From the IMG/VR virus record IMGVR_UViG_3300030222_000031, positions 1-36,178 of that record: a stretch of 36,178 nucleotides of DNA. The stretch is one strand, 5' to 3'. Positions 1 through 36,178 of the stretch are shown here, one piece after another (the stretch's first letter is position 1; each line of letters begins with the position of its first letter). A program made the translations under genes and the position numbers. The notes under the pieces were generated by a model that saw only the letters and a program-made list of their open reading frames with translations, was not told the origin of the DNA and made no database searches. Origin of the DNA: a virus.

Positions 1-1335
1 GTGGCGGATTACAAAACCTACATCGAAAAAAAGGGCGATTGGTACCACTACAGGCGGAAGGTGCCGCAGGAGTTCCGCGCCGTAGATAGCCGCCGCTATG
101 TCAAAAAGGCCCTGAAGACCCGCGACCGTGCCGAAGCCGCCGCCAGGGCGCTGAAATTTGACGCCCAAGTGGTCGCGCGCTGGGAAGCGCTCCTCACCAG
201 CCAAAGCGACGAACCGCAAGCGATCCACAACGCTGCTAAGGCCGTCGCAAGGGCGCACGGCTTCCAGTACCTGCCATTTGATGAAGTGATGAACCTTCCG
301 CCTGATGAATTCATGGAACGGGCGGCGAAGCTTGATGATCTTGGACCGGACCAACCGGTCAATTTTCAGGCCCTGTTCGGACCCAAGACCCTTGAAATCA
401 GGATTTCACAGATCTTGGCCGAGTTCGAGAAGATCAACAAAAAGGAACTAAGCGGCAAAAACGATGACCAACTGCGCGTGTGGCGCAATCCGCGAAAACG
501 GGCGGTCAAAAACTGGCTTTCGATCAACCCTGATGTGCCGCTGGACCAGATCAACCAGTTTCACGCGCTCGACTTCCGCGACTGGTGGATAGACCGGATC
601 GAAAACGAAGGCTTGAAAAACGGTTCGGCCAACAAGGACATTCAGCACCTTTCAAGAATGCACCGGGAACTGTGCGCCTTTCACCGAATCCCGTCCATCA
701 ATCCATTTCAGGGCACATGGCTTTCCAATGATGATAACGGCGAGCGGTTCCCGTTTTCCCGCGAATGGGTGGAAAACAGGATTTTGCCGGGCTTGGATCG
801 CATGAACGAGGAAGCCCGCGCAATTGTCCTGATCGTTGCATCGACCGGCGCGCGTCCGGCTGAGATTGCCCGCCTGCCAAAGGACAAGTTCTTTCTGGAC
901 GCCGATATCCCGCATGTTCTTATTGAACCAACCGACAAAGCCAAGCTCAAAACCAAATACTCAAAGCGCACGGTTCCCCTTTGCGGTTCGGCGCTTGCAG
1001 GTGCAAGACTTCTGGTCAGCTTGCCCGAGCGCCGGTACCGGGAAAAATCGTCTAACCTGTCAGCAGCCGTAAACAAGTACCTTGAAGACAATAGTTTGCG
1101 GGAAACCCCCAACCACACCTTTTACGGCTTGCGCCACACCTTCCAGGACGGTTTGACGGCGCTGGACGTTGCCGACCGGATGCAAACGGAAATCATGGGG
1201 CACAAGTTCGACCGGCCCTTGTATGGCACCGGCCCGACGCTGGACCACAAAAACCGGATCGTTGAACAACTCGCCTTTTACCTGCCCGGCCAAACCCGCC
1301 CGGCCTCGATGCCAGATGAAAGGGAAAGCGCATGA
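1..1335 (+). CDS. int: Phage tyrosine recombinase / integrase
   Basis: Site-specific recombinase that would integrate and excise the prophage. The N-terminal 60 residues (YIEKKGDWYHYRRKVPQEFR) match the short beta-rich arm-binding region seen in DUF6538-type integrases. A helical core-binding region follows, and the catalytic domain spans about 250-430. Visible catalytic residues are R285 in STGARPAEI, R378 in YGLRHTF (Y375 stands where HxxR integrases have His), H401 in IMGH and the likely nucleophile Y408. It opens with GTG at base 1 of the window, so a longer N terminus or an upstream start cannot be excluded, although 444 residues is a normal length. It overlaps the next gene by ATGA. Position at the left end, facing inward, fits an attachment site just left of the window. 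Confidence 0.93.
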   Translation: MADYKTYIEKKGDWYHYRRKVPQEFRAVDSRRYVKKALKTRDRAEAAARALKFDAQVVARWEALLTSQSDEPQAIHNAAKAVARAHGFQYLPFDEVMNLPPDEFMERAAKLDDLGPDQPVNFQALFGPKTLEIRISQILAEFEKINKKELSGKNDDQLRVWRNPRKRAVKNWLSINPDVPLDQINQFHALDFRDWWIDRIENEGLKNGSANKDIQHLSRMHRELCAFHRIPSINPFQGTWLSNDDNGERFPFSREWVENRILPGLDRMNEEARAIVLIVASTGARPAEIARLPKDKFFLDADIPHVLIEPTDKAKLKTKYSKRTVPLCGSALAGARLLVSLPERRYREKSSNLSAAVNKYLEDNSLRETPNHTFYGLRHTFQDGLTALDVADRMQTEIMGHKFDRPLYGTGPTLDHKNRIVEQLAFYLPGQTRPASMPDERESA

Positions 1336-1532
1336 CAACCCATACAGGACCCGCACGGATTGATTTGGAAGACTTCCTAGACCAGCGTTTGCGGGGCGTC
1401 GTCTTGCCGTCGCACGCATCGCCTCAAGAACATATTGAATGGCTGGTAAGGCCAATCAAAAGGCGAGCGGATAGGAAAAGCCCGCTGGATCTGATCGCAG
1501 AAGACCGGGCACACGAAGTCCCGGCCAAGTGA
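1332..1532 (+). CDS. Small protein translationally coupled to integrase
   Basis: A 66-residue ORF whose ATG overlaps the integrase stop codon (ATGA), which suggests coupled translation. The protein is hydrophilic with basic stretches (IKRRADRKSP) and no recognised domain. An excisionase-like accessory role could be imagined from the position, but no winged-helix signature is visible, so no function is assigned. From its stop to 1753 there are about 220 bases in which I see no gene. Confidence 0.5.
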   Translation: MTTHTGPARIDLEDFLDQRLRGVVLPSHASPQEHIEWLVRPIKRRADRKSPLDLIAEDRAHEVPAK

Positions 1533-1753
1533 CCTCCCCCGAATGAAACCGAAATCAAACTCGATCGCGACCGGTCGAGCATGGGCCGCGCACTTTTTCG
1601 GTTGATCAAGCCCCCCAGAAATGGTTGCACCTAAGGAAGCCGAGTATGCGGCCTCGCCTGATCTTGCTCACAGTTTTACCCGCGTTCTGGCTCATCACCG
1701 GCCAAAGGAAATCAACTTGAACCCTTGAGTTTCCCTTGTCTTGCTAGCCTTGA

Positions 1754-1969
1754 TTACAAACACAGCTTCTGCAAATCTTCCATCCGCTCTATGAGCACAA
1801 GCACCTTCTCTGTCTGGCCTTTGTAAACCAGATCACGTGGCGTTTCCCCGGCGAGGAGATCGTGTGGCGAATCCAGCCACGCTACCTTTTCGGCCGAGGA
1901 CATAAGCGGGTCTAGACGGTCAACTATATAGACCAGATTCTGGTAGGTCTGCGGGTTCTGAATATGCAT
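1754..1969 (-). CDS. DUF2384 / Xre-MbcA-ParS type toxin-binding domain protein
   Basis: A 71-residue protein. Its C-terminal half, WLDSPHDLLAGETPRDLV followed by KVLVLIERME, has the pattern of the toxin-binding domain of Xre/MbcA/ParS antitoxins: W-L, P, L-G-x-TP, then a closing helix. In that family the domain usually follows a DNA-binding HTH and pairs with a RES-type toxin. Here there is no HTH and no RES toxin nearby. The open frame extends upstream to 2239, but that part overlaps another gene out of frame and is very basic; the ATG at 1969, preceded by GAGGGCGG, is the sensible start. It lies 61 bases downstream of the gene at 2031-2294 and may be co-transcribed. It could be an orphan antitoxin or a regulator. 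Confidence 0.72.
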   Translation of the reverse strand: MHIQNPQTYQNLVYIVDRLDPLMSSAEKVAWLDSPHDLLAGETPRDLVYKGQTEKVLVLIERMEDLQKLCL

Positions 1970-1998
1970 TCCGCCCTCTACTTGATGCAGTCTTGGCT

Positions 1999-2025
1999 GA
2001 CCGGCCGGGATTACCCCGGCCGGTC
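1999..2025. repeat. Perfect 11-bp inverted repeat between two minus-strand genes
   Basis: Arms GACCGGCCGGG and CCCGGCCGGTC with a 5-base loop (ATTAC). It lies between the genes at 2031-2294 and 1754-1969. No T-run follows on either strand, so it is not a classical rho-independent terminator. It could be an RNA-stabilising hairpin, an attenuator or a protein-binding site. Confidence 0.6.
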
Positions 2026-2030
2026 GACGG

Positions 2031-2294
2031 TTAGGAGCTTTTCGCCCGCCGCCTCTCACGGCGCCGTTTGGTGACATATCCCTCCCGGATAATGGCACGC
2101 AGCTGCAGATCCGCCCGTGAAAACAGCATGGCCGTTGCGCGCAACCGTGCCGCGGTTTGTTTTGCCCCAATGGCCTCTGCATAAAGCGCCATCTCAATGG
2201 ACTTGCTCGAAAGCTGCTTCGCCTCCTCGCACTTGGCAAAGGCCTCGTCCGTCAAGGCCAACCGGTTCAGATCACAACTTCTACACTTACTCAT
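2031..2294 (-). CDS. Small hypothetical protein, basic C terminus
   Basis: An 87-residue protein starting MSKCRSCDLNRLALTDE with an excellent ribosome binding site (GGGGAGGTGTC before ATG), which supports it as a real gene. It has a CxxC near the start, an alanine-rich helical middle and a strongly basic end (KRRRERRRAKSS) that could bind nucleic acid. I do not recognise a family. It probably forms an operon with the DUF2384 gene downstream. Confidence 0.6.
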   Translation of the reverse strand: MSKCRSCDLNRLALTDEAFAKCEEAKQLSSKSIEMALYAEAIGAKQTAARLRATAMLFSRADLQLRAIIREGYVTKRRRERRRAKSS

Positions 2295-2432
2295 GACACC
2301 TCCCCTCGAAGAGATGCCGGACGCGCCCGGTTACTCAACCAGGCCAGCGCCGACGCTCCGTCACCGCGGCTCTGGTCCGACGCCTCCCCGCTACAAATGA
2401 CCGGGCGCAAGGACGAGGCTATTGAGTTTTCT

Positions 2433-2461
2433 TTGCAATTTTCAATAAAAAAACCTATAAT
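2433..2461 (+). promoter_or_regulatory. Near-consensus sigma70-type promoter
   Basis: TTGCAA at 2433-2438, a 17-base spacer and a perfect TATAAT at 2456-2461, in an AT-rich stretch that stands out from the GC-rich surroundings. The predicted start of transcription is near 2468, about 20 bases before the ATG at 2488. It should drive the 2488-3533 operon, probably also in the lysogen. Confidence 0.75.
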
Positions 2462-2487
2462 TACATATCATAGTTCCACAACTAAAA

Positions 2488-2748
2488 ATGGCGCTGCCGT
2501 TGCGTTTTCAAATGACCGATGACGATACGCGCGGACTTGGCATTGCCTATCTCGCGCTTGCTGAGGCCCTTGCCGATCATGCCCCCAAGGCGTTTCGCCA
2601 GGTGATGGCGGACGTTTATGCAGCTCTCGACAAGGAACAGGAGGAAAGGCCCGGCGCCGACCTGACGCTCGGGTTTGAGTTCACCGAACTTGCGGAAGCC
2701 GCGGAGCCCGGCAACGGACCGGAGACCGCGCCGCCGGTCCTGCCATGA
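2488..2748 (+). CDS. Small acidic hypothetical protein, partner of RadC-like gene
   Basis: An 86-residue acidic, mostly helical protein (LALAEALADHAPKAFRQVMADVYAALD) with no family I recognise. It is the first gene after the strong promoter at 2433-2461 and its stop overlaps the ATG of the RadC-like gene (ATGA), so the two are co-expressed. No clear Shine-Dalgarno sequence precedes the ATG at 2488; an internal ATG at 2512 is an alternative start. A dedicated partner or regulator of the RadC-like protein is an inference from the coupling only. Confidence 0.65.
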   Translation: MALPLRFQMTDDDTRGLGIAYLALAEALADHAPKAFRQVMADVYAALDKEQEERPGADLTLGFEFTELAEAAEPGNGPETAPPVLP

Positions 2749-3533
2749 CCCCCCGCTACCGCAACCGGCCAGCCTATTACAGCGGGACACCCGCACACCG
2801 GGACACCTGGAAACTTGTTCAATCCAAGCCCGAGCTTGCGGCCGATCATCACTACATCGAGTGTTTGCTGAGCTTTTCCACGCCCTATCCTGACGTGCGC
2901 ATCCAGGCCAAAACGGTCCTAGCCGAGTACGGATCTCTGGCGAAGGCCTGCCGGGCCGAGTGGGCGGCACTCAAAGCTCTTGGCCTCACAGATGAAGGGG
3001 CCGATGCCATACGATCGGTTGGCTTTGCGGCCGATATGGTGAAACAAGAGGAAGACACTCAGGAGCGCGTCTGGATTCGGACGCAGGAGGATGCTGTCGA
3101 ATACATTGACACGCATCTGGCGCCAGACCAGCCGGAATGGCTGGCCGTCCTTTATCTAGATGTGAAGAACGGCGCCCACCGTGCGGTCCTGATCCAGGAC
3201 GGCTCACCATCTATCACGGATCAAACAGGCCTCGAACTGATCCGCCACGGGCTACGGGAAAATGCGCGCCAGATGGCCATGCTCATCCAGTCTAGCAAGA
3301 ACGCGCCCTCGCCCCGCACGGAAGAGGTGCTGGCTCTGCGCAAAATGCTCCGCACCGGTGAACTGATTGGCCTCGACCTTCTGGAGCTCTACTACCGCGG
3401 ACGGCACGGCGTTAAATCGTTCATCGGCTGGGTGGAGCCTCTAGACCAACCAGAACCACAAAAATCCATCACCAAAGAGGATATCGAAGCGATCCGGGCA
3501 GCGCTTGATGCGGCAACGGATCAGTTTGAGTAG
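2745..3533 (+). CDS. RadC-like JAB/MPN-fold protein lacking metal ligands
   Basis: A 262-residue protein with RadC-type architecture. Residues about 35-90 resemble the N-terminal helix-hairpin region (LLSFSTPYPDVRIQAKTVLAEYG, then LGLTDEGADAIR). Residues about 130-232 follow the JAB/MPN core: LAVLYLDVKN, a short strand-turn, RHGLRENARQMAML, then ELIGLDLLELYYRG. Where RadC has the HNHPSG metal site the sequence reads IQSSKNAPSP (181-190), and the later Asp-His of the DH strand is also changed. The protease-like Zn site is therefore absent and the protein is probably non-catalytic or acts by binding. It is translationally coupled to the 86-residue protein. RadC-like genes are common in mobile elements, but their role is unresolved. 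Confidence 0.72.
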   Translation: MTPRYRNRPAYYSGTPAHRDTWKLVQSKPELAADHHYIECLLSFSTPYPDVRIQAKTVLAEYGSLAKACRAEWAALKALGLTDEGADAIRSVGFAADMVKQEEDTQERVWIRTQEDAVEYIDTHLAPDQPEWLAVLYLDVKNGAHRAVLIQDGSPSITDQTGLELIRHGLRENARQMAMLIQSSKNAPSPRTEEVLALRKMLRTGELIGLDLLELYYRGRHGVKSFIGWVEPLDQPEPQKSITKEDIEAIRAALDAATDQFE

Positions 3534-3822
3534 CGGTGTGTTGAACTGCTAGCAATGGGGCCCAAACCTACCGTTTGTAATCATTTGAAATGCGCTTCAA
3601 ATCAGAGTTTCATGGGTACGAAAAAGGCATTTGCAGCGCATTTAAATTTACGAAACTGAACTCGACCAAGCCACGAGTTCCCGGTGTGATTACAACACTG
3701 AGCAATGAAGCCGGTTCGATTGGCTCAAAAACAACACCATCAAAGAAATGCAACCCGTCTATCGTCCGCGCTATGAGCGAGAACCGCTTACGATCAACGC
3801 GTGAAACGGCAAATGCATACAC
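3534..3822. other. Intergenic region without convincing gene
   Basis: About 290 AT-richer bases between the RadC-like gene and the lysis terminator. It contains an inverted repeat at 3584-3601 (TTTGAA / TTCAAA around ATGCGC). Short frames are open on both strands, but each runs into the terminator hairpin and lacks a ribosome binding site. I see no supported gene. Confidence 0.5.
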
Positions 3823-3860
3823 AAAAAAAGCGCGCCCCGGCATCCCGAGGCGCGCTTTTT
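3823..3860. terminator. Bidirectional rho-independent terminator
   Basis: Stem AGCGCGCC (3829-3836) pairing with GGCGCGCT (3849-3856). An A7 run lies on the left and a T5 run on the right, so it can stop transcripts from both strands. It sits 2 bases beyond the last lysis gene on the minus strand and about 290 bases after the RadC-like gene on the plus strand. Confidence 0.9.
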
Positions 3861-3861
3861 C

Positions 3862-4140
3862 TTACTTGTCTTTGGATGCAGCCACCAAAACCGCCGCAAA
3901 CCGTTCGGGCATGTCGTGAAACTCTTTCTTCATGTCCTTTAACTCGGTGACCAGCCGGGCTTCCAGATCCTTCAACAGCTCTTGGCTTGCGTAGCTCTTG
4001 GCGACTTCCAGACGGAAGTCGTTCAAGTCACGCCGCACCGCGAGAATGTAGGAAAACAGGAACCACCAAGCCCCGACCAGCGGGCCGCCCATGGCAATCA
4101 TGAACAGAACCATTTCAAACGTGATGACGCCTTCTATCAC
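3862..4140 (-). CDS. Small membrane protein with coiled coil, lysis cassette
   Basis: A 92-residue protein with one N-terminal membrane segment (MVLFMIAMGGPLVGAWWFLFSYIL), then a charged amphipathic helix rich in E/K/L that is likely coiled coil. I chose the GTG at 4140 because it forms a GTGA overlap with the outer-spanin stop and has GGGGG about 6 bases upstream; a GTG at 4146 is also possible. It is the last gene before the terminator. One membrane segment plus a helix would suit a lysis accessory protein or an unusual holin, but no family is recognised. Confidence 0.65.
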   Translation of the reverse strand: MIEGVITFEMVLFMIAMGGPLVGAWWFLFSYILAVRRDLNDFRLEVAKSYASQELLKDLEARLVTELKDMKKEFHDMPERFAAVLVAASKDK

Positions 4141-4358
4141 CAGCACCCCCGCCGTTTGCCGTTGCGATCGTTCGCCGCGATCCGTTCGGCCCCGCCCCGG
4201 TCGGCAACCACGACAGCGGCAAACGCCGCCGCATTAAGGCTGTTCGCCGTAAACCCCGCGCAAGGCCCGGCATTCTTCACGGTTTCGCATCCGGTCAGAA
4301 TGGCGGAAATACTCAAGACACAAACGCTCGTTTTCAAGCTTCTGCAAAAAGGCATCAT
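4137..4358 (-). CDS. Outer-membrane spanin lipoprotein (Rz1-like)
   Basis: A 73-residue lipoprotein. After a short basic start (MMPFCRSLK) there is a hydrophobic stretch and a lipobox LTGC, so signal peptidase II would leave an acylated Cys at the head of ETVKNAG. It would pair with the inner spanin to fuse inner and outer membranes in the last step of lysis. The ATG at 4358 has AAAGGG 6 bases upstream. The gene begins inside the inner-spanin gene in another frame (125 bases shared), the usual overlapped Rz/Rz1 arrangement. It lacks the proline-rich stretch of lambda Rz1, so the call rests on lipobox and context. Confidence 0.75.
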   Translation of the reverse strand: MMPFCRSLKTSVCVLSISAILTGCETVKNAGPCAGFTANSLNAAAFAAVVVADRGGAERIAANDRNGKRRGCW

Positions 4359-4536
4359 CACGCGCCCTTTCCTGTTCAAGGGTCAGGGCAGCTTCCAGGT
4401 CTTCGGCCCTGTCCCTCAATAACGCCCGAGACCCGCCGAGCGCATAAACGGACGCAACCAACACCATGCCCAACAAAAAGGCCGCTGAAATGCGGCCCGT
4501 TTTGGTGAAGAACAAGAACTTGAAAACGGCAATCAT
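4234..4536 (-). CDS. Inner-membrane spanin (Rz-like)
   Basis: A 100-residue protein with one N-terminal membrane segment (about residues 15-33, RISAAFLLGMVLVASVYAL) followed by a charged helix (LLRDRAEDLEAALTLEQERARDD), the layout of i-spanins. The ATG at 4536 overlaps the endolysin stop by ATGA. A longer open frame extends upstream inside the endolysin gene but is only a shadow. The C terminus (LCLEYFRHSDRMRNREECRALRGV) has two cysteines that might allow disulfide-linked dimers, as known for some spanins. Confidence 0.78.
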   Translation of the reverse strand: MIAVFKFLFFTKTGRISAAFLLGMVLVASVYALGGSRALLRDRAEDLEAALTLEQERARDDAFLQKLENERLCLEYFRHSDRMRNREECRALRGVYGEQP

Positions 4537-5315
4537 CCGGCCCGCTCCCTTTGCAACAGGAGATAGCCGCCAAGGGCAACGGCCATGACCAGGGAGACGG
4601 CCAACGCCCATTGCAGCGGCCCCGAGCCGGACAAGACCGCGCCAAGCCCGGAAAGAGCCCCCACCCCTTGCGTAACGCCTTCCGGCGTGCGCCAGGCGGA
4701 CAGCCAACCCGTTTCGCTGGCAGGCGCCTTGCAGCCGGCCGGCTTTGGAACCGGCACGCCTTGTATCGCCGCTGAAGGATCGGCCCGCGCCTTTGCAGCC
4801 CGATAAAGATCCAGAGACAGGGCTTGCACTTCGCGCACCCGCCGTGCCCATCCATTCTTGTTGTACCGCCAATTCTTGAGGCGTTTCATGTAGGCAAGCC
4901 GCGCCCGGCAATAGGCGGTGATCAGGGCGGGAAGGTCCCGCCCGTTCATCGCGCTCAGCGTTTGCACCCCGACGATCCCGTCAGCGACAACACCAAGCAG
5001 CCTTTGCAGGTATTTGACCGCCCGGCCCGGCCCGCTGTTCACGCCAAAGTCAAAAACGGCATAGTCAATCCCGGCCGGCAGGCGGGCACCGCGCACCGCG
5101 TCCCAATACTTTACCTTATAGATCCGCCGCGCTTCATCGCGCGACAGATTGCGCACGTCTTCGATGCTGACCGGTTCGCCCCGCCATTCGCGCAAGGTCT
5201 GAAGTGTGATTCCGTACTTGGTCGCCCCGCCCGGATCTTCCCGCCTTGGCCGGTTTGCAAATCCGCCTTCATGGCCGAATAGATGCGGCTCGATGGCGTC
5301 AAATGTCGCTTCCAT
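4533..5315 (-). CDS. GH108 endolysin (muramidase) with C-terminal membrane anchor
   Basis: A 260-residue cell-wall hydrolase. The N-terminal domain has the glycosyl hydrolase 108 signature: catalytic E16 in HEGGF, then DPGGATKYGIT (27-37), IYKVKYWD (65-72) and DYAVFDFGVNSG (84-95). A peptidoglycan-binding-like helical segment follows (QRLLGVVADGIVG). Near the C terminus residues about 234-254 (PLQWALAVSLVMAVALGGYLL) form a membrane segment, so the enzyme may be tethered. The ATG at 5315 has AAAGGG 7 bases upstream and is preferred over one at 5330. It is the first gene of the lysis cassette, directly below a terminator at 5345-5366. Confidence 0.9.
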   Translation of the reverse strand: MEATFDAIEPHLFGHEGGFANRPRREDPGGATKYGITLQTLREWRGEPVSIEDVRNLSRDEARRIYKVKYWDAVRGARLPAGIDYAVFDFGVNSGPGRAVKYLQRLLGVVADGIVGVQTLSAMNGRDLPALITAYCRARLAYMKRLKNWRYNKNGWARRVREVQALSLDLYRAAKARADPSAAIQGVPVPKPAGCKAPASETGWLSAWRTPEGVTQGVGALSGLGAVLSGSGPLQWALAVSLVMAVALGGYLLLQRERAG

Positions 5316-5344
5316 GGTCTGCCCTTTCATCTGGTTGCAGGCAC

Positions 5345-5366
5345 AAAAAAAGCCGCTTGCGCGGCT
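5345..5366 (-). terminator. Rho-independent terminator upstream of lysis cassette
   Basis: Minus-strand hairpin AGCCGC / GCGGCT with a 4-base loop, followed by T7. It lies 30 bases before the endolysin start. It probably ended the tail transcript before the HNH cargo separated it from the tail genes; lysis genes downstream then need read-through. Confidence 0.85.
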
Positions 5367-5457
5367 CAGATTTCGAGAAATAATTTGGAGATTCCGAGTT
5401 GCTAGCGTCTAAGTGGCAACTTAGCTTTCTTCAGCATGTACACCTCACTCAGGTTCA

Positions 5458-5473
5458 AAGATGATTTCAAAAA
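5458..5473 (+). repeat. 16-bp direct repeat, left copy (cargo boundary)
   Basis: The sequence AAGATGATTTCAAAAA occurs here and again at 7443-7458, just beyond the start of the SRA-HNH gene. The two copies bracket the HNH-HIT and SRA-HNH genes. The left copy overlaps the start codon of HNH-HIT. It could be a duplication from insertion, a site for excision by homologous recombination, or an A-rich coincidence. Confidence 0.55.
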
Positions 5474-6492
5474 GCGCGGCATTTCAGAAGCTTAAAGACT
5501 ATATCTCGACGAAAATGCGAATGTCACATGTATACCAACCGGCGATGATCCGTGCGCTACTGAATGGTGGTGGAAGCGCGAACATAGAGAACATTGCGGC
5601 GGCTCTTCTGAGGGAAGACCAATCACAAATCGAGTACTACTGCCACAGGGTGAAATCCATGGTTGGGCCGGTACTAGGCCGCAATGGAATTGTTAATCCT
5701 GTCAGGTCCGGAAGGAAGATCGTCGGATATGAACTCGCTGATATAGAAGCTCTTACTGACATCGAAAAAGCCGAACTCGTAAGCCTGTGTGATGCCAAGC
5801 TTGAAAACTACATAGAGAAACGTGGTGGTGAAATCTGGGCACACCGCACTCCGGCTGAAGGATATGTTCCGGGCACAGTCCGCTACGAGATCCTGAAACG
5901 CGCGCACTACCGCTGCGAACTCTGCGGGGTCTCTGCTGAAGAAAAGGCACTACAGGTAGACCATATCGTTCCTCGTGCACGCGGCGGAAGCGATGACATA
6001 AGCAATTTCCAAGCGCTTTGTTATTCCTGCAACGCCACCAAGCGAGACCGGGATGACACAGACTTTAGAGCCATGGCTGAAAGCTACCACCATCGCGAGG
6101 CGTCTTGCGTATTTTGCGACATAGACGAGCAGAGAATAGTCTCCGAAAACGAGCTCGCTGTTGCAATTCTGGACGGATATCCGGTCACGGAGGGGCACAC
6201 CCTCATCATACCCAAACGCCATGTTTCCAGTTACTTCGATCTCCACCAGCCGGAGTTGAATGCTGTACAAAGACTGTTGCAGGAACAGAAAAGTCTACTG
6301 ACAACTAATGACCCGGAAATCACTGGCTACAATGTTGGCGTGAATTGTGGTTCAGACGCTGGCCAGACTATCTTTCATTGTCACATCCACCTGATCCCAC
6401 GACGCAAAGGCGATACACCGAATCCGCGGGGCGGGGTCAGAGGCGTCATCCCGGATCGGCAATACTATGACCCAACAAAGCCCCCAAAGTAG
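5461..6492 (+). CDS. HNH endonuclease-HIT hydrolase fusion, candidate defence protein
   Basis: A 343-residue fusion. Residues 1-120 are a helical region with a winged-helix feel (MVGPVLGRNGIVNPVRSGRKIVGYELAD) that I cannot name. Residues 148-195 are a complete Zn-type HNH nuclease: CELC (152-155), VDHIVP with DH 167-168, N182, CYSCN (187-191). Residues 213-320 are a HIT domain: CVFC (216-219), PKRH (250-253) and the histidine triad HCHIHLIP (306-313). HIT proteins hydrolyse or transfer nucleotides; aprataxin-type members remove AMP from DNA ends. A nuclease joined to such an enzyme suggests DNA cleavage plus end or nucleotide processing. It is opposite in strand to the phage late genes and converges on the SRA-HNH gene. 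Phage or plasmid defence is inferred from domains and place only. Confidence 0.88.
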   Translation: MISKSAAFQKLKDYISTKMRMSHVYQPAMIRALLNGGGSANIENIAAALLREDQSQIEYYCHRVKSMVGPVLGRNGIVNPVRSGRKIVGYELADIEALTDIEKAELVSLCDAKLENYIEKRGGEIWAHRTPAEGYVPGTVRYEILKRAHYRCELCGVSAEEKALQVDHIVPRARGGSDDISNFQALCYSCNATKRDRDDTDFRAMAESYHHREASCVFCDIDEQRIVSENELAVAILDGYPVTEGHTLIIPKRHVSSYFDLHQPELNAVQRLLQEQKSLLTTNDPEITGYNVGVNCGSDAGQTIFHCHIHLIPRRKGDTPNPRGGVRGVIPDRQYYDPTKPPK

Positions 6493-6548
6493 TCTTTTAT
6501 CGGTACGTGTCTCACGCGTAACAAGAAGGCACGAGGGGAACTACGCCG

Positions 6549-7394
6549 TTAGGGTTCTATTGTTTTTAGTCTCTCTTTGAGTTTTTCGTTTAATAGTTCA
6601 CCATCTTTCCCATAATGTATCTCCCGATGCACGGAAGGGCATAAGGCGGCTACATAACGCGGATCATCTGGACCGTCGTCGGATAGACGGCGCGTATGAT
6701 GGACCTCAAGATAAGGGGCACCTGATCGGGTTAGAAATGGCGCTTCACGGCCTGTTAGCTCACACTTACCCTTTGCACGCGCAAGCACATAGTCTCGAAC
6801 CGCTTTCGATCTCTCTCGATAAGCCATCGGCGCACTCGACCACTTTTTTGACTGAGTGGGTGTTGAAGCTTTTTTGGCTTTTGCCCGAAGGGCATCAAGA
6901 TCATCGTCTTCCTGGGGCTGCATGTCCAAATCGGACTGCATCTCTACATTGGACGCTAACTTTACAAGGTGAAACCTGATTGCCGAACGTTCTTGATTAT
7001 TGCTATCCAAACCACGAAAGTCATCCCAAGACTGGCAAGCGAAGCGTCCCAGAAAACGAACCGGCTTCCCCTTTCCTAACGACTCAAACAGAAGAATATC
7101 TTTGCCGTCGCGCGCATGATCGCGGAGCGCAGCATTGCCGCGCAAAAACTGCATATCACCTACCTGGCCTTCTCCAGTGTAGAGGAACACGCCCTCATCT
7201 TGCCAACCATCTTCGTATCCATGCTGCTCACCTGATTTCCCTGTGAAAATAAAGATATAAGGGTGCTTGGAAGGCGTTGATATTCCACCTTGGCGCTGAC
7301 CGCCGAATCTTTGATGAATATCCTCAATGCGTTTGTAAAGTTCACCCTCTACGAACAAGGCACTTCTCCTCCGCTTCAGCTTTAAAACATTCAC
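6549..7394 (-). CDS. SRA-like domain plus HNH nuclease (type IV restriction-like)
   Basis: A 281-residue protein. Residues about 28-122 carry a pattern (YEDGWQDEGVFLYTGEGQVGDMQF, RGNAALRDH, LLFESL, VRFLGRF) like the SRA-type modified-base readers of ScoMcrA-like nucleases. A variable linker (150-190) leads to a C-terminal HNH domain: LEVHHTRRLSDDGPDD (H232, H233) and ALCPSVHREIHYG (H256, H260). The paired zinc cysteines usual in such HNH domains are incomplete: CELT instead of CxxC at 211, and CPSV instead of CPNC at 252. By analogy it would cleave DNA carrying modified cytosines. It has a lower GC content than the tail genes and ends 57 bases from the HNH-HIT gene, tail to tail. Confidence 0.83.
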   Translation of the reverse strand: MNVLKLKRRRSALFVEGELYKRIEDIHQRFGGQRQGGISTPSKHPYIFIFTGKSGEQHGYEDGWQDEGVFLYTGEGQVGDMQFLRGNAALRDHARDGKDILLFESLGKGKPVRFLGRFACQSWDDFRGLDSNNQERSAIRFHLVKLASNVEMQSDLDMQPQEDDDLDALRAKAKKASTPTQSKKWSSAPMAYRERSKAVRDYVLARAKGKCELTGREAPFLTRSGAPYLEVHHTRRLSDDGPDDPRYVAALCPSVHREIHYGKDGELLNEKLKERLKTIEP

Positions 7395-7442
7395 ATTAAA
7401 CCGAGTGAGTTATGGTGGTTAAAGTATGCTTTTTTCAACTTC

Positions 7443-7458
7443 AAGATGATTTCAAAAA
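7443..7458 (+). repeat. 16-bp direct repeat, right copy (cargo boundary)
   Basis: Identical to 5458-5473 (AAGATGATTTCAAAAA). It lies between the start of the SRA-HNH gene and the end of the DUF2793 tail gene, so it marks the right edge of the two-nuclease cargo. Confidence 0.55.
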
Positions 7459-7485
7459 CGCTTGGAAACACAACACTAGACAACC

Positions 7486-8199
7486 TCACCTTTGCGGCAC
7501 CACCGGCAAGAAGTAGTGCAAGGCAATGCGCACCTTGCCCCCGGTAAAGGCCCCGCCCCCGCCATTAGCGGTGATCACAACCGGCGTGTCTGAATAGAAG
7601 GCTTGCGGCCCGATCACACCGGCATTTGTCGAGCCGAATGCAATCCCGAGATAACCGCCGAACTTCTCCGGTTCGCCGGAAATTCCGCAATGATAGTTGA
7701 ACGGCCCGCTAATCGCGTCCGTGGTCCGCGTCGAGACCCCAAACACAATTGCGCGGTTGGGAATGACGATGGAGCTTTGAACCGAAGACCCGGAAAGGGT
7801 CAGTTCTTCCTCGATCGTAACAATCCGGCTTTCCGCACCGCTGACCGTTGACGACAGCCGTGCCACTTCCGGCCCGGTCCAGGTTGTCCCGTCAAAGACC
7901 GAAAACCCGTTTTCGTCTTGGATGAAGGCACGCCAGCCTTTAAGCGGCTGATAGAAGGACCAGGCGCCGCCCGCAAAGCTGGCAACCTTGCCATCCTGCC
8001 CCGCGAAGTCCCCCGCAGCGCCAAGGGGCACGATATAGCGGGCGCCTTCGCCCGGTGTGCCAGGCGCATTGGCGATGCGCCGGGACACCACGGCCAATTG
8101 AACAAGGGCATCAAGGGCAAGCAAGGCTTCATTGTGCGTTACATGCTTTTGCGCCTGTGCGGCGGCGATCTCCGGCAGATCCAGATTCGGTGTACTCAT
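7486..8199 (-). CDS. DUF2793 phage tail-tip / fibre protein
   Basis: A 237-residue protein starting MSTPNLDLPEIAAAQAQKHVTHNEALLALDALVQ, the hallmark N terminus of DUF2793 proteins at the distal end of GTA-like tail operons. GWRAFIQDENGFSVFDGTTW around 88-107 is also typical. The C-terminal half (from about 140) is beta-rich with glycine-rich turns and ends in RIALHYFLPVVPQR, suiting a receptor-binding or decorating domain. The ATG at 8199 overlaps the stop of the large tail protein (ATGA), so the long open frame upstream is not used. Confidence 0.85.
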   Translation of the reverse strand: MSTPNLDLPEIAAAQAQKHVTHNEALLALDALVQLAVVSRRIANAPGTPGEGARYIVPLGAAGDFAGQDGKVASFAGGAWSFYQPLKGWRAFIQDENGFSVFDGTTWTGPEVARLSSTVSGAESRIVTIEEELTLSGSSVQSSIVIPNRAIVFGVSTRTTDAISGPFNYHCGISGEPEKFGGYLGIAFGSTNAGVIGPQAFYSDTPVVITANGGGGAFTGGKVRIALHYFLPVVPQR

Positions 8200-11100
8200 G
8201 GCGTGTAGTCTCCTGTTCCGGCCGTTCCCCAGCCATAGGTGGTTGAAAGTTGAAAGACCAGGAAGGTGAAGGCCCCGGCAGCTGACCCAAAATCGGCCGC
8301 TTGATCGGCGGCCGTGTAAAGGATCTCCTGTGCTTGTGTTGTGAGCGTTCGCCGCAGCGTGCCCCCGCTCCATATTTCGACCTCGAAAGCTTCGCTTTCT
8401 TCGCCCAAGGGCACGTCGGGTTGCTCCCAACCATCCCCGCCAATGCGTGTGCGGCGTATCCAGGACAAGCGAATTGCGCCGCCGCCGACCCGTGCCGCCC
8501 GGCAATGGACCGGTGACAAGGGACGCGCACCGCGCCCGGTCATGGTGACTTGATAGGCGGTGAAGTCTTCCGACCCCACCACACCATTTGACGGCCCAAC
8601 CTGCCAGTTGAGCGGCAACCCGACTTGCGCGGACGGCAGGCCGGATTGCGCGATGCCGCCGGTTGGCACAACTACCCGCGCACCCGGCGCTGCCCCCATG
8701 GCCGCTTCACTGCCCCGCTGCCCCCGCAAAAGCCGGGACAGCCGGTAAGTGCGTTCCCCGATCAAGACCGCGCGGGCATATTGCAACACCTCCCAATCGC
8801 CGCTTGGTGCCTGCACAAGCAAGGGATTGCCCCCGGCCAACACAAGATCATCGGGCAAGCTTTGCAGCGCGCCGGAAAAGAGTTTCACATCAAGCGTGCT
8901 GGCATTGTCCCACCGGTAAAGCGGCCCGGTGCCAAGGGCGGTCAACGTTTCGCCAATCGTTCCCGGCACGTCGAGCGCCGCGCGCACGGTGTAGCCGCTG
9001 GACCCGGGCGACGACAGGAAAGCCAGCCCCGGTGCGAACGGCAGCCGGTAGCCGGTGACATAGCCCTGTTGCGGGTTGTCATCATCGCGCAGCAACGGCC
9101 CATCGATGAACACGCCAAGGGCTTTGGCTTTCTCAGGCTGTTTGCCGGAGAGTGTAACAACCCGCCCGAGCCCGCGCGCCGGTTCATACACCGGCCCGTC
9201 ATAGCTCTTGCCCTTGATGGACCGCCCGGCCCCATCCGCAACACCACCGATCCGGACAAGGTGCACGCGCCCGCCATAGTCGAGCGCCACCACGTCCCCC
9301 GGTTCCAGGGCAAGACAGGACGGCGGTACGGCAAAGGTGAAACTTTCCCGCCCGGCCCACGCTTCCAGCAAAAGCGCGTCTGCCCAGGCTTGCACCCGGT
9401 CATAATCGGCAACAATCGGAACATCGGTGACAACAACCCGGTCACTGGTCGCTTCCGCCAGAAGCCCTTCACCGGTCACGGTTTGAAAGTCCCGGCGCCC
9501 GTCATAGGCGGTCAGGCGCACCACACGCGGCAATTCGGTAAGCTGCGAACGGGTCACCCGCGCCGCTTCGCCATTCTTCCCCTGATCAACCAGCGCGCCG
9601 CGATCCAGCGACAGGACGGGCAAGCGGGACCGGCGCGACCGGCCGGCAATCACGCCGCCCGATTCCACCGCATCAAAAAAGAACGCGGCCCCCAGCGTTT
9701 CCAGCACGCTTCGCGCACTGGTCACGTTGTCGATGATGAACCCGTCCGCAACCCCGGCAAAGCCTTCCGTTGAATAGTCCTGCCCTTCGACAAGCCCGCT
9801 CCGGTCAAACAACAGCCGCGCAAGGCCATCGGCAGGAGCACCGCCAAACCGGCCCGACAGCCAATGCCCGGTCAGGAAGTTTGCGTGATCTGCCCAGCGT
9901 TCAGCATCCACCGGAAACGAGGGAAACGGGCGCACGTCCCAAGCCCACGCAAAGAGCTTGGATGTATCCAGCATGCGCCCGGCATAGCCGCCCGATACGG
10001 GATTGTTCCCGGCTCCATCCGACCAGTATTCGACCATGGCCCGCAAATAGCGCCGTTGCACAAGATCATCCCGCGCACCGCTGGAAAAATGCGGCACGAA
10101 GCTTTCCGAACTTTTCGGATCGAAAAACACGTTCGGCTGGTTTGCGCCCTTGTCGATGGCCGGGCATCCGAATTCAGTAAACCAGATGGGCTTTGACTGC
10201 GGTGTCCAGCCGGTCGCCGCGCCTTGGCGCACCCCGCCCGGCCTGTTCCGGTGCACGCTTTGCCACCACCCCCGAATATCCTTTTGCCGGAACACCCAAT
10301 CTTCACCATGGGCGCCGTCACTAATCGGTGTGCGCGTCTGGCTGTCCCGGTCGGCATCGCTGGCGTAATACCAGTCATAGTATTCCCCGCCTTCAATGTT
10401 GGATTTCAGATAGTCCAGGTCATGGATCGACTGGTGCGCGGCCGAATGGTCCAGGTGCCCCGGCTCATCCCGCCAATCGGCAAGCGGCAAGTAGTTGTCG
10501 ATGCCGATGAAATCGAGGTCCGGATGCGACCAAAGCGGGTCCATGTGAAAGAACACGTCGCCCGAGCCATCAGCGGGCCGGTGCGAATGGTATTCGGACC
10601 AGTCCGCCGCATAGCCGAGTTTGACACCGGACCCCAGAACCGCCCGCACGTCCTGCAACAGTGTCACCAGACCATCCACAAACGGAAACGCGTTGCCCGG
10701 CCCTCTTACAGTGGACAGGCCGGGCATTTCCGTTCCGATGCAAAAGGAATCGACCCCGCCCGCACTCTTGGCCACCTCGGCCAGGTGCAAAATGAAACGG
10801 CGGTAGGACCACCCCGTCCCGCCGCCGCTGTTCATGAAACTGGCAACTTGCGCCGCCGCCGCTCCGGTCTTGTCCACCGTGCCCGGCTGTCCGGCCGCGG
10901 GATGGCAGGTAATGCGCCCGCGCCACGGATACACCGGCTGTTCAGCCCGCCCGTAAGGGTCCGGCAATCCGTTTGCGGCCGGCACATCCATCATGATGAA
11001 CGGGTAAAGCAACACGTGAAAACCGCGTGCCTTCAGGTCTTGGATTGCCTTGATCACGCTGCCATCGTCGGGCGATCCGCCGAACGCCGGTTTGCCGTCC

Positions 11101-12074
11101 ACATAGGACACGATGGTTGCCGTTTCGCGGGTCAGACCGGCAACGGTCCATTCAACCGGAACATTGCCTTTGACCGCCTCGATACGCGGTTCAATGGCGC
11201 ATTCCCCGCACCGCAGATCCGTTCCAAACCAGGTCACGACCAGGGCAACGGACTTGACCGAAGGCACCGCCGATTGCAGAACATCCATGGAGTGATGCCA
11301 GTCGGACGCCTTGACCTTGGTGTGCCGGTTGTTGTCCCGCGTTGTCTGATCACCGGTCTTGTCTTCCACCAGATCCGGCGAATAGCCGAATTCTGTAGAA
11401 CCCGGGATAAGGCACATGCCCGGCACCATCGTTTCCTCATAGCCCACGCTGCGGATCACCTCGAAGGTCAATTGCGGAATCCGGTTGCCGAAATCGGCAA
11501 GCGGCAACCGCTCAAACACCACATAGGCAAGGCCGCGATAGGCGGGCGCGTTGCCCGTCCCTTGCTTGGCTTCAATGAAGCTGTCAGGCGCCTGATCTTC
11601 GGTGCCCTTGTAGATCCGCACCGGCAGTTTTGTGACGTCCAGTTCCCGGCCATCGGCCCAAACGCGCAAAACTTCCGAAATCGGCCCTTCGCAGATCCCG
11701 ACTGCGAAACTGGCGAAATAGGAATAGGTGGTTGTGGTGGTGGTCACACCGCCGCCGCCGCCCTTGCCGCCCTGCTTTTGCGTATCGGTGCGCACTTCTT
11801 CTTCCAGGCTGGTTGCCCAGATCACTTGACCGGACACGCGCGCAAATCCGGCGACAAGCGGCACCGGCACACCTTCCGCGCTCGAAAGCACCTGAAGGCT
11901 TTCCAGCCGTTGACCTTCCACGGATTGCGAACCGCCGCCGCCCGAAAACAGGAAACTGTCAATCAGGGACCCGGCAACGGTGCCCGCTGCCGTGATTGCG
12001 GATGCAACAATACCGCTGGCGCCGGTCGCACCGACAAGCGCCGACGCAGCCGCACCCAATAAGAGAGTGGCCAT
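8196..12074 (-). CDS. GTA gp15-like baseplate megaprotein with TIM-barrel domain
   Basis: A 1292-residue tail-tip protein matching the family of RcGTA gp15. The N terminus is small-residue rich (MATLLLGAAASALVGATGASG), followed by a tail-hub region (GQRLESLQVLSSAEGVPVPLVAGFARVSGQVIWA). The middle holds the GTA TIM-barrel domain, for example HSMDVLQSAVPSVKSVALVV and DFIGIDNYLPLADWRDEPGH. After about 700 there are beta-rich phage-tail modules (VRLTAYDGRRDFQT, LSRLLRGQRGSEAAMGAAPG). The barrel resembles a glycoside hydrolase, though no activity can be read from it. Its 5' neighbour in GTAs is the NlpC/P60 gene; here about 1.6 kb of cargo separates them. Confidence 0.93.
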   Translation of the reverse strand: MATLLLGAAASALVGATGASGIVASAITAAGTVAGSLIDSFLFSGGGGSQSVEGQRLESLQVLSSAEGVPVPLVAGFARVSGQVIWATSLEEEVRTDTQKQGGKGGGGGVTTTTTTYSYFASFAVGICEGPISEVLRVWADGRELDVTKLPVRIYKGTEDQAPDSFIEAKQGTGNAPAYRGLAYVVFERLPLADFGNRIPQLTFEVIRSVGYEETMVPGMCLIPGSTEFGYSPDLVEDKTGDQTTRDNNRHTKVKASDWHHSMDVLQSAVPSVKSVALVVTWFGTDLRCGECAIEPRIEAVKGNVPVEWTVAGLTRETATIVSYVDGKPAFGGSPDDGSVIKAIQDLKARGFHVLLYPFIMMDVPAANGLPDPYGRAEQPVYPWRGRITCHPAAGQPGTVDKTGAAAAQVASFMNSGGGTGWSYRRFILHLAEVAKSAGGVDSFCIGTEMPGLSTVRGPGNAFPFVDGLVTLLQDVRAVLGSGVKLGYAADWSEYHSHRPADGSGDVFFHMDPLWSHPDLDFIGIDNYLPLADWRDEPGHLDHSAAHQSIHDLDYLKSNIEGGEYYDWYYASDADRDSQTRTPISDGAHGEDWVFRQKDIRGWWQSVHRNRPGGVRQGAATGWTPQSKPIWFTEFGCPAIDKGANQPNVFFDPKSSESFVPHFSSGARDDLVQRRYLRAMVEYWSDGAGNNPVSGGYAGRMLDTSKLFAWAWDVRPFPSFPVDAERWADHANFLTGHWLSGRFGGAPADGLARLLFDRSGLVEGQDYSTEGFAGVADGFIIDNVTSARSVLETLGAAFFFDAVESGGVIAGRSRRSRLPVLSLDRGALVDQGKNGEAARVTRSQLTELPRVVRLTAYDGRRDFQTVTGEGLLAEATSDRVVVTDVPIVADYDRVQAWADALLLEAWAGRESFTFAVPPSCLALEPGDVVALDYGGRVHLVRIGGVADGAGRSIKGKSYDGPVYEPARGLGRVVTLSGKQPEKAKALGVFIDGPLLRDDDNPQQGYVTGYRLPFAPGLAFLSSPGSSGYTVRAALDVPGTIGETLTALGTGPLYRWDNASTLDVKLFSGALQSLPDDLVLAGGNPLLVQAPSGDWEVLQYARAVLIGERTYRLSRLLRGQRGSEAAMGAAPGARVVVPTGGIAQSGLPSAQVGLPLNWQVGPSNGVVGSEDFTAYQVTMTGRGARPLSPVHCRAARVGGGAIRLSWIRRTRIGGDGWEQPDVPLGEESEAFEVEIWSGGTLRRTLTTQAQEILYTAADQAADFGSAAGAFTFLVFQLSTTYGWGTAGTGDYTP

Positions 12075-12406
12075 GGAAATGAACCTTGGTTTTGTGTGAG
12101 GGTGTTCTTGTTTGCCCCTAAGAAGACAAGAAGGGCGTGGACACGATCAGGCTGCGAAGCTGGTGTTCATTAGATTTAAACCTAAGACTGACAACGCGCG
12201 ATTTTTCGGACTTTAAACTGAATGACAAGCAAAACCCTTAGCCGACCCTAGCAGTAAATGCCGCGAATGACTGATCACGGCCCAGACCTGCCGGTCGTGC
12301 CAAGCAGCCCGTTCTCCGGGCGTGTGTGCCAAGAGTGATGGATGTGTGTGTCTAGAATGACCGATCAGATAGATAGATTTAGGACACCTTCTCAAAAGAG
12401 GCTGTT
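12075..12406. other. Non-coding left flank of tail-module insertion
   Basis: About 330 bases between the gp15-like gene and the cargo gene at 12407-13261. Only short, unsupported frames occur. Composition is more AT-rich than in the tail genes. I see no terminator with a clear stem and T-run. Confidence 0.45.
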
Positions 12407-13261
12407 CTATTCCTTAGGCGCTCTTTTACAGTCTGCTAGTAGCAAGCGCTTCACTTTTCCGCTTGCTGAGCTAACGCGACGTACTCTCATATCTAGTTTG
12501 TTTTGGGCGCCAATATTACTCCCATGTAGCGACCAGGTTAGCAAAGAAAGGTCACCCACAGAGAAATCGCCATCAGGTCGTATGGGGATCACGCGTTCGA
12601 ACTGATCAACAAATACCCGAGCGTTTCGCGATAGCGAATTGTAGCGTGTGACATTACCGCGCAACACTTCTAAACCCACCGCTTCTTCGCGTGTATTTAC
12701 CCAATCCTTAGTGTTTTCGTTGAAATTGACAAGCTCATTTCTTGGGGTGCCAATAGAAATACTTCTAATTGTCCCCTCTGCGCCCACTGGGCGGTGGGCT
12801 GCTTGAAGGCTGCCTTCGAGTATTTCGGAAAGTTCATCAAAGTCAACTGGAGGCTTCTTGAGGGGAGGCGGTTCTTTCCGTTCATAAATTTTCTTGAGTG
12901 TATTAGTCTTTGGCTCTGCATCAAGGGCACCGGTTGCCCTGCTGAAAGCCGTTTTAATGAAGTCATAGAACATCGGGCCGCCCACAGAGGCCGCAAGGGC
13001 TGACATTGCGGGATAAGCTTCAATTAACACGATCAATTCGAAGATAAAGCTGCCTTGTCTGGCAGGCTTCATTTGAATAGACGCTTTTTTCAGAGCGGTA
13101 GCACGAGTTGTAACTTCACTATTCATATATGCATGAGTTGCAATATGCAGAGCTCGAGTAATGCCGTCGATGGAAGTAGCACCATCATAACCAGGCAGCA
13201 TATTTTCGTCTGCTAAACCGCCTATATATTTGATCTTAAAGCGGTGTTCGGATAGTGCCAT
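12407..13261 (-). CDS. Accessory protein, DUF7946-like, inserted in tail operon
   Basis: A 284-residue soluble protein. Its N-terminal part (HRFKIKYIGGLADENMLPGYDGATSIDGITRALHIATHAYMN) follows the pattern of uncharacterised proteins labelled DUF7946, which are scattered among accessory loci. Hydrophobic helices lie at about 75-115 of this start (SFIFELIVLIEAYPAMSALAAS), and the C-terminal part is charged. The frame is open up to 13378, which would add 39 residues with a hydrophobic segment. I prefer the ATG at 13261 because GGGG precedes it and the family pattern begins there. It breaks the conserved gp14-gp15 order and has lower GC, so it is cargo. Function unknown; defence or superinfection control is possible. 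Confidence 0.62.
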   Translation of the reverse strand: MALSEHRFKIKYIGGLADENMLPGYDGATSIDGITRALHIATHAYMNSEVTTRATALKKASIQMKPARQGSFIFELIVLIEAYPAMSALAASVGGPMFYDFIKTAFSRATGALDAEPKTNTLKKIYERKEPPPLKKPPVDFDELSEILEGSLQAAHRPVGAEGTIRSISIGTPRNELVNFNENTKDWVNTREEAVGLEVLRGNVTRYNSLSRNARVFVDQFERVIPIRPDGDFSVGDLSLLTWSLHGSNIGAQNKLDMRVRRVSSASGKVKRLLLADCKRAPKE

Positions 13262-13701
13262 TTGCTGCCCCAGCGTGTTTAGTTTTTTGAACACCTTAGA
13301 GCGCTTAATTGTTTTATGCATCAAAAAATTGAAAATAATCAGAGGTACAAACGCAAAAAATGCTGATGTTATGCGCATTTATCGGTGAAGAGGCGATCTA
13401 CGACAATGCTAGGGAAACACTGCTTGAGTTGGCTGCTCTGTCCGTACTGGCAACAGCCCGGCATTGAAAAAGTTTCGGCGACTTCGAAGGACTGCTTTTT
13501 AGTATCGGCAACGCGGCATTGAAGTTTGCTTCACCAACCGATACCAGACGCCCCTTTCGCCTGTTTTTTGGGCATATCTACCGTCCGTGACCAGCGCGAC
13601 GAATGACTATTGACCGCCCAAGTTTCCAGTTTACCGCATCCCACCTAAGGTCTTGGGTGGGCTCGTTTCAACCATTTGCTGCAACTGAACCCAGTAAAAG
13701 C
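13262..13701. other. Non-coding right flank of tail-module insertion
   Basis: About 440 bases without a supported gene. It includes an imperfect hairpin at 13640-13661 (CCCACC / GGGTGG) lying 41 bases beyond the NlpC/P60 stop on the minus strand, without a T-run. The phrase GGCATTGAA recurs at about 13461 and 13515. Confidence 0.45.
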
Positions 13702-14160
13702 TCAATGCAGAAGATCCCGTTGAACACTTGCAGAATCAAACCCAGAAACAACCCGCCGCATCCAAAAATCACTCAATCCCACTTCACAAACCCCCACCCC
13801 CTCCAGCGCGTGGATCATCCGCCCCGGCGCGGAAATGATTCCACAATGCTTGGCAATCGCCTTTGGTCGCATGCGGAAGATTATCACATGCCCCGGTTCC
13901 AAGGCATCCATCGGCACGGGTTTGAAATGGCGGTGCGCAGCTTCCAGCAAGGTTTCCCGCCCCTCCACTTGCCCCCAATCGGGCGAATAGGGCGGCGGCG
14001 TTTCCGGCTCGATGCCGTAGAGTTCACGCCAGACCCCGCGCACCAGTCCGAGACAGTCACACCCGACACCCTTCAAGCTGGCCTGATGGTGATAGGGCGT
14101 GCCAAGCCAGGTGCGCGCGATTTCGACCACGCGGGCATTAACGGACAATTGGTGATCCAT
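13702..14160 (-). CDS. NlpC/P60 peptidase, GTA gp14-like tail protein
   Basis: A 152-residue cell-wall peptidase of the tail tip. VVEIARTWLGTPYHHQASLKG and GCDCLGLVRGVW hold the catalytic Cys (C36, in CDCLG); the partner His is in KHCGIISAPGRMIHAL. In GTAs this protein opens peptidoglycan during DNA entry. The ATG at 14160 lies inside the end of the DUF2163 gene (23-base overlap); an ATG at 14175 is an alternative. In GTAs the gp15 gene follows directly, but here cargo intervenes. Confidence 0.88.
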   Translation of the reverse strand: MDHQLSVNARVVEIARTWLGTPYHHQASLKGVGCDCLGLVRGVWRELYGIEPETPPPYSPDWGQVEGRETLLEAAHRHFKPVPMDALEPGHVIIFRMRPKAIAKHCGIISAPGRMIHALEGVGVCEVGLSDFWMRRVVSGFDSASVQRDLLH

Positions 14161-15028
14161 CGTTTTTCTGCTCATCCTGCAGCGCATAACCGAGAACAAA
14201 GTCATTGCCCGGAATATGCGGAAAGCCCCGGTAGTTCGCGGCGTTGTTGAACTTGTCCCGGCAGGCATCAAATGTGTGGGCGCACCCGGCCGTCACCGTG
14301 AACGTGTCCCCCGGCGTGACCGGTTGGACCGGCGCACGCCAGAGGGTCAATTGCACCGTGCCGCCTTGGTTCTTGTGCGCCTTGACCCGCACCCGCGCCC
14401 CGGCATTGTCCCCTGTCTGCCAGGTCAGGAGCCCGAGCGAAAACCGGTCATGCGACTTTCCATCAAGGCCGCTCGCCTGAAACGTCCGGCCCGCCGCCGC
14501 CGTGACCGTGCCTGTCCCCTTGTTTTCCGGTGCAGTCACGTTCACGCCGCACCGGTCATCCCCCAAGACCGCATCGCAGCCATATTGAAAGGTCCGCCCG
14601 ATGGTCTGGTTGAGCTTGTGCGCAAGGCCCCGGAATTCGGCCTGAAACGTCACTTCGCCGCGCGATACCTCGCCAATGTTGCCGCGCTTGATGATTTCCC
14701 TTTGCGCAACGTCCTGCCAGTTGACCCGGTAAACGATGATTTCCGCATCGTCATAGAGCCCCGCCGCAATGTCGTTTTCCGTGATGGCATCCGACGACAG
14801 CGCGCCCTCAACATCCATATTGTCAACGGACAAGCCAAGACTGCTTTCAATTTCGGTTCCGGTGAACCCGCTTGCCGCTTCAAACGTCACGCCGCCGAAC
14901 GACAAGGCCCGGTCATGATCGGTGAACCCGAGCCTTGCCCCATCGGTGCGGGTCACTTGCCAGCACCAGCAAAGCGTCGTCGCGGGTCCGGCAATGTGGT
15001 TCGCAAAAGCCGTTTGAAACTGCCTCAT
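14138..15028 (-). CDS. DUF2163 tail protein, GTA gp13-like
   Basis: A 296-residue baseplate-hub protein. It shows the DUF2163 pattern (TDHDRALSFGGVTFEAASGFTG, LGLSVDNMDVEGALSSDAI, YDDAEIIVYRVNW), then the C-terminal metal-site-like region with cysteines (YGCDAVLGDDRCGVN, CAHTFDACRDKFNNAANYRGFPHIPGND) typical of the phage BR0599-like domain; in RcGTA the related hub protein binds an iron-sulfur cluster. It overlaps the DUF2460 gene by ATGA and the NlpC/P60 gene by 23 bases. Confidence 0.92.
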   Translation of the reverse strand: MRQFQTAFANHIAGPATTLCWCWQVTRTDGARLGFTDHDRALSFGGVTFEAASGFTGTEIESSLGLSVDNMDVEGALSSDAITENDIAAGLYDDAEIIVYRVNWQDVAQREIIKRGNIGEVSRGEVTFQAEFRGLAHKLNQTIGRTFQYGCDAVLGDDRCGVNVTAPENKGTGTVTAAAGRTFQASGLDGKSHDRFSLGLLTWQTGDNAGARVRVKAHKNQGGTVQLTLWRAPVQPVTPGDTFTVTAGCAHTFDACRDKFNNAANYRGFPHIPGNDFVLGYALQDEQKNDGSPIVR

Positions 15029-15657
15029 GTCAAAACCTCGATGATGGGAATGTTCGGGATTTCACCGATTGTGTGATCAACCATCGTCACATCGATCTGG
15101 TCGGTGTCGAACCGGGCGGGAACGTCAAATTCAAACCCGGCCGACACCCGCAAGCCGAAGCCAGGCGCTTGCGCAAATGTCACCCGTCCCGTGGTGTGAT
15201 CGACGCTGAAGCCGCCGCCCTGTTCGGTGCCTCCAAGGGCAATCCGCACTGTGCCTTGAACCGGTTTCGTGATCTGCCGGATGTACGGGTTGAACGTTCC
15301 GCCATAGGTCTTGATCAGTTGGAAAACGGTTTGGCTGCCGTCTCCTGTTCCTAGCAGTTGATCAAGCGCGGCCGGCTGTTGGGACGGTGGACAGGACTTG
15401 TAATCGCTCCAATCCTTCCAGCGGAACGCGGTCAACCGGCCCCGGCGTTCCTCGAAAAACGCAATGACCGCGTTCAATTGGTCCATTTCGCGGATGCCGT
15501 ACCCGGCATTGTAGCGCCGCCGCGATCCGGCCCACTGGCTGTTGCGCTGTTCTTGGCCGGACGCCAGCGCAACAACAACAGTCTTGCGTTCCGGCCCGCC
15601 CTTGCATCCGTGCGAAATGCGCGGCGGAAACTGCACATCGTGGAAATCCAGTGCCAT
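15025..15657 (-). CDS. DUF2460 distal tail protein, GTA gp12-like
   Basis: A 210-residue distal-tail protein linking tail tube and baseplate. The DUF2460 pattern is clear: FHDVQFPPRISHGCKGGPERKT, RRRYNAGYGIREMDQLNAVIAFFEERRGRLTAFRWKDWSDYKS, then GDGSQTVFQLIKTYG. The stop overlaps the DUF2163 start (ATGA). Confidence 0.93.
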   Translation of the reverse strand: MALDFHDVQFPPRISHGCKGGPERKTVVVALASGQEQRNSQWAGSRRRYNAGYGIREMDQLNAVIAFFEERRGRLTAFRWKDWSDYKSCPPSQQPAALDQLLGTGDGSQTVFQLIKTYGGTFNPYIRQITKPVQGTVRIALGGTEQGGGFSVDHTTGRVTFAQAPGFGLRVSAGFEFDVPARFDTDQIDVTMVDHTIGEIPNIPIIEVLT

Positions 15658-15666
15658 GGCCCGCCC

Positions 15667-15951
15667 TTACTTGTTCGCTTGCTCTAGAAGAATGTCGGCA
15701 TGACAGGTTTGATCCAACGGACACCAGCAAGCCAAATTCGCGCCCCTAAGCTGCTCAACAGGCAAGCCCGGCAGCTTAAGGAGCCTGAAGCACTCGCACA
15801 CATCGTGCCTATCCATGATCCGCGAAGGATTGCCCGGCATCGGATCGCCTATGCGATAGGGATTGCCCCATTTGGTGTTGCGAGCCACAACAACCGTGTT
15901 TGGCGGCTTCTTCCAGCCCTTGCGGCGGCTCAGTTGAATACGTTTTGGCAT
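15667..15951 (-). CDS. DUF4326 domain protein
   Basis: A 94-residue protein: VVVARNTKWGNPYRIGD, then LRGANLACWCPLDQTCHADILLEQAN. The WGNP and ACWC-x5-CHADIL motifs identify DUF4326, a small domain frequent in phages, of unknown function and perhaps acting on nucleotides or metal ions. It starts 4 bases past the tape-measure stop and ends 10 bases before the DUF2460 start, so it is co-expressed with tail genes, yet it is not part of the GTA tail core. Confidence 0.82.
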   Translation of the reverse strand: MPKRIQLSRRKGWKKPPNTVVVARNTKWGNPYRIGDPMPGNPSRIMDRHDVCECFRLLKLPGLPVEQLRGANLACWCPLDQTCHADILLEQANK

Positions 15952-15954
15952 CGT

Positions 15955-17703
15955 CTAGCGCCCCCTTTGCCCCCGGCTCACCATGTCAGCAATGCGCCCG
16001 GTGATTTGCGTTTCAGACCGCTTGAAGCTTTCCGCGTCTTGGGTGTTGACGGTCATGTAAACGACCGTTTGCGGTCCCCCGCCGCCCCCGAACGCATCCT
16101 TGTTTGAAACGACCTTGGCCGGTCCCGTGATGACTTCCGGGCCGACCTCGCCAGCGATGCCCCATTGTCCGGCCCCCAGCGTGCCGCCGTCCGCGTACAT
16201 GCCCGCAAAGGCACCAGCCAGGCCAGACCCGGCCCCGCCGCCCAAACCGCCGCCCAAACCAGCACCAAGCCCCTTCAAGACCGTTGGCAGAAAGCGGCCG
16301 CCGCCCATCATCCCGGCAAGCGGCCCCTGCCCCAAAATCGCGGCCTGTAACGCCGCTTCAGCCAAGGTTGACGCAAGGCGTCCGGCTGCAGTGTCGGCAA
16401 ATCCCAACGCCTGAATAAATGTGCCAATCTGACCGGACGCGATCCCGCCAAGATAGCCGGTCACCTCATTCAAGCGGCCTTGCGCTTCCCGTTGCCCATG
16501 GATCTGTTCAACCAGCGCCGCGATTGCCCGGCCTTGGTCGCTGGTGGCATCGACGCCCGCCATTTTGAGCGCGTTCACCTTGCGTTGCTCGACCGCAGAC
16601 AACCCCAACAGATCCGCTTCGCTTTGAAGCTGATTCAAGATCCGGTCATATTGGGCGATCTGCACTTGCCGGGCCTTGCTGCCACCACCGGCCCCGGCGC
16701 TTGCCGCCGTGCCGCGTTCCGCTGTCCTTTGGGGGATGACAGTTGCCGCTATCTCACCACGCCGCCCGCCGCGCCGCGATGGTCCGAAGTTACCCGCCGC
16801 CCGTGCCGCACGTTCCCGCATGACACCAGAAAGCCGCGCATCAAGGCTTTCAAGCCGTCCGCGCATGGCGTCCACTTCGGCTTGCGTTCCGGTTCGTTCC
16901 AGAAAGGACAGTTCCCGCACCAGCGTCCCCCGCTGGCTGGTCAAGCTCTTTTGCAGATCCTTCAAGGTCGGATCTTCGGAAGGCCCGCTAAAGACATCAT
17001 CCATCGTTTTGGCTACAGACAGGACCGCCCGTTTGCCGTTCAGTTCGAATTTCCGCCAAAGCTTTGCGAACTTGTCGTCAATTTCTTCGGCGCGGCGGTT
17101 TAGTTCTTCTTCAAGCGCCCCGCCCGCTTCCTTGGCGGCTTCGGTAAACTTGGTCAGTCCAAGGGACCCGTTTCGAAGCGCGAGAACCATTTCAGAGCCC
17201 GACCGCCCGAAAGCCTCATTGGCCAGCGAGAGCTTTTCCTGTTCGCTTCCGGCGTTCTTGATCAAATTGGCATAGTCCCGCAATAGCGACATGAGCGGGC
17301 GCATAGTGCCCGACGCATCGCGAAGGGCAACGCCGTTCGCTTCCAGGATATCGGCAAGAAGCCCGCCCTTGCTTTCCGCTTCCGCCAACCGCTTGGCGAA
17401 CTGCTTCAGGGAATCTTCCGTCTTGCCGACTTCAACGCCTGCCAGGCTGAAGCCGAAAGACAGTTCCTGAAGTTCGGTTGTGGTCACGCCGATCAGATCT
17501 GCCGTCTTGGCCAGTGTGGACGCTTCGGAAATGACGCCGCGTATCAGGGACGGAAGTGTCACCAGTTCGGCGGACAGGATGCCAACACCCAAGCCCGCCG
17601 CAAAGGTCTTTCGCAAGCTGGTCACATCCTGTTGCACTTGACGGAATGCCGCCCGCGACTTGTTGTTGCCGCGAATGTCGAATTCTAACGGGCGCGCATT
17701 CAT
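15955..17703 (-). CDS. Tail tape measure protein
   Basis: A 582-residue protein that sets tail length. The N-terminal half is helical (RAAFRQVQQDVTSLRKTFAAG; KTADLIGVTTTELQELSFGF, with FAKRLAEAESKGG). A basic segment with likely coiled coil follows, then an Ala/Gly-rich hydrophobic end (GGRFLPTVLKGLGAGLGGG) and ADGGTLGAGQWGIAGEVGPEVITGP, the typical tape-measure C-terminal signature. At about 0.15 nm per residue the tail would be near 85 nm, by the general rule. ATGA overlap with the chaperone T frame upstream. Confidence 0.9.
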   Translation of the reverse strand: MNARPLEFDIRGNNKSRAAFRQVQQDVTSLRKTFAAGLGVGILSAELVTLPSLIRGVISEASTLAKTADLIGVTTTELQELSFGFSLAGVEVGKTEDSLKQFAKRLAEAESKGGLLADILEANGVALRDASGTMRPLMSLLRDYANLIKNAGSEQEKLSLANEAFGRSGSEMVLALRNGSLGLTKFTEAAKEAGGALEEELNRRAEEIDDKFAKLWRKFELNGKRAVLSVAKTMDDVFSGPSEDPTLKDLQKSLTSQRGTLVRELSFLERTGTQAEVDAMRGRLESLDARLSGVMRERAARAAGNFGPSRRGGRRGEIAATVIPQRTAERGTAASAGAGGGSKARQVQIAQYDRILNQLQSEADLLGLSAVEQRKVNALKMAGVDATSDQGRAIAALVEQIHGQREAQGRLNEVTGYLGGIASGQIGTFIQALGFADTAAGRLASTLAEAALQAAILGQGPLAGMMGGGRFLPTVLKGLGAGLGGGLGGGAGSGLAGAFAGMYADGGTLGAGQWGIAGEVGPEVITGPAKVVSNKDAFGGGGGPQTVVYMTVNTQDAESFKRSETQITGRIADMVSRGQRGR

Positions 17704-17843
17704 CTGGATTGCTCCGCTTGGATTTCAAAGAAGATATGCCATTCAAGGATTTCGGCTTCCGGCCATTGCTCGATATCCGAAACCCGCATTTTGAGCCGAT
17801 CCGCGAGCGCAAACAGAAACAGGCGCACCGGATCGGACCTCAG
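17700..17843 (-). CDS. Tail assembly chaperone T-part, reached by likely -1 frameshift
   Basis: This 47-codon frame opens exactly at the slippery site and ends in an ATGA overlap with the tape-measure start. It encodes LRSDPVRLFLFALADRLK, then MRVSDIEQWPEAEILEWH and a FFEIQAEQSR end. The W-P-x-x-E-x-x-x-W pattern and place match the T segment of gpG/gpGT chaperones. Slipping on A AAA AAC would fuse it to the upstream protein, giving 159 residues. Alternatively it could start alone at GTG 17828, which has GAGG 9 bases upstream, like the separate g10.1 gene of RcGTA. Confidence 0.72.
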   Translation of the reverse strand: MRSDPVRLFLFALADRLKMRVSDIEQWPEAEILEWHIFFEIQAEQSR

Positions 17844-18178
17844 TTTTTTTCAAGCGCCGCCTTTTGGGTCGGCATGGCAATGATCGTGGCAATCCAGCCC
17901 GTGACGCCGCCGTCCGCTTCGGTCAACAGCTTGTGCCGGTCCTGCGGTTCAAACAGCTTGTTGCCGTGCTCGTCGAGCGCCTTCATCATCAGCGTGTCAA
18001 CGGCCGCTTCAGCGTCGAAAACGCCCCCGTTCGCACCGTAGATCTGTTTCCGCTCATAGGGCGTCATGGGGTCAAAATAGAGCACGAACGGCTTTTTCTT
18101 CTTGCCCCATTCCGGCACTTCCACCGGCGTTTTCTTGTTGGCGTTGTAATGCGCCGTCACATGGTCGATCGCTTTCAT
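17840..18178 (-). CDS. Tail assembly chaperone (G-part / GTA gp10-like)
   Basis: A 112-residue protein (MKAIDHVTAHYNANKKTPVEVPEWGKKKKPFVLYF, ending PTQKAALEKN). Its place between tail tube and tape measure, and the coupled second frame, identify it as the tail assembly chaperone that binds the tape measure while tube subunits polymerise. The ATG at 18178 has AAGGGA 6-7 bases upstream and is preferred over an in-frame ATG at 18196. Its last codons GAA AAA AAC TGA contain the slippery heptamer. A terminator hairpin sits 22 bases before the start. Confidence 0.82.
   Translation of the reverse strand: MKAIDHVTAHYNANKKTPVEVPEWGKKKKPFVLYFDPMTPYERKQIYGANGGVFDAEAAVDTLMMKALDEHGNKLFEPQDRHKLLTEADGGVTGWIATIIAMPTQKAALEKN
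17843..17849 (-). promoter_or_regulatory. Candidate -1 ribosomal frameshift heptamer A AAA AAC
   Basis: In the zero frame of the chaperone gene the codons read GAA AAA AAC TGA, so the heptamer A-AAA-AAC is in the exact X-XXY-YYZ register, one codon before the stop. A -1 slip avoids the stop and enters the 47-codon T frame. A AAA AAC is weaker than A AAA AAG in E. coli; the stop next to it could raise the rate. Confidence 0.65.
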
Positions 18179-18199
18179 GGTGTGTCCCTTGATCAATGC

Positions 18200-18222
18200 A
18201 AAAAGGCCGCTTGCAGGCGGCC
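18200..18222 (-). terminator. Rho-independent terminator after tail tube gene
   Basis: Minus-strand stem GGCCGC / GCGGCC with a 6-base loop, followed by T5. It lies 39 bases past the tail tube stop and 22 bases before the chaperone start. It may raise tube-protein output relative to downstream genes. Confidence 0.8.
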
Positions 18223-18260
18223 CATTTGCTGAAGGTTTGATGATAGATTGTCGGGATGTT

Positions 18261-18653
18261 TTAGGTGACCGTTGGCGTTGTCAGCTCGCCTTGACCCAGG
18301 AAATCGAACGACACCGCAACCGTGTCATTCTTGTTCTGTGTCCGCCCCATGCCGGTGATCGTCGCTTGCCCGGAATAGTATTCCTTGCCCGACGAATTGC
18401 CGTCACCGTAAAGGTGAATGTTGACCAGAGATCCGACAGCCAAGGCGGTTTGCCCGGCATCACCGGGCACCCGGTAAGCGTTGATGGTGCCGCTCCAACG
18501 TTTCGCCGCACCGGTTGAATGTGTTTCCCACGTATCGCCCATGCCGCTGGCATCCGAAGTCGGAACTTCGATCTGCAAACTGAAGTCCTGCACCTTCGCG
18601 ACAAGATCGGTCCCAACGTTCACCGTTCCTTCGCTCCCATGTACCGCACTCAT
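18261..18653 (-). CDS. Major tail tube protein
   Basis: A 130-residue protein (MSAVHGSEGTVNVG) with tail-tube features: a first strand-loop, VQDFSLQIEVPTSDASGMGDTW, then GAAKRWSGTINAYRVPG and QATITGMGR, ending in a strand with VSFDFLGQGEL. These match the single-domain tube proteins of siphophages and GTA gp9. The ATG at 18653 follows AAAGGA at good distance; the longer frame from 18692 lacks support. A dedicated terminator follows, in keeping with a highly expressed structural protein. Confidence 0.88.
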   Translation of the reverse strand: MSAVHGSEGTVNVGTDLVAKVQDFSLQIEVPTSDASGMGDTWETHSTGAAKRWSGTINAYRVPGDAGQTALAVGSLVNIHLYGDGNSSGKEYYSGQATITGMGRTQNKNDTVAVSFDFLGQGELTTPTVT

Positions 18654-18681
18654 TAGCTTTTCCTTTCGTGTGTCGCCCGCT

Positions 18682-19125
18682 TCATCCCGCAATGTGCGGG
18701 TTTCCTTCCGGCCCGATCACCAGGACCGAATAAGTCAGGGTCAGAACGCCGCCCCGTTCTTCCTCATCGCTCGCCATTTCCAGAACGGTGGACGTAAGCG
18801 AGCAATCCACCGCCAAGCCGTCGAACTTGCGATTCTGAAAAATCACCGGCTCGATTTCGGCGGCGGCTTGATCCAGCGTGTCATCAAAGTTCCGGCCCGC
18901 CGCCTGCACTTCGATTTTCAGTTCAATCGTGCGTTCAAGGTCGCGCCCGCCGCCGCCCATGCCCCCGGTCTCGCTGGTTTCGCGAAGCGTATAGACCAGC
19001 AACCTTGGCCCCTTGCGCCGTCCCGTTGGATAGGTCCGCATGGCATAGCAACGCGGCCCGGTGGTCGGCAGGTTCCGCAAAACCGCAACCACCTTATCCC
19101 GGATCTGGTGGCGAACATGCGTCAT
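18682..19125 (-). CDS. Tail terminator / minor tail U-like protein
   Basis: A 147-residue protein between head-tail connector and tube genes, the usual place of the tail terminator (lambda gpU). It begins MTHVRHQIRDKVVAVLRNLPTTG and has an alternating strand pattern (LERTIELKIEVQAAG; LTLTYSVLVIGPEG) in line with gpU-like folds. It overlaps the preceding gene by ATGA. Confidence 0.8.
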   Translation of the reverse strand: MTHVRHQIRDKVVAVLRNLPTTGPRCYAMRTYPTGRRKGPRLLVYTLRETSETGGMGGGGRDLERTIELKIEVQAAGRNFDDTLDQAAAEIEPVIFQNRKFDGLAVDCSLTSTVLEMASDEEERGGVLTLTYSVLVIGPEGNPHIAG

Positions 19126-19439
19126 GTTGATGCCTCAAGTGTCAGGACTGTTAGCCCTTGCCCGTCCGGTTCCGGCTCATGGGCAACCAGGTAGTCCGCG
19201 CCGTTGATTGTCAGGCTGGTTTCCTCGCCAAGCCCGGCCGGAATGGCGGAGGTTGGAACGGTCAAGGTGGGTTGCCCGGTCAAAAAACCGGCCTCGCCCA
19301 GATCGGCGGTGCTTGTCGGGTTGTCGAAGATCCCCACCAGATCCCCGGTTTCGCCGCCCGGCAAACGGTAGGAAACGGCAACCGCGAATTCATCAAGTGC
19401 GAACATCGTTTGAAGGTCAGCTTCAAAATCAATCGGCAT
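19122..19439 (-). CDS. Head-tail joining protein (gpFII-like)
   Basis: A 105-residue protein, MPIDFEADLQTMFALDEFAVAVSYR, then strand-rich VGIFDNPT and LTINGADYLVAHEPEPDGQGLTVLTLE. The pattern is that of small head-tail joining proteins (lambda gpFII type). The ATG at 19439 lies within the end of the 43-codon gene upstream. It overlaps the tail terminator by ATGA. Confidence 0.78.
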   Translation of the reverse strand: MPIDFEADLQTMFALDEFAVAVSYRLPGGETGDLVGIFDNPTSTADLGEAGFLTGQPTLTVPTSAIPAGLGEETSLTINGADYLVAHEPEPDGQGLTVLTLEAST

Positions 19440-19560
19440 GCGTGCCCCCGGTTCGCGTTGTGATCGGGCGCACGCCGCCCGGTTGACCAACAACCCGCGT
19501 TTGCCGGTTCAAGGCATCGCCCTTCAGCGGGTAAGGCGGCTTCGGTTTTTCGTCTTTCAT
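19429..19560 (-). CDS. Very small hypothetical protein in neck operon
   Basis: A 43-residue frame (MKDEKPKPPYPLKGDALNRQ...) filling the gap between two neck genes and overlapping the next start by 11 bases. It is short, basic and proline-rich at its start. The tight fit in the operon is its main support; no family recognised. Confidence 0.5.
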   Translation of the reverse strand: MKDEKPKPPYPLKGDALNRQTRVVGQPGGVRPITTRTGGTHAD

Positions 19561-19631
19561 GATTGCCCCCAGAGATAAAGAGCGGCACCGGCCGCCCGGT
19601 CCCGCCCGCCTCATTCGCCGGTTCTAGCTGG

Positions 19632-19895
19632 CTAACCGGCGGCACCGGTTTCCTTGCCGCCCGCGCCGCCCTTGCCGCCTTCGCCGGTTTCCGGTGATTT
19701 GGTTTCGGCTGGTGGTTTTGATCCGGCCGGCGTGCCTTCTTCCTGCAATTCGGAAGCGCGTGTTTCGCGGGCCTTCTTCAGCGCAATCAACAGCCGGGCA
19801 TCGGCGGCGCCCGCGTCCACAACGGCGCCTTTGGTGACCGGCCTTGATCCGCACACGGTGTCTTTCAGGATCGTGATCTTGATGGTGTCAGACAT
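19632..19895 (-). CDS. Small neck-region hypothetical protein with low-complexity tail
   Basis: An 87-residue protein. Residues 1-50 (MSDTIKITILKDTVCGSRPV, then GAVVDAGAADARLLIALKKA) look folded. The rest is a flexible Gly/Lys/Glu-rich tail (GEGGKGGAGGKETGAAG). It follows the capsid gene and its terminator. Small proteins of this form are frequent between capsid and neck genes in lambda/HK97-like phages; a specific role cannot be given. Confidence 0.65.
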   Translation of the reverse strand: MSDTIKITILKDTVCGSRPVTKGAVVDAGAADARLLIALKKARETRASELQEEGTPAGSKPPAETKSPETGEGGKGGAGGKETGAAG

Positions 19896-19942
19896 GGTTT
19901 TCCCTTCGCTGGCAGGCCGCAGCGCGACCTGCCATCAGGCAT

Positions 19943-19965
19943 AAAAAAAGCCGCTGTGAGCGGCT
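19943..19965 (-). terminator. Rho-independent terminator after capsid gene
   Basis: Minus-strand stem AGCCGCT / AGCGGCT with a 3-base loop, followed by T7. It lies 27 bases beyond the capsid stop and 48 bases before the next start. Confidence 0.85.
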
Positions 19966-19991
19966 GGCGATCATGGATTTTTAAGGATGGC

Positions 19992-21845
19992 CTAAGCCGT
20001 TGCGCCCCGGCAGAAGCTTTGCGGATGACGCCCGGCAATATCCATCATTTGAAGCGCAATGACGCGGATGGTGCCGTTGGTTGCTTGGGAATACGGATCA
20101 ACCGTCAGATCCAGACCGGACCACATGGCAATCAAGAGATCTTCCCAATTGCCAAAGAAGGCGTTGTTTGCCGCAACTTGGGTTGAAACGCCCGTGTTGT
20201 AGCCGTTGACGGTGCCGCCATCTTCCCAGACAAAACGCGCCGTGCCGGACGCCTTTTCGGTGGTCTTGAACCCGCCGCGCATGGCGGGACTGATGACGTA
20301 TCCAAGCGCCCCCACGTCCGCATCATCGGTGGCAACTTCCGTTTCCATCTGCACAACTTCGGCATATGTCGGGTTGGCCGATGCCAGCGTGACGGTATTG
20401 ATCCCGGTCATACTCGATACGCCTTGCGGTTGGTTCGACGTACCCGAGCCGTAAAGTGCAACGCGCGACACTTCGAGCCCCAACACCTTGGCCAGGTCAT
20501 CACGCACCAGCATTTCAACATCCAGCGAGGATTGCGCCAAAAGCTGCTTGCTGTAGTCCGTAAACGCGCCAACGGTTTTGGGTGACAACAAAACCTGATC
20601 AAACCCGGCTTGTGATTTGGTCACGTCCGCGCCTTCGCCAACCCAATACGCGGTTGCGCCGCTGGCAAGCCGTGGAATGGCAATGTTCCCTTCCAGGTTA
20701 TTGAGCATCCGCGCGCCCATGCTGGTCACAACCGCCCGCGCCCGCAAAAGGTCGATGAAGGACGTTGCCAGCAGGTCGGTTTGAACAAGCGCGCCACCTT
20801 GCGCAATCGTGCCGGTGTTGAGCGCCCGGCCGTTGACCGGTGAACGGTCCCGCAAGACTTCAGGCGGAACGACGATGCCGTCAGACGATCTGCCGCGCTT
20901 TTTGATGGCCGCGTTCGAACAGTCGATTTCAAATCCCGCCGCCTCTTGCGCCGCGCGGTTGTTCGGGTTGGCCAGGGCATGAAGGGCACGTGTCAGCGAG
21001 TATTGCCGGGCTTCCTTCTGGCTCAAGCCGACATCACCCGGTGAAGACGGGTTTTGGTTGCCCTTTTCAAGCATCCGCATCAAGACAACGCCCCGGAATT
21101 CCTCGACGGATTGCCCCGCCTTGATGGCTTCGCTCGCCAGATCCCGGCAATTGCCTTGCGATCCAAGCGCCTCGATTTCCCGAATCCGGGTTGTTTCCTG
21201 TTGCCGCGCGGCTTCCGTCGCCTTGTTCACCGCGTCCTGCGTGTCGGCATCCTGTGCCGCGTTTTGGTTCTCATCCGGCATTGCTCTTACCTTTGGTTTG
21301 AGTTCGATTTTCAGGGTTTCGACACCATCGGGACGCGCCCGGCCCACCCCGGCCGAAAAATCGGCAGGAATGGGAACAAACGAGATTTCAAGTGGTGCCC
21401 ATCTCAGGCGGTAGGTGGGAAAGTCGCTGTCCGGATTTTCAACCGCGATCACATCGCGGATGGCATAACCAACGGAAACATTTGCAATTTCGCCATCTGC
21501 CACACGTTTTGCGATTTCCCTTGCACGTTCGCCTTGACCAAAACGAACGACCGCGCGGCCCTTGCCGCCGTCAAAGGAAACGCGTTCCACCGTGCCGATC
21601 TGATTTTCAAGGTTTGCCTTGTGATCGACCAGCAAGGGTGCCCGCCCGCTTTCCAAAAAGCTGGCGTCATACTCTCCGGGCTTGTGCCCGAGAACTTCGA
21701 AACCGAACCAGCGTTCAACCGGTTCTTCACTGGAAAACGCGAGTTCAACCGCTTGCGGTGTTTCCTCGCTTTCACTGTCATTCGCGCGCACAATGACGCC
21801 TTGCCGAAACCCGCGTTTCGGCAGTTCAACCGTTCTGACTGGCAT
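19992..21845 (-). CDS. Fused prohead protease and HK97-type major capsid protein
   Basis: A 617-residue fusion. Residues 1-190 are an S78-type prohead protease: PLLVDHKANLENQIGTVE holds likely catalytic H75, and GEIANVSVGYAIRDV holds likely catalytic S124. Residues about 205-290 form a charged, helical scaffold-like delta region (AARQQETTRIREIEALG). From about 330 to the end is the HK97-fold capsid: GGALVQTDLLATSFIDLLRA, GNIAIPRLASGATAYWVGEG, KTVGAFTDYSKQLLAQS, ending in DPYSQATNGTIRVIALQMMDIAGRH. Protease, scaffold and capsid in one chain implies self-processing during maturation. The ATG at 21845 is 5 bases past the portal stop. Confidence 0.93.
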   Translation of the reverse strand: MPVRTVELPKRGFRQGVIVRANDSESEETPQAVELAFSSEEPVERWFGFEVLGHKPGEYDASFLESGRAPLLVDHKANLENQIGTVERVSFDGGKGRAVVRFGQGERAREIAKRVADGEIANVSVGYAIRDVIAVENPDSDFPTYRLRWAPLEISFVPIPADFSAGVGRARPDGVETLKIELKPKVRAMPDENQNAAQDADTQDAVNKATEAARQQETTRIREIEALGSQGNCRDLASEAIKAGQSVEEFRGVVLMRMLEKGNQNPSSPGDVGLSQKEARQYSLTRALHALANPNNRAAQEAAGFEIDCSNAAIKKRGRSSDGIVVPPEVLRDRSPVNGRALNTGTIAQGGALVQTDLLATSFIDLLRARAVVTSMGARMLNNLEGNIAIPRLASGATAYWVGEGADVTKSQAGFDQVLLSPKTVGAFTDYSKQLLAQSSLDVEMLVRDDLAKVLGLEVSRVALYGSGTSNQPQGVSSMTGINTVTLASANPTYAEVVQMETEVATDDADVGALGYVISPAMRGGFKTTEKASGTARFVWEDGGTVNGYNTGVSTQVAANNAFFGNWEDLLIAMWSGLDLTVDPYSQATNGTIRVIALQMMDIAGRHPQSFCRGATA

Positions 21846-21850
21846 GGGTG

Positions 21851-23455
21851 CTATTCCTCGTTCTTGTCCGCCGTAGGGGCGTCCACAATCACTTGCGGCC
21901 CGCCCGCAAGCATGGCCCAAAAGTCCATCCCTCTTGCGGCCGCCGCCGCTTCCGCTTCCTTGAAATCGTCCAGGACTTCTTCAAAGCTTCGGCCCTTTTC
22001 GGCGCACACCTCTTGCGGAGACTTCACCAGATTTTTCATGTCCATCTGGTTTGAAATCGCGTCATCTTTCGGGTTGACGCTTCGCCAGCCGCGCGGTGAC
22101 CAGGAAACGGTGGCGAACTTGTCTATCTTGGACAAAGGAAGGTTCAAGGCGCCGGTCATCAGCGCCATTTTCAGCCATGCGCCATGGACAGGCCCGCAAA
22201 AGTCTTCCGCGAACCAGTCCTGAAGGATTGACCATTCGTCGCGTTCTTCCCCGAGCCCGGCGCGAAGGCCGGAATAGCTGAAGCCTTCCAGATCATTTGC
22301 AAGCGAGGAATAGGCAACCCCAAGGCCCGCCGCGCTACCGCGCAACATGGCCTTGTTGAATGGTCCGATATCGCCATTTGGAAAGGCCGGATCGAAGCCC
22401 TTGAAGTCCCACCCTTCCGGCAGGGTTTCCAAAAGACCCGGCTCGATTTCATCTATAAGCGGTTCGCCCGGCGTGTTGTCGTCTTCATCACCTTCACCTT
22501 CGCCGGTTTCCTGCTTTTTGTCTGACGTTTTCCCGGCTTCACCCTTCTTGTTCGGCTCCAATGTCTTGTCTTCGTCATCGGCCTTCACCGGGTCCTTGAC
22601 GAAGAAGCCCATTTTTGACGCGCCCCATCTGGCATTCGTCACCGCCGCTTCCTCAAAATCGCCAAGCAGGCCCATCCGGCGCAAAGCCGTATGCGCCCAC
22701 GGAACCCCCAACACCGACGTTGCCAAGTCATAAGGGTTGTAAAGCAGAACAATATCGTCAGCCGGAACGCGGATGCGCTCACCATGAAATCCCGACCGCC
22801 CCGGATTGCTCTTGAACATATGATAGGCAACCGGACGGCCGAAAACGTTGCATTCAATCCCGCAAAGAATGAAACCGCCGTCCGGGCTTTGCCGGATCAT
22901 GTCGAGATCCAGCATCAGGGCATCCAGGATTTGCACCTGAAACCCGTACATCCCGAATTGCGGCCCCCGATACAGGCGAAGCAAAAAGAAGCCATCCCGC
23001 GCGCAAGACGATATCGCAATGCGTTGAACCGCCTTCCAGGAATAGCGGCCGCACACCGTGCAATTGCCCTTCCTTGCCCACTCATCCCACGCCGCCTTGT
23101 GCTTCCGGTTTGCATCGGTGTCGAGTTCGCCATTTATCTTGCGCGCTTGCGGCTTAAGCTCGATGCCTTTCCGCCCGATCACATTCCGGCGCAAGAGCCC
23201 ATAAAACGCCTTCAGATAATCATTGTTTTGCGAGACGTGCCGGGAATGGGAAATCAGACCGCGCACCGCCGCGCGCACATCATCGGAAATGCCATGCGCG
23301 TTGAAGGTTGCCGGAAAGTTGGAAATGCGATCGGACGCCGCCGCCTTGTAGCGCCGCACCGACACTGGCCTAGGTTGGCGCTTGCTGATCTTCGGTTCAA
23401 GGCGGGCGGGCGCCGGACGCCCCTTGCCGAACATGCGGGACAGGAAACCAGCCAT
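21851..23455 (-). CDS. Phage portal protein (lambda gpB-like family)
   Basis: A 534-residue portal that forms the DNA-entry ring. Family features: DVRAAVRGLISHSRHVSQNNDYLKAFYGLLRRNVIGRKGI near the N terminus, GFFLLRLYRGP, VQILDALMLDLDM, the loop where residues about 280-320 are acidic and low-complexity (KQETGEGEGDEDDN), and SYSGLRAGLGEERDEW with the stretch after it. The gene overlaps the preceding stop by one base. Confidence 0.93.
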   Translation of the reverse strand: MAGFLSRMFGKGRPAPARLEPKISKRQPRPVSVRRYKAAASDRISNFPATFNAHGISDDVRAAVRGLISHSRHVSQNNDYLKAFYGLLRRNVIGRKGIELKPQARKINGELDTDANRKHKAAWDEWARKGNCTVCGRYSWKAVQRIAISSCARDGFFLLRLYRGPQFGMYGFQVQILDALMLDLDMIRQSPDGGFILCGIECNVFGRPVAYHMFKSNPGRSGFHGERIRVPADDIVLLYNPYDLATSVLGVPWAHTALRRMGLLGDFEEAAVTNARWGASKMGFFVKDPVKADDEDKTLEPNKKGEAGKTSDKKQETGEGEGDEDDNTPGEPLIDEIEPGLLETLPEGWDFKGFDPAFPNGDIGPFNKAMLRGSAAGLGVAYSSLANDLEGFSYSGLRAGLGEERDEWSILQDWFAEDFCGPVHGAWLKMALMTGALNLPLSKIDKFATVSWSPRGWRSVNPKDDAISNQMDMKNLVKSPQEVCAEKGRSFEEVLDDFKEAEAAAAARGMDFWAMLAGGPQVIVDAPTADKNEE

Positions 23456-24033
23456 CAGACAAACCTCACTTTATGGATCTTGCGGCCCGGCTTTTTCTTG
23501 CCGGTGCGCTGGTTCCGTTCCGCATTCACAAGGCGCTGATAGTGCTCTTTCCAGGTCATCAGCTCTTGAGGCTTCAGCTTTGTGATCTTGCGCCCGGCGA
23601 TTTCATAGGAATCCGCGTCCGACTTGGCCCGGCCTTCCATCAGCGCATTGATCTGATCAAGCATCCGCTCGTTGTGTGACCGCTGGTCACCTGTTGCGCT
23701 GGCCAGATCCGGCAAAACTTCAAACCGGCCCTGATCAAGCGTGCGCGTTGCCCCATCTGCAATGCGGTTGACCTTCAGGGTCCAATGATAAAGGCCGGGC
23801 GCATATGCGGCGGTTGCCGTGTTCAAGGCTTGAACCTCGAACACACCGCCAACCGCGACAGCATCCAGCGTGAAACGGCTTGCCGCGTCGGTTTCAAGAA
23901 CCGCAACATAGTGGATACTGTAGAGATCCGGCGAATAGACTTGCGCAAGGTTTGGCTTTCGCCATTGCACATGGTCCCCCGCCCGGAAGTCGAGCGGTTC
24001 AACGTCCGGCACATTCTCAAACTCGTTTTGCAT
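23455..24033 (-). CDS. Head-tail connector with C-terminal gpW-like domain
   Basis: A 192-residue protein between large terminase and portal, where lambda has gpW. The last 60 residues (LMEGRAKSDADSYEIAGRKI, then LKPQELMTWKEHYQRLV and a basic tail ending KIHKVRFV) follow the small gpW layout. The first 110 residues are a separate strand-rich domain (AYAPGLYHWTLKVNRIADG, TLDQGRFEVLPD) that looks immunoglobulin-like. The fusion of such a domain to gpW is my inference from pattern alone. Confidence 0.72.
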   Translation of the reverse strand: MQNEFENVPDVEPLDFRAGDHVQWRKPNLAQVYSPDLYSIHYVAVLETDAASRFTLDAVAVGGVFEVQALNTATAAYAPGLYHWTLKVNRIADGATRTLDQGRFEVLPDLASATGDQRSHNERMLDQINALMEGRAKSDADSYEIAGRKITKLKPQELMTWKEHYQRLVNAERNQRTGKKKPGRKIHKVRFV

Positions 24034-24042
24034 GGATGGCCC

Positions 24043-26241
24043 CTAAGTTCGGCGCTTGCGAAGGTGCGCCCGCTTCTTGCGGTTGACCCTTTGCGGCAGT
24101 GACGGATTGGCAGGCTTTGGCGTGCCGGTTTCCGGGTCCGGTTCGGGCGGGCTTTCGGCCTCGCCTTCTCCCGGCTCCAGGTCATCACCTTCCGGCCCGT
24201 CCGGCTGGTCTGGTCCAAGCTTGCGCGGCACGGCAAAATTGTTGCGGCTGATTTCATCCGCCCACGCGGGCGGACGGTCCCAATTGATCCGCTCAGCCTT
24301 CAAGACAATCGCGAGTGCCAGGGCATACACGGCAAGGTCAAAGGCTTCATTCCGCTTGATGCCCTTTCGAAGCTCCCAGCCCTTGCGCGTTTTTTCTTCG
24401 GCGCACAGTTCGTCAAACACCTCTTGCGGCAAGTCCTTGGACAGGTGCAGTGCACCCGGCCCCGGATCATCGCGGGTCAAGGCGGCGACCACTTCGGATT
24501 TCAAACGCCACGTGCCGACTTGAAGAATTTTCAAATCGCTGGCTTTTTGCAGGCGCTTGCCTTCCTGTTTTTCCGGCGTCCGCAACACCGCCCGGTCACG
24601 GTCCCAGCCCTTCATCCCCTTGGACACAAAGACCCGGCCGGCGTAGCCTTTCTTTTTCGCGCGCCGGTAAAAGGCATAGGCGTTTTTGGTGACGCCCGGC
24701 TCGCCGTATCCATCGACCACCAGCGCAACCGGAATGAGCGAAAACGGCAGACCGTGAACGGGAAACTGCCGTTCCAGAAGGTCAAACAGCACGTCCCAAT
24801 CTTCCGCATAGCGCGCCGGATCGATCGCCCTTTCTCCATGGCGCGGCGCCGTATCGGGCGGCGTGTGAAGGTCGAAACGCGAGAAAGCCCAACACTCAAG
24901 ACCAACCCCGAACGCAAAGACTTGAACGACAAAGCGGCCCTTTTGCGTGTCCACCGTGACCAGCAAGAACCGCGATTGTTCGGGCGCAATGTTGACCGGG
25001 TAGTTTTCCGCCCGGTCCTTCAGGGCCTTGACGCTCAGTTCGTCGTCGTCTTCCGAGACGATCTTTTGCGAAAACGGCTTGCCCTGATCCACGTTGATTG
25101 TGGTCTTCAGCGCCCCGAAATCACCCGACCGCTGGAATTCGGCAAAGGCCGATTCATACCGTGTGACCAGTTCGGCCCAGGACTGGAAAGCGGCAATCGT
25201 GCCATTCGCCCACCACGACGCAATGTCGGTTTCCCGAACATCATCATCAAAAAGCCCGACCAGTTCGCCCGTCTTGCTTTCATGCAACCACTTTGCAAGC
25301 CCGTTGCGTTCCCGCTTGTGCCGGTGCTCAAGAACACACCCGCAATGCGGACATGCCATGAAGGCGGCTTGTCCCTTCTCCGCTGGCGTGCCCGTTTCCG
25401 GGTATTGCAACAGCTTGAAATCCGGCTCGAAAACGTTCCCGCAATCCGGGCACGGCCAATAGAACCGGCCCCGTGTCCCCTCATTGTAAAGGGACAAGAT
25501 CCCTTCACACGGTGGCGCAAGGTGCGGCTCGTTCTCCGGTGCTTCGAACCCGTCTTTGGTCACGGGAAAGCCCGGCGAGCTTTCGGCCAGGGCAAAACCA
25601 CGTGTGCCGAATGTTTGTGTGCGCTTCAGGCTCAGATAAAAGGCCGGACCTTCCCCGCCGATATCGGACGGGTAACGGTCATAGTCCGTCATCAGCATGA
25701 TCGGGATATCGGACGCGGACATTTTGGACACGACCGGCCAGGCGACATCCACGGTCATTTCCCCCTGATACGCCTTGATGTAGGTTGTGTCGTCGTAGCG
25801 GCCGACCCCGACGCGCCCGCCCACGGCGGTTGAATACCGGTTTAGGGCTTCAAGCTTCTTGACGGAAAAGTCCTTGGCCGCGTCCTTGCTCATGTGAATG
25901 ACGCGCACGTCCTGCGGATCGCAACACACGGTGTGCCCGATCTTGTTCAAGATCAGCCCATCCGTCTTGCCGGTTCGCGCCGGTCCAACAAAAACGCCGC
26001 CCTTGAAGCGCCGGGACGTTGTGGTGTCCATCGGCTCGACCATGTAAGGCGTCACATCATTGCGCCACAAAACAACCGATCCGTTGTCGTTCAAGTAGCG
26101 GTCTTTTTCGGCCCATTTTGAAACCGGTGTCCGGTTGATCGGCGCAAGTGTCGGCAACGCCCGGCGCAAGCAATCGACGGCCTTTCCATAGGGCGGCGGA
26201 CGCCAGCCATGCGGGCGCGGTGGTAGCTTGAAAAAGGACAT
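24043..26241 (-). CDS. Terminase large subunit (GpA family)
   Basis: A 732-residue packaging motor. The ATPase has Walker A GPARTGKT (86-93) and a Walker B-like strand IPIMLMTDYDRYP, close to the GpA-family pattern. A zinc-binding insertion shows CPDCG and CPHCG. The nuclease domain begins near 430 (LLVTVDTQKGRFVVQVFAFG with acidic D, then VALVVDGYG). The C terminus is proline/acidic, then basic (KKRAHLRKRRT). GpA-type terminases usually package from cos ends. It starts 3 bases past the small subunit stop. Confidence 0.95.
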   Translation of the reverse strand: MSFFKLPPRPHGWRPPPYGKAVDCLRRALPTLAPINRTPVSKWAEKDRYLNDNGSVVLWRNDVTPYMVEPMDTTTSRRFKGGVFVGPARTGKTDGLILNKIGHTVCCDPQDVRVIHMSKDAAKDFSVKKLEALNRYSTAVGGRVGVGRYDDTTYIKAYQGEMTVDVAWPVVSKMSASDIPIMLMTDYDRYPSDIGGEGPAFYLSLKRTQTFGTRGFALAESSPGFPVTKDGFEAPENEPHLAPPCEGILSLYNEGTRGRFYWPCPDCGNVFEPDFKLLQYPETGTPAEKGQAAFMACPHCGCVLEHRHKRERNGLAKWLHESKTGELVGLFDDDVRETDIASWWANGTIAAFQSWAELVTRYESAFAEFQRSGDFGALKTTINVDQGKPFSQKIVSEDDDELSVKALKDRAENYPVNIAPEQSRFLLVTVDTQKGRFVVQVFAFGVGLECWAFSRFDLHTPPDTAPRHGERAIDPARYAEDWDVLFDLLERQFPVHGLPFSLIPVALVVDGYGEPGVTKNAYAFYRRAKKKGYAGRVFVSKGMKGWDRDRAVLRTPEKQEGKRLQKASDLKILQVGTWRLKSEVVAALTRDDPGPGALHLSKDLPQEVFDELCAEEKTRKGWELRKGIKRNEAFDLAVYALALAIVLKAERINWDRPPAWADEISRNNFAVPRKLGPDQPDGPEGDDLEPGEGEAESPPEPDPETGTPKPANPSLPQRVNRKKRAHLRKRRT

Positions 26242-26244
26242 GAT

Positions 26245-26925
26245 CTATTCCGCCGCAAGCAACGCGGTTTCGTCGCTGTGGTCTTCTGCGAACCGGTCAA
26301 GTTCCCGGTTCAATTCGGTCAAAATATCGTCGGTCGCGTCAACCACGCTTTCCGCCTGCCGGCCGGACAACCCGGCGTCACGCGCCAGCCGGTCCGGCAA
26401 GCCAATGATCGCCTTGCGCACCACATCGAAGACCTTGTTCAAAATGGCGTCCACATCGCCGCGCGGGACCAGTTCGCCGCGCGCAAGCGCCATGTCGCGA
26501 TAATCCGCGTCAAGTCTGTAGAGGTCCCGGCGCTGTGCCGTGGTCAGCCCCATTTCGGAATCGGTACCGACCGATCCGCCAAGCAACTCAAGAGAAGCTT
26601 GCGCGATTGCGGCCGCGGCTTCTTCTTCTTCGCGCTTTTTCTCAAATTCCCGGTTCTTGAACCATGCCCAGCATTCCGAAAGGCGGAACTTGTAGGGTCT
26701 GCCGTTGTTGCCCTTTTCGACCAGGGGCAACCCCGCTCTTAGGTAGCGGTCAACCTGTTTTTCATCGGCGTTGATCAGATCCGCAACTTGCTTGCGGTTC
26801 ATGAACCGGTCTTGCATGTGCGACGGCAACGGAAAGCGTTTGACGATTTCGTCAATGCGGCGCTGGTCTTCATCCGTCCGCACCGCGCTTTCGTCCAAAA
26901 TGTCTTCAATGACTAGATCCGGCAT
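26245..26925 (-). CDS. Terminase small subunit (Nu1-like)
   Basis: A 226-residue DNA-recognition subunit. A winged-helix region at about 40-90 (RFMNRKQVADLINADEKQVDRYLRAGLPL, then PYKFRLSECWAWF) has the Nu1/MerR-like pattern, followed by a coiled coil (NREFEKKREEEEAAAA) and a C-terminal helical region for holoenzyme contact. A GTG at 26958 would add 11 residues; neither start has a strong ribosome binding site. Confidence 0.88.
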   Translation of the reverse strand: MPDLVIEDILDESAVRTDEDQRRIDEIVKRFPLPSHMQDRFMNRKQVADLINADEKQVDRYLRAGLPLVEKGNNGRPYKFRLSECWAWFKNREFEKKREEEEAAAAIAQASLELLGGSVGTDSEMGLTTAQRRDLYRLDADYRDMALARGELVPRGDVDAILNKVFDVVRKAIIGLPDRLARDAGLSGRQAESVVDATDDILTELNRELDRFAEDHSDETALLAAE

Positions 26926-26972
26926 CGCCCGACATGACCCTGACAAAGAACCTGACACCGGCTGAAATCACG

Positions 26973-26988
26973 GTGCATTTTGATGCAC
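26973..26988. repeat. Inverted repeat upstream of terminase small subunit
   Basis: GTGCAT and ATGCAC arms with a TTTG loop, lying 48 bases before the small subunit start. In lambda-like phages the cos region is here, so this might be a terminase-binding site. No cos cut site can be read from the sequence. Confidence 0.35.
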
Positions 26989-27043
26989 TGCAGTCGCGAA
27001 TAAGCCCCCAGGACGCGCCGGATCTTGCCAAAGGACCCGCGCG

Positions 27044-27643
27044 CTAAAACGCCGTTCGCATGGCTTTTGCAAACGACCGCCGCCAATGTGTGCGAACCCG
27101 TGCCAGCGCCGTCTTGCGGGCGCCCGCCCTAAACCCGAGCCGTTTTTCGTATCGCGCCTTCGGTGCGTAAGCGATCAACAGTTTCAACCCGCCGCGCCCG
27201 CTGCGCCCGCGCTTGCGCTGCCAGATCCCGGCAACCCCGTTGACGTTGCCCGAGAACACATCCTTGCGCGCAAGCAATCGCCGCAAGGCGTTCCGGGGCA
27301 AGTTGCCGTATTTGTTGAGCCGCTGGCCAACCGGCACCACCAAGGCCCGCCCCTTCGGCAACCGGTCGCCGCCCGTTTCAAGCCGTTCCAGATAGCTTGC
27401 CTGAATGGGCTTGAACCCGACCGTTGCCAGCAAGCGCCGCTTTGTCGCTTTGCGTTTGAACAGCCCGCGCCGTGTGAAAGGCGTTGGACGGTCCAGCAGC
27501 TTGGACAAGCTCTTGTCCGTGTTCTTCTCGATATCGGCGGCGGTGGCGTTCAACGTCAACGCAATGGCGTATGGCACTTGCTGTTTTTCGGCCCGGGACA
27601 GATCCCGCGCGAACGCCCTGAAGTTCCCCGACAGATCCAGCAT
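27044..27643 (-). CDS. Phage minor tail protein Z-like / hypothetical structural protein
   Basis: A 199-residue very basic protein, MLDLSGNFRAFARDLSRAEKQQVPYAIALTLNATAADIEKNT, then FTRRGLFKRKATKRRLLATVGF. The start resembles tail completion proteins of the gpZ/minor tail Z type, which sit at the head-tail junction. It precedes the terminase genes and is the first gene of the head module. The ATG at 27643 has GGGGG upstream; the longer frame would cross the terminator at 27659-27690. Confidence 0.6.
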   Translation of the reverse strand: MLDLSGNFRAFARDLSRAEKQQVPYAIALTLNATAADIEKNTDKSLSKLLDRPTPFTRRGLFKRKATKRRLLATVGFKPIQASYLERLETGGDRLPKGRALVVPVGQRLNKYGNLPRNALRRLLARKDVFSGNVNGVAGIWQRKRGRSGRGGLKLLIAYAPKARYEKRLGFRAGARKTALARVRTHWRRSFAKAMRTAF

Positions 27644-27658
27644 GACACCCCCGCAAAG

Positions 27659-27690
27659 AAAAATGCGCCGCCCGGTTACCCGGTGGCGCA
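27659..27690 (-). terminator. Rho-independent terminator, copy 1 of a duplicated pair
   Basis: Stem TGCGCCACC / GGCGGCGCA on the minus strand with one G-U pair, followed by T5. It ends the membrane-protein gene at 27712 and lies 16 bases before the start at 27643. It is 31/32 identical to the terminator at 28298-28329. Confidence 0.88.
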
Positions 27691-27711
27691 TCGTAAATTT
27701 ATTCTTTAAGC

Positions 27712-28221
27712 TTAGGTTGTGTTCGTACAAAGAACGATCACTTGAATATAAGAGTATCCATCAGCATTTTGCCTTGCTCTGAGATACATGTACACGGTCT
27801 GATCAATCACCGTCGCATTTACCGTATACATAACGTCCGAAGTTGGATGACTACCAACTAGCTCATGCCAAGCAGATAAAGGGTAGTAGCCGTCCGGACA
27901 GGCGATCGGCACAGCGTAGCTCTGGATTGGGTCAGGAACCCGTGGAGGTTCAAAGTGTGCGAATTCCCGACTAGACACTTTCCCAGCTTCGGCCGCAATT
28001 GTTACTTGCTCGACTTTAAACTGAGGAGTATTGGCCACATTGAACGTAAAGGCACCGATAAATATTGCAGTGATTGAAAGCCCCAATGCCAATACTATCA
28101 AGAAATAAATAATTCGAACACTCCCGGCGCCGTTACTCTCATCCTTATTCCGGGACGTTATCCAAGCGGCTATAATTGACCCAACTGCGCCGACAATGGC
28201 AGCGATTGTTTCTCCAGTCAT
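27712..28221 (-). CDS. Two-helix membrane protein, terminator-bracketed cargo gene
   Basis: A 169-residue membrane protein. Residues 4-20 (ETIAAIVGAVGSIIAAWI) form a first hydrophobic helix, RNKDESNGAG a polar loop, and about 36-65 (IIYFLIVLALGLSITAIFIGAFTF) a second. The C-terminal 105 residues look like a folded extracytoplasmic domain with two cysteines (PIACPDGYYPLSAWHELVG, IVLCTNTT). The ATG at 28221 has GAGGA about 9 bases upstream. It is AT-richer than its neighbours and bracketed by two almost identical terminators, the mark of a moron. Superinfection exclusion or surface modification is possible; no family recognised. Confidence 0.72.
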   Translation of the reverse strand: MTGETIAAIVGAVGSIIAAWITSRNKDESNGAGSVRIIYFLIVLALGLSITAIFIGAFTFNVANTPQFKVEQVTIAAEAGKVSSREFAHFEPPRVPDPIQSYAVPIACPDGYYPLSAWHELVGSHPTSDVMYTVNATVIDQTVYMYLRARQNADGYSYIQVIVLCTNTT

Positions 28222-28297
28222 TACTTGAATCCTCGAAATTATACTGAAAAACAAATAGCAAGAATAATCATAGCAACCAATGTAAGCATATGACACA

Positions 28298-28329
28298 AAA
28301 AATGCGCCGCCCGGTTGCCCGGTGGCGCA
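28298..28329 (-). terminator. Rho-independent terminator, copy 2 of a duplicated pair
   Basis: Same hairpin as at 27659-27690 with one loop-base difference (G for A on the plus strand), followed by T6 on the minus strand. It ends the replication operon, 41 bases past the methyltransferase stop. Confidence 0.88.
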
Positions 28330-28369
28330 CTCTTGGAGACTGTCAAAAAGCTACGTTTGAGGGTGTCCC

Positions 28370-28984
28370 TTAGGCAAGCCCTATTTCTCGCTTTAGCTGT
28401 GAATTGACGCGCGCTCGCCTTTCCCGTTCGCTTTCAAACGGCCCGCCATTGTCCCTAATAGTCTGAAAAACTGTCTCTTTTTCGGTGAAGTCCTCGAAAT
28501 AGTACCATGCCGAATTTTGCTTGTGATCTTGCGCCGTGCCTTTCTCCCACCGCAGCTTCCCGATTGGCACCACACAGGAGCAAAAACGCATAAACTTTTG
28601 AGATTGCTTGCTAAATGCCCAACTGGCATCAAACAGAAGCCATGTTGGACACAATGCAACAAAATGCCGAATCATTCGGTGCAGAAGGTCACGGCCCCAC
28701 GGCGGGTTGGTGATAATGCAGCTTGCCCCGCAAAGGTCTTCCCGTGTCAGGTCCAGTGCATCGCGCGTTTGAATGCCCGGCGCTTGTGGCGCGATATCGT
28801 ATGCGGCGGCACAGGTCAGACCATGGCCGGTTAGTTGATTGATCAGATCCGCCGCCCCGGCGCATGGCTCGCAATAGCGCGCGCCCGGCTCGATATAGGG
28901 CACCAGCGCACGCCCCGCGCGCCGGTCCCATGTCGGATAGAACTGGTTTGCCGTTATCGCAAATCCCGGCGAAAGCTTACCCAT
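28370..28984 (-). CDS. Phage DNA N6-adenine methyltransferase-like protein
   Basis: A 204-residue class I methyltransferase fold. Motif I is YCEPCAGAADLI (38-48), with EPCAGA in place of DPxxGxG; motif IV is NPPW (93-96) in ASCIITNPPWGRDL, the signature of amino-methyltransferases acting on adenine or cytosine. No specificity domain is present. It is the last gene of the replication operon, overlapping the previous gene by 8 bases. A single methyltransferase without a cognate nuclease suggests protection from host restriction; it could also be a regulator. It may modify DNA that the SRA-HNH enzyme would meet, but that enzyme is expected to read modified cytosine. Confidence 0.8.
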   Translation of the reverse strand: MGKLSPGFAITANQFYPTWDRRAGRALVPYIEPGARYCEPCAGAADLINQLTGHGLTCAAAYDIAPQAPGIQTRDALDLTREDLCGASCIITNPPWGRDLLHRMIRHFVALCPTWLLFDASWAFSKQSQKFMRFCSCVVPIGKLRWEKGTAQDHKQNSAWYYFEDFTEKETVFQTIRDNGGPFESERERRARVNSQLKREIGLA

Positions 28985-29513
28985 GCCCGGCCACCGACCG
29001 CCAGAATTCCAGCCTCCGGCCGGCCGCCCGTTCCGGTGCGCGTGCGGCAAGGCCAAGGAAGAACGCCGCATGGCTCAGGCCGGATTTCACCAGTTGGCCA
29101 ACGTGCTTTGATACCCGCTTTTCCCAAGCGGCCGTTCTGTTTTCAGGCGCAACGGTCTCGAAATCTTCCAGAACGTGCTTGATCGGATATCCGAGCCCAA
29201 CCACCAAAAACACCGCAAAGGCTTGATCGACCCCAAGGGACCGGGCGAGGTCCTTAAGCTTGCGGTCGGCATCACACGTTGCGACGAACAGAAAGTCCCG
29301 GTCCCCCGCACCGCCGCCGTCAACCCGGTCATTGGTCAGGTCAAGGCTTTTCGCCCGCCCTTCCTTCTCGACAAAAAGCGCCCGGATCTGGCAACCGGCC
29401 TGATACTGGCAATCGGAGATCTGCCCCCGGTCTTTCAACCATTCCAGGTGATTGCCCCGTGTGGACGCTGGACGGTTCGCGCACCCCTTAACCCGCGTTT
29501 TCCGCTTTGGCAT
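28977..29513 (-). CDS. DUF6456-like phage protein
   Basis: A 178-residue protein. MPKRKTRVKGCANRPASTRGNHLEWLKDRGQISDCQYQAGCQIRALF and VDQAFAVFLVVGLG resemble the N- and C-terminal halves of DUF6456 proteins, helical DNA-associated proteins in alphaproteobacteria and their phages. The ATG at 29513 lies inside the previous gene (26-base overlap); the longer frame to 29735 is a shadow. The match is by eye and moderate. Confidence 0.55.
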   Translation of the reverse strand: MPKRKTRVKGCANRPASTRGNHLEWLKDRGQISDCQYQAGCQIRALFVEKEGRAKSLDLTNDRVDGGGAGDRDFLFVATCDADRKLKDLARSLGVDQAFAVFLVVGLGYPIKHVLEDFETVAPENRTAAWEKRVSKHVGQLVKSGLSHAAFFLGLAARAPERAAGRRLEFWRSVAGHG

Positions 29514-30126
29514 CGTATGCCCCCTTGTCCTGCAGTTGTCGGTGGATTTGAAAGATGTCTTCGGCCAACCGCGCCCGCTTGGACGCCAGGCATTGCAAGG
29601 ACCGGTTGACGATGGAGCCCGGCGCCTGTGAGGCGTTCGACGTTTGCAACGCCTTCCACGCGGTGACTGTTTCTTGGTAAAGCCGCTCCTGGCCCTGTTC
29701 ATCGGGCAAGGCGCGGTGTTCGCGCACATGATCAATCAACCGCCCGTGCCAACCGCCTTCCACGGCATTCAACGTCAAGGCTCGATCGGCCTTCAACGCA
29801 ATTTCGATCGCGACCGGCTCGGGCAATCGCCCCGGCTTTCTGGTGCCCGTGGATTTGACCGGCCTGTCAGGGTCCAGTTCGTTCCGGGCCTCGACACACG
29901 CTTGGAACAAGGTGCTGATGGCGGGCCATCTGACCGACTTCTCCCGCTGCAAAATCAGATCGGCCGCGCGTTCCAAAACCGGCGTCGGGAACTTGGATAC
30001 CTGCCGGGACACCTCCAAGAGCCAACGCTTGTGCGCGGTTTCCGTTTCGCTGGCCGGTTTGCGAAACTGGACACTCAAGCGGATCAGGAAGACTTCGCGA
30101 ATGCGTTTCTTTTCCTCGCTATCCAT
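29488..30126 (-). CDS. Replication-module hypothetical protein (possible helicase loader)
   Basis: A 212-residue helical protein. KFPTPVLERAADLILQREKSVRWPAISTLFQACVEARNEL resembles the replication-associated P-like loader region where a helical domain meets DnaB, with conserved WP. It follows the O-like initiator gene by 13 bases, the place of lambda P. The assignment to helicase loading is from order and a weak sequence pattern. Confidence 0.55.
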   Translation of the reverse strand: MDSEEKKRIREVFLIRLSVQFRKPASETETAHKRWLLEVSRQVSKFPTPVLERAADLILQREKSVRWPAISTLFQACVEARNELDPDRPVKSTGTRKPGRLPEPVAIEIALKADRALTLNAVEGGWHGRLIDHVREHRALPDEQGQERLYQETVTAWKALQTSNASQAPGSIVNRSLQCLASKRARLAEDIFQIHRQLQDKGAYDAKAENAG

Positions 30127-30139
30127 GGAAACGCCCCCT

Positions 30140-31036
30140 TCAGAAGTCCATCAAGGCACGGTCCATCGCCCTTTGGTGGGCAAGATCGCGCTTGGTTGTG
30201 GAACCAAGGTCCAGAACATCGCGTGTGCACCGCTGCGCCGCGTCCAGCCGCGCCCGGTGCGCGGCCATGACCGCCCGGTTGAAGTATTTGAGCGAGCGCA
30301 CCCGGGACGGCGCCTTTTTGAGGACCCTCAAGACAGCGGGTAAAATGTCGTGTTGAAGATCGTATCCGGCACGATACCAGGCGGATAAAGGCCCGGCCCC
30401 GCCGTGCAAATCACCGCTTGTCAGATCCAGCCCGACAAGCGCCAACGCTTGAACAGCCCGTTCGACGTACTGCCGTTCCGCATCTTCGGTGCCGGTTTTC
30501 CCCCCTTCACCTTGCGCCCGGCCGTCCTGTTCGGGCACGGGGTTTCGGTCCCCATCCCCTTCCCGGCCCTGTTCCAGGTCCGCCGTGCTTTCGGCTGGTT
30601 TATCTTCTTCCTTTTTTGTTTTTTGTAGATTGTTCTTATGGTTGTTGCGCGTGTGCGACAGCCCATGTCCATTTTGAAGCTCGAAATCCCGCGACCGGGC
30701 GGGCGGGCTTGATGCCTCAAGCTCCGGTTCCGCTTCGCCGGTCTTTTTCCTCAGGACCCGGTAAGTGTGCGAACACCGCCCGCCGTCCGGCCGCTCGCCT
30801 TTGGTGATCAACAACCAGCCGCTTGCGACCAGCCGCTTGATTGACCGGATGAGCGTTGTGCGCGCCATCCGAAGTTCATTCGCAAGCTTCACTTGGCTGC
30901 GGACACAAAAGCCGTTCTTGTCGGCAAATGTCGCCAGCGCGGCAAAAACGACAATATCCAGACGCGTCAAGTCTGGATCAAAAATGGCATCTCCGGACAC
31001 CCACGCAAAGCGCGGTCCCTTCGCTGAACAAGGCAT
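30140..31036 (-). CDS. Phage replication initiator (O-like), winged helix
   Basis: A 298-residue protein. Residues about 10-95 form a winged-helix DNA-binding domain (FAWVSGDAIFDPDLTRLDIVVFAALATFADKNGFCVRSQVKLANEL, then MARTTLIRSIKRLVASGWL), as in phage O-like initiators and plasmid Rep proteins. Residues 110-190 are low-complexity, charged (EDKPAESTADLEQGREGDGD); the origin often lies inside such a stretch in lambda-like phages. A helical C-terminal domain follows (LKKAPSRVRSLKYFNRAVMAAHR). The ATG at 31036 has GGGGGG upstream. It is the first minus-strand gene past the control region. Confidence 0.72.
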   Translation of the reverse strand: MPCSAKGPRFAWVSGDAIFDPDLTRLDIVVFAALATFADKNGFCVRSQVKLANELRMARTTLIRSIKRLVASGWLLITKGERPDGGRCSHTYRVLRKKTGEAEPELEASSPPARSRDFELQNGHGLSHTRNNHKNNLQKTKKEEDKPAESTADLEQGREGDGDRNPVPEQDGRAQGEGGKTGTEDAERQYVERAVQALALVGLDLTSGDLHGGAGPLSAWYRAGYDLQHDILPAVLRVLKKAPSRVRSLKYFNRAVMAAHRARLDAAQRCTRDVLDLGSTTKRDLAHQRAMDRALMDF

Positions 31037-31156
31037 GGCACCCCCCAACGTCAACAGTCTGTTTCTGGATGGATAGGCGGTGACACGACACCCAGACCGC
31101 CGAAGGAAATGCGACACGCACAAATTCGCAGTGCAGTGTGTCACGTTTTTTTCACG

Positions 31157-31177
31157 CAAGGTTGACGCGCAACCTTG
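31157..31177. promoter_or_regulatory. Operator-like inverted repeat A
   Basis: CAAGGTTG and CAACCTTG arms with a 5-base spacer, perfect. It overlaps the -35 hexamer of the repressor promoter at 31175-31202. A likely binding site of the phage repressor. Confidence 0.65.
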
Positions 31178-31202
31178 GCAAAAGGTCTGCCACCTTTATA
31201 AG
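31175..31202 (+). promoter_or_regulatory. Repressor promoter with operator over -10
   Basis: TTGGCA (31175-31180), a 16-base spacer and TATAAG (31197-31202). The -10 lies in the centre of the palindrome at 31190-31206, so a bound protein would block it. It would drive the repressor gene. Confidence 0.6.
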
Positions 31203-31206
31203 GTGG
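31190..31206. promoter_or_regulatory. Operator-like inverted repeat B
   Basis: CCACCTTTATAAGGTGG, a perfect 7-3-7 palindrome centred on the -10 of the plus-strand promoter. Different in sequence from repeat A, so two proteins or two classes of site may act here. A further pair of TTGCATTA direct repeats lies at 31223-31230 and 31244-31251. Confidence 0.65.
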
Positions 31207-31286
31207 GGGACCGATTTCACACTTGCATTAAAGCGAAGATTGTTTGCATTATGTCAACCACTGGTAGAAAAAAACACGTGGAAACC

Positions 31287-31853
31287 ATGCCAAAGGGCAG
31301 CCACCAAGACCCCGGCCCAATGACGGAAAAACAGCGCCACCGCCAGGAAGCGGGAAACCGGCTGCAAAAAGCGAGAGTGCTTGCAGGCTACGGAACGGCG
31401 GTTGAAGCCGCGAAGGCGGTTGGCGTGAATGACCGGAGTTACGCGCAATACGAAAACGGAAAACGGGGTTTTGGTTCAAAAGTTACGCTGTTCGCGTCGG
31501 CTTTCAATGTGCGCCCCGAATGGCTTCTGACCGGTGAAGAACCGGCGTCAGAAACGGGCGCACCCAAGGATCAAGGACCGGCCCCGCTGGCTCAAACTCC
31601 GCTTGCAGCGGATACACCTGACACCAGCGATAGCCCGAGCCAGATTTTCGAAATCTTCGCCAAGAAGCTTGGTAACGAAACACTGTCTGAATACAGCGAA
31701 AGCGATCTGATTAGCGTGAGTTTTGCCGCCGCTGCCGAGTTCGACAAGATGGCATTGGGCGGCAAGGGCAGCTTGAAAGAGGTCATCAAGGTTGCCGAAG
31801 AAATCTATAAAATAGCTCAGATGAAAGCATACCAGAGTAAAAAGCCGGGGTAG
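31287..31853 (+). CDS. Phage CI-like repressor, HTH_XRE type
   Basis: A 188-residue protein from the chosen start. Residues about 20-82 are a helix-turn-helix of the XRE type (EAGNRLQKARVLAGYGTAVEAAKAVGVNDRSYAQYENGKRGF then FNVRPEWLLTGEE). A flexible linker (90-120) and a helical C terminus follow, without the Ala-Gly/Ser-Lys peptidase of LexA/CI-type repressors, so control may not rely on RecA cleavage. The frame is open from 31080. ATGs at 31251 (no SD), 31287 (GTGGA upstream) and 31321 are candidates. The promoter and palindromes just upstream suggest autoregulation. Confidence 0.8.
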   Translation: MPKGSHQDPGPMTEKQRHRQEAGNRLQKARVLAGYGTAVEAAKAVGVNDRSYAQYENGKRGFGSKVTLFASAFNVRPEWLLTGEEPASETGAPKDQGPAPLAQTPLAADTPDTSDSPSQIFEIFAKKLGNETLSEYSESDLISVSFAAAAEFDKMALGGKGSLKEVIKVAEEIYKIAQMKAYQSKKPG

Positions 31854-31867
31854 CGGTGGGGATTGGA

Positions 31868-32107
31868 ATGTATCGTGTTAGTAAAAATTATTTTGAAGAA
31901 CACACTTATAATAGTACAGATGATCAATTAAGAGACGTGATTGATCAAACACGTGAACAAGGTTTTTCAGACGCTTTTTATATGACTTTGAAGAACCAAT
32001 TCTGCACTGAAAACCCTTTCGAACTGACTGACAATAACAAAAGGCTGTTGATCAATATCTACAAGCCGCTTTTGCTCCTGCAGGGACTTAAGCGCAATGT
32101 CGGATGA
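31868..32107 (+). CDS. Small AT-rich hypothetical protein after repressor
   Basis: A 79-residue protein (MYRVSKNYFEEHTYNSTDDQ, ending LLLLQGLKRNVG) following the repressor by 14 bases. GGGGATTGGA precedes the ATG at 31868, and a GTG at 31856 is an alternative. It is clearly AT-richer than its neighbours. It overlaps the next gene by 11 bases. No family recognised. Its place suits a small regulator. Confidence 0.55.
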   Translation: MYRVSKNYFEEHTYNSTDDQLRDVIDQTREQGFSDAFYMTLKNQFCTENPFELTDNNKRLLINIYKPLLLLQGLKRNVG

Positions 32108-32570
32108 CTTGATCGAAAAATTCGATCCGCGAATTTTAAGACGCGCCGCCGCCGATGAAACGGAAGAAGAACTGTTCTGGACCTTTGAAAGGTATCAGGG
32201 CGCATTTGAAACCCACTACAGCGGGTTTTCCGACGTTCTTCTGGTCGGTCACTATGCCTATCAGGAAACCGATTCACCCGACTTTCTATCGGTCGGCAAA
32301 AACTCGCTGATGCGGCGCAAGATCTGCCCCGAGTTTGGCAAAGACCCCACCAAGGCCCGCAGGTCGATGGGCAAGCCGTTCCGTGATTTTGTGAAATCGG
32401 GACATTTGCTTGCCCATCACACAGGCCAGCCAGTCTTTGAAATCATCAGCACACTGGTTGTCACACGGCACAACCGCGTCCGTTGTGACTACAGGCGCTT
32501 GATCTTGCCGGTCCACACGCGAACCGGCAAGAAACTGTTGCTCACCTATTGCGGTGAGTTCAAAAGCTGA
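32097..32570 (+). CDS. PAS-like sensory domain protein
   Basis: A 157-residue single-domain protein. The pattern FSDVLLVGHYAYQETDSPDFLSVGKNSL, GKPFRDFVKSGHLLAHHTGQPVFEIISTLVVTRHNRVRCDYRRLILPVHT with alternating strands resembles the PAS-like proteins common in alphaproteobacteria, where they give a fixed start near FDPRILRR. No output domain is attached. Its end overlaps the end of the opposing GNAT gene by 25 bases. A link to quorum or redox signals is speculation. Confidence 0.55.
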   Translation: MSDDLIEKFDPRILRRAAADETEEELFWTFERYQGAFETHYSGFSDVLLVGHYAYQETDSPDFLSVGKNSLMRRKICPEFGKDPTKARRSMGKPFRDFVKSGHLLAHHTGQPVFEIISTLVVTRHNRVRCDYRRLILPVHTRTGKKLLLTYCGEFKS

Positions 32571-33229
32571 TCCGCCAGCCCTTCCAGGCTCCCACGATCC
32601 GCCGCGCAAAGGGCAAGGCCATCCGGCCATTTTTCGGGAAACACGTCGAAATTCAACCCGCTGCGGACCAGTGTTTTGAAGCCCCACCGCAGCGCGTTCC
32701 CGTTGTCCAGATCAGGACGGCGCATCCAGCAATAAGCCCAATCCGGGCGCCATCGCAAAGCCGCACTGATCATGGCAAACCGCATCAGGCGTGTTGCCAG
32801 CCCCTGCCCCCGGCACTGTGGCGAAACCCATAACCCGCCAACATAGCAAAGCCGCCCCGAGATCTTCTTGAATTCGGCCGGCTGGTCTTCCGAGACAATC
32901 GCACGGCCACCGCCCGGCGCACGGTAAAGCCGGGACCACTGGCATTTGAGCAGGCCCAACAGATCCGCATCCAGCGTGTCTTCAAGCTTGGTGGCCACAA
33001 CCGCAATGACTTCGCCGGTCTTGCCATGGCGCACAAAGAAGAAATAGGCGCCGCCTGTCACCAGATCAAAAAGACCTTCCGCGAAGTGAACGGTAAACCC
33101 GGCCACTTCAGGCGGCAGAAGCTCCAGGGCGTGCCCGGCATCGCTGGTGTCAAGAATTTCAAGATCCGCCCCGGCAAAATCATCAATCACGGATTTTAGC
33201 GCCCGAATCGGCACAACCAGACTTTTCAT
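32546..33229 (-). CDS. GNAT-family acetyltransferase
   Basis: A 227-residue N-acetyltransferase. The acetyl-CoA motif A lies at about 130-150 (GGLWVSPQCRGQGLATRLMRFA, where RGQGLA is the Q/R-x-x-G-x-G/A loop). The N-terminal half is a non-conserved region (MKSLVVPIRALKSVIDDFAG). The ATG at 33229 has GGAGGTG 10 bases upstream, which decides the start against a longer frame to 33346. It is alone on the minus strand within the plus-strand early region, and its 3' end overlaps the PAS-like gene. Substrate unknown; it may act on a host or phage protein or small molecule. Confidence 0.8.
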   Translation of the reverse strand: MKSLVVPIRALKSVIDDFAGADLEILDTSDAGHALELLPPEVAGFTVHFAEGLFDLVTGGAYFFFVRHGKTGEVIAVVATKLEDTLDADLLGLLKCQWSRLYRAPGGGRAIVSEDQPAEFKKISGRLCYVGGLWVSPQCRGQGLATRLMRFAMISAALRWRPDWAYCWMRRPDLDNGNALRWGFKTLVRSGLNFDVFPEKWPDGLALCAADRGSLEGLADQLLNSPQ

Positions 33230-33357
33230 TTTCGTTAACACCTCCAATAGGTTGGGCAATCTATCCACAACACCCCACAACCTACGCGGCAAACTGGAAT
33301 TGACAACACTTCGCTTTCGCTCAATTTTCTTCACTGTGGAAAACACGGGATATGGAC

Positions 33358-33609
33358 ATGAGCGAACAGGGTTTTTCTAAAGCAATTCAGAAACTTAATG
33401 AGTACCGAATGACTTTGAAGCGGTTTCCGGCGGGGATGGTTGTCAAGTTTGCAGACAATGCACCCGATGACTGCATTATTCCGATTGCCATTGTGGATAG
33501 TACCGCCGCGCTTTCGGCAACACGGGTTGTCTACCTGTCCAGGTGCGGGACCCCCACGCTCCATATCGCCGCTGAATCCGATCTGAAACCGTTAGGCGAG
33601 CAGACATGA
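33358..33609 (+). CDS. Small hypothetical protein, first gene of early operon
   Basis: An 83-residue protein (MSEQGFSKAIQKLNEYRMTLKRFPAGMVVKFADNAPDDC) with a strand-rich second half. GGGA lies 7 bases before the ATG at 33358; ATG 33352 is 6 bases upstream. A TTGACA at 33300-33305 may be the -35 of a promoter, without a good -10. No family recognised. ATGA overlap with the next gene. Confidence 0.55.
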   Translation: MSEQGFSKAIQKLNEYRMTLKRFPAGMVVKFADNAPDDCIIPIAIVDSTAALSATRVVYLSRCGTPTLHIAAESDLKPLGEQT

Positions 33610-33935
33610 AAGAGCATGAAAAACAGGGGCCGGGGAACCACGCCGGACCCGATACACCGGAAAGGGCATCAATACTTCGCAGCTTCGAGCCCTTTACTGA
33701 AGCCATCACCGAAAAGATTTGGCGGCTGCCCATCCCGTTCGAACAACGGGCAAACATCGCAATCACCGTTTCGGGCTTGATTGTCGGAAACATCGCCGGG
33801 CGCTTCGCAAGTCAGCACTTCACGGAAAGCCTGTTCGCCGCCGCACAAACGGCGGCACCTGACCAAGACCGCACCGAAGATCCAGCCAACCCGAACACAA
33901 GGCAGAAAGGGACCGGCGATGACGCAAGCAAATGA
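33606..33935 (+). CDS. Small hypothetical protein with possible membrane segment
   Basis: A 109-residue protein. Residues about 48-65 (ANIAITVSGLIVGNIAGRF) are moderately hydrophobic; both ends are polar (EKQGPGNHAGPD; DPANPNTRQKGTGDDASK). ATGA-coupled to the previous gene and overlapping the GapR-RMF gene by 17 bases. No family recognised. Confidence 0.55.
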   Translation: MKEHEKQGPGNHAGPDTPERASILRSFEPFTEAITEKIWRLPIPFEQRANIAITVSGLIVGNIAGRFASQHFTESLFAAAQTAAPDQDRTEDPANPNTRQKGTGDDASK

Positions 33936-34521
33936 CAAGAAATCTGGAACCGGCAAGAAACCGGAAGGCAAAGCGGAAACCAAGGCGCAAACCAAGACCG
34001 CACATGAAACCGCCGCGAAGCCGTCCGGCAACACAACGAACGACGCCACCGCGCCCGGCTCGAATTCCCAAGCCCTTGTTGCCGACCAGCTCCGCGCCAT
34101 CGTGGCGGAAGTGAAGCGGCTTAACGCGGAAAAGCGCGAGATTGAAGCCGATCTGAAGGAAACCCTCAAGGGGGCAAAGACCATCGGTTTCGACACAAAG
34201 GCCATTCAACTCTTTATCCGCCGTGAAGGCATGACCCCTGAACAAATCAAGGCGGAAGAAGAACTTGAACGGCAGGCCGACCTTTACGCCGAAGTCGTCG
34301 AGCCGGAACTTTCCGAAGCAATGCGTAAGGGAATTCAAGCCGCTTCTGAAGGCTTGCCGGTGAGCGCGAACCCCTACACCAAGAAAAGCCCGAACCATGA
34401 CAAGTGGTTGGGTGCTTGGCAGATGCAGCATGTGACCATGGCATCCGCCGAAAAAGACAGCCCCGAAGAACAAGAACAACAGACCACGGAACCGAACGAA
34501 GAAGCACAGACCGCCGCGTAA
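33919..34521 (+). CDS. GapR-like (DUF2312) and ribosome modulation factor-like fusion
   Basis: A 200-residue protein. Residues 1-50 are a Lys/Thr/Ala-rich flexible tail. Residues about 52-125 match the GapR/DUF2312 coiled-coil (LRAIVAEVKRLNAEKREIEADLK then GAKTIGFDTKAIQLFIRR and ERQADLYAEV); GapR in Caulobacter binds overtwisted, AT-rich DNA ahead of moving polymerases. Residues about 132-168 (MRKGIQAASEGLPVSANPYT, then DKWLGAWQ) match the core of ribosome modulation factor (G-x2-A-x2-G...NPY...W-x-x-AW). The end is acidic. One chain would thus join nucleoid and ribosome binding. The ATG at 33919 has AAGGGA 7 bases upstream. Confidence 0.8.
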   Translation: MTQANDKKSGTGKKPEGKAETKAQTKTAHETAAKPSGNTTNDATAPGSNSQALVADQLRAIVAEVKRLNAEKREIEADLKETLKGAKTIGFDTKAIQLFIRREGMTPEQIKAEEELERQADLYAEVVEPELSEAMRKGIQAASEGLPVSANPYTKKSPNHDKWLGAWQMQHVTMASAEKDSPEEQEQQTTEPNEEAQTAA

Positions 34522-34537
34522 AGTTCCCCACCAACTA

Positions 34538-34568
34538 GGCGGCAAACCGGGTTTGCCGCCCTTTTTTT
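34538..34568 (+). terminator. Rho-independent terminator inside plus-strand operon
   Basis: A perfect 10-bp stem GGCGGCAAAC / GTTTGCCGCC with a 3-base loop, followed by T7. It lies 17 bases past the GapR-RMF stop and 20 bases before the ATG at 34589. Confidence 0.92.
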
Positions 34569-34588
34569 ATCCAGCTTCAGGCGAACCG

Positions 34589-35044
34589 ATGGAAACACCA
34601 CTTCAACAACTCAGATTGGCCGCATCCCCGTACAAGGCGGAAGGGCACACGGTCTGGAAGCTTCAACAAAACGTTCCTTGCCGTGGTTCCGACCTTCACT
34701 TTCTGCCCTTCCGGGTTTGCGAAGTAGATCCGAGCACCGAAAACCCCGAGCAAGTTGCGCGCATGATTGCCGACGCCTTGAACGTCCACGAAGTCTTGCG
34801 CACGACCAAGACCGAAGCTGGACAGGATGCCGTCAAGCACTGGATCAAATGGGCTTGCCGGATGCAGGCGCATGAAACGGCAGACGATCCGAACGCCGCT
34901 CTCGATGAATGGCGCGATATCGAAGCAAGAACGGCCATCATGATTGGCCGGTTTGGCCTTGTTGCCGCAATCCAGGACACGTGCCGCCGCATGGCCGAAC
35001 GCCTGCCCAATCCCTGCAAAATCGCGACGGACAAGACCCCATGA
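34589..35044 (+). CDS. Hypothetical early protein
   Basis: A 151-residue protein, MLQ-less start METPLQQLRLAASPYKAEGH, then FRVCEVDPSTENPEQVARMIADALNVHEVL and a helical end (AMIGRFGLVAAIQDTCRRM region). The ATG at 34589 is chosen since the alternative upstream lies in the terminator. It is ATGA-coupled to the next gene. No family recognised. Confidence 0.6.
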   Translation: METPLQQLRLAASPYKAEGHTVWKLQQNVPCRGSDLHFLPFRVCEVDPSTENPEQVARMIADALNVHEVLRTTKTEAGQDAVKHWIKWACRMQAHETADDPNAALDEWRDIEARTAIMIGRFGLVAAIQDTCRRMAERLPNPCKIATDKTP

Positions 35045-35364
35045 CGACACCAGACCCACACGGTGCGGGCGACAAGACCAATCTTGCATATAACCGCGCA
35101 CGAAATGAGTTCTTGAAAGCCTTCACCCGGTCACTGGATGAAAAAGAACTGATGGCCCTTCCCGTTGCCGATCGCTACGCGGTTCTTGTGACGGCCAGTC
35201 TTGAAGCCCTGTTTTCGATTTGCTTTGCGGACCTGAAGAACGTGTCCCAAGCCAGCATTCGTGCCGTCATGATGCAGAACATCACCGTTGCTGAAGCCAT
35301 CGCAAAAAGCCGTTTCAACAAGGAAGAACGCGGGCCGGAAAAGCAACCGGCCCGCCCGCATTAG
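35041..35364 (+). CDS. Hypothetical early protein, helical
   Basis: A 107-residue helical protein (NRARNEFLKAFTRSLDEKEL, then DRYAVLVTASLEALFSICFADLKN). Its ATG overlaps the preceding stop (ATGA). No family recognised. The composition suits a small regulator. Confidence 0.58.
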   Translation: MTTPDPHGAGDKTNLAYNRARNEFLKAFTRSLDEKELMALPVADRYAVLVTASLEALFSICFADLKNVSQASIRAVMMQNITVAEAIAKSRFNKEERGPEKQPARPH

Positions 35365-35388
35365 GACTTGCTTCCGGGACGCTTCAAC

Positions 35389-35661
35389 ATGATCGGCCTG
35401 CTTACTCTCAACAACCACAAGGGCGATGCAATCGCAGCTTTTGTTCTTGGGCATGTCGCACCCGCAAGAGCCTTCACGCAAGGCGAAAAGGCTTACATTG
35501 CATCCCGCTTGTGCGTTGACGTTTCGAACCTGCCAGACGTGGCAACGGTCAAGCACTTTTACATTCAACGCACACACCCCAGCCGTTCTGACTGTGATGA
35601 ATGGCAACGTTGTGCCCCGCACGCTTACGGCGCGGTCGCGGTGACCGGATACATTTTTTGA
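35389..35661 (+). CDS. Hypothetical early protein
   Basis: A 90-residue protein (MIGLLTLNNHKGDAIAAFVLGHVAPARAFTQGEKAYIASRL) with three cysteines in its second half. The ATG at 35389 follows a GGGAC 9 bases upstream. No family recognised. Confidence 0.5.
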   Translation: MIGLLTLNNHKGDAIAAFVLGHVAPARAFTQGEKAYIASRLCVDVSNLPDVATVKHFYIQRTHPSRSDCDEWQRCAPHAYGAVAVTGYIF

Positions 35662-35670
35662 GGACATGGC

Positions 35671-35856
35671 ATGCCCTCAAGAGAAGCGACGAGAAAAGAG
35701 CGGGACAAAAAGGCTTTGCGAGCCTTGGGCACGGCCGTTTTAAAGATCGGATCAATGGCTGAACAAGCCTTCGAGCGTGCGCTTGCCATTCATGAGGAAC
35801 AGGCAAAACGGGACCACCTTGTTGAACAGGCGAGAAAGTTTGCCGATCAGAAATGA
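35671..35856 (+). CDS. Small helical protein at right end of prophage
   Basis: A 61-residue charged helix (MPSREATRKERDKKALRALG...HLVEQARKFADQK), likely coiled coil. AGGA precedes the ATG at 7 bases. It is the last plus-strand gene before the repeat cluster. Confidence 0.55.
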   Translation: MPSREATRKERDKKALRALGTAVLKIGSMAEQAFERALAIHEEQAKRDHLVEQARKFADQK

Positions 35857-35896
35857 CGTTTTATGCATTTTCAATCGCAGTTCAAAAAATATTTCA

Positions 35897-35927
35897 GGGG
35901 CACTTTTGGGGCACTTTTTGGGGCACT
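35897..35927 (+). repeat. Triplicated GGGGCACT octamer, possible integrase arm sites
   Basis: Three copies of GGGGCACT at 35897-35904, 35908-35915 and 35920-35927, joined by T-runs. Spacing is 11 and 12 bases, about one helical turn, so all face the same side of DNA. In the circular phage this spot would lie next to the integrase gene, so they may be arm-type integrase sites with attR close by. Confidence 0.55.
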
Positions 35928-36039
35928 CGGGTAGTATTCCACTCAAGAAGAAAGCTCATAATTAGTTTATTTTTCATATACTTAAGGCTATATAACGTCA
36001 AAATACGTCGACTTCTACTCAGGGAGCCACTCTTTTTTC

Positions 36040-36178
36040 TGTCCAGCCCGAAGACATAGGTGACAGTTTGTACCGGAGACATGGGTTACAACCTCGTGCC
36101 GAACGGGTTGTCGATTGTCTGTAATGTTCTTTGGTCCAGATCGATGTATCCCAGATCATAGCTCATGAAGCTGAGCAG
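36040..36178 (-). mobile_element. IS481-like insertion sequence, 3' end
   Basis: The end starts TGTCCAGCCCG at 36040. Two subterminal imperfect repeats follow (AAGACATAGGTGACAG at 36051 and GGAGACATGGGTTACAA at 36075), a form typical for IS481 ends. The element extends out of the window. Confidence 0.7.
36086..36178 (-). CDS. IS481-family transposase, C-terminal fragment at window edge
   Basis: The last 30 codons, read from the right edge to a TAA at 36086-36088: LLSFMSYDLGYIDLDQRTLQ then TIDNPFGTRL. The YDLGYID...DNPFGTRL end is characteristic of IS481 transposases. The rest lies beyond the window. Confidence 0.82.
   Translation of the reverse strand: MLSFMSYDLGYIDLDQRTLQTIDNPFGTRL

Follow-up and report, generated by a model that had tools for sequence, protein, structure and literature searches.

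A winged-helix, HNH and HIT fusion protein carried as cargo on a viral contig is a candidate type IV-like restriction effector

A gene on a viral contig raises the question of what an HNH nuclease and a HIT nucleotide hydrolase would do within a single polypeptide chain, and whether their joint activity is directed against foreign DNA. The contig (IMG/VR record IMGVR_UViG_3300030222_000031), considered here over its full 36,178 nucleotides and called the window, encodes an integrase, a terminase, a tail tape measure protein, a tail protein, an endolysin, and a repressor. Its integrase ORF (1–1335, +) begins at the first base, so the left phage end may be cut. The original prediction, made from the letters alone, described an HNH–HIT fusion with full motifs in both domains, which proved exact (Table 1). 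The HNH part matches PF01844 over residues 152–197 (E 7.5e-14) and the HIT part matches PF01230 over residues 224–316 (E 2.6e-19), both above the curated cut-offs, together with a second match of the HIT part to PF11969 (DcpS_C; 1.5e-13). The HNH domain possesses the catalytic residues and CxxC zinc knuckles of HNH nucleases (C152-x2-C155, D167-H168, N182, and C187-x2-C190-N191), and the HIT domain contains C216-x2-C219, Q302, and the superfamily triad H306-C-H308-I-H310, recovering HIT structures in Foldseek at probability 1.0. Conservation of these motif residues is complete or at least 90% in an alignment of 24 full-length sequences, the window's included, in which the relatives are 44–62% identical to the window protein. 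A model spanning the whole winged helix (wH)-HNH-HIT architecture is absent from PADLOC, NCBIfam, and PHROG, which return single-domain matches only, and no NCBIfam model exceeds its own cut-off for the fusion.

Table 1. Features of the fusion gene and its surroundings in the window.
Feature	Coordinates	Strand	Description and basis
wH-HNH-HIT fusion protein	5461..6492	+	343 aa, ATG start; ORF translation, Pfam HNH and HIT, alignment A1 of 24 sequences
N-terminal domain, residues 1-135	5461..5865	+	Predicted winged helix with helical extension, probable DNA binding; AlphaFold2, Foldseek
HNH (beta-beta-alpha-metal) nuclease domain, residues 138-208, CELC..DH..N..CYSCN	5872..6084	+	PF01844, conservation, dN/dS
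HIT domain, residues 213-336, CVFC...H-C-H-I-H-L-I-P and tail RRxGDxxxPRGGVRGVIPxxxxY	6097..6468	+	PF01230, tree
Endolysin, left cargo flank	4533..5330	-	phrog_315 5.7e-48
Cargo insert, 2.15 kb, between endolysin and tail-fibre genes	5331..7485		GC, related phage L156
McrA-like SRA-HNH modification-dependent endonuclease	6549..7394	-	281 aa, GTG start; adjacent to and convergent with the fusion
Tail-fibre-like protein, right cargo flank	7486..8505	-	phrog_15388 3.8e-71, phrog_35360 tail fiber 3.2e-17; listed ORF starts from an upstream TTG

The region ahead of the HNH domain was earlier treated as an N-terminal domain of 120 residues to be searched for; it indeed has no Pfam match (residues 1–135), but it is not merely unknown, being predicted as a winged helix. 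The full-length fold search with Foldseek was dominated by HIT matches and was uninformative on this part, and hence the N-terminus was folded alone. The AlphaFold2 model, built with 22 homologues, has a pLDDT of 87.6 and a pTM of 0.82, and its elements run H-H-E-H-H-E-E-H, as in a winged helix followed by a long helix. In Foldseek, it most resembles wHTH proteins of the MarR/ArsR type and the winged helices of ORC, at probabilities of at most 0.98 yet with E values of at least 0.008 and modest or low TM-scores. The family profile of this domain retrieved no relative among PDB sequences, where no known modification reader matches it in sequence, and DpnI is absent from the first 50 Foldseek matches, though fast-evolving wH domains can hide homology. 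At the level of fold, and with moderate strength, a winged helix that probably binds DNA is likely, not proven.

The fusion was also described as cargo between lysis and tail genes, and it does lie between the endolysin and tail-fibre genes. The GC content of the insert is 49.5% vs. 63.5% and 62.3% in its flanks, and the related phage L156 represents the empty site, its tail-fibre and endolysin genes being only 70 bp apart. The insert holds no genes other than the fusion and its McrA-like neighbour and is thus a two-gene cargo of foreign composition. The second gene, right next to the fusion, had been overlooked. It matches PADLOC mREase_IV (2.7e-18), phrog_15103 over its full length (1.6e-71), and, in the PDB, McrA (6ghc, 2.4e-17) and ScoMcrA (5zmm, 1.5e-11), together with a weak SAD_SRA match in Pfam (0.0028). 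Its protein has no match in IMG/VR, and a further search gave one full-length distant phage match. Elsewhere in the window, a 262-aa protein (2745–3533, +) appears RadC-like by eye, with an HhH-like N-terminus and a JAB-like C-terminal part whose metal-binding motif is seemingly missing, and it has no PHROG match at 0.001. Another gene (12407–13378, −; 323 aa) lies among the tail genes, has an N-terminal stretch that looks membrane-spanning and the lowest GC of the window (~46%), and is possibly a second cargo gene.

Other HNH–HIT fusions, whose search had been suggested at the outset, were found across phyla, along with split HNH and HIT pairs. A scan of GTDB genomes gave 28 loci matching the fusion, and in all, the wH-HNH-HIT chain was found in ~40 genomes of several phyla. 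The three-part chain is known from Alpha-, Gamma-, and Betaproteobacteria, Bacteroidota, Acidobacteriota, Fidelibacterota, FCPU426, Chloroflexota, and one Nitrosarchaeum MAG, and its recurrence in so many phyla shows that the fusion is neither a sequencing artefact nor a product of chance. It is sparse where it occurs; for instance, ~11 of 397 Roseobacteraceae genomes (~3%) have full-length copies, in addition to decayed pieces. The whole-chain dN/dS between close relatives is mostly 0.05–0.16, and the per-domain values are below 0.3 in all three domains (0.02–0.12 for the HNH domain), and each domain is thus constrained by purifying selection. Decayed copies, either IS-truncated or with internal stops, are a sign of turnover (L148 1350–2996, G394:C47:5279-5527, and G295:C13:31489-31749). 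The prophage setting of the original prediction holds for the window, itself a viral contig, but is an exception in the family: a single further full-length copy was found in IMG/VR, residing in a recombinase/transposase cassette and not among phage structural genes, and bacterial genomes hold almost every full-length relative, away from clusters of phage structural genes.

A link to mobile elements was an expectation that the survey bears out. The relatives, whose neighbours were classed by eye and by targeted profile scans, accompany serine-recombinase cassettes, integrases, plasmid genes, and restriction genes and are not mostly found in housekeeping places. Their neighbours vary, and a minority of the copies have housekeeping genes beside them (e.g., L014, L016, and L023). 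A cassette arrangement is frequent in Roseobacteraceae, with the fusion placed after a serine recombinase and small helper genes. Neighbour clustering revealed no gene that accompanies the fused form throughout; the recurring ones are recombinases, a gene of ~517 aa, and type IV genes. The ~517-aa gene without a Pfam match ('MDRWNSEPLDVHTWSDHPEIK') turns up ahead of, or otherwise close to, the fusion or what is left of it (L003 6299–7852, L005 220–1782, L142 12508–14082, and L152 5177–6792); a serine resolvase often accompanies it, and the gene may form the core of a small mobile element.

Several type IV restriction genes are among the neighbours. In Loktanella (L015), a homologue of the window's McrA-like SRA-HNH gene comes after the fusion. 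The fusion at L147 starts 3 bp past mcrC of an apparent, complete mcrBC operon, and an IS-truncated copy at L148 is located just downstream of another mcrBC, ~0.8 kb away. Since mcrC is present in only five of the 28 fusion-bearing genomes, these two adjacencies are far beyond chance, with an estimated ~0.004 expected. SauUSI-like PLD-helicase-DUF3427 genes (PADLOC mREase_IV, 1.9e-227) adjoin L020 and L024, and a SauUSI-like helicase together with a NUDIX gene (PADLOC candidate PDC-S07) occurs at L024, L049, L079, and on a Hymenobacter plasmid. HNH_2 genes lie directly upstream of the fusion at L010 and L012, and L008 lies in a defence island with restriction–modification and OLD/Gabija-like genes.

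The HIT subfamily also exists as a stand-alone protein, members of which were picked, blind to their neighbours, with sequence motifs taken from the fusion itself, mainly those of its HIT domain. A same-strand HNH gene lies within 250 bp of the stand-alone HIT at 19 of 50 loci, some of them closely related, making the independent events fewer than 19, compared with none of 35 control HITs of the same genomes (Fisher p = 8.5e-6), whose Pfam table covers 25 families only and could hide one HNH neighbour; a motif scan of the control loci gave two matches, judged spurious by eye. The paired genes mostly touch or overlap, and both gene orders occur. Their HNH partners belong to several families, including a 340-aa family with CFYC..DHF..WNLVL, HNH_4 types, and a short PF01844 protein. 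The pair was repeated at four of seven annotated plasmid loci, with the partner at L188 being recognised by profile. This recurrent linkage suggests that the fusion is the one-chain form of a wider HNH and HIT unit. Approximately 60% of the stand-alone HITs have no adjacent HNH gene, and the HIT may thus have other uses. Some HNH-adjacent HITs (L074–L076, L078, L079, and L081) bear an extra N-terminal part of ~160–210 residues. Genes for HNH, HIT, PDC-S07-like NUDIX, and SauUSI-like PLD-helicase-DUF3427 proteins also cluster together (L049 4611–8272, L079 7512–11993, and L190 4975–11137) in Bacteroidota and a gammaproteobacterium, in what looks like a compound restriction cluster; at L049, only the HIT, NUDIX, and helicase genes are directly adjacent.

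The three domains, the intact active-site residues, the linkage of HIT to HNH, and the recurrent type IV neighbours together suggest that the fusion is a restriction-type (type IV-like) defence effector, carried as prophage cargo and acting against phage or plasmid DNA, an explanation that we favour by a narrow balance. The role against foreign DNA anticipated for the chain thereby gains support from relatives that are sparse and close to mobile and restriction genes. In such an effector, the winged helix would anchor the chain to DNA and possibly recognise a modified base, and the HNH domain would nick or cut the bound DNA. The HIT domain, being of the FHIT/Ap4A-hydrolase type, would bind and hydrolyse a nucleotide, such as an ApnN alarmone, an AMP or NMP conjugate, or a modified nucleotide, and this hydrolysis may gate or assist the nuclease. 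The prophage would in this manner shield its host from competing phages. A broader proposal, to which we give somewhat less than an even chance, is that HNH and the HIT subfamily constitute an undescribed and widespread defence module, both split and fused, in which modification-dependent restriction works together with a nucleotide hydrolase, namely the HIT, at times joined by a NUDIX partner; the HIT might then act, for example, on modified nucleotides or on a nucleotide signal made during infection.

The affinities of the HIT domain bear on how it would contribute. In the PDB, phmmer and the family profile both place FHIT, the Ap4A phosphorylase Rv2613c, and HinT-type proteins as its nearest solved structures. 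The NCBIfam ATP adenylyltransferase model matches the fusion below its cut-off (5.3e-14), and the PADLOC ThsC2 model matches at 7.2e-10, a generic HIT similarity weaker than that to Pfam HIT. A tree of 112 HIT domains separates the subfamily from 24 of the 26 other HITs of the same genomes with support of 96/97, and the remaining two make up one very long branch; on this basis, the HIT of the fusion is assigned to a distinct subfamily, apart from the housekeeping HITs. Within this tree, which was built on few columns and whose fine branches are unsure, the fused members are not one clade, requiring at least five changes, and their grouping crosses phyla and conflicts with taxonomy, as expected under transfer with repeated fusion or fission.

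One alternative for the HIT domain is an off-switch, i.e., a hydrolase that destroys a nucleotide second messenger or an Ap4A-like alarmone controlling the HNH nuclease. The FHIT/Ap4A-phosphorylase type of the domain, its ATP adenylyltransferase match, and the NUDIX genes at some loci are consistent with this role, and the same kind of hypothesis exists for ThsC, the HIT gene of Thoeris type II (PMC8565338). However, no signal-producing enzyme is seen consistently beside the fused form, and the proposal is a sub-version of the restriction effector, inseparable from it by sequence; taken by itself, it is rather unlikely, though the best placed of the alternatives. The original prediction had also pointed to aprataxin-type end processing, in which the HIT would strip AMP from the 5′ ends of failed ligation, leaving the breaks made by the HNH domain unsealable or degraded. 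The intact histidine triad, the DcpS_C match, and the fusion to a DNA nuclease, which would place the HIT at DNA ends, are in its favour, but neither phmmer nor the family profile returned an aprataxin entry from the PDB, where the closest relatives are of the other types named above, and the C-terminal zinc finger is missing, with the chain ending ~27 residues past the HIT Pfam match. This function is therefore unsupported and considered improbable, and signal or alarmone hydrolysis is the more likely chemistry of the HIT. Because these two alternatives are versions of how the HIT part works, the likelihoods given to them are not exclusive of that of the restriction-type effector.

The fusion might instead serve the phage or be selfish, as a homing-type or packaging-associated HNH nuclease that gained a HIT domain. 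HNH nucleases are common in phages and the gene is on a viral contig, but its full-length relatives are nearly all bacterial and outside phage structural clusters, it is absent from related phages, no terminase gene is adjacent, and the linked McrA-like gene and McrBC operons point to restriction, leaving this option a slim chance. Equally doubtful is a DNA-repair or nucleotide-housekeeping enzyme merely travelling with mobile elements, which the universal presence of HIT enzymes in general and the copies among housekeeping genes would fit, against the low frequency in Roseobacteraceae, the conflict of the HIT tree with taxonomy, and the restriction neighbours.

The restriction-type effector proposed here shares parts with several known systems. 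One known class of type IV enzymes consists of wH-HNH fusions recognising N6-methyladenine (PMC11037411). These have the same order of winged helix then HNH in one chain and the same type IV setting, and one of them, HhiV4I, is likewise virus-encoded. However, a HIT domain is not reported in that family, and among PDB sequences the fusion's winged helix matches neither DpnI nor any other solved reader. The McrA/SRA-HNH enzymes (EcoKMcrA, ScoMcrA, and TagI), one member of which is the next gene in the window, have an HNH of the same broad class (family profile vs. McrA 6ghc, E 8e-6). The fusion differs in bearing a winged helix in place of their SRA domain and in its additional HIT. ThsC of Thoeris type II is a HIT-family accessory protein in defence (PMC8565338) and hence resembles the fusion in its link to defence, whereas ThsA and ThsB (TIR) are not constant neighbours at the fused loci, which have nucleases and type IV genes instead. 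FHIT, Rv2613c, and the Mycobacterium smegmatis HIT (3o0m), nearest in fold and sequence, share the Q-x-x-x-H-x-H-x-H-x-x-P motif and the CxxC pair but are stand-alone metabolic enzymes, while the present subfamily has a GGVRGVIPxK tail and the HNH linkage. NIT-FHIT (1ems) is also a HIT joined to another enzyme; it is eukaryotic, has a nitrilase partner, and is without a nuclease. The original prediction held that the HNH–HIT form is not known from any studied system, and no description of such a chain or operon was found in the open-access literature; DefensePredictor and the domain surveys consulted do not contain it either. Type IV fusions of a nuclease with a reader domain and the HIT accessory of Thoeris are already known, and there is an appreciable chance that the HNH–HIT unit is a new module.

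The recurrence of the HNH–HIT pairing beside genes that destroy foreign DNA suggests a probably undescribed system against viruses or plasmids. If this is right, a HIT nucleotide-processing enzyme would join type IV-like restriction, a partnership without a mechanism on record, and nucleotide metabolism and DNA cutting would be coupled within one chain. The conserved module offers the active-site mutants H168A and H308A, together with the split version, as handles on this coupling, and a function would be given to a HIT subfamily labelled only as 'HIT family protein' in databases.
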